Source of the DNA: Oceanibaculum indicum P24
GTDB lineage: Bacteria > Pseudomonadota > Alphaproteobacteria > Oceanibaculales > Oceanibaculaceae
Length of the DNA: 64,000 bases
Assembly (NCBI RefSeq): GCF_000299935.1
Contig: NZ_AMRL01000008.1
Span: forward strand, 1 to 64,000
Reading direction: 5' to 3'
A program made the translations under genes and the position numbers. Positions within the stretch are counted from its first letter, which is position 1. Each line of letters opens with the position of its first letter. The notes beneath the pieces were generated by a model. It ran no database searches. It saw only the letters and a program-made list of their open reading frames with translations, and was not told where the DNA came from. Of this stretch, positions 1-64,000 are shown piece by piece.

Positions 1-21
1 GCAATAAATGCGGGGGTGACA
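1..21. repeat. Palindromic intergenic repeat, copy 1 (cut by window edge)
   Basis: The right end of a REP-like unit, reading AATGCGGGGGTGAC. It matches the outer half of the copy at 25764-25864. The rest lies left of the window. Confidence 0.7.
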
Positions 22-127
22 GTTTGAGCTTGAAGGCGGTTAGAGATTGTCCCGATTGCCTTGGCGACGGATTGCGCAGACAAATACGACAAGAAACCAT
101 CCCCCCAGAAAACTGACGGAGAAATCG

Positions 128-571
128 ATGGGTTGGGCCTATATCACCCTGGCGCTGTTCGCGGGCATCGTGGTGCCGGTTCAGGCCGGCCTGAACGCCG
201 TGATGGCGCGCCATATCGGCGGCGCCCTGAACGCCACCTTCCTGTCCTTCATCATCGGCACCAGCGCGCTGGCCATCATCCTGGCGGTGACGCGCCCGGC
301 GCTGCCCGGCATCGCCGCCTTCGGGCAGGTGCCGGTCTGGGCCTATGCCGGCGGGCTGATGGGGCTGATCTATGTCGCCTCCTCCACTTTCCTGGCGCCG
401 AAGCTGGGCGCCGCCACCCTGTTGGCGCTGGTGATCGCCGGACAGATGATCGCCTCGCTCATCATCGATCAGTATGGCCTTGTCGGCTTCCCGGAAAACC
501 CGATCACGCTGCTGCGCGTGCTGGGCGTGGTGTTGCTGGTCGCCGGCGTGGTGCTGATCCGCGCCTTCTGA
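128..571 (+). CDS. DMT-superfamily (DUF606/YdcZ-like) small inner-membrane permease
   Basis: A 147-residue protein with about five hydrophobic helices and very few charges, the length and composition of the DUF606/YdcZ family of drug/metabolite-type transporters. The ATG at 128 is preferred over upstream in-frame starts because GGAGAA sits just before it and because hydrophobic sequence (GWAYITLALFAGIVVPVQAG) begins immediately. The motif around residues 14-25 (PVQAGLNAVMAR) is typical of this family. The substrate is unknown. It stands alone, 70 bp before the deacylase gene on the same strand, and could be co-transcribed with it. The family call is fairly sure; the substrate is not inferable. 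Confidence 0.8.
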   Translation: MGWAYITLALFAGIVVPVQAGLNAVMARHIGGALNATFLSFIIGTSALAIILAVTRPALPGIAAFGQVPVWAYAGGLMGLIYVASSTFLAPKLGAATLLALVIAGQMIASLIIDQYGLVGFPENPITLLRVLGVVLLVAGVVLIRAF

Positions 572-641
572 GTACCGCCTCCTTGCCAAGCCCCGCCGGC
601 TGGTCTGTAATCGGCGCTGACAAGTAACCGGAGGACATCCC

Positions 642-2120
642 ATGAGCGCGCCCGTCGACGGCAAGGCCGATATCATCATCCGCAACGCCCGCCTGATCGA
701 CGGCACCGGCGGGGCGTCCTACCAGGGCGACATCGCCATCCGCGACGACAGGATCGTGGCACTGGGCGCGCTGGGCGGGATGAGCGGCGGCACCGAGATC
801 GACGCGCAGGGCAAGGCGGTCGCTCCCGGCTTCATCGATGTGCACACCCATGACGACCGGGCCGTGCTGGTGAATCCGACGATGAAGAACAAGGTCAGCC
901 AGGGTGTCACCACCGTCGTCACCGGCAATTGCGGCGTCAGCCTGGCGCCCTTGAAGATCGACCGCCGGCCACCGGCCCCGCTCGACCTGATCTGCGACAC
1001 GCCGGAAGGCTTCTATGGCGATTTCGCCAGCTACCTGAAGGCGCTGGACGACGCCCCGGCGGCAGTCAACGTGCTGGCGCAGGTCGGCCATTCCTCGCTG
1101 CGCGTCGGTGCTGTTTCTGACCTGAACCGCGCCGCCTCTTCCACTGAAATCAAGGAGATGCGGAAGAAACTGGAAGAATCGCTGGAAGCCGGCGCCATCG
1201 GCTTTTCGACCGGCCTGTTCTATCCGCCCTCGCAGGCCGCCCCGACCGAGGAGGTGATCGAGCTGGGCAAGGCGCTGCACGACCATGCCGGGCTGCATAC
1301 CACCCATATGCGCGACGAGGCGGACCACATCACCGACTCGCTGGAGGAGACCTTCCGCATCGGCCGCGAGGCCGACATCCCGGTGGTGATCTCGCACCAT
1401 AAATGCTCAGGCGCGGACAATCATGGCCGCTCCGCCGAGACCCTGCCGCTGATCGACGCGGCGATGAAGAAGCAGCGTGTCGGCCTCGACGTCTATCCCT
1501 ATATCGCCAGCTCCACCATGCTGAACCCGAAGCGCATGATGGGCGCCAGCCGGGTACTGGTCACCTGGTCGGTGCCGCACCCCGAACATGCCGGCCGCGA
1601 TCTCGACGATATCGCGAAGGATATGGGCCTGCCGCCGCTGGAAGCCGCCGAGAAACTGCTGCCGGCGGGTGCGGTCTATTTCTCCATGGCGGAGGAGGAT
1701 GTGCAGCGCATCATGCAGTATCCGCACTCGATGATCGGCTCCGATGGGCTGCCGCACGACACCAAGCCGCACCCACGCCTGTGGGGCACCTTCCCGCGCG
1801 TGCTGGGCCATTACAGCCGCGAAGTCGGGCTGTTCCCGCTGGAGGAGGCGGTGCGCAAGATGACCGGCCTGTCGGCGCTCCAGTTCGGCCTGAAGGACCG
1901 CGGCACGCTGAAGGTCGGCAATTACGCCGATATCGTGATGTTCGACCCCGCCACCGTCATTGACACCGCCAGCTTCGCCGACCCGATGCAGCCGGCCACC
2001 GGCATCGAGCTGGTGATCGTGAATGGCCGCCCGGTCTGGCGCGACGGCGCGGTAACCGGCACCCGCCCCGGCCGCGCCATCCGCCGCCAGCAGCTGGGGG
2101 CGTTTGGGGGGGCGGCTTAG
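642..2120 (+). CDS. N-acyl-D-amino-acid deacylase / D-aminoacylase family amidohydrolase
   Basis: A 492-residue metal-dependent amidohydrolase. Residues 11-60 form the N-terminal composite beta domain. The metal motif HTHDD is at 68-72, followed by GNCGVS around C97, which is characteristic of D-aminoacylases where this Cys is a zinc ligand. TTHMRDE, ISHHKCSG and the late SDGLPHD motif supply the further His and Asp ligands. The expected reaction is hydrolysis of N-acyl-D-amino acids to a carboxylate and a free D-amino acid in the cytoplasm. GGAGG lies 8 bases before the ATG. Dihydropyrimidinase or dihydroorotase is less likely because of the GNCGVS motif. The exact substrate is not determinable. 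Confidence 0.88.
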   Translation: MSAPVDGKADIIIRNARLIDGTGGASYQGDIAIRDDRIVALGALGGMSGGTEIDAQGKAVAPGFIDVHTHDDRAVLVNPTMKNKVSQGVTTVVTGNCGVSLAPLKIDRRPPAPLDLICDTPEGFYGDFASYLKALDDAPAAVNVLAQVGHSSLRVGAVSDLNRAASSTEIKEMRKKLEESLEAGAIGFSTGLFYPPSQAAPTEEVIELGKALHDHAGLHTTHMRDEADHITDSLEETFRIGREADIPVVISHHKCSGADNHGRSAETLPLIDAAMKKQRVGLDVYPYIASSTMLNPKRMMGASRVLVTWSVPHPEHAGRDLDDIAKDMGLPPLEAAEKLLPAGAVYFSMAEEDVQRIMQYPHSMIGSDGLPHDTKPHPRLWGTFPRVLGHYSREVGLFPLEEAVRKMTGLSALQFGLKDRGTLKVGNYADIVMFDPATVIDTASFADPMQPATGIELVIVNGRPVWRDGAVTGTRPGRAIRRQQLGAFGGAA

Positions 2121-2138
2121 GGCACAGTCGCAAACCTT

Positions 2139-2246
2139 GTCATTGCCGGGCTTGACCCGGCAATCCAGCCGCACCGGCTTATCCGAAGCTGTGAAGTCAC
2201 AGGCTAAGCACCGCCCTGGATGCCCGGGTCAAGCCCGGGCATGACA
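2139..2246. repeat. Palindromic intergenic repeat, copy 2
   Basis: Two inverted hairpin units face each other: GTCATTGCCGGGCTTGACCC on the left and its counterpart ending GGGCATGACAAG on the right. The outer boundary word GTCA/TGAC and the inner TCCAG/CTGGA words are shared with the other copies. It lies between two convergent genes. Confidence 0.75.
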
Positions 2247-2259
2247 AGAAAGATGCCCC

Positions 2260-2961
2260 CTACCCCCGGAGCCACTCGCGCAGCGCCATGTTCACTTCGG
2301 CGGGGCGTTCCAACGTCGGCAGATGGCCGGATTCCTCGATCACGACCAAGCGCGATCCGGCTATGCCAGCGGCCATCTCCTTGTGCAGGTCCAGCGGTGT
2401 CAGCGCATCCTGCCTTCCGCACAGCACCAGCGTCGGCGCCGCGATCTTCGCCAGATCGGCGCGCCCGTCGGGCCGGCCCATGATGGCCTTCTGCTGGCGG
2501 ATGAAGCCGTCCATGCCGACATGCTCGGCCATCGCGAAGATGATCGAGGTCAGCTTCTCGTCCTCCTGCCGGTCGGGATGGATCAGCAGCGGCAGCAGGC
2601 GCGGCGTCACCCCCTTGAAGCGGCCCTTCTGCGCCAGATCGATGAGGCCGCGCCGGCGCACCGACTGTTCCTCCGTATCGGCACGCGGCGAGGTGTCGAG
2701 CAGCGCCAGCCGCATAACCCGCTCCGGCGCCTGGCGCATGATCTCCTGCGCGACATAGCCGCCCATCGACAGGCCGGCCAGCGCGAATTTCTCCGGTGCG
2801 GCTTCCAGCGCGGAGGCCGCCATTTCCTTCACCGATTCGTGGCGCGTGAGGTCGGCAACCTGGCAGTCCGCCATGTCGGACAACGCCTGCATTTGCGGCG
2901 CCCACAGCTTCTCGTCGCACAGCAGGCCCGGCAGCAGGACCAGGGGGATTTTCTCAGCCAT
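2260..2961 (-). CDS. Alpha/beta-fold hydrolase
   Basis: A 233-residue alpha/beta hydrolase. The nucleophile elbow GLSMGG places the catalytic serine at residue 65. A late TLVLCGRQDALTP segment supplies the acid, and ESGHLPTLE supplies the histidine, so the Ser-Asp-His triad looks complete. The N-terminal LLPGLLCDEKLW is the usual oxyanion-loop region. The closest general family is the 3-oxoadipate enol-lactonase/RutD-like group, but no pathway genes for either are nearby. It begins 6 bp after the stop of the isochorismatase-like gene, so the two form an operon. The substrate is unknown. Confidence 0.82.
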   Translation of the reverse strand: MAEKIPLVLLPGLLCDEKLWAPQMQALSDMADCQVADLTRHESVKEMAASALEAAPEKFALAGLSMGGYVAQEIMRQAPERVMRLALLDTSPRADTEEQSVRRRGLIDLAQKGRFKGVTPRLLPLLIHPDRQEDEKLTSIIFAMAEHVGMDGFIRQQKAIMGRPDGRADLAKIAAPTLVLCGRQDALTPLDLHKEMAAGIAGSRLVVIEESGHLPTLERPAEVNMALREWLRG

Positions 2962-2967
2962 TCCGTC

Positions 2968-3528
2968 TCAGCTCTTTTCTTTCAACCGCTTGATGAAGGG
3001 GATCATCGCCTTGAAGGCCGGCGTATCGGCCCGGCGCAGCCATTCGAAGACGACCATCTCGGACGTGGCGACGAGCATACCGGCCCGTTCCATCCGGGCA
3101 AGCCCGCGCTGCCGGTCCTCAGGGTCGCGCGAGGCGACGGCATCGGCAGCCACCACAACCTCATAGCCCGCCGCCTGGAGCCCGAAGGCGGTCTGCAGCA
3201 CGCAGACATGCGCCTCGGCACCGCACAGCACGACCCGGCGGCGCTTCAGCGCGGCGACGCGGCCGGCCATCCCCGGCTCCGCCATCGCATCGAAGCATAT
3301 CTTCTCGGCCACGGCATCGGGGGGCAGCAGCCCGGCCAGATCCGGCACCACGCCGCCCAGCCCCTTCGGATACTGTACCGTCGCCAGCACCGGCACCTCC
3401 AGCTCCCGCGCGGCGCGCAGCAGCAGGCCGCAGGCCGCGACCATGCCTTGCTGACCGTCGAGCGCCGGCAGCAGCCTTTCCTGCGCATCGACCAGCAGCA
3501 TCGAACAATCGGCATGATGAAGCAGCAT
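2968..3528 (-). CDS. Isochorismatase-family cysteine hydrolase
   Basis: A 186-residue isochorismatase-like hydrolase. LLVDAQ carries the catalytic Asp (residue 14) and GAEAHVCV carries the nucleophilic Cys (residue 109). The family cleaves amides or vinyl ethers, for example nicotinamide, N-carbamoylsarcosine or isochorismate, and close bacterial homologues of this length are often just called hydrolases. The ATG at 3528 is chosen because a GAGGGG ribosome-binding site lies directly upstream. An in-frame start at 3603 adds 25 residues with no such site. It is the first gene of a two-gene minus-strand operon with the alpha/beta hydrolase. The substrate is not inferable. Confidence 0.83.
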   Translation of the reverse strand: MLLHHADCSMLLVDAQERLLPALDGQQGMVAACGLLLRAARELEVPVLATVQYPKGLGGVVPDLAGLLPPDAVAEKICFDAMAEPGMAGRVAALKRRRVVLCGAEAHVCVLQTAFGLQAAGYEVVVAADAVASRDPEDRQRGLARMERAGMLVATSEMVVFEWLRRADTPAFKAMIPFIKRLKEKS

Positions 3529-3674
3529 CGGCCCCTCGCTTTGCGGCAAAAGCGCGCTCAATAGCCCGCGAAGCCAGACAAAAGTTGACAGAATCGCATG
3601 CAACTCTAATATCGCCCGCGACGACAGGCGGTATTTTATTCGCCTGAGGCGCCATTTCCAAAGAACGGACCATA

Positions 3675-5174
3675 ATGGGTTTCTCAGACCTGGGACTTAG
3701 CCCGGACCTCCTGCGCGCCATTGAGGACGCAGGCTATACGACACCGACTCCCATCCAGGAGCAGGCGATTCCGCAGGTTCTGATGGGCCGCGACGTCCTG
3801 GGTGTCGCCCAGACCGGTACCGGCAAGACCGCCGGCTTCACCCTGCCGATGATCGAAATCCTGGGCAAGGGCCGGGCCAAGGCCCGCATGCCGCGCTCGC
3901 TCATCCTGGAGCCGACGCGCGAACTGGCCGCCCAGGTTGCCGAGAATTTCGAGAAATACGGCAAGTACCAGAAGCTGAACATGGCGCTGCTGATCGGCGG
4001 CGTCTCCTTCGCCGACCAGGAAAAGAAGATCGACCGCGGCGTGGATGTGCTGATCGCCACGCCGGGCCGGCTGCTGGACCATTTCGGGCGCGGCAAGATC
4101 CTGCTGCAGGATGTGAAGATCCTCGTCATCGACGAGGCCGACCGCATGCTGGACATGGGCTTCATCCCGGATATCGAGCGCATCGTCGGCGTGCTGCCGA
4201 AAATCCGCCGGACGCTGTTCTTCTCCGCCACCATGGCGCCGGAAATCCGCAAGCTGGCCGACAAGTTCCTGATGAATCCAAAGGAAATCAGCGTCGCCAA
4301 GCAGGCCAGCACGGCCGACACGGTGGCGCAGCATCTGGTCGTCGTCGGCTCCAAGGCCAAGCGCGAGGCGCTGCGCAGCCTGATCCGCTCGGAGAATGTG
4401 AAGAACGCCTTCATCTTCTGCAACCGCAAGCGCGATATCGGCACGCTGCAGAAATCGCTGGTGCAGCACGGCTTTTCCGCCGTGGCACTGCATGGCGACA
4501 TGACCCAGCCGGCCCGTACCGAGACGCTGGCGAAGTTCAAGAACAACGAAGTGTCGCTGCTGGTCTGCTCCGACGTGGCAGCGCGGGGCCTCGACATCCA
4601 GGCGGTCAGCCACGTCTTCAATTTCGACGTACCGAGCAACGCGGAGGATTACGTCCACCGCATCGGTCGCACCGGCCGCGCCGGCATGACCGGCCGCGCC
4701 TACACCATCGCCACGCCCGAGGACGCGAAATATGTCGCGGCCATCGAGAACCTGATCGGCAAGCCGATTCCGCGCATCACCCCCGATGACGTGGACGCCG
4801 AGGAACTGGACATGAGCGACGTCGGCGGCAAGCGCCGCCGCGGTGGCCGCAGCAAGGGCAAGCCGGAGGCGAAGACCGACGAGCCAAAGAAAACCGCTTC
4901 CGCCGAGAAGCCTGCCGCGAAGAAGGCCGCCAAGGACAAGCCGGTCTCTGAGAAGTCCACCAGGGAAAAGCCGGCCCGGGAAAAATCTGCCAGGACGGAA
5001 CCCCGCCCCGAGGCACCAAGGCACGAGCCGATCCGCGACCGCCGCGACGAACCGAAGCGCGAGCGGGATCGCCGGTATTCACGCGACGACGAGCCCGTGG
5101 AAGTGACCGCCGGCTTTGGCGACGATGTGCCGGCCTTCCTGCTGCGGACGGTGAAGCTGAAGAAGAGTGCGTAG
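3675..5174 (+). CDS. DEAD-box ATP-dependent RNA helicase (RhlE-like)
   Basis: A 499-residue SF2 RNA helicase. The Q motif TPTPIQEQAIP is at 23-33, Walker A AQTGTGKT near 45-52, DEAD at 153-156, then SAT and the helicase C motifs (ARGLDIQ, HRIGRTGRAG). After about residue 380 the protein becomes a Lys/Glu/Pro/Arg-rich tail of roughly 110 residues, typical of RhlE-type enzymes that unwind structured RNA during ribosome assembly or mRNA turnover. The leader upstream (3604-3674) is short. The next gene follows after 3 bp, so the Lrp-type domain protein is probably co-transcribed. Confidence 0.93.
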   Translation: MGFSDLGLSPDLLRAIEDAGYTTPTPIQEQAIPQVLMGRDVLGVAQTGTGKTAGFTLPMIEILGKGRAKARMPRSLILEPTRELAAQVAENFEKYGKYQKLNMALLIGGVSFADQEKKIDRGVDVLIATPGRLLDHFGRGKILLQDVKILVIDEADRMLDMGFIPDIERIVGVLPKIRRTLFFSATMAPEIRKLADKFLMNPKEISVAKQASTADTVAQHLVVVGSKAKREALRSLIRSENVKNAFIFCNRKRDIGTLQKSLVQHGFSAVALHGDMTQPARTETLAKFKNNEVSLLVCSDVAARGLDIQAVSHVFNFDVPSNAEDYVHRIGRTGRAGMTGRAYTIATPEDAKYVAAIENLIGKPIPRITPDDVDAEELDMSDVGGKRRRGGRSKGKPEAKTDEPKKTASAEKPAAKKAAKDKPVSEKSTREKPAREKSARTEPRPEAPRHEPIRDRRDEPKRERDRRYSRDDEPVEVTAGFGDDVPAFLLRTVKLKKSA

Positions 5175-5177
5175 GCC

Positions 5178-5420
5178 ATGAAAGCCATCTTCATCATGGT
5201 GAAGTGCGACCTCGGCCAGGCCTACAAGGTGGCCGACGAGGCGGTGCAGGGCGTCGAGCAGGTCTCCGAGGTCTATTCCACCTCCGGCCAGTACGACCTG
5301 CTGATGAAGTGCTATCTGGACGAGGATGCCGATATCGGCCATTTCGTGACCGAGCGCATCCAGACCCTGCCTGGCGTGAAGGACACCTTCACCCTGATCA
5401 CCTTCAAGGCATTCGGGTAA
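5178..5420 (+). CDS. Stand-alone Lrp/AsnC ligand-binding (RAM) domain protein
   Basis: An 80-residue protein consisting only of the Lrp/AsnC C-terminal ligand-binding domain, with the conserved GQYDLLMKCY and an IQTLPGVKDTFTLI core. There is no DNA-binding helix-turn-helix. Such stand-alone RAM domain proteins form oligomers that bind amino acids or modulate full-length Lrp regulators. It starts 3 bp after the helicase stop, implying translational coupling. Its ligand is unknown. The branched-chain-type transporter downstream is suggestive, but repeats separate it from this gene. Confidence 0.85.
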   Translation: MKAIFIMVKCDLGQAYKVADEAVQGVEQVSEVYSTSGQYDLLMKCYLDEDADIGHFVTERIQTLPGVKDTFTLITFKAFG

Positions 5421-5457
5421 GGCGACGTCTTTCCCTCGCCCTGACATAATCTCTTAC

Positions 5458-5558
5458 CGTCACCCCCGCACTTGTTGCGGGGGTCCATGTTTCAGCCTGC
5501 TGGATCGCCGGTCGGGTAAGCTGAAGTCTGGATTCCCGCAACAAGTGCGGGAATGACG
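5458..5558. repeat. Palindromic intergenic repeat, copy 3
   Basis: Two facing hairpins: CGTCACCCCCGCA with its complement TGCGGGGG on the left, and ATTCCCGCAA with TTGCGGGAATGACG-type pairing on the right. They are separated by about 45 bases that include GCTGGATC. The architecture is the same as at 17031, 25764, 32158 and 60713. Confidence 0.85.
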
Positions 5559-5652
5559 ATCTTGGAAATCTACATTGCCGTTTGGTTTCAAATCCGCCTG
5601 CGCTAGGATGCCCGCCGTCTGACGACCCTGCATCCGGGAGGCTTGGGAACAT

Positions 5653-6831
5653 ATGAAACGGGCATCGCTGCTGGCCGCGGCCGCATTCCTCGCATCTTTC
5701 AGCCTGGCGCCGGCACACGCCGCCGAGCCGCTGAAGATCGGCTTCATCTCCACCCTGTCCGGCCCCGGTGCGGCGCTGGGCAAGGATCTGCTGGACGGCT
5801 TCAATCTCGGCATCGAGCAGTCCGGCGGCAAGCTGGGCGGCCGCACGGTCGAGCTGGTGACCGGCGACGACCAGCTGAAGCCCGATGTCGGCCGCCAGCT
5901 GGCCGAGCGCATGATCCAGCGCGACAAGGTGGACCTGATCGCCGGCGTCGTGTTCTCCAACGTCATGATGGCGGTCGCCAAGCCGATCTTCGATTCCAAG
6001 ACCTTCATGCTGAGCCTGAATGCCGGCCCTTCGGCGCTGGCCGGCAACCGTTGCAGCCCCTACTTCTTCAACGTCGCCTGGCAGAACGACCAGAGCCATG
6101 AGGCGATGGGCAAGCATGTGAAGGATCAGGGCTTCAAGCGCGTCTATCTGATGGCGCCGAACTATCCCGCCGGCAAGGACGCGCTGACCGGCTTCAAGCG
6201 CTATTACAGCGGCGGCGAGATCATCGGCGAGGTCTATACCCAGATCAACCAGCCGGACTATGCGGCGGAGCTGGCGCAGCTGCGCGCCGCCAAGCCGGAC
6301 GCGGTCTATATCTTCTATCCTGGCGGCATGGGCGTGAACTTCATCAAGCAGTACGCGCAGGCCGGGCTGAAGGAGGAGGTGCCGCTGTTAGGCCCGTCCT
6401 TCAGCTTCGACCAGACCATCCTGCCGGCGGTCGGCGACGCGGCACTGGGCGTCTACAATACCGGCTTCTGGAGCCCGGACATGCCGAACCCGCAGAACCA
6501 GAAGTTCGTGAAGGCGTTCGAGGCGAAGTACAGCCGCCCGCCCTCGCCCTTCGCAGCGCAGGCCTATGATGGTGCGCTTCTGCTGGCCTCCGCGCTGGCC
6601 GAGACCGGCGGCAGCGTGAAGGACGAGGCGAAGTTCCGTGTCGCGATGCGCGCCGCGAAGTTCGAGTCGGTGCGCGGCCCCTTCTCCTTCAACACCAACC
6701 ACTACCCGATCCAGAACTTCTATCTGCGCCAGGTGGTGAAGAACGACGAGGGCCGCATCACCAACAAGCTGATCGGCACGGTGTTCGCGCGGCACATGGA
6801 CGCCTATCACGACCAGTGCAAGATGAAGTGA
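5653..6831 (+). CDS. Branched-chain amino acid/amide type ABC transporter, periplasmic substrate-binding protein
   Basis: A 392-residue periplasmic-binding protein of the Leu/Ile/Val-binding (type I) fold. Residues 1-23 are a Sec signal peptide ending in an AHA cleavage site, and the mature protein starts with PLKIGFISTLSGPGAALGKD, the family hallmark. It is the first gene of a five-gene transporter operon. A strong stem-loop follows its stop, which usually lets the binding protein be made in excess. The ligand could be a branched-chain amino acid, an amide, urea or an aromatic compound. The sequence does not decide this. Confidence 0.9.
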   Translation: MKRASLLAAAAFLASFSLAPAHAAEPLKIGFISTLSGPGAALGKDLLDGFNLGIEQSGGKLGGRTVELVTGDDQLKPDVGRQLAERMIQRDKVDLIAGVVFSNVMMAVAKPIFDSKTFMLSLNAGPSALAGNRCSPYFFNVAWQNDQSHEAMGKHVKDQGFKRVYLMAPNYPAGKDALTGFKRYYSGGEIIGEVYTQINQPDYAAELAQLRAAKPDAVYIFYPGGMGVNFIKQYAQAGLKEEVPLLGPSFSFDQTILPAVGDAALGVYNTGFWSPDMPNPQNQKFVKAFEAKYSRPPSPFAAQAYDGALLLASALAETGGSVKDEAKFRVAMRAAKFESVRGPFSFNTNHYPIQNFYLRQVVKNDEGRITNKLIGTVFARHMDAYHDQCKMK

Positions 6832-6856
6832 GCCACGAGACGACAATCATCGTGAA

Positions 6857-6882
6857 CGGGGATCGCGTCAGCGCGGTCCCCG
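6857..6882 (+). promoter_or_regulatory. Intercistronic stem-loop after the binding-protein gene
   Basis: An 11-bp stem (CGGGGATCGCG pairing with CGCGGTCCCCG, one G-U pair) with the four-base loop TCAG, not followed by a T-run. It lies in the 70-bp gap between the binding-protein gene and the first permease gene. The position fits an mRNA-stabilising or partial-attenuation hairpin and not a full terminator. Confidence 0.65.
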
Positions 6883-6901
6883 TCGCCATTCCGGATACCG
6901 C

Positions 6902-7774
6902 ATGACCCTCCTGCTCTTCATCGAACAGGTCCTGAACGGGCTGCAGCTCGGCACCATGCTGTTCCTCATGGCGGCCGGGCTGACGCTGGTGTTCGGCATC
7001 ATGCATCTGATCAACCTGGCGCATGGCTCGCTCTACATGATCGGCGCCTATGTCGCGGCGACCGTGCAGCAGGCGACCGGCAGCTTCCTGCTGGGGCTGC
7101 TGGCAGCATTGCCCGCCGCTGCACTGGTCGGCATGGCGATGGAGGCGATTGCCCTGCGCCGGCTCTATGACCGCGACCATCTGGACCAGGTGCTGGCGAC
7201 CTTCGGGCTGATCCTGTTCTTCAACGAGCTGGTGAAGATCCTCTGGGGGCCGCAGGCCTATTTCATGGCGGTGCCGGAGATGCTGTCGGGCAGCGTGGAA
7301 ATCCTGCCCGGCGCGCCCTACCCCGCCTACCGGCTGGCCATCGTCGCAGCCGGCATCGCGGCGGCGCTGTTCCTCTACCTTCTCATCACCCGCACGCGCA
7401 TCGGCATGCTGATCCGTGCCGGGGCTACCAACCGCGAGATGGTGAACGCGCTGGGCGTGAATGTGGACCGGCTCTACATGCTGGTGTTCGGGCTGGGCGC
7501 AGCGCTGGCCGGGCTGGCCGGCGTGATGGCCGGGCCGCTGCTGGCGCTGGAGGTCGGCATGGGCGAGAACATCCTGATCCTTGCCTTCGTGGTCATCGTC
7601 ATCGGCGGCATCGGCTCGGTGCGCGGCGCCTTCGTGGCGGCGCTGCTGGTCGGCATCGCCGACACGTTCGGGCGCGTGCTGCTGCCCGGCGCGCTGTCGG
7701 AAATGACGATCTATATCCTGATGGCGGCGATCCTTGTCTGGCGCCCGCAAGGGCTGTTTCCCGCACATGCGTGA
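6902..7774 (+). CDS. Branched-chain amino acid type ABC transporter permease (LivH-like)
   Basis: A 290-residue polytopic membrane protein with about eight transmembrane helices. It begins LFIEQVLNGLQLGTMLFLMAAGLTLVFG, the standard LivH N-terminus, and has the cytoplasmic coupling segment TRTRIGMLIRAGATNREMVNALGVNV, the loop that contacts the ATPases. It forms the membrane channel together with the next gene, whose start overlaps its end by 8 bases. Confidence 0.92.
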   Translation: MTLLLFIEQVLNGLQLGTMLFLMAAGLTLVFGIMHLINLAHGSLYMIGAYVAATVQQATGSFLLGLLAALPAAALVGMAMEAIALRRLYDRDHLDQVLATFGLILFFNELVKILWGPQAYFMAVPEMLSGSVEILPGAPYPAYRLAIVAAGIAAALFLYLLITRTRIGMLIRAGATNREMVNALGVNVDRLYMLVFGLGAALAGLAGVMAGPLLALEVGMGENILILAFVVIVIGGIGSVRGAFVAALLVGIADTFGRVLLPGALSEMTIYILMAAILVWRPQGLFPAHA

Positions 7775-8723
7775 CCTTCTGCGCCGCATCATCCTGTGGG
7801 GCGGGCTTGCCCTGCTCTGTGTGCTGCCGCCGCTGGCCGACGCGCTGGGCGAGGGCTTCTATACAGTGATGGTCAGCCGCGTGCTGATCCTGGCGCTGGG
7901 GGCGGTCAGCCTGAATCTGATCCTGGGCTATGGCGGCATGGTCAGCTTCGGCCACGCCGCCTATCTAGGGATCGGCGCCTATGTGGTCGGCATCCTGTCC
8001 TACCATTCCGGCGAGTGGTTCGGCACCGAGAGCGCCTTTATTGCCTTTCCCGCCGCGATGCTGGTCTCCGCCCTGTTCGCGCTGGTGACCGGCGCCATCA
8101 GCCTTCGCACCAGCGGTGTCTATTTCATCATGATCACGCTTGCCTTCGCGCAGATGGTCTATTTCTTCTTCGTCTCGCAGCAGGAATATGGCGGGATGGA
8201 CGGCATGCAGATGTGGGCCCGCTCCGCTGCCGGCCCGCTCGACCTGTCGGACGATGCCAGCTTCTACTACCTCGCCCTCGTCCTGCTGCTGGCGGTGCTG
8301 TTCCTGAAGTACCGGCTGGTGCATTCCCGCTTCGGGCTGGTGTTGCGCGGCATCCGCGAGAATGAGCGCCGCATGAAGGCGCTGGGCTTCGCGACCTACC
8401 GCTACAAGCTGGTGGCCTTCGTGCTGTCCGGCATGGTGGCCGGGCTGGCCGGCGCGATGATGGCGAACCTGACGGAATTCGTCAGCCCGTCGCTGCTGCA
8501 CTGGACACGCTCCGGCGAGCTGATGGTCATGGTCATCCTGGGCGGCATGGGTTCCATCGCCGGGCCGGTGCTGGGTGCCTTCGCCTTCCTGGTGCTGGAG
8601 GATGTGCTGGCCGAGATCACCCAGCACTGGATGATCGTGCTGGGGCCGCTGCTCATCCTCATCGTGCTGCTGGCGCGGCGCGGCCTCTACGGGCTGCTGA
8701 CGCCCGAAGGTAGAAGCAAATGA
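7767..8723 (+). CDS. Branched-chain amino acid type ABC transporter permease (LivM-like)
   Basis: A 318-residue polytopic membrane protein and partner of the LivH-like permease. LNLILGYGGMVSFGHAAYLGIGAY is the LivM signature, and the coupling helix region RFGLVLRGIRENERRMKALGF is present. The start at 7767 is chosen because ATGCGTGA overlaps the stop of the previous gene, as is usual in this operon type. A start at 7734 would give a longer overlap and lacks support. Confidence 0.92.
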   Translation: MRDLLRRIILWGGLALLCVLPPLADALGEGFYTVMVSRVLILALGAVSLNLILGYGGMVSFGHAAYLGIGAYVVGILSYHSGEWFGTESAFIAFPAAMLVSALFALVTGAISLRTSGVYFIMITLAFAQMVYFFFVSQQEYGGMDGMQMWARSAAGPLDLSDDASFYYLALVLLLAVLFLKYRLVHSRFGLVLRGIRENERRMKALGFATYRYKLVAFVLSGMVAGLAGAMMANLTEFVSPSLLHWTRSGELMVMVILGGMGSIAGPVLGAFAFLVLEDVLAEITQHWMIVLGPLLILIVLLARRGLYGLLTPEGRSK

Positions 8724-9465
8724 GCGCGCTGCTCTCCATCCAGGGGCTGGAGAAGCGCTTCGGCGGGGTCACCGCCACCGACAGCCTGACGCTCGACATA
8801 ATGCCGGGCGAACTCCACGCCATCATCGGGCCGAACGGGGCCGGCAAGACCACGCTGATCGGCCAGCTGTCGGGCGAGATCGCACCCGATGCCGGGTCCA
8901 TCCGCTTCAAGGGCCAGGCGATAACCGCTCTGCCGGTCGAGCGGCGCGCGCTGCTGGGGCTCGCCCGATCCTTCCAGATCACCAGCGTGCTGCAGGGCTT
9001 CACCGCGCTGGAGAATGTGCTGCTGGCGGCACAGGCGCATGACGGGCACAGCTTCCGATTCTGGAAGCCCGTCCTCGCCGAGACGACGCTGCGCGATACT
9101 GCCATGGCGGTGCTGGACCAGGTCGGTCTCGCCGGCCGCGCCGCTATCCCCGCCGCCGCCCTGGCGCATGGCGAGCAGCGCCAGCTGGAACTCGCCATGG
9201 CGCTGGCCGGCAAGCCGGACCTGCTGCTGCTGGACGAACCGATGGCCGGCATGGGGCCGGAGGAATCGGTGCGTATGACCGAGCTGCTGGCTAGGCTGAA
9301 GCGCAGCGTCACCATCCTGCTGGTCGAGCACGACATGGACGCAGTGTTCCGCCTGGCCGACCGCATAACCGTGCTGGTCTATGGAAGCGCCATCGCCACC
9401 GGCACGCCAGACGCTATCCGCGCCGACGAATCCGTGCGCGCCGCCTATTTGGGGAGCGATTCCTG

Positions 9466-9466
<1 letters not shown>
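8720..9466 (+). CDS. Branched-chain amino acid type ABC transporter ATP-binding protein (LivG-like)
   Basis: A 248-residue ABC ATPase. Walker A is GPNGAGKTT, the signature region is ALAHGEQRQLELAMAL (LSGGQ degenerated to AHGEQ, common in LivG), and Walker B is LLLLDEPMAGMG followed by the His switch VEHDMD. Its start overlaps the previous stop (ATGA) and its end overlaps the start of the next ATPase. It energises uptake as a heterodimer with the LivF-like protein. Confidence 0.93.
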
Positions 9467-10148
<682 letters not shown>

Positions 10149-10152
<4 letters not shown>

Positions 10153-11510
10153 GCCAGCAGCAGCATCCCCAGGCTGTAGAGCGCGACAATGCTCAGCATG
10201 AGACGCAGGTTGGTGCCGTAGGCGAGCTGCCGGGCGGAAACCTCGAACAGCTTGGCGCACACCAGGAAGGAGATCGAGCCCATCGCAGCCAGCGCGCCGA
10301 AGGCCCAGCCGATCAGCCCGGCCAGCGCCAGCAGCGCCAGATGCAGCTGGTCCGGCATGTGCGGGCCGAACAGGGTCAACAGCACGGTCATCGGCACCAT
10401 CATGTGTACCCCGGCGGAAACCACCGAGATCATCACGATCAGCGTCACCGCGATCATCGCCCCGGCATCGAGATAGGGCGTCAGCATCTCGACCAGCTGA
10501 CCAACCTCCGGCGTCACCGTGATGGCGGCGGCGAACCACATGGCGGCAACGAACACCGCCGATTCCATGTCGAAATTGACCGCCACCTGGCGCACCAGCC
10601 GGAACATCGCCATGCCCCGCCCGCTGGTGCGGCGGTCGCCCGCGACCTCCGCCAGCAAAGCGATCACCAGCGCCGAGGATGGCACCACCACGATGGCCGA
10701 CTGCACGGTGGTGAGGCCCAGCGTCAGAATGGTGGCAATGTTAACCACCACGATCACCACGATGGGCAGCAGCACCGCACCCAGCGCGCCCCAGAACCGG
10801 CCCGTCAGCTGGCGCGGCAAGGCGCACTGGCCAATCAGGAACGGAAAGGCCAGCACCGCCAGCGCCAGCGCGAAGCCCATGCCCATCAGCAGCGGCAGAT
10901 TGACCTCCGGCAGCGCCGCCACGGCGACACCCATCGCCACGGTGAAGGGCGAGAAGAAGATCGCGATGCCCATGCCGCGCATGCCCCAGACCGCAAGGTC
11001 CTGCCGGGTCTCCTGGTCGCGCTCGCGCGTCAGGAAAGGGGCGATGACGCTGACCGCGCCAATCGCCAGCGGCACGGAGAAAGCAAAGCTGAGCAGTTGC
11101 ATGGCGCCACGCCGCGCCTGCAGCCGGAAGGCGACGAGGCTGTCCTGCACCTCGGCGAGGCGCGGTGCGGTCTGGACGATGCTGCGCAGCCCGTGCAGAC
11201 AGGTGACGAAGGCGGTCAGCCGGGCTGCCCGCTCCAGCCCTGCCAGCCCCTCGCCCCAGCCACCGACGCGCCAGATCAGCAGCGTGCCGATGCCACCGAA
11301 CACGATGACGGCAAAGCGCGGGAAGCCGCCGCGCACGATAGCGCCCCACAGCGCGATCATCGCCGCCATCAGCGCGGCGACGGTGATCGGCCAGCGCCAG
11401 CCGGACAGCAGCTCCGTCACCGCCAGAATCCAGATGATCAGCACCAGCAGGGGGATTGCCTGTTCCGCCTGCTTCTCGCCGGGTTTCTTCGCGCGTGCCG
11501 CTTCCGCCAT
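10149..11510 (-). CDS. Polytopic inner-membrane protein of unknown function
   Basis: A 453-residue protein with roughly ten to twelve hydrophobic segments spread along its whole length. A short charged N-terminus (residues 1-16) and a polar loop (around residues 90-135, with RAARLTAFVTCLHGLRSI) are the main soluble parts. The pattern of paired long helices with internal Gly/Ala/Met-rich segments (FFSPFTVAMG, VVPSSALVIALLAE, MWFAAAITVTPEV) resembles ion-transporter-type permeases, but I do not recognise a specific family. It is monocistronic and convergent with the Liv operon. Confidence 0.7.
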
Positions 11511-11632
11511 GAGGCCCCTGCCGGTTTCGTCGGGGCCTATTGTGCCCGCTCCAGCCTATTGTGCGGGTGCGAAGATTGCATGGCTAGACCGCGCGTGTGC
11601 GGTGGTAAATCTCAGAACAAAGCTGCCTTATG

Positions 11633-11677
11633 CTTCGAGACGCCGCCCAAGGCTTTGGGCGGCTCCTCAGCATGAGG
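11633..11677. repeat. Alphaproteobacterial REP-type hairpin (CTTCGAGACG / CTCCTCA family), unit 1
   Basis: CTTCGAGACGCCGCCCAA and TTGGGCGGCTCCTCAGCATG form an imperfect hairpin of the CTTCGAGACG...CTCCTCAG.ATGAGG type that is dispersed in many alphaproteobacterial genomes. This gap also holds an inverted second unit. Confidence 0.7.
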
Positions 11678-11716
11678 TCACTAAAGGGCACCGCCGGATA
11701 TCCCAAACACCCCTCG

Positions 11717-11753
11717 CCCTGAGGAGCCGGCGACAAGCCGGCGTCTCGAAGGG
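11717..11753. repeat. Alphaproteobacterial REP-type hairpin, unit 2 (inverted relative to unit 1)
   Basis: CCCTGAGGAGCCGGC and GCCGGCGTCTCGAAGGG pair as a hairpin. It is the reverse-oriented partner of the unit at 11633, together making a head-to-head composite element in the 263-bp gap between two divergent-end genes. Confidence 0.7.
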
Positions 11754-11773
11754 CATGGCCGGCATGGAAAACC

Positions 11774-12406
11774 TCAGTGATAGCACCGCCAGTGCCAGGC
11801 GATTTCCGCATGGTGCAGTTCGACCACGCGCTTTACCTGCGGGCAGAATTTGTCGCGCGGCGTGCGCTCGTCGCCTTCCAGGATGATCGCCATGGCTTTA
11901 TCGTGAGTCATGCCATCGCGGTAGGGCCGGTCCTCACGCAGCGCGTCATAGACATCCGCCACCCCGACGATGCGGGCCTCCAGCGGTATCTCCTCCCCCT
12001 TCAGCCCGAAGGGATAGCCGGACCCATCCATCGCTTCGTGATGATGCAACGCGATGCTGGCCGCCAGCTTCGCCAGCCGGCCGACATGCTGCATCAGCAT
12101 CTCGTGGCCGGTCGCGGGATGCCCGCGCATCAGGGCGAACTCCTCCTGCGTCAGCCGGCCCGGCTTGCACAGTATTTCCGCCGGCACCTGCAGCTTGCCG
12201 ATATCGTGATAGGCAGCAGCCGTGCCCAGCGCCAGGCACAGGCCCTCACTCACCCCCATATGGCGGGCGATCACCTCGGCAACATCGCCGACGGCGTTCT
12301 GATGGGTCTTCAGCCGGTATCGGGCATCGGCGCCAATGACTGCATCGGCTTCGAGCCGTGCGATCCACTCCGCCGATTCCAACTCTGCGCTTGCGGGTTC
12401 GGTCAT
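11774..12406 (-). CDS. HD-GYP domain protein (single domain)
   Basis: A 210-residue protein made almost entirely of one HD-GYP domain. The HD pair is H67-D68 in YHDIGK, HHHE is at 121-124, and GYP at 130-132 within a GSGYPFGLKG loop. The family hydrolyses cyclic di-GMP. There is no receiver, PAS or other sensor domain, so activity must be set by expression or by a partner. A close paralogue lies immediately upstream on the same strand (12493-13110), indicating a tandem duplication with divergence. The C-terminal residues (HWRCYH) differ from the paralogue. Confidence 0.88.
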   Translation of the reverse strand: MTEPASAELESAEWIARLEADAVIGADARYRLKTHQNAVGDVAEVIARHMGVSEGLCLALGTAAAYHDIGKLQVPAEILCKPGRLTQEEFALMRGHPATGHEMLMQHVGRLAKLAASIALHHHEAMDGSGYPFGLKGEEIPLEARIVGVADVYDALREDRPYRDGMTHDKAMAIILEGDERTPRDKFCPQVKRVVELHHAEIAWHWRCYH

Positions 12407-12492
12407 GCTTCCCCGTCGTGACGCGTTCTCCTGGAGCCGACGATATTACAATTCGATTATTAATCGCAATGGTTGCGTCAAGGAGGCAGATT

Positions 12493-13110
12493 TCAGGCGT
12501 TGCACAGCCGCCAGCTTCGGGCGATCTCATCATGGCATTCCTCGGCGGCGCGCAGCACTTTCGGGCAGAACTTCGCCGGCCAGGTCCGGTCATCCCCGTC
12601 CAGCAGAACCGCCATCGCCTGATCGTGCGACATGCCCGCCCGGTAGGGCCGATCCTCGCGCAGCGCGTCATAGACATCCGCCACCCCGACGATGCGCGCC
12701 TCCACCGGTATATCGCGCCCCTTCAGCCCGTTCGGATAGCCGGACCCGTCCATTGCTTCATGGTGATGAAGGGCGATGCGGGCGGCCAGCGGCGCCAGCC
12801 GGCCGGACTGCCGCGCCAGAATATCGTGGCCGAACAGCGTATGATGGCGGATCACCGCATATTCCTCCGCCGTCAGCCGCCCCGGCTTGCACAGTATTTC
12901 GGAGGGCATGCGAAGCTTGCCGACATCGTGATAGGCGGCGGCCCTGCCGATGGCCGCGCTGAGCGGCCGGCCGAGGCCAAGCCGGCGGGCAATCAGGCTG
13001 GCCACACCGCCAACAGCGTGCTGGTGCGCCTGCAGCCGGCACCTGGCCTCGCCATCCAGGCTGGTGTCGGCTTCGAGGCGGGCAAGCGCCGCGCGGTCGC
13101 CAATACTCAT
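12493..13110 (-). CDS. HD-GYP domain protein (tandem paralogue)
   Basis: A 205-residue single-domain HD-GYP protein, clearly homologous to the downstream gene throughout (shared AAAYHDxGKL, EILCKPGRLT, IALHHHEAMDGSGYP, ARIVGVADVYDALREDRPYR). The metal ligands and the GYP motif are intact, so cyclic di-GMP phosphodiesterase activity is possible. An FNR/FixK-like site lies about 120 bp upstream, suggesting oxygen-responsive expression of the pair. The 86-bp gap to the second gene would allow one transcript. Confidence 0.88.
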   Translation of the reverse strand: MSIGDRAALARLEADTSLDGEARCRLQAHQHAVGGVASLIARRLGLGRPLSAAIGRAAAYHDVGKLRMPSEILCKPGRLTAEEYAVIRHHTLFGHDILARQSGRLAPLAARIALHHHEAMDGSGYPNGLKGRDIPVEARIVGVADVYDALREDRPYRAGMSHDQAMAVLLDGDDRTWPAKFCPKVLRAAEECHDEIARSWRLCNA

Positions 13111-13228
13111 GGCGCGGCCCGGTGTGCCGGGCGCGCGTGCTGACTGTCTTTCACTGGAATTTCTTTAATCGACGAAACGGGATAACCACGCTTTGCGCGG
13201 CACCATAGCCGAGTCGTCCGCCCGAAAA

Positions 13229-13242
13229 TTGATCTATGTCAA
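13229..13242 (-). promoter_or_regulatory. FNR/FixK-type binding site
   Basis: TTGATCTATGTCAA matches the TTGAY-N4-RTCAA consensus of FNR/FixK proteins as a near-perfect dyad. It lies upstream of the HD-GYP gene that starts at 13110 and just beyond the 3' end of the convergent-side DUF3297 gene. Activation from a -41.5 position would place the transcript start near 13194. Confidence 0.5.
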
Positions 13243-13255
13243 TGCAGGCCGCATA

Positions 13256-13492
13256 TCAGCCTTCCTTCAGGAACACCTCGACCGGGCCCTTCAGCAGGAT
13301 GGTCAGCGGGTTGCCGTTGCGGTCCAGCGTCTTGCCGGCCGCGACGCGGATCCAGCCCTCACTGATGCAATATTCCTCGACATTGGTCTTCTCCACGCCT
13401 TTGAAGCGCACGCCGACGCCGCGCTTCAGCAGTTCCTCGTCGAAATAGGGGCTGGCCGGATTGACGGAGAGACGGTCGGGCAGATCGGTCAT
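13256..13492 (-). CDS. DUF3297 family small protein
   Basis: A 78-residue protein with the pattern LSVNPASPYFDEELLKRGVGV and a C-terminal LLKGPVEVFLKE, which I recognise as DUF3297 (about 80 residues, function unknown, common in Proteobacteria). The ATG at 13492 is preferred because the conserved sequence begins there. Upstream in-frame codons to 13639 encode unrelated sequence overlapping the promoter region of the LysE gene. Divergent from the LysE exporter. Confidence 0.8.
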   Translation of the reverse strand: MTDLPDRLSVNPASPYFDEELLKRGVGVRFKGVEKTNVEEYCISEGWIRVAAGKTLDRNGNPLTILLKGPVEVFLKEG

Positions 13493-13654
13493 GGCGCGGG
13501 CCTTCTGTCGGCTGGAAATGTTGCGCCCTCTCCTAACGTCGAAATACGGACTCGGCAAGGGCCGGCCTATTGTACGGGCGACAATACTCCCCGTGACAGC
13601 GGTCCGGGGCGCGCTAGGATTGGCCAGTATCGACACCACAGCGCCGGTTCCGCC

Positions 13655-14302
13655 ATGTCCCCGATCCTGATCCTCGCCAGCGTGTTCGCCATCTTCATCC
13701 CGGCCCTGATGCTGCCGGGGCCGGACTTCATCGCCGTGGTGCGCTCCTCCATGACACGCGGCACGGCGGCGGGCCTCATGACCACGCTGGGCGTCACGCT
13801 GGGCCTCGGCATGTATGCCAGCCTCAGCCTACTGGGCCTGTCAGCGGTGCTGGCGGAGTATCAGTGGCTGGCCTGGAGTGTGCGCGTGCTGGGTGGCTGT
13901 TACCTGATCTATCTCGGCATCCGGCTGTTTCTCGCCAGCCGCGGCAAGCCACAGGAGATCGTCATCGAATCAGCCGGCGAATCAGGCCGCCCGCGCGGCA
14001 ACCCGCTGATCTTTGGCTTCCTGGTCACGCTGACCAACCCGAAGGCCATCGTGCTGTTCGCCAGCGTGTTCGCGCCCACCGTCAGCGCCGGCACGCCGCT
14101 CTGGTTCATGGGGCTGATGGTGGCGCTGGTGATGGCCAGCTCGCTCGTCTGGTATTCCATCGTCAGCCTGTTCATGTCCTCCGGCCCGGTGATGCGCCGG
14201 TTCCGCAACGCACAGCACTGGATCGAGCGGCTGGCCGGCGTGTGCTTCGTCGCCATCGGCGGGCGCATCCTCGCCGATGCGCGCAACCCGGTGACGCCCT
14301 GA
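13655..14302 (+). CDS. LysE/RhtB family amino-acid exporter
   Basis: A 215-residue inner-membrane protein with six predicted helices and the LysE/RhtB hallmarks: PGPDFIAVVRSSMTRG near the N-terminus, GLGMYASLSLLG, and LGGCYLIYLGIRLF before a polar central loop. The family exports amino acids or their derivatives. The ATG at 13655 is chosen because the conserved first helix starts there. The longer in-frame ORF upstream runs through intergenic sequence. It precedes metZ by 68 bp on the same strand; shared transcription is possible but not shown. Confidence 0.88.
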   Translation: MSPILILASVFAIFIPALMLPGPDFIAVVRSSMTRGTAAGLMTTLGVTLGLGMYASLSLLGLSAVLAEYQWLAWSVRVLGGCYLIYLGIRLFLASRGKPQEIVIESAGESGRPRGNPLIFGFLVTLTNPKAIVLFASVFAPTVSAGTPLWFMGLMVALVMASSLVWYSIVSLFMSSGPVMRRFRNAQHWIERLAGVCFVAIGGRILADARNPVTP

Positions 14303-14370
14303 GGGCACCTTGACTCGGGCTTGGCCGCCCGCCTACCGTCCGTTGCTTGATCAGGGGGCGGAAAACCGAC

Positions 14371-15564
14371 ATGGCCGACAAGGACAGACGCGCAGACTGG
14401 AAGCCGCAGACGCAGCTGGTGCGCGGCGGGCAGAGGCGCAGCCCGTTTTCCGAAACGTCAGAGGCGCTCTATCTCACTTCCGGCTTTGTCTATGACAGCG
14501 CCGAGGAAGCCGAGGCTGCCTTCAAGAATGAAGGTTCCCGCTTCGTCTATTCGCGCTATTCCAACCCCACCGTCGCCATGTTCGAGGAACGGTTGCGCCT
14601 GCTGGAAGGGGCGGAGACCTGCGCCGCCACGCCCAGCGGCATGGCGGCCGTCGCGGCGGCGATGCTGTGCTTCCTGAAGGCCGGTGACCGGGTGGTGTCG
14701 TCGCGCGTGCTGTTCGGCTCCTGCCACTGGATCGTCTCCACCCTGCTGCCGCGCTATGGCATCGAGACGGTGCTGGTCGATGGCGGCGACCTGGAGGCCT
14801 GGCGCGACGCGCTGAAGCCGGGCGCGCAGGCCGTATTCTTCGAGACGCCATCGAACCCGATCCTGGGGCTGGTCGATATCGCCGCCGTGGCGGAGCTGGC
14901 GCATGCGGCGGGGGCCCGCGTCATCATCGACAATGTGTTCGCCACACCGATGCTGCAGCGCCCCCTGGAGCTGGGTGCTGACATCGTTGTCTATTCCGCC
15001 ACCAAGCATATCGATGGCCAGGGCCGCTGCATGGGGGGCGCCATCCTGGGCCCGGCGGACTGGCACAAGGAATTCCTCTGGCCCTACTACAAGCATACCG
15101 GCCCGTCGATGAGCCCGTTCAACGCCTGGGTGCTGCTGAAGGGGCTGGAGACGCTGGATCTGCGCGTCGAGCGGCATGGTCGCAACGCGCTGGCCGTGGC
15201 GACCGCGCTGGAGGCGCATCCCAAGGTCGGTAAGGTGCTGTATCCGGGCCTGCCCAGCCATCCGCAGTACGAGCTGGCGCAGCGCCAGATGAAGGGCGGC
15301 AGCAACCTGATCGCCTTTACCGTGCCCGGCGGCAAGGAGGGCGCGTTCCGGCTGCTGAACGGCCTCAGCCTCATCGATATCTCGAACAATCTGGGCGATG
15401 CCAAGAGCCTGATCACCCACCCCGCCACCACCACCCACCGCGCCGTGCCGGCAGAACAACGCGCCGCCTTCGGCATCGAGGACGGGCTGGTGCGCATCTC
15501 GGTCGGGCTGGAGGATGCGGAGGATATCATCGCCGACCTGAATGCGGCACTGGAGGCAGTATGA
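14371..15564 (+). CDS. metZ: O-succinylhomoserine sulfhydrylase
   Basis: A 397-residue Cys/Met-metabolism PLP enzyme. The PLP lysine is K212 in YSATKHIDGQGR, the form typical of MetZ. LVRGGQRRSPFSETSEALYLTSGFVY at the N-terminus is also a MetZ hallmark. The reaction is O-succinylhomoserine plus sulfide to homocysteine plus succinate, the direct sulfhydrylation route to methionine. The ATG at 14371 starts the conserved sequence; a TTG at 14347 is in frame. Its stop overlaps the start of the OsmC gene, so the two are coupled. Confidence 0.92.
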   Translation: MADKDRRADWKPQTQLVRGGQRRSPFSETSEALYLTSGFVYDSAEEAEAAFKNEGSRFVYSRYSNPTVAMFEERLRLLEGAETCAATPSGMAAVAAAMLCFLKAGDRVVSSRVLFGSCHWIVSTLLPRYGIETVLVDGGDLEAWRDALKPGAQAVFFETPSNPILGLVDIAAVAELAHAAGARVIIDNVFATPMLQRPLELGADIVVYSATKHIDGQGRCMGGAILGPADWHKEFLWPYYKHTGPSMSPFNAWVLLKGLETLDLRVERHGRNALAVATALEAHPKVGKVLYPGLPSHPQYELAQRQMKGGSNLIAFTVPGGKEGAFRLLNGLSLIDISNNLGDAKSLITHPATTTHRAVPAEQRAAFGIEDGLVRISVGLEDAEDIIADLNAALEAV

Positions 15565-15986
15565 GCATGAAGACGCGGGTGAAATGGATCGACGGCATGG
15601 CCTTCATGGGCGAGAGCGGCACCGGCCACGCCGTGGTCATGGATGGCGCGCCGGAGAATGGCGGCCGCAATCTGGGGCCGCGCCCGATGGAGATGCTGCT
15701 GCTGGGGCTGGGCGGCTGCACCGCCTTCGACGTGGTGATGATCCTGCAGAAGGGCCGCCAGCCGATTGAGGATTGCCAGGTCGAGATCGAGGCGGAACGC
15801 GCCGAGGACCATCCCAAGGTCTTCACCAAGGTGCATATGCGCTACCTCGTGAAGGGGCGCGGCCTGTCGGCGGATGCCGTCCATCGCGCGGTGGAACTTT
15901 CGGTCGATAAATACTGCTCGGCCACCCATGTGATAAACAAGACGGCTGCCATGACCCATGAGGTCGTGATTGAGGAGCTGGGCTGA
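15561..15986 (+). CDS. OsmC family protein
   Basis: A 141-residue OsmC/YhfA-type protein. The two redox cysteines of the family are present: C53 in LGLGGCTAFD and C119 in VDKYCSATHV. OsmC proteins are thiol peroxidases acting on organic hydroperoxides, although the YhfA branch is poorly characterised. Its ATG overlaps the metZ stop and its own TGA overlaps the start of the ATP-grasp gene, a tight three-gene operon. The methionine-gene context suggests a thiol or sulfur-related role. Confidence 0.87.
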   Translation: MSMKTRVKWIDGMAFMGESGTGHAVVMDGAPENGGRNLGPRPMEMLLLGLGGCTAFDVVMILQKGRQPIEDCQVEIEAERAEDHPKVFTKVHMRYLVKGRGLSADAVHRAVELSVDKYCSATHVINKTAAMTHEVVIEELG

Positions 15987-16966
15987 TGTTTCCAGACATG
16001 GACGATGCGCGGATCTACGTGCTCTACGAGAACGCCGACTGGCTGGCACCGCTGGCGGAGCTGTTCGACGCGCGCGGCCTGCCCTGGCAGGGCTGGGACC
16101 TGTCGGACGGGGCCTTCGACATCTCGTCGGAACCGCCGCACGGCCTATTCTTCAGCCGCATGAGCGCCTCCGCGCATACCCGCGACCATCGCTACTCCAC
16201 CGACCTGACCGCCGGTGTGCTGACCTGGCTGGAACGCCACGGACGGCGTGTGGTGAACGGTGTGCGCGCGCTCGACCTCGAACTCTCCAAGGCACGCCAG
16301 TATGCGGCGCTGGAGAAGGCTGGCATCGAGACGCCGCGCACGGTCATGGTGCTGGGCCGCGACCGTCTGTTCGAGGCCGCAAAGGCGCATTTCGGCGACG
16401 GGCCGGTGATCCTGAAGCCGAATCGCGGCGGCAAGGGACTTGGCGTGCAGCTGTTCAACAGCATGGATGGGCTGGCAGCCTATGTCGAAAGCCCGCTCTA
16501 TGAGGAGCCGGTGGACGGCATCCACCTGCTGCAGGAATACATCAAGGCGCCGGAGCCCTTCATCACCCGCTGCGAGTTCGTCGGCGGGCGCTTCCTCTAT
16601 GCCGTGCGCGTCGATACCAGCGGCGGGTTCGAGCTGTGCCCGGCGGATGCCTGCGCGGTCGGCGACGCCTTCTGCCCGGTCGGCGAGGAAGCGGCGCGGC
16701 CGAAATTCGAGATCGTGCCGGAGATCGACCCGGTGCAGAAGGCCAGCTACGAGCGGATGCTTGCGGAAAACGGCGTGGAAGTGGCCGGTGTGGAGTTCAT
16801 CGTCGGCGCCGATGGCCGGGCGCGCACCTACGACATCAACACCAACACCAACTACAATACCGAGGCGGAGGCCCGCGCCGGCCTGTCGGGCCGTGGCACG
16901 CTGGCCGATTTTTTCAGCGCCGAACTGGCCCGGCTCTACCCCGGCACCGCCCACGCGGCTGAGTAG
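15986..16966 (+). CDS. ATP-grasp ligase (RimK-like)
   Basis: A 326-residue ATP-grasp enzyme. KPNRGGKGLGVQLF is the glycine-rich ATP-binding loop, LLQEYI is the purine-contacting strand, and VEFIVGADGRARTYDINTNTNYN carries the metal-binding D/N residues. The fold resembles RimK-type amino-acid ligases that join an amino acid to a carboxylate through an acyl phosphate. The N-terminal 100 residues are a pre-ATP-grasp domain. The substrate is unknown. Translation is coupled to the OsmC gene (TGATG). Confidence 0.82.
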   Translation: MFPDMDDARIYVLYENADWLAPLAELFDARGLPWQGWDLSDGAFDISSEPPHGLFFSRMSASAHTRDHRYSTDLTAGVLTWLERHGRRVVNGVRALDLELSKARQYAALEKAGIETPRTVMVLGRDRLFEAAKAHFGDGPVILKPNRGGKGLGVQLFNSMDGLAAYVESPLYEEPVDGIHLLQEYIKAPEPFITRCEFVGGRFLYAVRVDTSGGFELCPADACAVGDAFCPVGEEAARPKFEIVPEIDPVQKASYERMLAENGVEVAGVEFIVGADGRARTYDINTNTNYNTEAEARAGLSGRGTLADFFSAELARLYPGTAHAAE

Positions 16967-16980
16967 GTTTCTGCGCCTTC

Positions 16981-17017
16981 CCCATCGCCCGGTTGGCTGA
17001 CGCTCGCCAGCCTCTCC
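16981..17017. repeat. Fragment of CTCACC-type composite repeat
   Basis: CATCGCCCGGTTGGCTGACG followed by a CTCGCCAGCCTCTCC stretch matches one arm of the composite repeat found complete at 32295 and 60852 (CTCACCCGG.TCGCTG.CGCTCACCACCCTCTCC). It sits beside repeat copy 4. Confidence 0.5.
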
Positions 17018-17030
17018 TTTCAACTCCGCC

Positions 17031-17142
17031 CGTCACCCCCGCACTTGTTGCGGGGGTCCAGGCCTCAGCTTGCTGGATGTCGGTCGAGCTGGCTGAAGTC
17101 TGGATTCCCGGCACCCCATGGGATTTGGGGCCGGGAATGACG
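17031..17142. repeat. Palindromic intergenic repeat, copy 4
   Basis: The left hairpin CGTCACCCCCGCACTTGTTG continues to the matching GGGGGTCCAGG. The right unit begins CTGGATTCCCGG and ends CCGGGAATGACGG. Same family as copy 3. Confidence 0.85.
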
Positions 17143-17222
17143 GCAGGAGGAATGGGGCGACGAGAGAAAATTCTTCTTCAGCACACAGTGAATGCTGGAT
17201 GAGGGGAAGACGAACCTCCCCC

Positions 17223-17576
17223 TCACCTGACCGGCGTGAAACCGGGCGGCGGACGGCCGCCGGCACCGCCCGGAGGGCCGCCGGCGCCCTTCGTCTGGGC
17301 GCGGCACATGGCTTCGGCGCGGCCCTTGAAGTCCGCCGCCTGGGCGGCCGAGACGACCTTGTCCTTCACCATCTGGTCGATCTGCGCCGCACGCTCGACA
17401 AAGCACAGCGCGAACGGGTCGTTCGCCGCCCCGGCCTGCCCTTCCGCAACACCGCTGCCGAACAGCCTGTCGCGTTCGTAATAGCCAAGGAACGCCGCCG
17501 CCCCGACAAAGACGAGGGCCGCCAGCGCCCGCGCCGCCGGGCGGTCGATGAAAGCGCCGTTCGCTGCCTGGGCCAT
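17223..17576 (-). CDS. Small single-pass membrane protein, unknown function
   Basis: A 117-residue protein with one transmembrane helix (about residues 16-32, ARALAALVFVGAAAFLGYY), then a polar region with two cysteines (FALCFVERAAQ and AEAMCRAQ) separated by about 32 residues, and a Gly/Pro-rich C-terminus. The orientation suggests the two cysteines are periplasmic, where they could form a disulfide in a helical hairpin. It is the last gene of the mrp operon, 20 bp after the DUF6352 gene. Confidence 0.65.
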   Translation of the reverse strand: MAQAANGAFIDRPAARALAALVFVGAAAFLGYYERDRLFGSGVAEGQAGAANDPFALCFVERAAQIDQMVKDKVVSAAQAADFKGRAEAMCRAQTKGAGGPPGGAGGRPPPGFTPVR

Positions 17577-17596
17577 CCTTCTTCCTCCCTTGCTTG

Positions 17597-18622
17597 CTAG
17601 ACGGTCTCCGCCAGCGGCAGATTGACCAGCAAATTCTGCGGTTTCATCCGCAGCAATTCATTCTCTCCCTTGGCAAGGCCGAGATAGATCGGCCGGCCCG
17701 CCAGCTGCGGCAGCATGGCGTTTGTGTCGCGGAATTCCAGCCGGAACAGGGAGAGGATATCGGCCAGCCTCTCCTCGCTGACCTCCTGCCCCTCATAGAG
17801 GTCGTTCAGGATGTTGGTGGACACGCTGTCGAGCCCGACATGCCAGCTCCAGCGGTCGTCACTGATCGACTGCACCGGGGCGACCCGCACCTCGGCGCCG
17901 GTAAAATGCGCGATCCAGGTCTCCAGCACCCGGCACAGCGCATCCAGGCCGGGCCGGCCGAAGGTCATGTCCAGCACCATGTCGAAGCGCTCGGCGCGCT
18001 CCCAGTACTGATGCGCGTTCTCCTCGGTCATCACGTCGAGGTCGATCTGCCTGAGCGGCGTCTGCGCCTCGACGATCAGCCGGCCCAGATCGCCGAACCC
18101 GCCGGTGGAGGCATAGAGGTCGATGACCTCCTCATCGGCCAGCATGATGTTGCCGTCCTGGATCGTCACCTTCTGGCTGCGGAACAGCAGCTCGGCGGCA
18201 CGCAGCCGGAACGGGTCCTCGCAGCCTTCCAGCAGGCCGCGCAGGATCACATGCACCATCTGGTCGAGGAAGATCGGCGCCAGCCGCACCGGTTCCACCG
18301 GCCCGTCCAGCTTGAACAGCGCGGCATAAGCGGCCTCGATGGTGCCGTGGCGCAGCAGATGGTCGCGGAAATTCAGGACGATCTCGTAATTCTCCCGCGC
18401 ATCCTCATCTTCCATGCGCAGCAGCTCCGCCGGCTTCACAACGCGGCGCGGCTCCTCCATCAGCGCGGCATGCAGCGCCCGCTCATTGTCGCAGGATTCC
18501 TCGACCGGCACGACCTCCGGCCGGTTAAAGTAGGCGCGCAGGTAATCGTCGGTCACCGCAAGCTGGTTATCCGCCGTCCGCTTCAGCAAATAATAGCCGG
18601 AAGATATCCAGAAATCAGGCAT
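17597..18622 (-). CDS. DUF6352 family protein
   Basis: A 341-residue protein starting FWISSGYYLLKR and containing the segment EELIDLY-like EVIDLYASTGG, features I associate with DUF6352. It has no signal peptide, no membrane segment and no recognisable catalytic motif. There are many Asp/Glu, and the C-terminus reads FRDTNAMLPQLAGRPIYLGLA. It lies in an operon with mrp, a ligase-like protein and a DUF6505 protein. Function unknown. Confidence 0.7.
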   Translation of the reverse strand: MPDFWISSGYYLLKRTADNQLAVTDDYLRAYFNRPEVVPVEESCDNERALHAALMEEPRRVVKPAELLRMEDEDARENYEIVLNFRDHLLRHGTIEAAYAALFKLDGPVEPVRLAPIFLDQMVHVILRGLLEGCEDPFRLRAAELLFRSQKVTIQDGNIMLADEEVIDLYASTGGFGDLGRLIVEAQTPLRQIDLDVMTEENAHQYWERAERFDMVLDMTFGRPGLDALCRVLETWIAHFTGAEVRVAPVQSISDDRWSWHVGLDSVSTNILNDLYEGQEVSEERLADILSLFRLEFRDTNAMLPQLAGRPIYLGLAKGENELLRMKPQNLLVNLPLAETV

Positions 18623-18644
18623 TTAGAAAACTTTCCAGAACCAA

Positions 18645-19127
18645 TTATTCATTATCGGGCACCAGCGCCCATATCTTTGCGTGATCGGCCTCGCGCGGCG
18701 GCTGCAGGGCGCGGAACCGTTCACGGATACCGCCTTCCTCCATCTCGCGCTCGACCGCCAGCAGCATGTTCACCCGGTGCTCCGCCGCCAGGCTTGCGGC
18801 AAACTCCGCCTCGGATCGGGCCACCGGCAGCGCGGCCTCGACCGAGGGCGCACCGTAGCGCGCGACGAAATGCTCCGCCAGCCTGCGGATGACCGCCTCG
18901 TAGGACTCCGTATCGATGTCCGACACCGACACGAAGGTGGACCAGCCAAAGCTTTCCGTTCCCAGGAAGGCACTGCGGAAAGCGACACGGCGCTTGCCGA
19001 CCAGATCGCCCGGCCCGCTGTCGGCGAAGGCGAAGCTGCCGGAGACCGCCCATTCGCCCGACTCGGCCGCCTGCTCGAAGACCTGCGTATCGGTGGAATC
19101 CATCCGGATGGTGCGCGGAAACAGCAT
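18645..19127 (-). CDS. DUF6505 family protein
   Basis: A 160-residue soluble protein beginning FPRTIRMDSTDTQVFEQAA, with FLGTESFGWSTFVSV in the middle. I associate this pattern with DUF6505. No catalytic residues or cofactor motifs are visible. It is located 2 bp after the ligase-like gene and 22 bp before the DUF6352 gene, so it belongs to the same transcript. Function unknown; the constant neighbours suggest a complex or maturation pathway. Confidence 0.7.
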   Translation of the reverse strand: MLFPRTIRMDSTDTQVFEQAAESGEWAVSGSFAFADSGPGDLVGKRRVAFRSAFLGTESFGWSTFVSVSDIDTESYEAVIRRLAEHFVARYGAPSVEAALPVARSEAEFAASLAAEHRVNMLLAVEREMEEGGIRERFRALQPPREADHAKIWALVPDNE

Positions 19128-19129
19128 GG

Positions 19130-19900
19130 CTACAGCGCCCAGCCCGGCCCGGCCAGCACGGCGGACAGCGGCAAGGCCTGCACCGCCTCGGTCTGCAGCA
19201 GCATGCCGCCCTCCTCGTCCAGCCCGATGAAGGTGCCGGCATGCTGTTCGCCGGCATGGGACAGGGCGACGCTTTCCCGGTAGCCGCTGCCGCGCTCCAG
19301 CCAGTGCGCCGCGATGGGGCGCAGCCCCTCCTCCTCGAACCGGTTCACCCAGAGCAGGAAATGCCGGCTGAACGCCTCCAGAATGTCGGGCACGGTCAGC
19401 TCGCCGCAGCCTTCCTCATGCAGCGCGGTGCGGGTCGGGTCCATGCCCGGCTCCTCGCCGCCGATCAGCTCACGCTTCACCAGGATGGTCAGGCCCAGCA
19501 CCAGCCAGTCCGGCACGGCATCGGCCGCACAGCCTTCCGGTGCCGCCAGACGGAAGCCGCCAGCCAGCCCGCCATTCACCTCGATCCGGTCCGGCCAGCC
19601 AAAGGTCACCGCCACCTGCGGCGGCACAATTGCGCCCAGCGCATCGCCGATGCCAATCATGCCGACATGCAGGATCGGCAGGGCCTGCGCCAGCGCCTGC
19701 TCCGGGTGCAGCACGATGGCGAGTTCGACGCGTTCCTCGCGGTCCTCCCAGAACAGGGTGGCGGGATCGGCCCCCTGCCGGGCGGCGGCGAGCGCGGCTT
19801 CGAACGCATCCTCGCCCGCCGGCAGCCGGACGCCTTCATAGACCGGCGGGAAGACCGGCTTTTCCGTCACCTCCAGAAGGCTGCGGGTTGCCTCCTCCAT
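19130..19900 (-). CDS. Biotin/lipoate protein ligase-like protein with C-terminal DUF4444-type domain
   Basis: A 256-residue protein with a biotin/lipoate ligase-type core: an N-terminal acidic segment, AIVLHPEQALAQALPILHVGMIGIGDALGAIVPP, and VTFGWPDRIEVNGGLAGGFRLA, which resembles the BirA/LplA core but lacks a clear GRGRRGR-type substrate loop. The last 60 residues (RESVALSHAGEQHAGTFIGL...) look like the C-terminal capping domain. It begins 8 bp after the mrp stop. It may be a ligase for an unusual acyl or cofactor group, or a catalytically divergent scaffold. Confidence 0.65.
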   Translation of the reverse strand: MEEATRSLLEVTEKPVFPPVYEGVRLPAGEDAFEAALAAARQGADPATLFWEDREERVELAIVLHPEQALAQALPILHVGMIGIGDALGAIVPPQVAVTFGWPDRIEVNGGLAGGFRLAAPEGCAADAVPDWLVLGLTILVKRELIGGEEPGMDPTRTALHEEGCGELTVPDILEAFSRHFLLWVNRFEEEGLRPIAAHWLERGSGYRESVALSHAGEQHAGTFIGLDEEGGMLLQTEAVQALPLSAVLAGPGWAL

Positions 19901-19908
19901 GATCCGGC

Positions 19909-21126
19909 CTATTCGACGCTGATCTTCGGCATGGCCCGCACGGCACCACCGGACAGCCGCGCCCAGACCGCCTCGGCAATGGCGCGATAGGCCGCCGCAT
20001 GCGGGCTGGAAGGCTGCGAGACCACGATGGGCTTGCCGCCGTCGGAGGTCTCGCGGATGGCGATGTCGAGCGGAATCTCGCCCAGGAAATCGACGCCCAT
20101 GCGCTCCGCCTCCTTGCGCGCGCCACCATGCGAGAAGATGTCGCTGCGCTCCCCGCAATGCGGGCACAGGAAGTAGCTCATATTCTCGATCACGCCGAAC
20201 ACCGGCACATCGACCTTGCGGAACATGTTCAGACCCTTGCGGGCGTCCAGCAGGGCGATGTCCTGCGGCGTCGAGACAATGACCGCCCCGGCCAGCGGCA
20301 CGCGCTGCGCCATGGTGAGCTGCGCATCGCCGGTGCCCGGCGGCATATCGACCACCAGCACGTCCAGATCGCCCCAATCGACATCGCGCAGCATCTGTTC
20401 CAGCGCGCTCATCACCATCGGGCCGCGCCAGATCATCGGCGTATCCTCTGCCACCATGAAGCCCATGGACATGCATTTGACGCCGTAATTCTCCATCGGC
20501 TTCAGCGTCTTGCCATCCGGCGTGGTGGTCGGCTTGCCGGTGATGCCCATCATGCGCGGCAGCGACGGACCATAGATATCGGCGTCCAGCAGTCCGACCT
20601 TGCGGCCGATGGCAGCCAGCGCCAGCGCCAGATTGACCGAGGTTGTGGATTTGCCGACACCGCCCTTGCCCGACGCCACGGCGATGATCGCACGCACGCC
20701 CGGCACCAGCGGCTTCGCCTGGGCCGGCTGCTGCCCCGGCTGCTGCGGGGCGTGCGAATGGCCGTGCACATGGCCATGGGCATGAGGAGCTGTACCGCCA
20801 ACACGGCTGCCAGCCGCCGGCTTGCCGCCCAGCGGGCGCGGTGCGGCAGCGGGAGCAGGCGCAGCGGGCCCGCGGGCGCTGTGCGCGGTCAGTGCGGTGG
20901 TCACGCCGGCAACACCCGGCAGCGCCTCGACGGCCTTCTGGGCCTCCTGCCGCAGGCCTTCCAGCTTCGGGCCGCGTGAGGGGTCGACCTCAATAGCGAA
21001 GCTGACGCGGCCCTCCTGCACGGACAAGCCGGTCACCATGCCGAGCGACACGATATCCTGCCCGCGATCCGGGTCGCGGACGGACTTCAGTGCCTGCAGG
21101 ATCTGGTCTTCGGAAATCTGAACCAT
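19909..21126 (-). CDS. apbC: Iron-sulfur cluster carrier ATPase Mrp/ApbC
   Basis: A 405-residue P-loop protein. Residues 1-80 form a MIP18/DUF59-type domain. A linker of about 60 residues is rich in Pro, Ala and His ([11 protein letters not shown]), and the deviant Walker A KGGVGKS is at 154-160. The CPHC motif (C321, C324) ligates a transferable [4Fe-4S] cluster at the dimer interface. It loads clusters onto apo-proteins. It heads a five-gene operon of poorly characterised proteins, suggesting a dedicated target. The His-rich linker could bind metal. Confidence 0.92.
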
Positions 21127-21278
21127 GATGTTCTTCTTTATGCGTTAGGTGGCGGTTTGGCCTACTGATATCACGGCTTGGGTGCGGTTGGACAAGCCCG
21201 CCGGTCATACCAATATGGTTTGGCCTTCAACAAGCGGTCGGATTGGCCTATAAGCCGGGTCCGAAAGTCCCGCAGGAA

Positions 21279-21851
21279 ATGCTGATAGAGATGAACCCCG
21301 CCACCAATATCGACCGGAGCGTACTGCGCGGCATGCTGATCGCCGTCGCGGCGATGATCGTGCTGGTCAGCGCATCGAACTATCTGGTGCAGTTTCCGCT
21401 CAGCGACTGGCTGACCTGGGGCGCGATCACCTATCCGGCGACCTTCCTGGTGACCGACCTCACCAACCGTGCCTATGGGCCAAGGCGGGCGCGTCAGGTG
21501 GTCTATATCGGCTTCGCGCTGGCGGTGATCTGCTCGCTGTGGCTGGCGACGCCGCGCATCGCGCTGGCCTCGGGCAGCGCCTTCCTGGTGGCGCAGCTGC
21601 TGGACGTCCATGTGTTCGACCGGCTGCGCGGCGGACGCTGGTGGCAGGCGCCGCTGGCCAGCTCCTCCATCGGCTCGGCAGTCGATACCGCTTTGTTCTT
21701 CACGCTGGCCTTCGCCGGCACCGCCGTTCCCTTCGTCACGCTGGCGCTGGGCGATTTCGCGGTGAAGCTGGCGCTGGCCCTGCTCTTCCTCTCCCCCTTC
21801 CGCCTGCTGATGGCGGTGGTGCGGCCGATGGGGACCGCGCGCCCCTCGTGA
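21279..21851 (+). CDS. yhhQ: Queuosine precursor transporter (YhhQ/VUT family)
   Basis: About 190 residues with six hydrophobic segments and the family motifs [26 protein letters not shown], and [14 protein letters not shown]. Members import 7-cyano-7-deazaguanine or 7-aminomethyl-7-deazaguanine for queuosine salvage. The ATG at 21279 is chosen tentatively; ATG 21291 and an upstream TTG at 21243 are also possible. The coding region ends by overlapping the GTG start of queA, tying import to the tRNA-modification genes. Confidence 0.85.
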
Positions 21852-22876
21852 AGGTCGATCTCTTCGATTTCCACCTGCCACCGGAGCGGATCGCCCAGAT
21901 GCCGGCCGAGCCGCGCGATTCGGCGCGGCTGCTGGATATCCGCCCGGACCGGCTCGGCGATTGCGGTGTTCTGGACCTGCCGGCCCTGCTGAACCCCGGC
22001 GACCTGCTGGTGTTCAACGATACCCGCGTGATCCCGGCCCGGCTGCATGGGTATCGCGGCGAGGTCGCGGTCGAGGTGCTGCTGCACAAGGCGGAAGCCG
22101 ACGGCACATGGCTGGCCTTCGCCCGGCCCGGCAAGCGGCTGAAAACCGGCCAGACGATCCGCTTCGCCGAGGATTTCGCCGCCGACATCCTGGAAAAGCG
22201 CGAGGGTGGCGAGCTGCGGCTGGCCTTCGCCGGCGCCGCCGACCTGCTGGAGGCGCTGAAGCGCCACGGCTCCATGCCGCTGCCGCCCTATATCCGCGGC
22301 GGCAAGGCGGAAGCAGCGGATGCCGAACGCTACCAGACCATCTATGCCCGCGAGGAAGGTGCGGTCGCCGCGCCCACCGCCGGGCTGCACTTCACCGACC
22401 GGCTGATGGCGGCGCTGGCCGAACGCGGCATCGGCACCGCCTTCCTGACGCTGCATGTCGGCGCCGGCACCTTCCTGCCGGTGAAGGCCGACGATACGGA
22501 AGACCACCGGATGCATGCCGAATGGGGCAGCATCGACCCCGAGACCGCCGCGCGCATCACCGAGACGAAGCGCCAGGGCGGCCGCGTGGTCGCGGTCGGC
22601 ACCACCTCGCTGCGCCTGCTGGAAAGCGCGGCACGGGAGGATGGCACCGTCCCGGCCTTTTCCGGCGACACCGATATCTTCATCACGCCCGGCTACCGCT
22701 TCAAGGCGGTCGATCTGCTGATGACCAATTTCCACCTGCCGCGCTCCACCCTGTTCATGCTGGTCTCGGCCTTTGCCGGGCTGGAGCGCATGCAATCTGC
22801 CTACAGCCATGCGATAGAGGCCGGCTATCGCTTTTACTCCTACGGTGACGCATGTCTGCTGCATCCCAGCCGGTAG
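21848..22876 (+). CDS. queA: S-adenosylmethionine:tRNA ribosyltransferase-isomerase
   Basis: A 342-residue QueA. The N-terminus [20 protein letters not shown] is canonical and starts with a GTG whose last two bases are shared with the upstream stop. The segments [23 protein letters not shown] and TTSLRLLES are conserved family motifs. The enzyme transfers and isomerises the ribosyl part of SAM onto preQ1 in tRNA to make epoxyqueuosine. Its 3' end overlaps tgt by 25 bases. Confidence 0.95.
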
Positions 22877-24000
22877 AGTTCGGCTTCCAGCTCCTCGGCA
22901 CCGATGGCGCGGCCCGGCGCGGCCGGGTGACGACCGCGCACGGCACCATCGAGACGCCCGCCTTCATGCCGGTCGGCACCGCCGCGACGGTGAAGGCGAT
23001 GCGCCCGGAATCGGTGGCCGAGACAGGCGCGGAAATCCTGCTGGGCAACACCTATCATCTGATGCTGCGGCCGGGAGCGGAACGCGTCGCGGCGCTGGGC
23101 GGCCTGCACAAATTCATGAACTGGCCGAAGCCTATCCTCACCGATTCCGGCGGCTTTCAGGTCATGTCGCTGGCGGGCCTGCGCAAGATCGAGGAGAAGG
23201 GCGTCACCTTCCGCTCCCACATCGACGGGTCGGTGCATTTCCTGTCGCCGGAGCGCTCGGTCGAGATCCAGCATCTGCTGGATTCCAACATCACCATGGT
23301 GCTGGACGAATGCACCCCGCATCCGGCGACGCATGAACAGGCGCTGTCCTCCATGGAGCTGTCGATGCGCTGGGCGCAGCGTTCCAAGGACGGCTTCAAG
23401 AAGCGCCCCGGCTATGGGCTGTTCGGCATCGTGCAGGGCAGCGTCTATCCCGATCTGCGGAAGCGTTCGGCGGAAGCGCTCGCATCCATCGGCTTCGATG
23501 GCTATGCGGTGGGCGGCCTCGCGGTCGGCGAGGGCCAGGAGATCATGTTCCGGGTGCTGGAGGAGACGGTGCCGCATCTGCCCGCCGACCGGCCGCACTA
23601 TCTGATGGGTGTGGGCAAGCCGGCGGACATCGTCGGCGCGGTGCAGCGCGGCATCGACATGTTCGACTGCGTGCTGCCGACCCGCTCCGGCCGCACCGCG
23701 CAGGCCTTCACCGCGCGCGGCACGGTGAACCTGCGCAATGCCCGGCATCAGGACGATCCAAGGCCGCTGGAGGAAGGCTGCCCCTGCCCGGCCTGTACCT
23801 CCTGCAGCCGCGCCTATCTGCATCATCTGGTCCGGTCGGAGGAAATTCTCGGGCTGATGCTGCTGACCTGGCACAATCTGGCCTATTATCAGCGGCTGAT
23901 GGCGGGCCTGCGCGCCGCCATAGAGGCCGGATCGCTGGAGGATTTTGTGGCCGGCTTCCATGAGACACAGGCCGGCGGGGATATCCCGGCGCTGGGATAG
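22852..24000 (+). CDS. tgt: Queuine tRNA-ribosyltransferase (tRNA-guanine transglycosylase)
   Basis: A 382-residue Tgt. [11 protein letters not shown] contains the substrate-binding Asp (D98), and [18 protein letters not shown] carries the catalytic nucleophile. The zinc site is in [16 protein letters not shown]. It exchanges guanine-34 for preQ1 in the GUN anticodons of tRNA-Asp, Asn, His and Tyr. The start is buried in the queA end, indicating tight translational coupling. Confidence 0.95.
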
Positions 24001-24029
24001 GGTTGCGGCTTGAGGCTAATACTTTGATT

Positions 24030-24114
24030 CGTCACCCTCGGGCTTGACCCGAGGGTCCAGCGGTCCGTGCAGTTCGCTCGGTCAATGGATGGTCGGATCA
24101 AGTCCGACCATGAC
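24030..24114. repeat. Palindromic intergenic repeat, copy 5
   Basis: CGTCACCCTCGGGCTTGACC pairs with the following CGAGGGTCCAG. The right unit ATGGTCGGATCAAGTCCGAC ends in CATGACG. It is a variant of the family with CTTGA/TCAAG loops like copy 2. It lies between tgt and queF. Confidence 0.75.
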
Positions 24115-24169
24115 GAAAGAGAAACTTCATTTTCTCAGGCGCGAAGGACCGATTGAGGGGATATACCGA

Positions 24170-24634
24170 ATGACCGACAGCATCTATAGCGGCCTGACGC
24201 AGCTGGGACAGGCGACCGGCCTGCCGGACAGCCCGGAGAAGGCGGTGCTGGAGACGGTGCCGAACCCGCAGGGGGACGTGCGCTACATGGTGCGCTTCGT
24301 GGCCCCGGAATTCACCTCGCTCTGCCCGCTGACCGGCCAGCCGGACTTCGCCCATCTGGTCATCGACTATGTGCCGAAGGACCGACTGGTGGAGAGCAAG
24401 TCGCTGAAGCTGTTCCTGGGCTCCTTCCGCAATCACGGCGCCTTCCACGAGGATTGCACCGTTTCCATCGCGCGCCGGCTGGTGGAGGTCATGCAGCCGG
24501 AATGGCTGCGCATCGGCGGCTACTGGTATCCGCGTGGCGGCATCCCGATCGACGTGTTCTACCAGACCGGCCCCGCGCCAGAGGGCGTGTGGATTCCCGA
24601 TCAGGGTGTCCCCCCCTATCGCGGCCGGGGATGA
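24170..24634 (+). CDS. queF: NADPH-dependent 7-cyano-7-deazaguanine reductase (preQ1 synthase)
   Basis: A 154-residue unimodular QueF. The catalytic cysteine is C52 in [14 protein letters not shown], with the partner aspartate D59 in the same motif. [20 protein letters not shown] is the QueF motif that binds NADPH and substrate. It reduces preQ0 to preQ1. GAGGGG lies 9 bases before the ATG at 24170. The longer in-frame ORF would run into the repeat. The stop overlaps the queG start. Confidence 0.94.
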
Positions 24635-25746
24635 CCGAAGACCTGAAATCCCGCATCCGCGAGCAGGCGCTGGCGCTGGGCTTCGACGCCGTCGGCTTTG
24701 CTCCGGCGCAGCTCAGCAATCAGGTGCGGCAATGGCTGGCCGATTTCCTGGCCGAGGGCCGGCATGGCGATATGGGCTGGATGGTAGAGAAGGCCGACCG
24801 GCGCGGCGACCCGCAGGTGCTGTGGCCAGAGGCGCGCAGCATCGTCGTGCTGGGCATGAATTACGGTCCGGGCCGCGACCCGCTGGCGATCCTCGACCAC
24901 CCGACGCGCGCCGGTATCTCCGTCTATGCCCAGGGGCGCGACTACCACGATCATGTGAAGAACCGGCTGAAGGCGCTGGCGCGCTGGATGGCGGAGGAAA
25001 TCGACAGCGGCGTGAAGGTATTCGTCGATACCGCACCGGTCATGGAAAAGCCGCTGGGCCAGCAGGCAGGCCTCGGTTGGCAGGGCAAGCACACCAACCT
25101 TGTGTCGCGCGGTTTCGGCTCCTGGCTGTTCCTCGGCGAGGTCTATTCGACTCTGGACCTGGCCCCCGACACCTCCGAGATCGACCATTGCGGCAGTTGC
25201 ACAAGCTGCCTTTCCGCCTGCCCGACCGACGCCTTCCCGGCGCCCTACCAGCTCGATGCGCGGCGCTGCATCTCCTATCTGACCATCGAGCATAAGGGCG
25301 TCATCGCGCGGGAATTCCGCGAGCCGATGGGCAACCGCATCTATGGCTGCGACGATTGCCTCGCCGTCTGCCCCTGGAACAAGTACGCAAAGCCGACCGG
25401 CCATGACGCCTTCCTGCCGCGCGCCGAGCTGATGGCCCCGCGCCTGGCCGACCTCGCGCAGCTCGACGATGCCGGCTTCCGCCAGCTCTTCTCCGGCTCG
25501 CCGGTGAAGCGCATCGGCCGCGACCGCTTCGTGCGCAATGTACTGATCGCGATTGGCAACAGCGGGTCACAAACGCTTGTACCAATTACGGAAAGCCTGC
25601 TTTCAGACAGCTCCCCGCTGGTGCGCGGCATGGCGGTCTGGGCGCTGTCCCGCCTGCTCGATGCCGACCGGTTCGCGGCGTTGCGCGACCGGCATCTGCC
25701 AACCGAAACGGATGAAGACGTCAGGGCGGAGTGGCTGGAAGGATAA
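24631..25746 (+). CDS. queG: Epoxyqueuosine reductase
   Basis: A 371-residue cobalamin-dependent QueG. Two [4Fe-4S] motifs are visible, [16 protein letters not shown] and [22 protein letters not shown] and [11 protein letters not shown] are conserved around the substrate. A C-terminal HEAT-like segment (residues about 300-371) binds tRNA. It performs the last step, reducing epoxyqueuosine to queuosine. The ATG overlaps the queF stop, so this is a compact Q operon. queC, queD and queE are not in the window. Confidence 0.94.
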
Positions 25747-25763
25747 TCTCGTTCACCGCCAAC

Positions 25764-25864
25764 CGTCATTCCCGGGCTTGTCCCGGGAATCCAGGGTTCA
25801 GCCTACTCGGGCGAGCATCCAGCAAGCGGAAGCCTGGCCCCCCGCAATAAATGCGGGGGTGACG
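25764..25864. repeat. Palindromic intergenic repeat, copy 6
   Basis: CGTCATTCCCGGGCTTGTCC and CGGGAATCCAGG form the left hairpin. CCCCCGCAATAAATGCGGGG with TGACGG forms the right. The two arms are swapped relative to copy 3 (the ATTCC arm is first), showing that units can be arranged in either order. Confidence 0.85.
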
Positions 25865-25908
25865 GTCTGAGGAAACCGGAGCGAAGAAAGAAACCTGTCA
25901 GCGCCCCG

Positions 25909-25937
25909 TTGACTCCTCATCCTCCCGCCCCTATCTT
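25909..25937 (+). promoter_or_regulatory. Sigma-70-type promoter of the first SAM-II riboswitch
   Basis: TTGACT (25909-25914) and TATCTT (25932-25937) are spaced by 17 bases. The predicted start near 25943 coincides with the 5' end of the aptamer, so the riboswitch opens the transcript. Confidence 0.7.
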
Positions 25938-25943
25938 CCCGGT

Positions 25944-25998
25944 CAGCGCCGATTTGAGCATCAGCTTGCGGGCGCTTTACAAATGCAGCTAAAGCGTC
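25944..25998 (+). ncRNA. SAM-II riboswitch aptamer upstream of an OsmC gene
   Basis: The SAM-II (metA-type) pattern is complete. Stem P1 pairs AGCGCC (25945-25950) with GGCGCT (25971-25976). GATTTGA follows P1, CTTGCG precedes the 3' arm, and the 3' pseudoknot element GCTAAAG follows an A-rich CAAATGCA. It is followed at once by an intrinsic terminator and then the OsmC gene. The terminator and the 3' element can be mutually exclusive through AGCTAAAGC (25987-25995) pairing with GCTTTGGCT (26015-26023). This implies SAM-dependent premature termination. Confidence 0.9.
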
Positions 25999-26005
25999 GG
26001 CCCCG

Positions 26006-26039
26006 ATCCGCCCAGCTTTGGCTGCGGCGGATTTTTTTT
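26006..26039 (+). terminator. Riboswitch-linked intrinsic terminator 1
   Basis: ATCCGCCCAGC pairs with GCTGCGGCGGAT (one unpaired C) around the loop TTTG, followed by eight T. It lies between the SAM-II aptamer and the OsmC start, so the gene is expressed only when this hairpin is prevented. Confidence 0.85.
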
Positions 26040-26061
26040 GACGAGCATGCGGAGACGGATC

Positions 26062-26589
26062 ATGGACGCGACCACCCTGAAGGCCCTGCAGGCGCCGCTG
26101 AAGGCGCAGTACAAGGACCAGCCGGACGCCGCGAAGATCACCCTGAAGGCCGACGGCAGGCTGGGCGAGGAAGCCATCACCTGCTCCGTCGATACCGGGC
26201 GCGCGCTGGTCGAGGCCGGGCTGCATCCGGCGACCGGCGGCGACGGCCTGTCCGCCTGCTCCGGCGACATGCTGCTCCAGGCGCTGGTGGCCTGCGCCGG
26301 CGTCACGCTGAAGGCGGTCGCTACGGCGCTGGGCATCGAGATCCGCGAAGGCACGGTGAAGGCCGAGGGCGACCTGGACTTCCGCGGCACGCTGGCGGTG
26401 GACCGCGAGGCGCCGGTCGGCTTCACCGATATCCGCCTCTCCTTCGATATCGACACCGACGCGAACGAGGAGCAGCTGGCCAGCCTGTTCAAGCTGACCG
26501 AGCGCTATTGCGTGGTGTTCCAGACCCTGAACAACAAGCCGGTGCTGGCGGTCAGCCACACGGTGAACGGCAAGGCCAAGGCCGCCTAA
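26062..26589 (+). CDS. OsmC family protein under SAM-II control
   Basis: A 175-residue OsmC-type protein. C79 in LVACAGVTLKAVAT and a second Cys in TERYCVVFQTL correspond to the redox pair of OsmC/Ohr proteins. GGAGAC precedes the ATG at 26062. It is preceded by a promoter, SAM-II riboswitch and terminator, so its expression should fall when SAM is abundant, which links it to methionine or sulfur supply. It differs from the metZ-linked OsmC at 15561. Next on the strand is a second SAM-II riboswitch, about 60 bp away. Confidence 0.85.
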   Translation: MDATTLKALQAPLKAQYKDQPDAAKITLKADGRLGEEAITCSVDTGRALVEAGLHPATGGDGLSACSGDMLLQALVACAGVTLKAVATALGIEIREGTVKAEGDLDFRGTLAVDREAPVGFTDIRLSFDIDTDANEEQLASLFKLTERYCVVFQTLNNKPVLAVSHTVNGKAKAA

Positions 26590-26619
26590 CAACAAAATTC
26601 AACTGTGCAATTTTTCTGA

Positions 26620-26648
26620 TTGACGGCACAGAAACTGTAGATTATAAA
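26620..26648 (+). promoter_or_regulatory. Sigma-70-type promoter of the second SAM-II riboswitch
   Basis: TTGACG (26620-26625) and TATAAA (26643-26648) are spaced by 17 bases. Transcription would begin near 26655, at the first base of the aptamer. Confidence 0.75.
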
Positions 26649-26654
26649 GACGAC

Positions 26655-26710
26655 ATAGCGCCGATTTGAGGCTCAGCTTGCGGGGCGCTTTATAAATTCT
26701 GCTAAAGAGA
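26655..26710 (+). ncRNA. SAM-II riboswitch aptamer upstream of a sulfonate-type ABC transporter
   Basis: P1 is AGCGCC (26657-26662) with GGCGCT (26684-26689). GATTTGA, CTTGCG, TATAAATTCT and GCTAAAG (26701-26707) are all present in the SAM-II order. Downstream, AGAGCGGGC (26708-26716) can pair with GCCCGGCTCT (26723-26732), an antiterminator that would destroy the following terminator. The promoter, aptamer, terminator layout is the same as the copy upstream. Confidence 0.9.
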
Positions 26711-26717
26711 GCGGGCA

Positions 26718-26753
26718 AATCCGCCCGGCTCTGGAGCCGAGGCGGATTTTTTT
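26718..26753 (+). terminator. Riboswitch-linked intrinsic terminator 2
   Basis: ATCCGCCCGGCT pairs with AGCCGAGGCGGAT (one unpaired A) around CTGG, followed by seven T. It lies 83 bp before the start of the substrate-binding protein gene, so readthrough is needed for expression of the transporter operon. Confidence 0.85.
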
Positions 26754-26835
26754 CGTCCCGGAGCTGGACCAGACGGACCCCACTCTTCCGAGCCTCCTTA
26801 CCTGCGCCGCTAGCGCACACGCAAGGAGAGCAAGA

Positions 26836-27843
26836 ATGACCATCAAGATCACCCGCCGCACCTTCAAGCTCGGCAGCATCGCCGCCGCAGCCCTCGCCGT
26901 GACCGTTGGAGCAGGCGCCGCCCAGGCCGCGCCGGAGCGCATCGGCCTCGACTACGCCTATTACAATCCGGTCAGCCTGCTGCTGAAGGACAAGGGCTGG
27001 GTCGAGGAGGAGTTCAAGAAGGACGGCATCGACGTCCGCTGGGTGCTGAGCCTGGGCTCCAACAAGGCGCTGGAATTCCTGAATGGCGGCTCCATCCAGT
27101 TCGGCTCCACCGCCGGCGGCGCAGCGCTGGTCGGCAAGGCCAACGGCAACCCGATCAAGGCGATCTACATCTATTCGCGGCCGGAATGGACGGCGCTGGT
27201 CACCGGCAAGGACAGCGGCATCAAGTCTGTCGCCGACCTGAAGGGCAAGCGCGTCGCCGTGACCCGCGGTACCGACCCGCATCTGTTCCTGCTGCAGGCG
27301 CTGAACCAGGCCGGCCTGACCGAGAAGGACATCAAGCCGGTGCTGCTGCAGCACCCCGATGGCGGGCGCGCGCTGGTCAGCGGTCAGGTCGATGCCTGGG
27401 CCGGCCTCGACCCGCACATGGCCAAGCATGAGCTGCAGGAGGGTGCCCGGCTGTTCCACCGCGACCCGGCGCTGAACACCTATGGCGTGCTGAATGTCCG
27501 TGAGGATTTCGCCACGGAGAATCCGGAAATCGTCGAGCGTCTGCTGGCCATCTATGAGCGCGCCCGCAAATATTCGCTGGAGAATCCGGACGAGCTGCGC
27601 GGCTACCTCGTGAAGGCCGCCAAGGTCGAGGACGAGATCGCCAGGAAGCAGCTGGGCGAGCGCACCGACCTCACCAACCCGGTAATCGGCGAGGAGCACC
27701 GCAAGGCGCTGACAGCTGCCGGCACCGTGCTGCGCGAGATCGGCGTGCTGAAAGCCGATACCGATGTGCCGGCGCTGGTGGCCGACCTGATCGACGACCA
27801 GTACATCCAGCGCGTCAACCGGCAGCAGGCGGCGCAGCGATGA
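26836..27843 (+). CDS. ABC transporter substrate-binding protein, aliphatic sulfonate/nitrate (SsuA/NMT1) type
   Basis: A 335-residue periplasmic-binding protein. The N-terminus RRTFKLGSIAAAALA is a Tat-like signal with cleavage near AQA, residue 36. The mature part IGLDYAYYNPVSLLLKDKGWVEEEF and GGSIQFGSTAGGAAL match the SsuA family. AAGGAGAG precedes the ATG. Aliphatic sulfonates are the family substrate, but SAM-II control argues for a methionine-pathway sulfur source. It is the first gene of a three-gene operon. Confidence 0.9.
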   Translation: MTIKITRRTFKLGSIAAAALAVTVGAGAAQAAPERIGLDYAYYNPVSLLLKDKGWVEEEFKKDGIDVRWVLSLGSNKALEFLNGGSIQFGSTAGGAALVGKANGNPIKAIYIYSRPEWTALVTGKDSGIKSVADLKGKRVAVTRGTDPHLFLLQALNQAGLTEKDIKPVLLQHPDGGRALVSGQVDAWAGLDPHMAKHELQEGARLFHRDPALNTYGVLNVREDFATENPEIVERLLAIYERARKYSLENPDELRGYLVKAAKVEDEIARKQLGERTDLTNPVIGEEHRKALTAAGTVLREIGVLKADTDVPALVADLIDDQYIQRVNRQQAAQR

Positions 27844-28715
27844 CCGCCGAGGTCTATGACCGCGACACCGCGAAGGCGGCGGCTCCCTCGGGGGCCGCTG
27901 CTTCTCCGCGCAAGCGCAACCCGCTGGCGGCACTGGCCGGCACCAAGGGGCTGATCGTTCCCCTGTTGCTGCTAGCCGGCTGGGCGGCGCTGTCCTGGAC
28001 CGGCGTGTTCGCGCCCAATCTGGTGCCAAGCCCGGAAGCGGTGCTGGAAGAAATCTCCGCCCTGTGGGCCAGCGGCGAGCTGACCAGCCATATCGGCGTG
28101 ACGCTGACCCGCGTGCTGTTCGGCTTCCTGGCCGGCACGGCGGCGGCCACGCTGCTGGGGGCCGTCACCGGTTATTCCCGCACCGCGCGGGAGCTGCTGG
28201 ACCCCACCCTGCAGGCGCTGAAGGCGGTGCCCTCGCTGGCCTGGGTGCCGCTGTTCATCCTGTGGTTCGGCATCTTCGAGGCCTCCAAGGTGACGCTGAT
28301 CGCGGTCGGCGTGTTCTTCCCGATCTATCTGAACCTGGTCGAGGGCATTCAGGGCGTTGACCGCAAGCTGGTGGAGGTGGCGAAGCTGAACCGCTTCAGC
28401 CGGCTGGATCTGGTGCGCCGGGTACTGCTGCCGGCCACCCTGCCCTCCTATGTGGTCGGCCTGCGCGCCGGTCTGGCGCTGGGCTGGATGTTCGTCATCG
28501 CGGCCGAGCTGATGGGGGCGAGCGAAGGCCTCGGCTATCTGATGGTCGATGGGCAGATGACCGGCCGCCCGGCGGTGATCGTCGCCAGCCTCATCCTGTT
28601 CGCCATCGCCGGCAAGCTGACCGACGCCGTGCTGGCCGGGGCCACCCGCCCGTTCCTCGCCTGGCAGGACGGTTTCGGCGACATGAAGGGAGCGACCCAT
28701 GCTCGCAATCGATAG
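27840..28715 (+). CDS. ABC transporter permease, sulfonate (SsuC) type
   Basis: A 291-residue permease with a cytoplasmic N-terminal extension of about 35 residues, then about six transmembrane helices. The EAA-like loop FNRFSRLDLVRRVLLPATLPSYVVGLRAGLALGWMFVIAAE is characteristic of SsuC/TauC. Its start overlaps the preceding stop by four bases, and its end overlaps the ATPase start. Confidence 0.9.
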   Translation: MTAEVYDRDTAKAAAPSGAAASPRKRNPLAALAGTKGLIVPLLLLAGWAALSWTGVFAPNLVPSPEAVLEEISALWASGELTSHIGVTLTRVLFGFLAGTAAATLLGAVTGYSRTARELLDPTLQALKAVPSLAWVPLFILWFGIFEASKVTLIAVGVFFPIYLNLVEGIQGVDRKLVEVAKLNRFSRLDLVRRVLLPATLPSYVVGLRAGLALGWMFVIAAELMGASEGLGYLMVDGQMTGRPAVIVASLILFAIAGKLTDAVLAGATRPFLAWQDGFGDMKGATHARNR

Positions 28716-29424
28716 TCTCGCCAAGCATTTCCCGAACGGCGTCATCGCGCTGAACGATGTCGATCTGGCCATTGACCAGTCGGAGATCGTCAGCCTCGTC
28801 GGCACCTCGGGCTGCGGCAAGTCCACCCTGCTGCGCATCCTGTCGGGGCTGGAAAGCGCCAGCCACGGCCGCGTCGCCATCGATGGCGATCCGGTCAGCG
28901 GCCCGCATCCGGAAATCGGCATGGTGTTCCAGGAAGCACGGCTGATGCCCTGGCTGAGTGTGGCCGACAATGTGCGCTTCGCCCTGAATGGTGAGGAGAA
29001 GGCGAGCCAGGACCGCAAGATCGCCGCCGTTCTGGCGAAGGTCGGGCTGGCCGATTTCGCCGGGGCTTATCCGCGTCAGCTGTCCGGCGGTATGGCGCAG
29101 CGCGTGGCGATTGCCCGCGCGCTGGTGCGCCGGCCCTCCATCCTACTGCTGGACGAGCCGTTCAGCGCGCTGGACAGCTTCACCCGGCTGCAACTGCAGG
29201 ATCATCTGCTGGAGCTGTGGCGCGAGGAGCGCTTCACCATGGTGTTCGTCACCCACGATGTCGAGGAAGCCGTCGCGCTCAGCGACCGCATCGTGGTGAT
29301 GCGCGGCAATCCCGGCCATATCCACGCTGAATTCGCGCTCGACCTGCCACGCCCGCGCCGGCGCACGGACAGCGATTTCCAGCACTGGAAGGAAAAGATC
29401 GTCCAGGCGCTGGATCTGTCGTAA
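28699..29424 (+). CDS. ABC transporter ATP-binding protein, sulfonate (SsuB) type
   Basis: A 241-residue ABC ATPase. Walker A is GTSGCGKST, the signature is LSGGMAQRVAIARAL, Walker B is LLLDEPFSALD, and the switch His is in VTHDVEEAVALSDR. LMPWLSVADNVRF is the typical SsuB Q-loop region. It completes the transporter set. A terminator follows. Confidence 0.93.
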   Translation: MLAIDSLAKHFPNGVIALNDVDLAIDQSEIVSLVGTSGCGKSTLLRILSGLESASHGRVAIDGDPVSGPHPEIGMVFQEARLMPWLSVADNVRFALNGEEKASQDRKIAAVLAKVGLADFAGAYPRQLSGGMAQRVAIARALVRRPSILLLDEPFSALDSFTRLQLQDHLLELWREERFTMVFVTHDVEEAVALSDRIVVMRGNPGHIHAEFALDLPRPRRRTDSDFQHWKEKIVQALDLS

Positions 29425-29453
29425 CCCCTTTCCATCCTCCCGGGTCCTTTCCT

Positions 29454-29515
29454 GCCCCGGTCCGATGCCCCCGGTTTTCATGGAGGGTTCCCGGACCGGG
29501 GCTTCTTTTTTCCTT
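29454..29515 (+). terminator. Intrinsic terminator after the sulfonate-type operon
   Basis: GCCCCGGTCCG (29454-29464) pairs with CGGACCGGGGC (29491-29501) around a loop of 26 bases, followed by TTCTTTTTTCC. It ends the ABC transporter transcript. Confidence 0.8.
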
Positions 29516-29538
29516 GACCGGATAAGGCCAGATACAAT

Positions 29539-29568
29539 TTACAGTCATGTGTGAGTGATTTTTATAAT
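29539..29568 (+). promoter_or_regulatory. Putative sigma-70 promoter for cystathionine beta-synthase
   Basis: TTACAG (29539-29544) and TATAAT (29563-29568) are spaced by 18 bases in a locally AT-rich stretch. The predicted start lies about 20 bases before the ATG. An AGGA precedes the ATG by about 7 bases. No SAM-II motif is present here. Confidence 0.45.
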
Positions 29569-29593
29569 TCACAAATAAATACAGGATTATTAT

Positions 29594-30964
29594 ATGCCCG
29601 CCCCGCAATCGGTCCTTGCGCTGATCGGCAACACGCCGATGGTCGAAGTCACCCGCCTGGATACCGGCCCCTGCCGGCTGTTCCTGAAGCTGGAGAGCCA
29701 GAACCCCGGCGGATCGATCAAGGACCGCATCGGCCTCTCCATGATCGAGGCGGCGGAGCGGGAGGGAAAGATCGCGCCCGGCAAGACCACGCTGATCGAG
29801 GCGACCGCCGGCAATACCGGCCTGGGGCTGGCACTGGTCGCGGCACAGAAGGGCTACAAGCTGCTGCTCATCATCCCGGACAAGATGAGCCAGGAGAAGA
29901 TCAACCATCTGCGCGCGCTGGGGGCGGAGATCGTCATGACCCGCTCCGATGTCGGGCGCGGTCATCCGGCCTATTACCAGGACATGGCGGAGCGGTTGGA
30001 GAAGGAGATTCCCGGCGGCTTCTGGGTGAACCAGTTCGCCAACCCGGCCAACCCGCTGGCGCACGAGACCGGCACCGGTCCGGAAATCTGGGCGCAGATG
30101 GATGGCGACATGGATGCGATGGTCTGCGGCGTCGGCTCCGGCGGCACGCTGTCCGGGCTGGGACGCTACTTCAAGAAGACCGCACCCCATGTCGAGATGG
30201 TGCTGGCCGACCCCAAGGGCTCGATCCTGGCCGAGGCCAGCCGGTCGGGCCATATCGGCGAGGCCGGCTCCTGGCTGGTCGAGGGCATCGGCGAGGATTT
30301 CATTCCGCCAAACTGCGACCTCGACCTGGTCGGCAGCGCCATCACCATCGATGACCGGGAGGCCTTCGCCACGGTGCGCGAGTTGCTGATGAAGGAAGGC
30401 ATCCTGGCCGGCACCTCTTCGGGCACGCTGATCGCCGCCGCCCTGCGCTACTGCCGCGCCCAGACCACGCCGAAGCGTGTCGTCACCTTCGTCTGCGACA
30501 GCGGCAACAAGTACCTCTCCAAGGCCTATAATGATTTCTGGCTGCAGGATCAGGGGCTGACCGCCCGCGAAAAGACCGGCGATCTGCGCGACCTGATCGC
30601 CCGGCAGGCGGTGCGCGGCGAGGTGATCAGCGTGGAGCCGGGCGACACGCTGCTGACCGCCTATGGCCGCATGCGGCTCTACGATATCTCGCAGCTGCCG
30701 GTGCTGGCCGATGGGCGCCTTGCCGGCATCCTCGACGAAAGCGACCTGCTGCTGGCGACGCACGACAACCCGGACGGCTTCCGGCGGCCGGTGTCGGGGG
30801 CCATGACCAGCCGGCTGGAAACCGTCGCGCCCACCGCGAAAATCGCCGACCTGATGCCGATCTTCCGCAAGGACCATGTCGCCATCGTGGTCGAAGGCGA
30901 GAAATTCCTCGGCCTCATCACCAAGGTCGATCTCATCAACCATCTCCGTCAATCGGTGGCCTGA
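29594..30964 (+). CDS. Cystathionine beta-synthase (PLP domain plus two CBS motifs)
   Basis: A 456-residue enzyme. The PLP lysine is K43 in PGGSIKDR, and GTGPEIWAQ and CGVGSGGTLSGLG are the PLP-phosphate and substrate loops of the OASS/CBS family. Residues about 340-456 hold two CBS motifs (EPGDTLLTAYGRMRLYDISQLPV and VAPTAKIADLMPIFRKDHVAIV), which distinguish it from plain cysteine synthase. It condenses homocysteine with serine. Followed after 3 bp by a gamma-family enzyme, giving a reverse transsulfuration unit. O-acetylserine-dependent activity cannot be excluded. Confidence 0.88.
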   Translation: MPAPQSVLALIGNTPMVEVTRLDTGPCRLFLKLESQNPGGSIKDRIGLSMIEAAEREGKIAPGKTTLIEATAGNTGLGLALVAAQKGYKLLLIIPDKMSQEKINHLRALGAEIVMTRSDVGRGHPAYYQDMAERLEKEIPGGFWVNQFANPANPLAHETGTGPEIWAQMDGDMDAMVCGVGSGGTLSGLGRYFKKTAPHVEMVLADPKGSILAEASRSGHIGEAGSWLVEGIGEDFIPPNCDLDLVGSAITIDDREAFATVRELLMKEGILAGTSSGTLIAAALRYCRAQTTPKRVVTFVCDSGNKYLSKAYNDFWLQDQGLTAREKTGDLRDLIARQAVRGEVISVEPGDTLLTAYGRMRLYDISQLPVLADGRLAGILDESDLLLATHDNPDGFRRPVSGAMTSRLETVAPTAKIADLMPIFRKDHVAIVVEGEKFLGLITKVDLINHLRQSVA

Positions 30965-30967
30965 ACG

Positions 30968-32137
30968 ATGACCCAGAACAAGACCAACCGCGCCGGCTTC
31001 GGCACGCGCGCCATCCATGCCGGCCAGGAGCCGGACCCGACAACCGGCGCCATCATGGTGCCGATCTACGCCACCTCGACCTATGTGCAGCAGAGCCCCG
31101 GCGTGCATAAGGGCTACGAATATTCGCGCAGCCAGAACCCGACGCGCATGGCGCTGGAAGCCTGCGTCGCCGATCTGGAAAATGGCGAGGCGGGATTCGC
31201 CTTCGCCTCCGGCCTTGCCGCCATGGGCACGGTGCTGGAGCTGCTGGACAGCGGCAGCCATGTCATCGCCATGGACGATCTCTATGGCGGCTCCTACCGG
31301 CTGTTCGAGAATGTGCGCAAGCGCTCGGCCGGGCTGGAATTCTCCTTCGTCGACCTGTCCGACCCGGCGGCGCTGGAAGCCGCAATCCGGCCGAACACCA
31401 AGATGGTCTGGGTCGAAAGCCCGACCAACCCGATGCTGCGGCTGGCGGATTTCCAGGCGATTGCCACCATGGCGAAGAAGCACGGCCTCATCGCGGTGGC
31501 CGACAACACCTTCGCCTCGCCCTATGTGCAGAAACCGCTGGATCACGGTTTCGACATCGTCATCCATTCGATGACCAAGTATCTGAATGGCCATTCCGAC
31601 ATGGTGGGCGGCGTCGCCGTAGTACGCGAGGGCAGCCCGCACCGCCAGCCTCTGGCCTATCTGCAGAACGCCATCGGCTCGGTTGCCGGACCATTCGACA
31701 GCTTCCTGGCACTGCGCGGGCTGAAGACGCTGCATCTGCGCATGGAGCGGCACTGCGCCAACGCGCTGGCCATCGCGCAATGGCTGGAGGCCCACCCGAA
31801 GATCGAGAAGGTGGTCTATCCCGGTCTTGCCAGCCATCCGCAGCACGAGTTGGCGAAGCGGCAGATGATCGGCGGCTTTGGCGGCATCGTCACCGCCGTC
31901 ATCAAGGGCGGGCTCGACGAGAGCCGGCGCTTCCTGGAGCGCACCAAGCTGTTCGCCCTGGCCGAGAGCCTGGGCGGTGTTGAAAGCCTGATCGAGCATC
32001 CGGCGATCATGACGCATGCCTCGATCCCGCCGGACATCCGCGCTGAACTCGGCATTTCCGACGGGCTGGTGCGGCTCTCCGTCGGCGTCGAGGATCTGAC
32101 CGACCTGCTCGCCGATCTGGAAAACGCGCTGGCTTAG
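30968..32137 (+). CDS. Cystathionine gamma-lyase/synthase family PLP enzyme
   Basis: A 389-residue Cys/Met-metabolism PLP enzyme. K204 in HSMTKYLNGHSDMVGG is the Schiff-base lysine. GFGTRAIHAGQEPDPTTGAIMVPIYATSTYVQ is the standard N-terminus. Beside a cystathionine beta-synthase, the expected reaction is cystathionine to cysteine, alpha-ketobutyrate and ammonia (gamma-lyase). Gamma-synthase is the main alternative because the two are hard to separate by sequence. Confidence 0.85.
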   Translation: MTQNKTNRAGFGTRAIHAGQEPDPTTGAIMVPIYATSTYVQQSPGVHKGYEYSRSQNPTRMALEACVADLENGEAGFAFASGLAAMGTVLELLDSGSHVIAMDDLYGGSYRLFENVRKRSAGLEFSFVDLSDPAALEAAIRPNTKMVWVESPTNPMLRLADFQAIATMAKKHGLIAVADNTFASPYVQKPLDHGFDIVIHSMTKYLNGHSDMVGGVAVVREGSPHRQPLAYLQNAIGSVAGPFDSFLALRGLKTLHLRMERHCANALAIAQWLEAHPKIEKVVYPGLASHPQHELAKRQMIGGFGGIVTAVIKGGLDESRRFLERTKLFALAESLGGVESLIEHPAIMTHASIPPDIRAELGISDGLVRLSVGVEDLTDLLADLENALA

Positions 32138-32157
32138 GAAGGACGTCTTTCTCCACC

Positions 32158-32258
32158 CGTCACCCCCGCACTCGTTGCGGGGGTCCAGGTTTCCGCTTGC
32201 TGGATCATCTGTCGAGCGGGCTGAACCCTGGATTCCCGGCACAAGGCCGGGAATGACA
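32158..32258. repeat. Palindromic intergenic repeat, copy 7
   Basis: The left unit CGTCACCCCCGCACTCGTTG pairs with its complementary GGGGGTCCAGG. The right unit begins CTGGATTCCCGG and ends GGGAATGACA. Same order as copies 3, 4 and 8. Confidence 0.85.
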
Positions 32259-32294
32259 GCCAGTGCGTAGTGGCGACAGACTATGGGGGTCCTG

Positions 32295-32447
32295 CCCCCT
32301 CACCCGGCTCGCTGGCGCTCACCACCCTCTCCCGCAAGGGGGAGAGAGTTTTAATCGCGTTCTCATTTTCTCTTTCCCTCTCCCCCGGAGGGAGAGGGTT
32401 ACGAAGCCTTGTGAGCGAAGCGAACTAGGCGCAGCTGGGTGAGGGGG
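32295..32447. repeat. Composite CTCACC-type palindromic repeat, copy 1
   Basis: CCCTCACCCGGCTCGCTGGC continuing CGCTCACCACCCTCTCCCGC is followed by a matching inverted half ending GCAGCTGGGTGAGGGG. The element is a large imperfect palindrome with GAGAGGGTTACGAAGCCTT in the middle. A second copy lies at 60852. Confidence 0.8.
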
Positions 32448-32575
32448 ATTGGAGGGATACCTGTTCGCCCCCCTCTCCGCCCGGAACAGGGCAGGCGCGC
32501 GGAGATGATGGTTGCGCGCAAGGCAAAGCGGGTTCTTACTGAAAAAAACGCCCGCATTCTCAAGATTCAACGCCA

Positions 32576-33487
32576 ATGCCGCCTTCTTCCACCAGCCGCA
32601 CGCAAGCCGTCTGGGTCGCCCTGTCGCCGCTGCTCTTCACCTTCCTGTGGAGCACCGGCTTCGTCGGCGCGAAATTCGGCCTGCCCTATGCCGAGCCGCT
32701 GACCTACCTGCTGCTGCGCTTCCTGCTGGCGGCGGCGCTGCTGGTGCCGATTGCCCTGATGCTGAAGATCAGCTGGCCGAAACCGCATGAGATCAAGCAT
32801 GTAGCCCTAGTCGGGCTGCTGGTGCAGGGCGTCTATCTGGGCGGCGTGTTCATCGCCATCCATCATGGCGTGCAGGCCGGCGTCGCGGCGCTGATCGTCA
32901 GCGCGCAGCCGATTCTGACGGCCGCCCTGGCCGGCCCGATGCTGGGCGAGAAGGTCACCCGCCGGCAATGGCTGGGCCTGTTGTTCGGCCTGGCCGGTGT
33001 CGCCGCCGTGATCGTGGAGAAGATCGACACCGCCAGCGCCAGCGCCGCCTGGGCAACGCTCTATACGGTCGCCAGCCTGCTCGGCATCACGCTGGGCACG
33101 CTGTACCAGAAGAAATACTGCCACGGGGTCGATGTGGTGGGCGGCAATTGCGTGCAGTTCATCACCGTCATCTTCGCCTTCGGGCTGTGTGCGCTGCTGT
33201 TCGAGACGAATGTGGTGCACTGGACCGGCGAGTTCGTCTTCGCCCTGGTCTGGCAGTCGGTCATCCTGTCCATCGGTGCCACCACCCTGCTCTATGTGCT
33301 CATCAAGCGCGGGGCGGCCTCGCAGGTCGCCAGCCTGTTCTACCTGGTGCCGCCCTTCACCGCGATCCTGGCCTGGCTGATGTTCGGCGAGACCTTCGGC
33401 ATCTCCGCCATCATCGGCATGGTGCTGGTTGCCGTCGGCATTATCCTGATCCGCACCAATGGCAGCGGCAGGAGGCGCCCGGCATGA
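32576..33487 (+). CDS. EamA/DMT family transporter
   Basis: A 303-residue inner-membrane protein with ten transmembrane segments made of two EamA repeats (first around residues 15-145, second around 160-295). Each repeat ends with the P-x-x-x-A-x-L pattern (QPILTAALAGPMLGE, VPPFTAILAWLMFGE). The family mostly exports metabolites. The stop overlaps the start of the downstream MFS gene, so two different exporters are coupled. The substrate is not inferable. Confidence 0.9.
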   Translation: MPPSSTSRTQAVWVALSPLLFTFLWSTGFVGAKFGLPYAEPLTYLLLRFLLAAALLVPIALMLKISWPKPHEIKHVALVGLLVQGVYLGGVFIAIHHGVQAGVAALIVSAQPILTAALAGPMLGEKVTRRQWLGLLFGLAGVAAVIVEKIDTASASAAWATLYTVASLLGITLGTLYQKKYCHGVDVVGGNCVQFITVIFAFGLCALLFETNVVHWTGEFVFALVWQSVILSIGATTLLYVLIKRGAASQVASLFYLVPPFTAILAWLMFGETFGISAIIGMVLVAVGIILIRTNGSGRRRPA

Positions 33488-34773
33488 GCGACGTGCAGCA
33501 GCCCGGCGACCAACCGCGGCAGCCCTCCTCCCCGGAGACCCGCAAGCGCGCCTTCAAGCTGCTGTTCTTCAGCCTGACCTGCCTTGGCATGGGCCAGTCG
33601 CTGATGTTCGCCAACCTGCCGCCGATTGCCCGCGAGCTTGGATTCTCCGAGTTCCATGTCGGCGCGATCTTCATGGTCTCCGCCATCTTCTGGGTGTTCT
33701 GCGCGCCGATGCTGGGCCGCCGCAGCGACATCTGGGGCCGCCGTCCGGTCATTCTGGTCGGGCTGGTCGCCTATGCCGTCTCGACAGCCGCCTTCGGCTT
33801 CATCATCCAGATGGCGCTGTGGGGCTGGCTGACCGTCATTCCCGCCGTCGTGCTGCTGGTGCTGGCGCGCATTCTCTATGGCGCGCTGGGGGCCGGCACT
33901 ATCGCCGCCGGCCAGGCCTACGTCGCCGACCGTACCAGCCGGGCGGAGCGCGTGCGCGCCGTCGCCGGCATGAATGCCGGCTTCAGCCTGGGCGTCACAA
34001 TCGGCCCCGGCGTGGGGGCGGCGCTGGTGGTGTTCGGCCTGCTGATGCCGTTCTACGGCATCGCCCTGCTGGCGCTGGTCAGCGCCGTATCGCTCTATCT
34101 GATGCTGCCCGAGCAGACCCCGCCCAAGGGCCAGACGATGCGGCCCCGGCTCAGCCCGTTCGACCGGCGTGTGTGGCCCTTTCTGCTGGCCAGCATCATG
34201 ATCACCACGGTGCAGGCGCTGACGATCCAGACCGCCGCCTTCTATTTCATGGATGTGCTGGGGCTGGCCGCCGCCGAGACGGTGCAGTATGTCGGCGTCG
34301 GGCTGATGGCATCCGCCATGGCCGCCGTGCTGGCGCAGCTTGCCATCATCCCGCGCCTGAACCCCTCGGCGCAGTTCCTGATGCGCATCGGCTGCGTCAT
34401 TGGCATCGCCGCCTACACCATCTTCCTGCTGGCCGACAGCTATGGCCCGCTGGTGTTCGCGCTGGTCGTCTCCGGCCTCGCCTTCGGCCTCGCCCGCCCC
34501 GGCATCGCCGCCGCCGCCTCGCTGTCGGTCAGGCAGGACGAGCAGGGATCGGTGGCCGGTCTGGTCGGCGCGACGGGGGCGGCCGGGCATGTGATCTCGC
34601 CAATCTTCGCCATGCCGCTCTACAAGCTGGACCCCAGCCTGCCCTACCTCGCAGGCGTGATCCTGTTCGTGATGTTCGGCCTGATGGTCATGCTGAACGG
34701 TACCATCCGGCGCGCCGGCCGCAGCCTCGCCGAGGAGGGCCAGGGCGGCCCCGACAGCCCGACCAGCCTGTAG
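33484..34773 (+). CDS. MFS transporter
   Basis: A 429-residue protein with twelve transmembrane segments and a cytoplasmic N-terminus. GRRSDIWGRRPVILVGL (about residues 78-94) is the MFS loop 2-3 motif GxxxDrxGRr, and GFSLGVTIGPGVG is the antiporter-type motif C in helix 5. This fits a drug:proton antiporter. The ATG at 33484 overlaps the previous stop. The much longer in-frame ORF upstream is only a readthrough of the EamA gene frame. Confidence 0.9.
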   Translation: MSDVQQPGDQPRQPSSPETRKRAFKLLFFSLTCLGMGQSLMFANLPPIARELGFSEFHVGAIFMVSAIFWVFCAPMLGRRSDIWGRRPVILVGLVAYAVSTAAFGFIIQMALWGWLTVIPAVVLLVLARILYGALGAGTIAAGQAYVADRTSRAERVRAVAGMNAGFSLGVTIGPGVGAALVVFGLLMPFYGIALLALVSAVSLYLMLPEQTPPKGQTMRPRLSPFDRRVWPFLLASIMITTVQALTIQTAAFYFMDVLGLAAAETVQYVGVGLMASAMAAVLAQLAIIPRLNPSAQFLMRIGCVIGIAAYTIFLLADSYGPLVFALVVSGLAFGLARPGIAAAASLSVRQDEQGSVAGLVGATGAAGHVISPIFAMPLYKLDPSLPYLAGVILFVMFGLMVMLNGTIRRAGRSLAEEGQGGPDSPTSL

Positions 34774-35422
34774 CAGGAAAGAAGTGCCCCGGCACTTAAC
34801 GAGCGTATCTCAGTTTGAATTCCGGCTTCCCGAATGGAATGCGGTCCGCCCGGAAGCGAGCTGCCAACAACCACTTCGCGCCCTCATTTCGGCCGCTCGA
34901 TTGACCCTTGAGACTTCCCGTAAGCCGACATTACTTATGAGGTAGCCAAGCGTCAGCCGATTACTTCGGCGTGTATATTCGAATCCCACGCGGTCCGCCA
35001 AATGCCGCCAACTGCCCTCTATAGCGCGATATTGCCGTCGGTCACCGTACTTGCACCAAGCGCCCCTGAGAACCGCCGATTCGACGCTATGGTCCGACTA
35101 TCTGTGCTCAGCACCATCGACCGGCGCAGCGTTATTGTGGCCACCATGGCTTCTTTTGGTCATTCGCGTCCGGCTCACGCGCAGGCAGTGTCAAGCCCAA
35201 GGCGGAGGTAGCTCTAGGCCGCCGGCCTCGCACCGCGTCGCCGTCCGCCTTCCTCGCACGATGAGACGATTCTAGTCGCCTAGGCCAGCCTTTTGGACGG
35301 ATGTGCAACAATCCAGGACCACCGAATATTTAATGTCCCTGACCGTGAGCATTCCTTCGGATCATGCCACATCCAAGGGCGGAGCCTGGAACTCGTTGGG
35401 TGATTGTGCCGATCGGCGGAGA
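34774..35422. other. Non-coding gap at the left end of the accessory region
   Basis: About 650 bp without a recognisable gene. Short ORFs at 34810-35001 (minus), 35002-35211 and 35303-36073 (plus) show no family features, and the last is antisense to the TetR gene. At 34979-35001 the sequence TTCGAATCCCACGCGGTCCG followed by CCA resembles a tRNA 3' end without the rest of the tRNA. The gap separates housekeeping-style genes from the TetR/ArsR/Aio genes. Confidence 0.6.
34979..35001 (+). other. tRNA 3'-end-like sequence, possible attachment-site remnant
   Basis: TTCGAATCCCAC (T-loop and 3' T-stem) followed by GCGGTCC, a discriminator G and CCA matches the terminal portion of a serine-type tRNA. 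No 5' half, anticodon arm or pairing 5' T-stem is present. Integrases commonly use such tRNA 3' ends as attachment sites. Confidence 0.4.
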
Positions 35423-36031
35423 CTATTTGTCATGTCGGCCGGTTGCTTCGAACGCCGCGATCAAGGCGTCGATCACCGCCTGAAGTCTGGGCTCCATATC
35501 CAGCCCGGCCACGACAGCCTGCTCCACATGAGCGGGATGGACGAACACGGTGACCGCGTCGCGCACCACACCCGCAGAGGTGTCGAGGTCACGGATGCGG
35601 AACTCACCCCCCGCGATCCCGTCCTCCAACACCTGGCGGACGAGCCCGGTCATGCGTCGCGCATAGTCGGTGACAAGGTCCGGGCGTTCGGCCACGATCC
35701 GGCGGTAGAGGCCGTGGATCTCCGGGTCCTCGCCGAGTTTGGCGCGTTTGCTGCGGTGGAGCGCCAGGACGAGGCCGCGCAGCCGCTCTGCCGCAGGACC
35801 CTCGGCCTTCGCGAAGCGCGCCGCCAGTTCGGCTTCCTCGGCCATCGTCCGCGCAGCAAGGGCGTCGAAGATATCCGCCTTCGACCGGAAGTGCCGGTAG
35901 ATCGCCGAATGCGACAGGCCCATGGCCTTGGCGATATCGACCACGTTGGTCTTGGCCTCACCAAAGCGACGGACCTGCTCGGCAGCCGTGTCGAGAATGC
36001 GGTCGCGATGATCGGGCGCGTCGGTTGTCAT
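35423..36031 (-). CDS. TetR family transcriptional regulator
   Basis: A 202-residue TetR regulator. Residues about 5-55 form the DNA-binding domain with NVVDIAKAMGLSHSAIYRHFRSKADIFDALA. The C-terminal ligand domain includes FHEAVxxF-like AVTVFVHPAHVEQAV, common in repressors of the AcrR group. It is divergent from the epimerase gene. A nearly perfect 28-bp palindrome in the 117-bp promoter gap is the likely operator, so it probably represses both itself and the epimerase. Confidence 0.9.
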   Translation of the reverse strand: MTTDAPDHRDRILDTAAEQVRRFGEAKTNVVDIAKAMGLSHSAIYRHFRSKADIFDALAARTMAEEAELAARFAKAEGPAAERLRGLVLALHRSKRAKLGEDPEIHGLYRRIVAERPDLVTDYARRMTGLVRQVLEDGIAGGEFRIRDLDTSAGVVRDAVTVFVHPAHVEQAVVAGLDMEPRLQAVIDALIAAFEATGRHDK

Positions 36032-36060
36032 GCGCAGCTTCTACCGGACAGATGGAAGTA

Positions 36061-36102
36061 TTGCAACAAGTAACATATTACATAATATGTATTGTGTAAT
36101 AT
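36061..36102 (+). promoter_or_regulatory. TetR operator and overlapping promoter
   Basis: Bases 36075-36102 form a palindrome with 24 of 28 positions symmetric (ATATTACATAAT...GTAATAT). TTGCAA (36061) and TAATAT (36083) spaced by 16 bases give a promoter for the epimerase that overlaps the palindrome, so binding would block transcription. Confidence 0.65.
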
Positions 36103-36148
36103 GGTTTCGTGTGACACGTTGGGACAAACCCCACCTTAGGAGAGTCCC

Positions 36149-37192
36149 ATGAGCCACTATCCTCACCAAAGTCCGGCCCGCTTGGCCCTCGTCACTGGAG
36201 GCTCTGGTTTCGTCGGCGGACATCTCATCCGCCGCCTGCTTGCCGATGGCTGGCGCGTCCGCGCGCTTGGGCGCAGCGTCGAAGCGCTGGCGGGCGTTCA
36301 GGTGCTCGACGCCGAACCGGTCGCGGGCGACCTTTCGGACCGTGCCGCGCTGACCCGTGCGATGGAGGGTGTCGAGGTCGTGTTCCACGTCGCGGCGCAT
36401 TTCAAGCTTTGGGGGCCGATGTCCCTGTTCCGCCGGATCAATGTCGAAGGCACCCGCAATGTTGTCGAGGCTGCCGATCGGGCCGGCGTGCGCCGCGTCG
36501 TCTATGTCAGCGCCGCCGCCGTCGTCATGGGCCGCCCCGAACCGATGCGTGGCGTGACCGAGGACATGCCCCTGCACAAGATGCCGTTTGCCCCTTACTC
36601 CACATCCAAGGCCGAAGCGGAGGAAGTGCTACTCGCTGCGAACGGCCGCCGCGCGGGCTTCTCCATCGTGGCCATCCGCCCGCCTTTCATCTGGGGCCCG
36701 GATATGCCGGCGCTCGACCACATGGTCGAGACCGTACGCGCCGGGCATTTCCAATGGGTCGCGGGCGGCGGACAGGCGCTTTCCACCTGCCATGTCGAGA
36801 ACCTTTGCCACGCGCTGATCCTCGCCGCCGATCACGGATCAGGCGGGCAAGCTTGGTTCGTGAGCGACGGCGAGGACACGACTCTGAAGTCCTTCCTGAC
36901 GCGCCTGCTCGGCAGCCGCGGCGTGACGCCCAAGGATCGCTCTGTGTCCTTCGGTGTCGCCTGGACGATGGCCGGCTTGATGGACACAGTCTGGCGGATA
37001 TTCCGCCGCAAGGGCGAGCCGCCGATCACCCGGCAGATGCTGCGGCTGATCGGCAAGGATTTCACCATCGACATTCGCCGTGCGCGCAATGACCTCGGCT
37101 ACGCTCCAGTGACTTCGCCGGCCGATGGCATGCGCCGCATGCGGGCCGGCGAGGCAACTCCGGCTTACACGGCCGTCGATGGCCATCTATGA
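36149..37192 (+). CDS. NAD-dependent epimerase/dehydratase family protein (extended SDR)
   Basis: A 347-residue extended short-chain dehydrogenase. The dinucleotide motif GGSGFVG is at 17-23, and the catalytic Tyr-x3-Lys is Y150-K154 (YSTSK). VAAHFKLWGP, VSAAAVVMG and AIRPPFIWGPDM match the 3-beta-hydroxysteroid dehydrogenase/isomerase-like branch. TTAGGAG precedes the ATG. It is under the divergent TetR regulator. The substrate is unknown; a xenobiotic or sterol-type ketone is a family-based guess. Confidence 0.85.
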   Translation: MSHYPHQSPARLALVTGGSGFVGGHLIRRLLADGWRVRALGRSVEALAGVQVLDAEPVAGDLSDRAALTRAMEGVEVVFHVAAHFKLWGPMSLFRRINVEGTRNVVEAADRAGVRRVVYVSAAAVVMGRPEPMRGVTEDMPLHKMPFAPYSTSKAEAEEVLLAANGRRAGFSIVAIRPPFIWGPDMPALDHMVETVRAGHFQWVAGGGQALSTCHVENLCHALILAADHGSGGQAWFVSDGEDTTLKSFLTRLLGSRGVTPKDRSVSFGVAWTMAGLMDTVWRIFRRKGEPPITRQMLRLIGKDFTIDIRRARNDLGYAPVTSPADGMRRMRAGEATPAYTAVDGHL

Positions 37193-37239
37193 CGTCTCGC
37201 GGCCCCGTCATGAGGCTTGCGGCAACCCTTGCGGGCGCC

Positions 37240-37360
37240 GACGGTGCAACCTTCTTCCGGGCGTGGCTGTCGCGCCCATTCGCTATTGCCGCCCGTCCGC
37301 TTCCGGCCCCCCAAGGCTGCGCGCGCTGGTCGATCACCTGCAGCGCTTCCGGTGGAAGGG
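37240..37360 (+). pseudogene. Possible C-terminal fragment of a LysR-type regulator
   Basis: The frame encoding GVAVAPIRYCRPSASGPPRL followed by RALVDHLQRFRW resembles the last 35 residues of LysR-type regulators (SPRVRALVDHL). Nothing upstream in this frame matches a LysR DNA-binding domain, because it falls inside the epimerase end. The remainder of 37193-37490 has no gene. Only weak evidence. Confidence 0.25.
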
Positions 37361-37431
37361 CGGTCAGTCGCGTAAACGCAAGACGCCTCGCGGGAGTGGC
37401 GGATATCGCTTGGGTGCCATTGAGAATCTTT

Positions 37432-37451
37432 ATTTCTATAATTCTGGAAAT
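37432..37451. promoter_or_regulatory. Putative ArsR operator O1 (overlaps -10 of arsR)
   Basis: ATTTCTATAATTCTGGAAAT is an imperfect palindrome (ATTTC...GGAAAT) lying about 40 bases before the arsR start and containing a TATAAT -10 element. It recurs with two changes at 37839. Confidence 0.6.
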
Positions 37452-37490
37452 ACCGTTGACGGCAAGACTGCCGGCGCGCATAGTGTCCCT

Positions 37491-37814
37491 ATGACCGATG
37501 ACCTTGAAACCGCCGCCGCCCGGCTTGAGGCGCTTGGAAACCCGTCCCGCCTGCGGATCTTCCGCACGCTGGTGCGGGCTGGCGACCCCGGCCTTTCGGT
37601 TGGCCAGATACAGGAGAAGCTGGGCCTGCCGGCCTCCACCCTGTCGCATCATCTGCACCGGCTGCTGATCGCCGGGCTGGTGACGCAGGAGCGGGCGGGG
37701 ACCACGCTGATCTGCCGCGCCGATTTCACCGTCATGCAGGGGTTGATCGGCTATCTCGCCGACGAGTGCTGCAAGGATGTCGGCATCACCTGCGGGAAGG
37801 AGGATGCGGCATGA
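37491..37814 (+). CDS. ArsR family metalloregulator
   Basis: A 107-residue winged-helix ArsR protein. LEALGNPSRLRIFRTLVRAG and GLPASTLSHHLHRLLIAGLV form the DNA-binding domain. The C-terminal CC...C set (C93, C94, C101) resembles the As(III) site of the Acidithiobacillus-type ArsR (Cys95, Cys96, Cys102). It lacks the ELCVCDL site of plasmid ArsR. The ATG at 37491 is the first one giving the family start. Its stop overlaps the start of the next gene. The neighbouring aio genes support As(III) sensing. Confidence 0.9.
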   Translation: MTDDLETAAARLEALGNPSRLRIFRTLVRAGDPGLSVGQIQEKLGLPASTLSHHLHRLLIAGLVTQERAGTTLICRADFTVMQGLIGYLADECCKDVGITCGKEDAA

Positions 37815-38155
37815 TGCAGCGTTCTCGTTCGGCTCATTATTTCGATAATTCCGGAAATATAGTGAAATTTCCGGCCCGACCTGCCGTAGGCAAGCCTTTA
37901 GCTGTTCTCCTGTCCTGGCAGGAACCGCTGTGCCTGGCCTCGTTGCCTGCCCTCTGGCGGCACTGGCGGCGGGAGCGCCGCGACTGGCAAGCGCTGCGAC
38001 AGATGGATGCGGCCGCGCTGGCGGATATCGGCCTGTCGCCTCTGTTGCTGCGTGAGGCCGGACCGCCTTCGCTTGTCCGGTTGCTCGCAACCTATCTGCG
38101 GCAACGCCGCCCGTTGATTTTCCGCTCGGAAAGGAGCCGTCATGTCTGTTGCTGA
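37811..38155 (+). CDS. DUF1127 domain protein
   Basis: A 114-residue protein whose C-terminal half LWRHWRRERRDWQALRQMDAAALADIGLS is a DUF1127 (YjiS-like) domain, a small Arg-rich RNA- or protein-binding module. The N-terminal part of this frame overlaps the second ArsR operator at 37839-37858, so the real start may be the in-frame GTG at 37862. The 3' end overlaps the permease start by 14 bases. A DUF1127 protein in an arsenic-type operon is unusual. Confidence 0.6.
   Translation: MMQRSRSAHYFDNSGNIVKFPARPAVGKPLAVLLSWQEPLCLASLPALWRHWRRERRDWQALRQMDAAALADIGLSPLLLREAGPPSLVRLLATYLRQRRPLIFRSERSRHVCC
37839..37858. promoter_or_regulatory. Putative ArsR operator O2 (internal)
   Basis: ATTTCGATAATTCCGGAAAT matches O1 (37432) at 18 of 20 positions and holds a GATAAT -10-like element. 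Located within the 5' part of the DUF1127 ORF, it suggests a second ArsR-controlled promoter for DUF1127, permease and transglutaminase genes. Confidence 0.6.
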
Positions 38156-39173
38156 AGCCCTCCGCGCTGCCCGGCTGCCGAAGCCGGACGGGGCGGTGGT
38201 TGCCTTAACCGTCACCCTGCTGGCGCTAGCCCTGTTCGCGAATGAACAGCTTGCCGCCAGCATCGACTTCACCCTGAGTTCCCTTCTCGGCGTCTTGCCC
38301 TTCCTGCTGGTCTCGGTGGCGCTGGCCGCCGGTGCCAAGGCCAGCGGGGCGGATGCGCTGATCGCCCGTGCCTTTGTCGGGCGCGAAGTGCAGATGGTCG
38401 CTTTTGCCGCACTGATCGGCGCGCTGTCGCCCTTCTGCTCCTGCGGCGTCATCCCGGTCATCGCGGCATTGCTGTCGATGGGCGTGCCGCTGGCGCCGGT
38501 GATGGCGTTCTGGCTGGCCTCGCCGATCATGGACCCGACCATGTTCGTGCTGACCCTGGGCACGCTGGGTCTCGATTTCGCACTAGCCAAGACGGCGGCG
38601 GCCATCGGCGTCGGCCTGCTGGGCGGCTATGGCACCTATGCGCTGACCCGGGCCGGCGCGCTGGCCGATCCACTGCGTGAAGGCATCGGCAATGGCGGCT
38701 GCGGCGCGGCGTCGATCCGCAGCCACAAACCGGTGGTCTGGCGCTTCTGGAAAGACGACGCAAGGCTGGCCAAATTCAGCCGCGCTTCCTTCGACACGCT
38801 GCTGTTCCTCGGCAAGTGGTTGGCGCTCGCCTTCCTGCTGGAATCCCTGATGCTGGCCTATGTCCCGGCGGAGGCGGTGCGCGGCCTGGTCGGCGATGGC
38901 GGATTCCTGTCGATCCTGGTGGCGACGCTTGTGGGCGTGCCGGCCTACCTCAACGGCTATGCCGCGCTGCCGCTGGTCGGCGGCTTCATCCAGCAGGGCA
39001 TGGCGCCGGGTGCTGGCATGGCCTTCCTGGTTGCTGGCGGCATCACCTCCATCCCGGCGGCGATTGCGGTATGGGCGCTGGCGAAGAAGCAGGTCTTCGC
39101 GCTCTATATCCTGTTTGCGCTCGCCGGCTCGCTGCTCAGCGGCGTGCTGTTCCAGCTCGCAGTGCGAGCGTGA
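38142..39173 (+). CDS. COG0701 family metal/metalloid permease (ArsP/SO_0444-like)
   Basis: A 343-residue polytopic protein with about eight to ten helices. The signature PFCSCGVIP is at residues 97-105 and SPIMDPTMF at 128-136, both hallmarks of the COG0701 permeases, which include organoarsenical exporter ArsP and Cu/Zn effluxers. The segment around residues 185-220 is a cytoplasmic loop with a Cys (NGGCGAASIRSH). Under the ArsR regulator and beside aioBA, an arsenical substrate is the best guess. Metal efflux cannot be excluded. The stop overlaps the next start. Confidence 0.87.
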   Translation: MSVAEALRAARLPKPDGAVVALTVTLLALALFANEQLAASIDFTLSSLLGVLPFLLVSVALAAGAKASGADALIARAFVGREVQMVAFAALIGALSPFCSCGVIPVIAALLSMGVPLAPVMAFWLASPIMDPTMFVLTLGTLGLDFALAKTAAAIGVGLLGGYGTYALTRAGALADPLREGIGNGGCGAASIRSHKPVVWRFWKDDARLAKFSRASFDTLLFLGKWLALAFLLESLMLAYVPAEAVRGLVGDGGFLSILVATLVGVPAYLNGYAALPLVGGFIQQGMAPGAGMAFLVAGGITSIPAAIAVWALAKKQVFALYILFALAGSLLSGVLFQLAVRA

Positions 39174-40006
39174 CGCTGATCGTGACCGTCCAGTTGCAGG
39201 ACCGGGCCGCCGATCATGGCGCGCTCGGCCTGCTGGTTCCTTGCGGAATCTCGACGAATCGCCAGCGCCTCCTTTCTTTCGAGCCGCCGCAGGGCAGCAG
39301 GATTCGCCTGCTGCCCGACAGGGACAGCGACCAGATGGTGGCATTTGTGGAAGCACCGTCAGCAGACAGGCTGACCCTGCGCTACGGTTTCGCGGCGGAG
39401 ACTGGCGGCCTGTCGGAACAGGCTTTTCTTTCCACCGAGAACCGATGGAGCCGGGCGGCGCGTGCGCTGGCGGCGGAGGCCGAGACTATTGCCCTTGCGG
39501 CCGGCTACGGGCGCGCCGGCATCCAGGCCCTCGTCGAGGCCACGGCCGCGAAGTTCCGCTATGGCCATCCGGCGGAGAAATACTATGACGGTCAGGATGC
39601 CATACCGCATCTCGGCTGCGGCCTGACCGAAGGCAGCTGCGTCGATATCAATGCCTATCTGATGGCCGCGCTGCGCAGCGCTGGTTACGAGGCCGCCTAT
39701 ATCGCCGGCTATTTCTTTCCCCGGGAACGGGACGGCCTCACCAACGACATGCATTGCTGGGTCGCAACCCGCCATGAGGGCGAGATACTGGAATGGGATA
39801 TCGCCCATCACATGAAGATAGGCGAGGCACGCATCGCCGCCGCCTATAATCCCAAACCGGGCGAGCGTTGGGCTGTCGGGTACGGGCTTGGCCACCGCTT
39901 CCAGCTCGATGACAGGGAAGTCGAGATGAAGCTGCTAGCTGAACCGATGTGGCTGCTGCCCGATGGCCATCTGGCGGATGCGATGCTGGAAATCCGCGTT
40001 TCATGA
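39170..40006 (+). CDS. Transglutaminase-like domain protein
   Basis: A 278-residue protein with a transglutaminase-like (papain-fold) core. C157 in EGSCVDIN, H195 in DMHCWVAT and D210 in LEWDIAHH give the Cys-His-Asp triad. The N-terminal 80 residues form a beta domain. The GTG start at 39170 overlaps the permease stop. These proteins act as peptidases or amide transferases, and the in vivo role is unknown. Its position as the last gene of the ArsR unit is unexpected. No signal peptide is seen. Confidence 0.75.
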   Translation: MTLIVTVQLQDRAADHGALGLLVPCGISTNRQRLLSFEPPQGSRIRLLPDRDSDQMVAFVEAPSADRLTLRYGFAAETGGLSEQAFLSTENRWSRAARALAAEAETIALAAGYGRAGIQALVEATAAKFRYGHPAEKYYDGQDAIPHLGCGLTEGSCVDINAYLMAALRSAGYEAAYIAGYFFPRERDGLTNDMHCWVATRHEGEILEWDIAHHMKIGEARIAAAYNPKPGERWAVGYGLGHRFQLDDREVEMKLLAEPMWLLPDGHLADAMLEIRVS

Positions 40007-40064
40007 CAGCGGGCAGCGGCCATTCCTCTCGCTGTTTCCGATCAGGGCGGAGGGGCTGCTAGCA

Positions 40065-40100
40065 ACAAAAAGAACGGGCGCCCGAAGGCGCCCGTAGAGT
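40065..40100. terminator. Terminator between convergent units (transglutaminase and aioA)
   Basis: ACGGGCGCC and GGCGCCCGT pair around CGAA, a perfect 9-bp stem. On the minus strand it is followed by TTCTTTTTG, so it terminates aioBA. On the plus strand the tail AGAGTTTTGC is weaker. Confidence 0.85.
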
Positions 40101-40123
40101 TTTGCTCCCGTCTGCGGGGGCCG

Positions 40124-42583
40124 TCAGGCCTTATACTCCTTAGACTTGAAGGTCAGATGCGCAACCGATTTCGGGGCGTCGGAAATCTTGCGGATATTGC
40201 CCCAGGTCTGCTTGTAGTTCGGGATCACAAACTCGTTCACCCCCGCATTCACCACATTTCCCTGCACGCCGGAGGGATAGGCGAACAGCATGAAGGTGTG
40301 GCCCGGCTTCGCTTCCGGTGTCGGATAGGCCATTGCCTGGGTGGAGCCGGAGTCATTGTACACCTCCACCAGATCGCCTTCCTTCACGCCCAGCTTCGCC
40401 ATGTCGGCCGGGTTCATCTCGATGAAGGGGAAGGGCCAGCGGTCCATCACCAGCTCGTTCTGGACGTCCAGATAGGCGGACTGCCAGACGATGTTGGCGC
40501 GGCCATTGTTGATGAGGAAGGGATAGGCATCCTTCTGAGCCTGTTTGCCCTCGGCCTGCAAGCCACGCCATTTGGTTTCCATGAACTGCGCCTTGCCGTC
40601 GGGCCGGGAAAACTTGCCGTCGGCATAGAGGCGTTTGGTGCCGACGATCCGGCCATCCTTGAAATCCACCGCCGGCTCCTGAAAGCCGTTGGTGCCCATG
40701 GCGCGCAGCCTTTCGTAGGTGACGTGCTTCCCGCCATGCGCGGTGGCGTGGTAGCCGTCCATGAAGGCGTCCTCCTCGGTCTTCCAGTCGAAGCCCTTGA
40801 ACTGCTTGGCATAGTCGGCCATGCCGCTGGCGGCCAGAACGCGCTCCATATGGTTGGCCAGTCGGGCGGCGATCAGGCAGTCCGGCATCGCCTCGCCCGG
40901 CGGGTCCATGTAGCGCTCGGTCAGCCGCATGCGCCGCTCGCCATTCATCGAGGTAAGGTTCATCTCGCCCGAGGTCGCGGCCGGCAGCATTACATGGCAG
41001 GCTTGGCCGATCTGCGTCGGCACGATATCGACATCGACGGCGAACAGCCCGCCCTGGCGGATGGCGCCCATGATCGCTTCCACCATCGCCTCGCGGTCGC
41101 CATAGGGCACCGCGTTCATCGCATCCTTCACCATGTCGGTGCGGCGCTTGTAGACCCGCTTGAACTCGTGCGCGTTCAGCGTGGTCTTGTAATGGTCGCA
41201 GCCCCAGATGTGATGGACGCCGCCTTTGCCTTCGATCAGCAGCCGGTCGACATAGGCGGCTGGGCGGCCGACATGACCATCGGCAGGCCGGGCATAGCCT
41301 TCCTGATGCCCGCCCATGCGCACGCAGCCGCCGCCGGGACGGCCGATATTGCCGGTCGCCAGAGCAAGGTTCGCCAGCGCGCCGTTGGTGCGGTAATTGT
41401 CGTTGCCCCAGATCAGCCCCTTCTCGTAGGCGAACATGGCGCGCCGGCGCTTGCCTTCCTTCGGTTCGGCGATCCAGCGTGCCGATTGCCGGATCTGCTC
41501 GACGCTGAGGCCGGTGATCCGCGCTGCTTCCTCCAGGCTGGTCCTGTTCGCCGCAAGCGCCTTGTCCCAGTCGATGGTCGAGGCGGCGATGAAGTCGCGG
41601 TCGATCCAGCCCTGCTCGGCGATATAAGTCAGCCACGCGTTGAACAGCACCAGATCGGTGCCGGACTCGATGGCGAGGTGCATGACATTGTCCTTGCCGG
41701 CCTCGACCTCGCAGGCATTCACCGTCACGGTGCGGCGCGGATCGACGATGATCGCGCGCGCGGCGGCATGGGCTTCGCCCGGCAGCTGCTCGCGCTTCTT
41801 GCCGAGCGAGGAGCCGCGCAGGTTTGGCACCCAGTGATTGAGGAAGTAGTTGGTCTGGGTTTCCAGCGCATTGGTGCCGACAGCGACGATGGTGTCCGCT
41901 AGCTCCGCATCCTCATAGCAATTGTTCAGCTCGCCGACGCCCATGTCGCGGGTGGCATGGACCTCGGAGTTATAGGCCGGGCGATTATGGATGCGGATGT
42001 TCTTCACCTTCATCGCGCCGAAATACAGCTTGCCGGTGCCCCAGGTATTCTCGTAGCCGCCGCCGGCGCCGCCATGGTCGAAGGCGGAGACGAACAACCC
42101 GTCCTCGCCCTGTTCCTTGATGACGGCGGCGGTGACCCGCGCGACCAGGTCCAGCGCATCGTCCCAGGAGGTCGGCTGCATCTGGCCGTAGCGCCAGACC
42201 AGCGGATCGGTCAGGCGCTGCTGCTGGGTCGAGCGCGCCTCGGAGAAGGTCATCTCCGCCATGCGCGCGCCGCGGATCGAGCCCAGGCCTGAATTCACCA
42301 CGCAGCCCTTGTCCGGCTTGATCACCAGATGCACGTCGCGGCCGTTCTGCTTCACGATATTGTACATCGAAGGGGCGTACCAGGCCTCGGCCTCGGCGAA
42401 TTGCGGCTTCGAGAGATCGACGCCGAACTTGTTCCTGTCGGGCTGAGTGCCGCCCTGGCGGTTCACGTCCCAGCTATAGGCCTTGTAGCCACAGCCGACG
42501 ATGCAGTAGTGGCAGACGACGTTGTGTTCCTTGGCGTCGGCCGGGACGATCGGCAGGCGATCGATATTGCGCTTGTAAGCCAT
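40124..42583 (-). CDS. aioA: Arsenite oxidase large (molybdopterin) subunit
   Basis: An 819-residue DMSO-reductase-family molybdoenzyme. C24-x2-C27-x3-C31 (CHYCIVGC) is the AioA [3Fe-4S] motif, with serine replacing the fourth ligand (GCVVNSGLGS). FEYENTWGTGK-like GGGYENTWGTGKLYFG, MGVGELNNCYEDAEL and HNRPAYNSEVH are AioA-specific segments near the active site. It oxidises As(III) to As(V) in the periplasm, exported with AioB. It has no signal of its own, as expected. It begins 15 bp after aioB. The usual cytochrome c and moeA genes are absent downstream. Confidence 0.96.
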   Translation of the reverse strand: MAYKRNIDRLPIVPADAKEHNVVCHYCIVGCGYKAYSWDVNRQGGTQPDRNKFGVDLSKPQFAEAEAWYAPSMYNIVKQNGRDVHLVIKPDKGCVVNSGLGSIRGARMAEMTFSEARSTQQQRLTDPLVWRYGQMQPTSWDDALDLVARVTAAVIKEQGEDGLFVSAFDHGGAGGGYENTWGTGKLYFGAMKVKNIRIHNRPAYNSEVHATRDMGVGELNNCYEDAELADTIVAVGTNALETQTNYFLNHWVPNLRGSSLGKKREQLPGEAHAAARAIIVDPRRTVTVNACEVEAGKDNVMHLAIESGTDLVLFNAWLTYIAEQGWIDRDFIAASTIDWDKALAANRTSLEEAARITGLSVEQIRQSARWIAEPKEGKRRRAMFAYEKGLIWGNDNYRTNGALANLALATGNIGRPGGGCVRMGGHQEGYARPADGHVGRPAAYVDRLLIEGKGGVHHIWGCDHYKTTLNAHEFKRVYKRRTDMVKDAMNAVPYGDREAMVEAIMGAIRQGGLFAVDVDIVPTQIGQACHVMLPAATSGEMNLTSMNGERRMRLTERYMDPPGEAMPDCLIAARLANHMERVLAASGMADYAKQFKGFDWKTEEDAFMDGYHATAHGGKHVTYERLRAMGTNGFQEPAVDFKDGRIVGTKRLYADGKFSRPDGKAQFMETKWRGLQAEGKQAQKDAYPFLINNGRANIVWQSAYLDVQNELVMDRWPFPFIEMNPADMAKLGVKEGDLVEVYNDSGSTQAMAYPTPEAKPGHTFMLFAYPSGVQGNVVNAGVNEFVIPNYKQTWGNIRKISDAPKSVAHLTFKSKEYKA

Positions 42584-42598
42584 GATGGTTCCTCCCGG

Positions 42599-43120
42599 TC
42601 AGAGCACGTTGCTGAGGCGGCCATAGAGCAACTCGTCCACGCCATCGGCATAGATGTCGCCCTTGGAATCGACCCGCAGGAAATATTGCGGCAGGTTCTG
42701 CGTCGCCTGCCCCCAGACCTGCTGGCCGCCCTTCTCGCAATCGAAGCGCGAGTAATGGCCGGGGCAGTTCAGCGTGCGATCCGCGGCGTTGTAGGACATC
42801 GGGAAGCCCTTATGCGGGCAGACGGTCGAAAAGCCGACAATGTCGCCATCGGGGCCGGCACCGCCCTCGACGGGCTTGCCCAGCTTCAGCAGCACGCCCG
42901 GCGCGTCGGTGTCCGGATAGGCGACATCCAGCGGCTCGTTCGGCTTCAGGTCCTTGATGTTGGCCAGCCGGTTGGACGGGTATTCCACCCGCGCCATGGC
43001 GGGTGCGGCCTTCGTTGGCGTGGCGGCAACGGTCGCTGCCGCGACCCCCGCGCCCGCCATGGCACTGCCGCGCAGGAACTGGCGCCGGCCGACATCGACC
43101 AGCATGGTGCATCGCTTCAT
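42599..43120 (-). CDS. aioB: Arsenite oxidase small (Rieske) subunit
   Basis: A 173-residue Rieske [2Fe-2S] protein with a Tat signal (GRRQFLRGSAMAGAGVAAA, residues 11-29). The ligands are C101-x-H103 (CPHKGF) and C119-x2-H122 (CPGHYSRFD). The two disulfide cysteines of typical Rieske proteins are replaced by F106 and G121, the state known from alphaproteobacterial Rhizobium sp. NT-26 AioB. GGGGAGG precedes the ATG at 43120. It carries electrons from AioA and pulls it through the Tat system. Confidence 0.94.
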   Translation of the reverse strand: MKRCTMLVDVGRRQFLRGSAMAGAGVAAATVAATPTKAAPAMARVEYPSNRLANIKDLKPNEPLDVAYPDTDAPGVLLKLGKPVEGGAGPDGDIVGFSTVCPHKGFPMSYNAADRTLNCPGHYSRFDCEKGGQQVWGQATQNLPQYFLRVDSKGDIYADGVDELLYGRLSNVL

Positions 43121-43160
43121 GATTATCCTCCCCCTGGTGAACAAACTCCTGAACAAGGGG

Positions 43161-43177
43161 GAGCAAGGCCGGTGCCA
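43161..43177 (-). promoter_or_regulatory. Sigma-54 promoter of aioBA
   Basis: On the minus strand TGGCACC-GGCC-TTGCTC matches the -24/-12 consensus TGGCACG-N4-TTGCW closely. The start of transcription would be about 30 bases before the aioB ATG. The upstream activator AioR belongs to the NtrC family. Confidence 0.85.
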
Positions 43178-43240
43178 TGACGCACTGCACACGCCAGGCC
43201 CGCGACGCGCGGGATACAGCCTTCGCAGTTGCGGCGGCGC

Positions 43241-43286
43241 GTTCGGATAACCGGAATCTGCCGGGGGAGTGTTCGGATTTCCGAAC
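43241..43286 (-). promoter_or_regulatory. Putative AioR binding sites (upstream activator sequence)
   Basis: At 43271-43286 GTTCGGA-TT-TCCGAAC is a perfect inverted repeat. At 43241-43257 GTTCGGATAACCGGAAT is an imperfect second copy. They lie about 80-120 bases upstream of the sigma-54 promoter, the usual distance for NtrC-type activators. Confidence 0.6.
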
Positions 43287-43291
43287 GCCGG

Positions 43292-44619
43292 TCAGTCGGT
43301 AAGACCGGCGGTCAGGCCATAGCGCCGCAGCTTTTCCCACAAGGTCGTGCGCGACACGCCCAGCAGCCGGGCCGCCGCCTGCATCTGGCCCTGGGTTTCG
43401 GCCAGCGCACGCTCGATCTGCCGGCGTTCCGCCGCCTCGCGGACCTCGGCAAGGCTGGCGATGGCCGCCGTTTCGTCGCTGGCGCCGCGATATTCCGGGA
43501 ACAGGTCGGCGGGCATCAGCATGTCGCCCAGCGCCAGGGCGACGCCGCGTTCCACGCGGTTGCGCAACTCGCGCACATTGCCAGGCCAGTCATGCGCCAG
43601 CGCCACCTCCTCGGTCAGCGAGCCGATGCCGCGCAACTCCACCCCCATGCTGGCCGTGAACTCCGCGAAAAAACGCTGCATCAGCCAGCTAATATCCTCA
43701 GGCCGATCCCGCAGCGGCGGTACCTCGATGCTGACCACATTGATGCGATAGTACAGGTCCTCTCGGAACCTGCCATCCCGCACCGCCTGATACAGGTCGG
43801 CATTGGTCGCGCAGATCAGGCGCGCCTCAAAGGCAAGGCTTGCTCTCCGCCCAGCCGGGTGAAGCGGCGTTCCTCCAGGATGCGCAGCAGCTTGGCCTGC
43901 AAGGGCAGGGGCAGGTCGCCGATCTCGTCGAGGAACAGGATGCCGTCACGGGCCCGCTCCGCATATCCCTGATGCCGGCCACTGGCGCCCGTGAAGGCGC
44001 CACGCTCATGCCCGAAAATCTCGCTTTCCAGCAGGTTGTCCGGGATCGCCGCGCAGTTCACCGCCATGAAGGGCGCGTCTTTCCGCGGGCTGTTGGTGTG
44101 CAGGAAGCGGGCACAGACCTCCTTGCCAGCCCCCGTTTCCCCGGCGATCAGCACGCTGCTCGGGCGCTGCGCCAGCCGGCGCAGCAAGGCTTCCAGTTCC
44201 AGCATGGGCCGGGAAATGCCGAGTACGCCCTCGGCCTGATCGCGCTGGCCGCTATCCAGCAACTGCCGCGTCCGGTTGAGGAAATCCTCCATCGCAAAAG
44301 GCTTGGTCAGGTAATCCCCGGCGCCGGCCCGCATCAGCCCCACCGCCTGATCGATATCGCCATAGGCGGTGATGAACAGGAACGGTGCCTTGCCGCCGGC
44401 ATTGCAGGCGGTCTTGAAGACCGTCTGGCCGTCGGCATCGGGGAGCCGAATATCGCACACCACCAGGTCCGGCCGCAGGGTCTCGATCTCGCCAATGGCC
44501 GAGGCGCCATCTTGCCACCAGTGCACGGCATAGCCTTCCAGCGTCAGGCTCTGAACCAGGGATTCGCCCATGATGGCGTCATCCTCGACGATGCCGATCA
44601 GCGGCGGTTCAGGCGACAT
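43292..44619 (-). pseudogene. aioR: Sigma-54-dependent response regulator AioR, frameshifted in this sequence
   Basis: An NtrC-type regulator split by a one-base loss. Bases 44619-43816 encode a receiver domain (phospho-acceptor D56 in VVCDIRLPD) and the AAA+ part with Walker A GETGAGKE and the sigma-54 contact loop GAFTGA, then run into a stop. The frame resumes as RLICATNADLYQAVRDGRFR and continues through residues ending at 43292 with an Fis-type helix-turn-helix (MQAAARLLGVSRTTLWEKLR). The break lies at an AAA run at 43829-43831; one extra base restores a normal protein of about 440 residues. Sequencing error or real inactivation are both possible. Its start overlaps the aioS end. Confidence 0.88.
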
Positions 44620-46075
44620 GGCGCAGCTCCCCTTCGCGCAGCGGCAGGATGATGCGGATCGTGGCGCCGCCTGCCGGGTGGTTCTCTGCCTCGACATGAC
44701 CGCCGCTGCCGGCCGCAAGGCGCTGGATCATCCACAGGCCGAGGCCGCTGGCCTCACGGATCGGCATGTTCTGCGGCGAGGCCTGACGTAGATATTCGAG
44801 CGCCCAGGCCGGCAGTCCGGGACCGCTGTCAGTGACGGTCACACGCAGATGCCGTTCATCGCAGATTGCCGTGAAGCCAATCTCGCCGCCATCCGGCGTC
44901 GCAGTGCAGGCATTCAGCAACAGGTTAAGGGCGATCTGGCGGATCGCGCTGCGCGAGACAGGCAGGCTGTCCGGAATGGTGTTGTGCCAGCCGACGATGA
45001 GCTGCTTGCGCCGGGTTTCCGGCGAGACCAGCAGGCGCAGATCCTCGAAATCGGCATGCCGCAAAGGCTCCGTCTCCGCGCCGGAACGGTAGGTGACCAG
45101 GGCGGCCCGGACGACATCACGGATACCGGCCAGCCCACGCTCCAGCAGGCTGATCGAGGTCGCCCGAACGGCCTCCTGCTGGCCGTGGCGTTTCAGCGCA
45201 TCCAGGGCGTTGAACATACCGCCCAGCGGGTTGTTGATCTCATGCGCCATGCCCGAGGCCAGCCGCCCGAGGCTCGACAGTTTTTCCTCCTGGGTCAGCC
45301 GCGCCGAGAGCGCCTGCCGTTCGTTCACCGCTTCGACAAGGCTGTTGTAGCGACGGAACAGCGCCTGAAAATCGCCGCCCTGGGCGCGCACCTCGCGCTC
45401 GGGGATCGGCACCATGCGGCCTTCCGAACCATAACCGATGCGCTCGGTCAGCAGCTGTACCGGGCGGACCATGCGGCGTACCAGCAGATAACCCAGGGCT
45501 GCCAGTCCCAAGGCCAGCAAGCTGTTGCCAAGGATCAGGGTGGCCATCACTTCCTGCCGCTCGGCGATCAGCGTGCGTACATCGAACACGGCATAGATCG
45601 TGCCGAGTTGCCGTGACTGGTAGGTCAGCGGGCGCTGCGAATAGGCACGCTCGCCATCGGCTTCCAGCGCCAGCGACGGTCGGGTGCCGAAGGGACGCAG
45701 TTGACCGGCCGACAACTGGCTGCGTGTCGGATAGCGCTGCGGGTCCGTGGCGGCAATGATCTGGCCATCGCTGTCGACGACGATGGTGGTCAGCACGTCG
45801 AGGCCAGCATAGAGATGGCGGGCCCGATCCAGGGAATCGAAAACTTCCCAGACATCCTCGCGCAGCACATGCGGCAGGATGGCGGAGGAAAGGCTGTCCA
45901 GATACGCCCCTGTCAGTTCCTCCAGATGCCGTTTCTGGGTGTCTGCCAGCCTGTCCAGCACCCGGTCCGATACCAGCAGGCTGACCGCCAGCATCAGCAC
46001 CGCCACCAGCAGCGGCACCTTCAGCGTCAGCGGCCACGCGCCGGACCGCCAGGAAGGTAGCCTCGCACCGGTCAT
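44609..46075 (-). CDS. aioS: Arsenite-responsive sensor histidine kinase
   Basis: A 488-residue membrane kinase. Transmembrane helix 1 is at about 18-37, helix 2 at about 177-199. They enclose a periplasmic domain of 140 residues, followed by a HAMP-like linker. H278 in GMAHEINNPLGG is the phospho-acceptor. LNLLLNACTATPDGG, DSGPGLP and SGLGLWM form the ATPase N, G1 and G2 boxes. In the known system the periplasmic protein AioX presents As(III) to AioS, which phosphorylates AioR. The start overlaps the aioX stop by four bases. Confidence 0.92.
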   Translation of the reverse strand: MTGARLPSWRSGAWPLTLKVPLLVAVLMLAVSLLVSDRVLDRLADTQKRHLEELTGAYLDSLSSAILPHVLREDVWEVFDSLDRARHLYAGLDVLTTIVVDSDGQIIAATDPQRYPTRSQLSAGQLRPFGTRPSLALEADGERAYSQRPLTYQSRQLGTIYAVFDVRTLIAERQEVMATLILGNSLLALGLAALGYLLVRRMVRPVQLLTERIGYGSEGRMVPIPEREVRAQGGDFQALFRRYNSLVEAVNERQALSARLTQEEKLSSLGRLASGMAHEINNPLGGMFNALDALKRHGQQEAVRATSISLLERGLAGIRDVVRAALVTYRSGAETEPLRHADFEDLRLLVSPETRRKQLIVGWHNTIPDSLPVSRSAIRQIALNLLLNACTATPDGGEIGFTAICDERHLRVTVTDSGPGLPAWALEYLRQASPQNMPIREASGLGLWMIQRLAAGSGGHVEAENHPAGGATIRIILPLREGELRHVA

Positions 46076-46995
46076 CCCAGCCTCCCGACCAGCGCCACCT
46101 TGGCGGCGATACGGTCGAAAAGGGCCGGCTCCGCAGCCTGGAAGCCGTCCAGCCGCAGCATCGCCAGTACGGCACGGCCATCCTCGTCCTGCGCCATGTC
46201 GAGCAGCGCGCGGCGGGCCGCAATCAGTTCCGGACTGTCCGCCTTCTCCTTCAGCGCGGCGACCGGCGGGAAGCCAAGCAGCTCCGACTGGCGAACAATG
46301 CGCGTGCCGCGCGTCAGGGCGGGTTCGGTTTCGCTCAGCACATCCCAGACATAGCCGTCGACGCTGCCACTCTGGGCCAGACCGGTGGAAACCGCGCGTA
46401 CCACGTTGCGATGGCCATAGGTGAAGAAACTGTGCGCGAAGAACGAATCGGGCCTGTGCCCCGATTCGGTGATCAGCGCCCGTGTCACCAGATAGCCGGA
46501 ATTGCTGTCCGGGTCGGAATAGGCATGGGTATCGCCGGCCAATTGCTCGAATCCCGTGACCTCCCGTTCGGCGCCGCAGATGAGGTAGGAGCGGTAGAGC
46601 GGCTGGCCCTTCCAGACCGGCACAGCCACAAGGTCCAGCGCATCGCGATGCACGGCATAGGGAAAGCCGCAGATCCAGGCGAGATCGATCTGACCGGCCA
46701 GCAGCAGCGAGGTGATCTCCTGATAGGAACGCCGGGTGACCAGCTGTACGGGGTGGCCCGTGGCTTTCTCAAGATAGGCCTGCAGCTGTTCGAGCAGGAG
46801 TAGGTCGTTGGTCAGAAAGACCGGGGTAAGGCCAAAGCGGATGGGCTGGCGCGGTGCCATTCCCGCATCGGCGGCGTGGCTAGCGGAAGGCAACAGCAAA
46901 GATGCGGCGGCAAGGGTCGCCGCTGTCAGGAACTCCCGTCGCTCGGTGCGCCACCCTGTTGCGGCCGGCGACGGCTTTCGCCCGTCACGGCGCAT
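46072..46995 (-). CDS. aioX: Periplasmic arsenite-binding protein AioX (PhnD/TctC-like fold)
   Basis: A 307-residue periplasmic protein. TERREFLTAATLAAASLLL (18-36) is a Tat-type signal with cleavage near SHA, residue 41. IRFGLTPVFLTNDLLLLEQLQAYLEK and LLLAGQIDLAWICGFPYA are typical of AioX. C109 in WICGF corresponds to the cysteine essential for As(III) sensing in Agrobacterium. It is the first gene of aioXSR and a clear marker of an inducible arsenite-oxidation system. Confidence 0.92.
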   Translation of the reverse strand: MRRDGRKPSPAATGWRTERREFLTAATLAAASLLLPSASHAADAGMAPRQPIRFGLTPVFLTNDLLLLEQLQAYLEKATGHPVQLVTRRSYQEITSLLLAGQIDLAWICGFPYAVHRDALDLVAVPVWKGQPLYRSYLICGAEREVTGFEQLAGDTHAYSDPDSNSGYLVTRALITESGHRPDSFFAHSFFTYGHRNVVRAVSTGLAQSGSVDGYVWDVLSETEPALTRGTRIVRQSELLGFPPVAALKEKADSPELIAARRALLDMAQDEDGRAVLAMLRLDGFQAAEPALFDRIAAKVALVGRLG

Positions 46996-47115
46996 GGCGT
47001 TCCCCCTGGCTGTTCTGTGTTTTGTTCAGCCTAGCCTACTTCCAAGACAGGGGTAAGCAGAACAAGTGTAAACGGCATAGGCAATTCGCCAGCTACTGCG
47101 GCCATCAGAAATTAT

Positions 47116-47227
47116 CGGCCAGTCCAGTTCGAACTGATGAGCGATGCGCGCGCCAGCCTGCTCGCCTGGCTCGAGCGGCGTGGACATCGAAGATGCGCTT
47201 GCCCTCTCCGAGGGTACAGAAATCTGA
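47116..47227 (+). pseudogene. Remnant of a tyrosine-type integrase
   Basis: 47116-47181 encodes R-SPVQFEL-like PVQFELMSDARASLLAWLER, and 47180-47227 encodes VDIEDALALSEGTEI followed by TGA. These are two separated parts of one tyrosine recombinase family (the second is its usual C-terminus), joined out of frame by an internal deletion. No other part of the gene remains. It lies 260 bp before tRNA-Val. Confidence 0.7.
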
Positions 47228-47487
47228 CGGCGACGGTGGCCCTTCATAGTCACCTGAGGGGCCGCCATCGGCCGACTATCGCAACGGCCGCTTATTGAGT
47301 TCCGGCGCCGGGAGCAGACAGACCGCTCCCGGCCCGACGTGGTAATTGCCAGCTTGAAGCAGCAATGGTTGAAATGAGTTCGAGAGCTGAGATTCAAACT
47401 GAGACACTACCGGCGAACGCCATCGCTTGACAGCCGGAAGCACGGGCCCTATACGAAGGCCCTCCGCCGCCAGACGGCGGGCCTAAC
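47228..47487. other. Non-coding stretch between integrase remnant and tRNA-Val
   Basis: No open reading frame with family features. GAGCAGACAGACCGCTCCCG and nearby GC-rich words look like decayed mobile-element flank. CCGCCGCCAGACGGCGGG at about 47465-47481 is a small hairpin just upstream of the tRNA gene. Confidence 0.5.
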
Positions 47488-47562
47488 GGGCGGTTAGCTC
47501 AGCGGGAGAGCACACGCTTCACACGCGTGGGGTCACTGGTTCAATCCCAGTACCGCCCACCA
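47488..47562 (+). tRNA. tRNA-Val (anticodon CAC)
   Basis: The acceptor GGGCGGT pairs with ACCGCCC. The D-arm is AGCTCAGCGGGAGAGC, and the anticodon arm CACGCTTCACACGCGTG has CAC in the loop. The T-arm CTGGTTCAATCCCAG is perfect. The CCA is encoded. Seventy-five bases in all. Confidence 0.97.
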
Positions 47563-47583
47563 TTCCCCCCTCTGGAATATCAA

Positions 47584-48663
47584 TCAGGTACGCTGCACGA
47601 TGCAGCCATACCAGCCGAGGCCGGCATAGGTCTCATAGCCTGGCGTCAGCGCAAAGCCGACCCGGCCGCCGGCATCGTCGCGGTAATGGCCGCTGCGCGC
47701 CGATCCGGTGTTCAGCCGCAGCGTCTCGCTCAGGATGCCCTTGCCATCCGAGGAGGCGATCACCCGGAAGCGGTTATCCAGCAGCAGGACGCGGGTATTC
47801 TCCGCCTCTTCCGGCGTCAGCCGCACGCCCTTCACGATGGCCTCGGCCTGTGGTCCCCAGTCGAAATGGATGCCCAGCACGCCCAGCACCTTGCCGCGCG
47901 CCTCCCCGCCCTCGCGGATCGCCGCCGAATAGGTCGCCACCGGCTTGTTGCCCAGCTGCGGCGATGATGCGATATCGGCAACCGCGTAATCGTCGCCCGT
48001 GGCGGTGTTCAGCGCGTCCCGGAACCAGGCCTCGCGCGACACGTCGGCGCCTTTCACGTTGTAGGCATCGGGGCGGCCATTGGCGATCACCTTGCCGTTC
48101 ATGTCGGCGATCCACAGGTCGAGATAGACCGTATAGGCCGACAGGATGACGCCCAGCCGCTTCGACGCATAGGCGCAGGCCGTCGCTGACGGATCGACGG
48201 CGCAATCGACCACCGCGCTGTCGGTCGCCCACCAGCGCACGTCGCAGGTACGTTCGTAGAGATTGCGGTCGATCAGCTCCACAGCGTTCAGCGCCAGATC
48301 GACGAGCCGGTCGCCGCGCATATGATCGACCAGATTGCCGCCCAGCCGCTGCAGCCCCTCGACCCGCTGCGACAGCTCGCTTTCCAGCGTGTTTGAGATC
48401 AGCTCGATCTCGCCGGACACCGACTTCACTTCACCGGCCACCACCGCGAAGCCGCGCCCTGCCTCGCCGGCGCGGTTGGCCTCGATCAGCGCGTTCAGCG
48501 CCAGGATCTTGGTCCGGCTGGTGATCGCGCGGATTGCCGTGATCTTGTCGCGCGTCAGAGCCGCTAGGTCGGAGGTCAGCTCGATGATCCGTTCCGGCTT
48601 GTTATCGTCCGCCGCCGGCATACCATCCTTGGCGCCGATCTTATGATTCTGCATGGTATTCAA
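47584..48663 (-). CDS. Soluble chemoreceptor-like protein: MCP signalling tip followed by a Cache-like domain
   Basis: A 359-residue protein without a transmembrane segment. Residues about 54-82 (ALNALIEANRAGEAGRGFAV...) are the highly conserved MCP hairpin tip that contacts CheA/CheW. The helices on each side are short. Residues about 125-355 look like a Cache/PAS-type sensor (LIDRNLYERTCDVRWWATD, YVDLWIADMNGKVIANG-like, EAWFRDAL, ILGVLGIHFDW). The order, signalling before sensing, is reversed from classical receptors. The TTG at 48663 has GGAGAA five bases upstream; ATG 48654 is an alternative. No che genes are near. Confidence 0.8.
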   Translation of the reverse strand: MNTMQNHKIGAKDGMPAADDNKPERIIELTSDLAALTRDKITAIRAITSRTKILALNALIEANRAGEAGRGFAVVAGEVKSVSGEIELISNTLESELSQRVEGLQRLGGNLVDHMRGDRLVDLALNAVELIDRNLYERTCDVRWWATDSAVVDCAVDPSATACAYASKRLGVILSAYTVYLDLWIADMNGKVIANGRPDAYNVKGADVSREAWFRDALNTATGDDYAVADIASSPQLGNKPVATYSAAIREGGEARGKVLGVLGIHFDWGPQAEAIVKGVRLTPEEAENTRVLLLDNRFRVIASSDGKGILSETLRLNTGSARSGHYRDDAGGRVGFALTPGYETYAGLGWYGCIVQRT

Positions 48664-48696
48664 GAGAATTCTCCGGGCAAAAGCGCAAAATACGAT

Positions 48697-48781
48697 CTAT
48701 TGCGGCGCGCCTGGACAGGTTCACCGCAATGCCGGAAGCAGGATTCGTCCCTACAGCCCGCTTCGGGGCGGGCTTTTTCCA
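48697..48781 (+). ncRNA. Candidate small RNA with intrinsic terminator
   Basis: TTGCGG...CCGCAA (about 48703-48732) can form a hairpin and is followed by AGCCCGCTTCGGGGCGGGCT and TTTTTCC, an intrinsic terminator on the plus strand. No ORF ends here on this strand, so the terminator is unexplained by a gene. A weak promoter could lie upstream. Function unknown. Confidence 0.3.
48757..48780 (+). terminator. Orphan intrinsic terminator
   Basis: AGCCCGC-TTCGG-GGCGGGCT-type hairpin with seven paired bases (AGCCCGC with GCGGGCT) followed by TTTTT. It lies in the intergenic gap 48664-49022, which is otherwise AT-richer and holds no gene. Confidence 0.7.
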
Positions 48782-49022
48782 ATGCATGTTGTCATTGGAA
48801 TTATTAAACTTTCCTTACCGCGCTGGCTGAAACGAAAAAATTTCACACCCAGGCGGGAGAAAACGCAGGCAAGGCAAGCATTCAACGTATTTCTTTGTTT
48901 TTAATCAAGTCGCAAATGCTAGTTTAGGAAACATTTCATCAAGCATAGAGATATGATGTCGAATATGAGCCGATGGTGTGAAAAGCAGGTTTTTCTCTTG
49001 AAGCGCGACAAGGGGGCCACCA

Positions 49023-49523
49023 ATGTCGCGTAGCTATAGCAAGAAAGAAGCCCAGGAAATGCTCACCGCGCTGGAGCGCCAGGCGCGGGAAATCGTCATT
49101 CTGGCGACCCAGACCGAGAAGAATGTCCATCAGCACAGCTTCCATTCCTACCGGCAGTTCCGCGACAAGATCTCGGAATTCGAGACCTTCGGCATCCTGA
49201 TCGAGAACCGCCTGCGCAATCTGGAAACCGGACGCGACGAACGGCTGGACGAACAATTCGACGCGCTGAACATCCTGATCTCCAAGGCGGTGCTGCGCAC
49301 CAGCACGAAATTCTTCCTGGCGCTGAGCAAGAGCCCGGCTCTGCCCATCGGCTCACGCGAGATTTTTGTACAGGAATTACGCAACCTGCATCTGGCGCGG
49401 GAAAAGTTGTCGCAGCCGCGCTATGCCCATCTGCTGGACGAGGATGCCGACCGCAACATGAAGGTCGCGGAGAACATCCTGAACGAGATCATCGAACGCG
49501 CTCCCAGCCTGCTGAACCTCTAG
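49023..49523 (+). CDS. Alpha-helical protein of unknown function
   Basis: A 166-residue soluble, predicted all-helical protein with many Glu, Arg and Leu. The heptad-like stretch ALERQAREIVILATQTEKNV and LIENRLRNLETGRDERLDEQ suggest coiled-coil character. No cysteines, signal or known motif. It is monocistronic, with an AT-rich leader upstream. I do not recognise a family. Confidence 0.6.
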   Translation: MSRSYSKKEAQEMLTALERQAREIVILATQTEKNVHQHSFHSYRQFRDKISEFETFGILIENRLRNLETGRDERLDEQFDALNILISKAVLRTSTKFFLALSKSPALPIGSREIFVQELRNLHLAREKLSQPRYAHLLDEDADRNMKVAENILNEIIERAPSLLNL

Positions 49524-49616
49524 CCTTTCTCCCCTCCCCGCCACATCCCGCATTCCTGCCGTGAACGCGTCGGGCTTGCCAGACAGCCCTCCAAGCCGCT
49601 ACAGGAACCCTAATAA

Positions 49617-50390
<774 letters not shown>

Positions 50391-50421
50391 CCCAAATCAC
50401 GACAGAACAGGGAGTATCATC

Positions 50422-51270
50422 ATGCGTCTCTTGCGCTATGGAGAAGCCGGCAAGGAAAAGCCCGGCCTGCTGGATGCCGGCGACACGCTGCGCGATCTGT
50501 CCGGCCATGTCGCCGATATCGATGGCGGGAGCATTTCACCGGACGGGCTGAAAAAGCTGGCGGCCATTGACCCTGCCAGCCTGCCGGCTGTTTCCGGCAA
50601 TCCGCGCCTTGGCTGCCCGGTCGGCAATATCGGGAAGATCATCTGCGTCGGGCTGAACTATTCCGACCATGCCGCCGAGACCGGCATGCAGGTACCGGCG
50701 GAGCCGATCATCTTCATGAAGGCGACAACCGCCATCAACGGCCCGAACGATACGGTGGTGATCCCGCGCCATTCCAAGAAGACCGACTGGGAAGTCGAGC
50801 TGGGCATTGTCATCGGCAAGAAGGCGCAATATGTCGAGGAGAAGGACGCGCTGGACTATGTCGCCGGCTATGTGCTGGTGAACGACATCTCGGAGCGCGA
50901 ATTCCAGATCGAGCGGCATGGCCAGTGGGTGAAGGGCAAGAGCGCCGACACCTTCGCGCCGATCGGCCCCTGGCTGGTGACCAGGGACGAGGTCGCCGAC
51001 CCGCAGAACCTGAAGATGTGGCTGGACGTGAACGGCAAGCGCTGCCAGGACGGCTCCACCACCACCATGGTCTATGGGGTGAAGCATCTGGTCAGCTATA
51101 TCAGCCAGTTCATGACGCTGATGCCCGGCGACGTCATCCCCACCGGCACGCCGCCAGGCGTGGGTGCGGGCATGAAGCCGCCGATGTTCCTGAAGCCCGG
51201 CGATGTGATGAAGCTGGGCATCGAGGGGCTGGGCGAGCAGCACCAGGACGTCGTGGGGTACAAGGGCTGA
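50422..51270 (+). CDS. Fumarylacetoacetate hydrolase family protein
   Basis: A 282-residue FAH-family enzyme. ICVGLNYSDHAAETG and FMKATTAINGPND mark the active-site region, DWEVELGIVIGK carries the acidic metal ligands, and GDVIPTGTPPGVGAGMKPP is the usual FAH loop. The family cleaves C-C bonds in diketo acids. With the SDR upstream, 2,4-diketo-3-deoxy-L-fuconate or rhamnonate cleavage is the likely job. AGGGAG precedes the ATG. Ureidoglycolate lyase is a common mis-annotation. Confidence 0.87.
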   Translation: MRLLRYGEAGKEKPGLLDAGDTLRDLSGHVADIDGGSISPDGLKKLAAIDPASLPAVSGNPRLGCPVGNIGKIICVGLNYSDHAAETGMQVPAEPIIFMKATTAINGPNDTVVIPRHSKKTDWEVELGIVIGKKAQYVEEKDALDYVAGYVLVNDISEREFQIERHGQWVKGKSADTFAPIGPWLVTRDEVADPQNLKMWLDVNGKRCQDGSTTTMVYGVKHLVSYISQFMTLMPGDVIPTGTPPGVGAGMKPPMFLKPGDVMKLGIEGLGEQHQDVVGYKG

Positions 51271-52133
51271 TGTCTGCGGCTCCGAGCTATAAGGGCCTGT
51301 CCGGCGAGGCGCTGGAGCGGGAATATAACCCGCGCCTCGCCGCGCCGGACTTCCAGGCCTATCTCGACGCCCAGGCCAGCCGTGCCACCAGCACCCGTGA
51401 TGCGCTGGCCGGCTCGCTGGATGTCAGCTATGGCGACGGGCCGCTGCAGACGCTGGACATCTTCCCGGCAAAGACACCGAACGCGCCGGTTCACGCCTTC
51501 ATCCATGGCGGTTACTGGCGCGGGCTGGACAAGAGCTTCTACAGCTACATCGCAGAGCCGCTGGTCGCCGCCGGTGCCACGGTGGCGATGGTGAATTACG
51601 ATCTCGCGCCGAAGCTGACCATCAGCGGCATCGTGGCGCAGATCGCGGAAGCGGTGCGCTGGCTGCACGCCAATGCGCGGCAGGTTGGCGGCAATCCGGA
51701 CAGGCTGTACCTGTCCGGCCATTCCGCCGGCGCGCATCTGGCCGCCATGATGCTGGCGCGCGACTGGGCGGCGGAAGGCCGCCCGGCCGATATCGTGAAG
51801 GGGGTGGTCGCGGTTTCCGGCGTCTATGAGCTGGAACCGGTGACGATGCTGAAGGTGAATGCGGAAATCGGCCTGACCGCCGATGAGGCAGCACGCAACA
51901 GCCTGGCCGCGAACCCGCCTCGGCCAGTCTGCCCGATTCTGGTGGCTGTGGGCGGCGGCGAGACGCCGGACTGGATCCGGCAATCCGCCGATTTCGCGAA
52001 GCTGTGCCGGAAACGCGGGCTTGCGACCGACTATTGGGAAATCGGCCGCGAACATCATTTCTCGATCTGCGACCGCATGGGCGAAGCCAGACATCCGCTG
52101 GTCCGCGCCATGCTGGCCCAGATGGGACTTTAG
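51270..52133 (+). CDS. Alpha/beta hydrolase, arylformamidase (kynurenine formamidase)-like
   Basis: A 287-residue alpha/beta hydrolase. HGGYWRGLDKS is the oxyanion motif HGGxW of kynurenine formamidases, and GHSAGAHLAAMM has the nucleophilic serine. The late Asp and REHHFSICD supply the rest of the triad. It overlaps the FAH gene stop (TGATG), so it belongs to the same operon. In that setting a lactone or ester substrate is as likely as N-formylkynurenine. No other kynurenine gene is near. Confidence 0.82.
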   Translation: MSAAPSYKGLSGEALEREYNPRLAAPDFQAYLDAQASRATSTRDALAGSLDVSYGDGPLQTLDIFPAKTPNAPVHAFIHGGYWRGLDKSFYSYIAEPLVAAGATVAMVNYDLAPKLTISGIVAQIAEAVRWLHANARQVGGNPDRLYLSGHSAGAHLAAMMLARDWAAEGRPADIVKGVVAVSGVYELEPVTMLKVNAEIGLTADEAARNSLAANPPRPVCPILVAVGGGETPDWIRQSADFAKLCRKRGLATDYWEIGREHHFSICDRMGEARHPLVRAMLAQMGL

Positions 52134-52657
52134 GGCCGCCAGAGCGCCTCATTGCGCCACACCGGTGGCACGATGAGGCTCGCTCCCGGCGCGCTTTTAT
52201 TGCCGGCGAGGCGAATGGACTGCCAGCCTGTCCGCCATTCTTCGGGTATTTCATAGGGTGGCAGAAGGTGAGTCTCGGGCTGGAAGCCAAAGCGCCCGTA
52301 ATAACCAGGATCGCCAAGCACAAAAACCCATGAAAAGCCCTGGTCTTTCAATCGTTCCAGGCTGTCGCGGATAAGGGCGCCGCCGATGCCTCTGCCTTGC
52401 CATTCCGGTGTTACCGCGAGCGGGCCTAGAAGAGCGATCCTTTCCGTTACCCCCTCAATCCGGCAGCTTGTCAGGGCTATGTGCCCGACCAGCACCCCGT
52501 CGAGGGTCGCGACCAGAGAAATCACGTCCCTCCCCTGCCGCAAGAGTGCGCTGACCAGCGGCAGCAAATCCTCTTCGGGAAAGGCTTTCGGATAGAGGGC
52601 TTCTACAGCGGAAAAGTCCGCAGGTCGGATTTCGTGGATATCGGGGATTGCAGACAT
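52130..52657 (-). CDS. GNAT family N-acetyltransferase
   Basis: A 175-residue acetyltransferase. LGPLAVTPEWQGRGIGGALI is the acetyl-CoA binding motif A (Q/R-x-x-G-x-G/A). VLGDPGYYGRFGFQPE is the motif B region typical of the YhbS-type putative acetyltransferases. The ATG at 52657 has an AGGG upstream. Convergent with the arylformamidase-like gene, sharing four bases. Substrate unknown. Confidence 0.88.
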   Translation of the reverse strand: MSAIPDIHEIRPADFSAVEALYPKAFPEEDLLPLVSALLRQGRDVISLVATLDGVLVGHIALTSCRIEGVTERIALLGPLAVTPEWQGRGIGGALIRDSLERLKDQGFSWVFVLGDPGYYGRFGFQPETHLLPPYEIPEEWRTGWQSIRLAGNKSAPGASLIVPPVWRNEALWRP

Positions 52658-52764
52658 TCCAGCCCTATTCAAGGAGACGCAAAATCTCCGAAGAATCTAG
52701 ACCAGCTATCGCCTGGATACACCTTCTGTTCCAGTCACTATTTCAAGGCATAACCCGGGAAACC

Positions 52765-53223
52765 CTAAAACCGCGCCAAATCGCGCAATGCACCGCGCAG
52801 GCCGGGGCTGGCGCCGAGCGCCAGGCCAGCCACCAGCATACCCAGCGTGCCGGTCTTGGCATTGGCACGCAGCCCCTGCTCCAGCTCCGCCTGCAGCAAC
52901 TGCAGCTCCGCCAGCGTGGCGGCCTGCGCCACCTCGCGGTGACGGGTGCGGCTGCGCACCTTCGTCGCCAGCCAGGCGGTCAGCGCCACCAGTCCAGCCA
53001 CACCGAGGCAGAGCAGCCCGGTGAACAGCGCGGCGTCAGGCGCCGGCACATGGCGCAGCAGCCAGAGATGGAAGGACAGCGCCAGGAAACCGAGGCCAAG
53101 GGCGGCGACGAGGCCGGCGGCGGCGAACCCCGCCACCCGCCAGCACAGCCGCCCGGCACTGTCCTTCGCATTGCGGATTTCCGCCTGCGCGTAGGGCAGC
53201 GCTATGTCGAGGAGATACCGCAC
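52765..53223 (-). CDS. Phage-holin-superfamily membrane protein (YqjE-like)
   Basis: A 152-residue protein with two long hydrophobic helices (about 33-55 and 65-88), then a polar C-terminal half with a third short hydrophobic segment. The arrangement matches the holin superfamily III/YqjE proteins, which are not phage lysis proteins but stationary-phase envelope proteins. It follows the DUF883 gene with 12 bp between, as in the yqjD-yqjE pair. Confidence 0.75.
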   Translation of the reverse strand: MRYLLDIALPYAQAEIRNAKDSAGRLCWRVAGFAAAGLVAALGLGFLALSFHLWLLRHVPAPDAALFTGLLCLGVAGLVALTAWLATKVRSRTRHREVAQAATLAELQLLQAELEQGLRANAKTGTLGMLVAGLALGASPGLRGALRDLARF

Positions 53224-53235
53224 GATGCGCCCGCC

Positions 53236-53550
53236 TTAGCGGCGATCCAGCAGCTTGCCGATCAGCAGGCCGGCACCCAGCGCAATCAGCATGCTCTGCA
53301 GCGGCTTGTCCTCGATATGGCGCTCGACGCTGGCGACACCCTCGGCACCGCGCGCCCGGGCCGTCTTGGCCGCGCCTTCGAGTTCGCTGCGCAGCGCGGC
53401 AACCCGCTCCTTCAGCTGGGCCATCTTGTCGTCGGACGTCGTAGAGGCCTGCTCGCCCAGAGTCTTGGCCAGCGCGCCGACATCCTTGCGCAGCGCCGCG
53501 AGATCGTTCTTCAGGGCGGCAATATCGTCAGCCGGTTCACGAGTAGCCAT
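53236..53550 (-). CDS. DUF883 family protein (YqjD/ElaB-like)
   Basis: A 104-residue protein. An amphipathic helical region (residues 5-80, rich in Ala, Lys and Glu) is followed by ERHIEDKPLQSMLIALGAGLLIGKLLDRR, the conserved C-terminal membrane anchor of DUF883. E. coli YqjD and ElaB bind ribosomes and tether them to the inner membrane in stationary phase. GGAGCC precedes the ATG at 53550. Confidence 0.85.
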   Translation of the reverse strand: MATREPADDIAALKNDLAALRKDVGALAKTLGEQASTTSDDKMAQLKERVAALRSELEGAAKTARARGAEGVASVERHIEDKPLQSMLIALGAGLLIGKLLDRR

Positions 53551-53797
53551 GAAAGGCTCCTTTCGTTGCTTGTAAGTCAAGATTGCGTTCGGCGTGAACG
53601 CTTCTACAGGTAAAGAACGCAGGGAAAATCATATTGTTCCGGAAAATCAGAACACCGGCGGGCGTTGGGTGTATATTTTCTGAAAATACGCGCCGCCCGT
53701 TCAGGGAACTTTGCGTTGCAGGAAAAAGTTATTCATGGGCCATGTGGCATTTTAATGACCATATGGCGAAATTCATTATGAAGGCATATGAAGATCT
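53551..53797. other. Divergent promoter region between the DUF883 and AI-2E genes
   Basis: 247 bp without a gene, locally AT-rich. TATTTTCTGAAAATA at 53673-53687 is a near-perfect palindrome that could be an operator. GGTTCCGG-type short repeats appear upstream of the DUF883 gene. No terminator is visible. Confidence 0.45.
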
Positions 53798-54940
53798 ATG
53801 AGCGATTCGCCGCCAGCCACCCGCCCTGCTCCCTCAGACACCTCTTCTGAAGCCACAGCCGATCAGGGTGTGGAAGGTGGTTCGGCACTCGCCTTCCTGC
53901 AGGCCAGCAGCGTCACCCGGATGGCCGCCATCGGGCTGCTCATTCTGGCGCTGATCTACACGGCCTATTTCGCGAAACCGATCCTGCTGCCGATCTTCCT
54001 GGCGCTGCTGCTCACCATCCTGCTGATGCCGGCGGTGCGTCTGCTGACCCGCCTGCGCCTGCCGCAGACGCTGAGCGCCTTCCTGATCGTTGCCATGCTG
54101 GGGACCGGTCTTGCCGCCGGCACGGTGCAGCTTGCCGGCCCGGCGGCGGAGCATCTCGATCTGGGGCCGAACGTGCTCTACAAGATCGAACGGAAGCTGG
54201 CCGAACTGAAACTGCCGCTGCGCAAGGCGCAGGAAACCACCGAAAAGATCGCCGAGATAGCCAAGCTGGAGAATAACGAGGGACAGCGGATCGTGGTGGT
54301 CGAGGGCAGCCTGACCGAAACCCTGGCCAGCCAGGCGCAATCGATCCTGACCACGCTGGCCATCACCACCGTGCTGCTGTTCTTCCTGCTGGCCGCTGGG
54401 CCTTCTACCGCAAACCGCATCGTCGAGGCCGTATCGCAGGCCGACCAGCGCCGGCGGCTAAAACGCATGCTGCTGGAGGTGCAGTGGAAGATATCGGTCT
54501 ATCTGCGCACCTTCACCCTTATCAGCCTGGCGCTCGGCGTGGCGACGGCGGCGGCGATGTGGGCGCTCGATATGCCCAGCCCCTGGCTGTGGGGTGCCCT
54601 CGCCGCGGTGCTGAACTTCCTTCCCTATATCGGCCCGGCGATCACGGCGGTCATCATTGCCAGTGCCGCGCTGCTGAATTTCGATAGCTGGACTCAGATC
54701 CTGATGCCACCGTTGGCGGCCTATGCGCTGACCGTGCTGGAAGGGCAGTTCATCACCCCGCTGCTGCTGGGCCGGCAGCTGACGCTGAACCCGATCCTGG
54801 TGTTCCTGGCAGTGATCTTCTGGGGCTGGCTGTGGGGCCTGCCCGGCGCGCTGCTGGCCGTGCCGATCCTCACCATCGGCAAGATCGTGCTCAGCAATAT
54901 GCCCGGCACGCCACCAGCCTTGCGCGCCGCCATGGAGTGA
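53798..54940 (+). CDS. AI-2E family transporter
   Basis: A 380-residue membrane protein with about eight helices and a large polar loop (about residues 125-185) between helices, as in PerM/TqsA. FAKPILLPIFLALLLTILLMPAVRLLTRLRLP and FLPYIGPAITAVIIASAA match this family. Members move small molecules or ions; an autoinducer-2 role is proven only for a few. Preceded by an extended AT-rich region and followed by a strong bidirectional terminator. Confidence 0.88.
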   Translation: MSDSPPATRPAPSDTSSEATADQGVEGGSALAFLQASSVTRMAAIGLLILALIYTAYFAKPILLPIFLALLLTILLMPAVRLLTRLRLPQTLSAFLIVAMLGTGLAAGTVQLAGPAAEHLDLGPNVLYKIERKLAELKLPLRKAQETTEKIAEIAKLENNEGQRIVVVEGSLTETLASQAQSILTTLAITTVLLFFLLAAGPSTANRIVEAVSQADQRRRLKRMLLEVQWKISVYLRTFTLISLALGVATAAAMWALDMPSPWLWGALAAVLNFLPYIGPAITAVIIASAALLNFDSWTQILMPPLAAYALTVLEGQFITPLLLGRQLTLNPILVFLAVIFWGWLWGLPGALLAVPILTIGKIVLSNMPGTPPALRAAME

Positions 54941-54948
54941 GCAGATAC

Positions 54949-54984
54949 AAAAAACCCCGGCACAAGGCCGGGGTTTTCTTTTAT
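54949..54984. terminator. Bidirectional terminator between AI-2E gene and aatA
   Basis: AAAACCCCGGC and GCCGGGGTTTT pair around ACAAG, followed by CTTTTATT on the plus strand and an A/T-run on the other side. It serves the two convergent genes. Confidence 0.92.
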
Positions 54985-54999
54985 TCGAGGTTGAAAACC

Positions 55000-58414
<3,415 letters not shown>

Positions 58415-58464
58415 GCCCCACCTCTCCGCTGGAAACCGTCTGCGCGCGGTCCTATGTTAGCGCC

Positions 58465-60681
<2,217 letters not shown>

Positions 60682-60712
60682 TAAGCTATCCCTCTCCCCT
60701 ACCGTCTCCGCC

Positions 60713-60814
60713 CGTCACCCCCGCATTGATTGCGGGGGTCCAGGCTTCAACCCGCTGGATCGTCGGTCGAGTAAGCTGAACCCTGGATTCCCGCAACAAG
60801 TGCGGGAATGACGG
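60713..60814. repeat. Palindromic intergenic repeat, copy 8
   Basis: The left unit CGTCACCCCCGCATTGATTG ends GGGGGTCCAGG. The right unit CTGGATTCCCGCAACAAGTG ends GGGAATGACGG. Same order as copies 3, 4 and 7. Confidence 0.85.
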
Positions 60815-60851
60815 CAGGAGAAACCGCCCGCTATGTGATTCAACTTTCCTT

Positions 60852-61001
60852 GCCCTCTCCCCTTGCGGGAGAGGGTTGCGAAGCCTTATCGAGCGGAACG
60901 CGAGATTAGGCGGAGCTGGGTGAGGGGTAACCGCAAGGGCGGAGCCGCCCCCTCACCCGGTTCGCTGACGCTCACCACCCTCTCCCGCAAGGGGAGAGGG
61001 T
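60852..61001. repeat. Composite CTCACC-type palindromic repeat, copy 2
   Basis: CCCTCTCCCCTTGCGGGAGA with a GGGTTGCGAAGCC segment and GGCGGAGCTGGGTGAGGGG is followed by an inverted CCCCCTCACCCGGTTCGCTG and CCACCCTCTCCCGCAAGGGG. It matches the element at 32295 in both halves but in reverse order. It abuts the LLM oxidoreductase stop. Confidence 0.8.
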
Positions 61002-61009
61002 TTACATTC

Positions 61010-62014
61010 CTACGCCGCCGCGCGCAGGTCGCTGACGATGCCGGAGAGGATTTCGTAGGAGCGCAGGCGCTTCCCATGATCGTGGATCGCCGAGGCGACA
61101 ATCAGCTCGTCGGCGCCGGTATCCGCGATGAAGCGTTCCAGACCGGCCCGCACCGTTTCCGCCGAGCCGACGAAGGAACAGGCCAGCATGCGCGCGACAT
61201 GCGCCTTCTCGTCCGGCGACCACAGGCTTTCGATATCCTCGACCGGCGGCGGCAGCTGACCGCGCCGTCCGCGGATCATGCCGATCACCCGCTGCTGCGC
61301 GGAGGTGAAGAGATAGCGCGCCTCCGCATCCGTATCGGCGGCAAACACATTCACCCCGACCATCGCATGCGGCCGGTCGAGCTGCTCGGACGGCTTGAAG
61401 CCCTCGCGATAGACGGAAAGCGCCTGCATCAGCGCGCCCGGCGCGAAATGCGAGGCGAAGGCATAGGGCAGGCCCAGCACCGCCGCCAGCTGCGCGCCGA
61501 ACAGGCTGGAGCCCAGAATCCATAAGGGCACGTTGGTATCCGTCCCCGGCACAGCCTGGATGCGCTGGTCCGGCTGCAACGGCCCGAGCAGCGCCTGCAG
61601 CTCCAGCACATCCTGCGGGAACTGGTCGGACGCCATCGGGTCGCGGCGCAGCGCCCGCCAGGTCATCTGGTCGGTGCCCGGCGCACGGCCAAGGCCAAGA
61701 TCGATGCGGCCCGGAAACAGCGATTCCAGCGTGCCGAACTGCTCCGCGATCACCAGCGGCGAATGGTTCGGCAGCATGATGCCGCCCGCCCCCACCCGCA
61801 TGGTCTTGGTGGCGGCGGCCACCTGGCCGATCACCACGGAGGTCGCCGCACTGGCGATGCCGGTCATGTTGTGATGCTCGGCCAGCCAGTAGCGGTTATA
61901 GCCCCAGCGCTCCGCATGACGGGCAAGGTCGATCGTGTTGCGCAGCGCATCGCCGGGCGTGGAGCCCTGCGGCACCGGCGCCAGATCGAGAACCGAAAAG
62001 GGAATCATCGCCAT
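61010..62014 (-). CDS. LLM class flavin-dependent oxidoreductase (luciferase-like monooxygenase)
   Basis: A 334-residue bacterial-luciferase-fold enzyme. [14 protein letters not shown] at the N-terminus, [28 protein letters not shown] (His for flavin), and [18 protein letters not shown] are characteristic of the MsnO8-like group. It uses reduced flavin from a partner reductase. The start at 62014 or 62008 cannot be separated. It is downstream of the small secreted molybdopterin-oxidoreductase-like gene and probably cotranscribed. Substrate unknown. Confidence 0.87.
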
Positions 62015-62018
62015 CCCC

Positions 62019-62579
62019 CTATTCCACTGTCATGTAGAAGCCGGCCCAGAGCCATTTGGAATCGTCCATGCCCTTCAGCTTCGGGTCGGTATCGCGCGGA
62101 TAGACCAGCCAGACCGGGCCACGGTCGCCGATGCCGAGATAGCGGCCATCGGCCTTCACCGCGAGCACGGCATCGTGATTATAGGCGTCGGTCACCGGGA
62201 TTTCCGGCTCATAGCCATCCAGCCCCAGGAAGCGGATGGTGCTGCCCCTGGCACCGGCGGCCTTCAGCACATCGCGCAGCAGGGGCCCCTCGAAGGTGTA
62301 GCCCTTCGGCCATTCCGGGTAGCGCACGGTCAGGCTCTTCATGCCCAGCGCCTCCAGCATCGGGAGGTCGAAAGCCACCGCCTTCTCGAAGCCGGTGACG
62401 CCGTGGCTTTTCAGCAGCCCGTCCATGAACGGGTCGAACGACCCCCGATTGGACTTGTCCACCGTGCCGGTGATGGTGAGGACGACCGGCCCGGACGGTT
62501 CCGGCAATTGCTGCGCCGAGACGGCGCTGGAAACCAGCAGGCCGAGGGCGACGAACGCGCCGAACAGACGAGACTTCAT
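62019..62579 (-). CDS. Secreted small oxidoreductase, molybdopterin-binding-domain-like
   Basis: A 186-residue protein with a Sec signal peptide (1-22, [20 protein letters not shown]). The mature part [51 protein letters not shown] and [10 protein letters not shown] resembles the small sulfite-oxidase-like molybdopterin-oxidoreductase domain. The cysteine normally coordinating molybdenum is not visible, so it may not bind the cofactor. It is divergent from the glutamine synthetase gene, and GGAG precedes the ATG. Confidence 0.72.
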
Positions 62580-62749
62580 GATGGCTCCGATCCCGAGTGT
62601 CGAATGGTTAAGGGGACTATAGCGCCGCTTGCCGGCCGGGTCATCCGCACCGCTCGACAGGCGCGTGGTTTTCCGGTCTGATCCAGGATCATAGGTACGT
62701 ATATAAATAATCGGGTGCCATACCGACCGGACAGGAGGCAGGACGAAAC

Positions 62750-64000
62750 ATGCAGGCCAGAGAGGTAAAGACAGAAGAGGAGGCAAGGCGGATCGTCGAG
62801 GCACGCGGCCTCAGCCATGTGAAGGTCGGCGTCAGCGACATCGATGGCGTGCTGCGCGGCAAGTATATGGCGCGCGACAAGTTCTTCTCCGCGCTGGAAG
62901 GCGGTTTCGGCTTCTGCGACGTGGTGCTGGGCTGGGATTCGCAGGACGAGCTGTACGACAACACACGCTTCACCGGCTGGCACACCGCCTATCCCGACGC
63001 GCCGGTGCGCATCCTGCCAGAAAGCTGCCGCGAGCTGCCCTTCGAGGACAATATGCTGTTCTTCCTGGGCGAGTTCGCCGACAAGGCGGAGACGGTCTGC
63101 CCGCGCGGCACGCTGCGCCGGGTGCTGGACAAGGCGGAGTCCATGGGCTTCAAGGCCAGGGCCGCCTTCGAGTATGAATTCTTCCTGTTCGACGAGACGC
63201 CCGACAGCATCCGCGAGAAGGGCTATTACGGGCTGAAGCCGATCACGCCCGGCATGTTCGGCTATTCCGTGCTGCGCTCCACCGTGCATGCCGATTTCTA
63301 TCACGCCCTGCTGGAACTGTCGGAGCGCATGGACTTCCCCATCGAGGGGCTGCACACCGAGACCGGCCCCGGCGTGCTGGAGGCCGCGATTACCGTCGAT
63401 GACGCGCTGGCTGCCGCCGACAAGGCCGCCCTGTTCAAGAGCTTCACCAAGGTGCTGGCGCAGCGCAACGGCATGATGGCGACCTTCATGGCGAAATGGT
63501 CGCCCGACTATCCGGGGCAGAGCGGCCACCTGCATCTGTCGCTGACCGACAGGGACGGCAAGCCGGTGTTCCATGACCCGGCGGCGGAGCACGGCATGAG
63601 CCCGACCATGCGGCATTTCCTCGGCGGGCAGCAGAAGCTGATGCCGGAGATGCTGGCGCTGATCGCGCCCACGGTGAACAGTTTTTCCCGCCTGATTCCC
63701 GGCTACTGGGCGCCCATCGCGTCACTGTGGGGCGTGGAGAACCGCACCTGCGCGCTGCGCCTCATCGGCGATTCGCCGAAATCCAAGCGCATCGAATACC
63801 GGGTCGCGGCGGCGGACGGGAATCCCTATCTGGTGCAGGCGGCAGCACTCGCCTCGGGCCTGTGGGGCATCGAGAACGAGATCGAGCCGGAAACGCCGAT
63901 CAAGGGCAATGCCTATGAGGTGAAGCCGCCCGCCCGCCTCGCCTTCCCCGCCACGCTGTGGGAGGCGGCGCAGAAGCTGCGCCGCTCAAAAGCCGCGCGG
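62750..64000 (+). CDS. Glutamine synthetase family protein (partial, cut by window end)
   Basis: At least 417 residues, open at the right edge. VKVGVSDIDGVLRGKYMARDKF is the N-terminal beta-grasp domain. FEYEFFLF, GQSGHLHLS and NRTCALRLI are the catalytic-domain motifs with metal and ATP ligands. The divergence from GlnA and the presence of GYYGLKPITPGMFGYSVLRS suggest a gamma-glutamylamine synthetase (PuuA-like). GGAGG precedes the ATG at 62750. Only the last 30-50 residues seem to be missing. Confidence 0.88.
   Translation, partial: MQAREVKTEEEARRIVEARGLSHVKVGVSDIDGVLRGKYMARDKFFSALEGGFGFCDVVLGWDSQDELYDNTRFTGWHTAYPDAPVRILPESCRELPFEDNMLFFLGEFADKAETVCPRGTLRRVLDKAESMGFKARAAFEYEFFLFDETPDSIREKGYYGLKPITPGMFGYSVLRSTVHADFYHALLELSERMDFPIEGLHTETGPGVLEAAITVDDALAAADKAALFKSFTKVLAQRNGMMATFMAKWSPDYPGQSGHLHLSLTDRDGKPVFHDPAAEHGMSPTMRHFLGGQQKLMPEMLALIAPTVNSFSRLIPGYWAPIASLWGVENRTCALRLIGDSPKSKRIEYRVAAADGNPYLVQAAALASGLWGIENEIEPETPIKGNAYEVKPPARLAFPATLWEAAQKLRRSKAAR

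Follow-up and report, generated by a model that had tools for sequence, protein, structure and literature searches.

Two adjoining SAM-II riboswitches, predicted to act by transcription termination, precede osmC and SsuABC-type genes in Oceanibaculum indicum P24

Two adjoining transcription units in the window (the whole 64,000-nucleotide stretch of DNA analysed) are, with a probability of about 0.87, each opened by a SAM-II riboswitch predicted from its sequence to terminate transcription at high SAM; very probably, the adjacent pair shuts off a sulfur-uptake and OsmC gene set under these conditions. SAM-II is a known class, and it is the platform and the regulon that vary from known examples, the less expected parts being the pairing of riboswitches, the SsuABC-OsmC regulon and an antiterminator drawn from the ligand-binding strand. 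The sequence-only reading had reported one riboswitch, in the osmC leader, but had missed the adjacent second SAM-II at 26648-26726.

Two leaders and their genes

Between 25909 and 26062, a promoter, SAM-II aptamer 1, an intrinsic terminator and the osmC start codon follow one another, which confirms in the sequence the order proposed earlier. The features of both units are as follows.

25909..25937, forward strand: sigma-70-like promoter of riboswitch 1 (-35 TTGACT at 25909-25914, 17-nt spacer, -10 TATCTT at 25932-25937)
25945..26005, forward strand: SAM-II aptamer 1, GCGCC-type (RF00521 and R2, a subgroup model built from the aptamer 1 type and close relatives)
25945-25950 with 25971-25976, forward strand: P1 of aptamer 1 (sequence)
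25951-25956, forward strand: L1 of aptamer 1, GATTTG (sequence)
25964-25969 and 25988-25994, forward strand: P2b of aptamer 1, 5' strand GCTTGC and 3' strand GCTAAAG (sequence)
25984..25995, forward strand: putative antiterminator 5' strand TGCAGCTAAAGC, overlapping the SAM-contacting P2b strand (contact assigned by analogy)
26006-26032 plus U-run to 26039, forward strand: intrinsic terminator of riboswitch 1 (7-bp lower stem, 4-bp upper stem, UUUG loop)
26015..26026, forward strand: putative antiterminator 3' strand GCTTTGGCTGCG, within the terminator loop and upper stem
26062..26589, forward strand: osmC-like gene, 175 aa (Pfam PF02566, 4.5e-18; start ATG 26062)
26620..26648, forward strand: promoter of riboswitch 2 (TTGACG, 17 nt, TATAAA; partly kept in the congeners G001 and G002)
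26648..26726, forward strand: SAM-II aptamer 2 (RF00521 40.3 bits, above gathering; R2 67.0 bits)
26718..26754, forward strand: intrinsic terminator of riboswitch 2 (sequence and folding)
26836..27843, forward strand: SsuA-family substrate-binding protein (TIGR01728, 250.6 bits, over the cut-off)
27840..28715, forward strand: ABC transporter permease, SsuC-like (profile and domain matches)
28699..29424, forward strand: ABC transporter ATPase, SsuB-like (profile and domain matches)
29594..30964, forward strand: PLP enzyme with two CBS domains, cystathionine-beta-synthase-like (PALP and CBS domains; TIGR01137 422.8 bits, below the cut-off of 510.25)
30968..32137, forward strand: Cys/Met-metabolism PLP enzyme, cystathionine gamma-synthase/lyase-like (PF01053 507 bits; NF005871 509.2 bits, just below the cut-off of 513)

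The transcription start predicted from the first promoter, ~25945, is the first base of P1, and TTGAC is found at an equal upstream distance in G001 and G002 and in many further subgroup sites. The core motifs by which SAM-II membership is judged (GAUUUG, UUGC and GCUAAA) and the P1 stem are present in aptamer 1, and the outer P1 pair is C-G in some aligned sequences and A-U in others; P2a has 1 possible pair by the rule used. The RF00521 match to aptamer 1 spans 25936-26012 and scores 35.8 bits (E 3.7e-6 locally, 3.0e-6 genome-wide), 0.2 under the gathering score of 36.0; a scan at the gathering threshold omits the aptamer, and the local scan shows it. The covariance-model check proposed in the sequence-only reading thus falls just short of gathering, but this is outweighed by the E-value and by conservation in the congeners, and the SAM-II identity stands. 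R2, which contains the aptamer 1 sequence itself, gives 81.4 bits (E 1.8e-18).

Riboswitch 2 begins ~60 nt past the osmC stop codon, with its own promoter and its own terminator, and retains a P2a of 4 pairs (GCTC/GAGC). A tandem riboswitch on one leader was rejected, as each aptamer has its own promoter and its own gene. Both riboswitches, their terminators and the gene order are kept in G001 and G002, which belong to the same genus. The osmC ATG at 26062 is conserved among orthologs, as are cysteines including C78 and C150 in the ortholog alignment. No match to TIGR03565 (SsuD) was found in the genome; SsuD was therefore rejected as a partner of the SsuABC-type transporter. A match to the sRNA RcsR1 at riboswitch 2 was likewise rejected (27.3 bits against a cut-off of 60) and probably reflects just a shared terminator-like sequence. 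The interval from the queG-like gene to the osmC promoter holds an inverted-repeat-like sequence, CCCGGGCTTGTCCCGGG, at 25765-25860, which is probably a dispersed repeat.

The genome scan revealed a third SAM-II upstream of metN, metI and metQ on a different contig, and the RF00521 and R2 genome scans gave none beyond these three at E 0.01. Downstream of the metNIQ element (L008 2264-2460; G000:C1:194264 onward) lies a short Cys-rich reading frame, MCALFLLPDFPASGATRRMCRCRCRT, with similar frames in G001 and G002; it is possibly a cysteine-codon attenuator joined to the SAM switch. In a further congener, G003, one SAM-II is followed by the reading frame MVRYLCCRYT. Genes of the metZ-like kind are usual SAM-II targets; upstream of the one in the window (14368-15564), no SAM-II match was found. 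It stands in a row with a second OsmC-family gene and an ATP-grasp-like gene (14368-16966, no SAM-II found), and similar metZ-like and ATP-grasp-like genes of G003 do carry SAM-II.

Proposed competition for the SAM-contacting strand

A key question is how the binding of SAM would be converted into termination. Twelve contiguous pairs, two of them G-U, can form between the two putative antiterminator strands, a duplex that 400 dinucleotide shuffles of the sequence never matched and 20,000 mononucleotide shuffles matched twice. The complementarity between the 3' pseudoknot strand and the terminator described in the sequence-only reading is thus real, but it is longer than claimed and contains two G-U pairs rather than one. 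The 12 pairs are kept in G001 and G002, the former turning one G-U into A-U, and in these genomes the aptamer, terminator and pairing persist despite changed flanking sequence.

The pairing was also assessed across 32 subgroup sites, each having a terminator whose 3' arm offers a candidate partner. In the 6-nt antiterminator strands, 148 of 192 cells were Watson-Crick against a permuted mean of 133, and after removal of the window's genus the values were 121 and 111.7; none of 20,000 permutations reached the observed count in either case, in a procedure that treats the sites as unrelated and ignores the kinship of the sequences. A-U is exchanged for G-C at the variable position, and in G198 G-C is exchanged for C-G at a different one; at many single subgroup sites the complementarity is not above that of shuffles. 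The previously proposed antiterminator, a duplex of the 3' pseudoknot strand with the loop of the terminator, is conserved and covaries. By sequence, covariation and folding, it is predicted to be exclusive of both the ligand-bound aptamer and the terminator.

Minimum-energy folds of growing osmC transcripts, which are distinct from a kinetic simulation, contain the antiterminator at 3' ends from ~26018 to 26032, and the terminator replaces it from ~26034, inside the U-run. In the full-length ligand-free fold, the terminator is slightly preferred (-38.2 versus about -37.5 kcal/mol); the switching must therefore be kinetic. With the aptamer masked to mimic the bound state, only the terminator forms. 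Riboswitch 2 folds alike with a weaker competitor, a hairpin of GGGC with GCCC and flanking strands that is preferred until the terminator 3' arm is complete.

We propose the following mechanism. In the folded aptamer, TGCAGCUAAAGC would be the strand in contact with SAM. At low SAM it would instead pair with the loop and upper 3' arm of the terminator while these are being transcribed, so that the terminator could not close and osmC would be made. Bound SAM would hold TGCAGCUAAAGC in the pseudoknot, the terminator would form, and a ~95-nt leader would be released. The same logic would apply at riboswitch 2 to the ssuABC, CBS-like and CGS/CGL-like genes. SAM-induced termination at the osmC leader is a well-supported prediction, and the earlier suggestion that SAM is an OFF signal acting through termination finds support in the modelled folds. 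The SAM affinity of the osmC aptamer could be low, since it has 1 P2a pair and disruption of P2 pairs in the Agrobacterium tumefaciens metA aptamer abolished the SAM response (PMC1273637).

The dinucleotide CG directly after GCUAAAG is nearly fixed (44 of 51 subgroup sites), for which P2a gives no explanation; a possible role is pairing with the 3' strand of P1 in a hairpin of the ligand-free RNA.

A real SAM-II aptamer could also exert mainly translational control or precede a constitutive terminator, as in Sinorhizobium meliloti metA, where the terminator downstream of a translational SAM-II is not predicted to be SAM-responsive (PMC9373788). Such an arrangement would suit the 8 of 51 subgroup sites that lack a terminator by the rule used, and the Microvirga leaders, in which a hairpin without a U-run lies upstream of the start codon. 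However, the terminator in the osmC leader overlaps the conserved and covarying partner of the antiterminator, and the osmC start lies 22 nt past the U-run, outside the aptamer; we therefore regard this alternative as unlikely.

A GCGCC-type subgroup in alphaproteobacteria

At E ≤0.01, R2 matched 166 of 385 sampled alphaproteobacterial genomes, the weaker matches including common-type SAM-II, and 51 strong sites were read individually. ATTTG, TTGC and GCTAAAG were present in all 51. The binding site of SAM-V reportedly superimposes on that of SAM-II (PMC6061858); by analogy with the described SAM-V contacts, these motifs would hold the SAM-contacting residues. An intrinsic terminator was found in 43 of the 51 sites. 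RF00521 gathering was passed by 21 of 40 scanned loci holding subgroup sites, meaning that the Rfam SAM-II threshold misses about half of the subgroup loci scanned.

The consistent sequence differences from the common type, the lack of a long P2a, the transporter genes downstream and some unusual targets could suggest a different ligand for the subgroup, such as SAH or some other sulfur metabolite. Against this, the core motifs with their SAM-contacting residues are unchanged from ordinary SAM-II, further subgroup sites precede Cys/Met PLP enzymes and metNIQ, and SAM-V binds SAM with a 2-bp P2a (PMC6061858), so we consider another ligand very improbable. Altered ligand specificity was rejected as a lead in view of the ordinary core motifs and the many sulfur amino-acid gene targets. 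Least probable of all is that riboswitch 1 is a decayed, non-functional copy of riboswitch 2, with osmC expressed constitutively or by read-through: the short P2a and the score just below the Rfam cut-off would fit, but riboswitch 1 has the higher R2 score of the two, and its structure and pairing are kept in the congeners while the flanks have changed.

First genes of the subgroup include SsuABC, Cys/Met PLP enzymes and metNIQ. OsmC is the fourth gene behind SsuABC in six genomes (G134, G180, G351, G278, G355 and G220), and in G161 and G031 an R2 match lies, by coordinates, ~2.8 kb upstream of osmC. A GCGCC-type aptamer is situated upstream of ssuA-C-B-osmC in loci of Microvirga and Alsobacter and in a Hyphomicrobiales MAG (L059); in one Microvirga locus, L046, no ssu gene was detected between aptamer and osmC. 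Across 119 OsmC loci, 50 had an SsuABC homolog nearby. The OsmC behind riboswitch 1 is part of an SsuABC-OsmC module that lies under this SAM-II subgroup in several families. The window's genus has the module in two parts, with osmC first and behind its own switch. In the 1.4-Mb genome G033, a SAM-II with no visible terminator directly precedes a distant OsmC gene (27% identity).

Further arrangements were observed. Tandem SAM-II, seen as pairs of matches ~50-170 nt apart on one strand, occur in G379, G108, G074:C541, G187:C108, G280:C50, G314:C69 and G037:C10; in G379 and G108 a Cys/Met PLP gene, together with a distant OsmC gene, lies downstream of the pair. A long insertion marks the GCGCC-type SAM-II at L049, L053, L059 and L103 (Alsobacter and the Hyphomicrobiales MAG); at L059 the inserted sequence can fold into a hairpin located between P1 and the 3' strand. 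G003 has at least seven SAM-II matches (L123, L124, L125, L126), four of them within 18 kb; no match to the riboswitch-1 OsmC and no copy of the paired-riboswitch arrangement were found there.

Relation to known systems and implications

The sequence-only reading had presented termination as a less usual SAM-II mechanism. This claim fails as stated, because terminators are usual for SAM-II: the link dates from 2005-2007 (PMC1273637, PMC2258182), and S. meliloti metZ SAM-II is predicted to terminate transcription (PMC9373788). The CGUGG-type (RF00521; A. tumefaciens metA, S. meliloti metZ) shares with riboswitch 1 the P1, L1 and P2b core motifs, a promoter just upstream of P1, a terminator and a predicted OFF response. 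The difference lies in the platform. A P2a of 5-6 pairs prevails in common-type sites (36 of 42), and about 90-95% of the time it is the 3' strand of P2a that supplies their best pairing with the terminator region. GCGCC-type sites mostly have 1-2 P2a pairs (33 of 51), and in 81-100% of them the best duplex draws on GCRGC, which extends into the SAM-contacting P2b strand (GCRGCU). A published comparison ties a short P2a to translational control (PMC6061858), whereas here it goes with terminators. The subgroup looks new, in that P2a mostly has 1-2 pairs and the SAM-contacting P2b strand would itself be the antiterminator.

SAM-V (RF01826), known from Pelagibacter including an osmC locus, resembles riboswitch 1 in its SAM class, short P2a and osmC target (PMC5069961, PMC6061858) but is translational; SAM-V membership was rejected, as RF01826 had no match in the window up to E 1 in the local scan. 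The 2014 SAM_alpha survey of Leyn et al. likewise places SAM-II over sulfur amino-acid genes in alphaproteobacteria, listing metY, metA, metX, metC, metW and hom in Rhizobiales and Rhodobacterales only, without osmC, an ssu-type transporter or metNIQ (PMC4239095); the present regulon differs in having osmC, an SsuABC-type transporter with CBS-like and CGS/CGL-like genes, and metNIQ. That OsmC is a less usual target, as had been suggested, agrees with its absence from this survey but has a precedent in Pelagibacter, where osmC is among the genes listed for SAM riboswitches and increases when sulfur is limiting (PMC5069961). In the open-access literature on SAM-II with sulfonate or OsmC, the Pelagibacter work alone was relevant.

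We judge the chances slightly better than even that these sites form a distinct alphaproteobacterial transcriptional SAM-II subgroup, with P2a nearly absent and SAM and terminator competing for the SAM-contacting strand, that governs the SsuABC-OsmC module among other sulfur genes. This is a testable design, in which ligand and terminator would compete for one RNA strand. When SAM is short, the cell would increase organosulfur uptake, interconversion and protection of the OsmC thiol-peroxidase type. The peroxidase-like OsmC is usually met with in studies of osmotic and oxidative stress. Its family, together with an SsuABC-type transporter, is tied to SAM status in several families, which suggests a sulfur role for this protein, and if the subgroup reading is true, OsmC here would be a sulfur-limitation protein.
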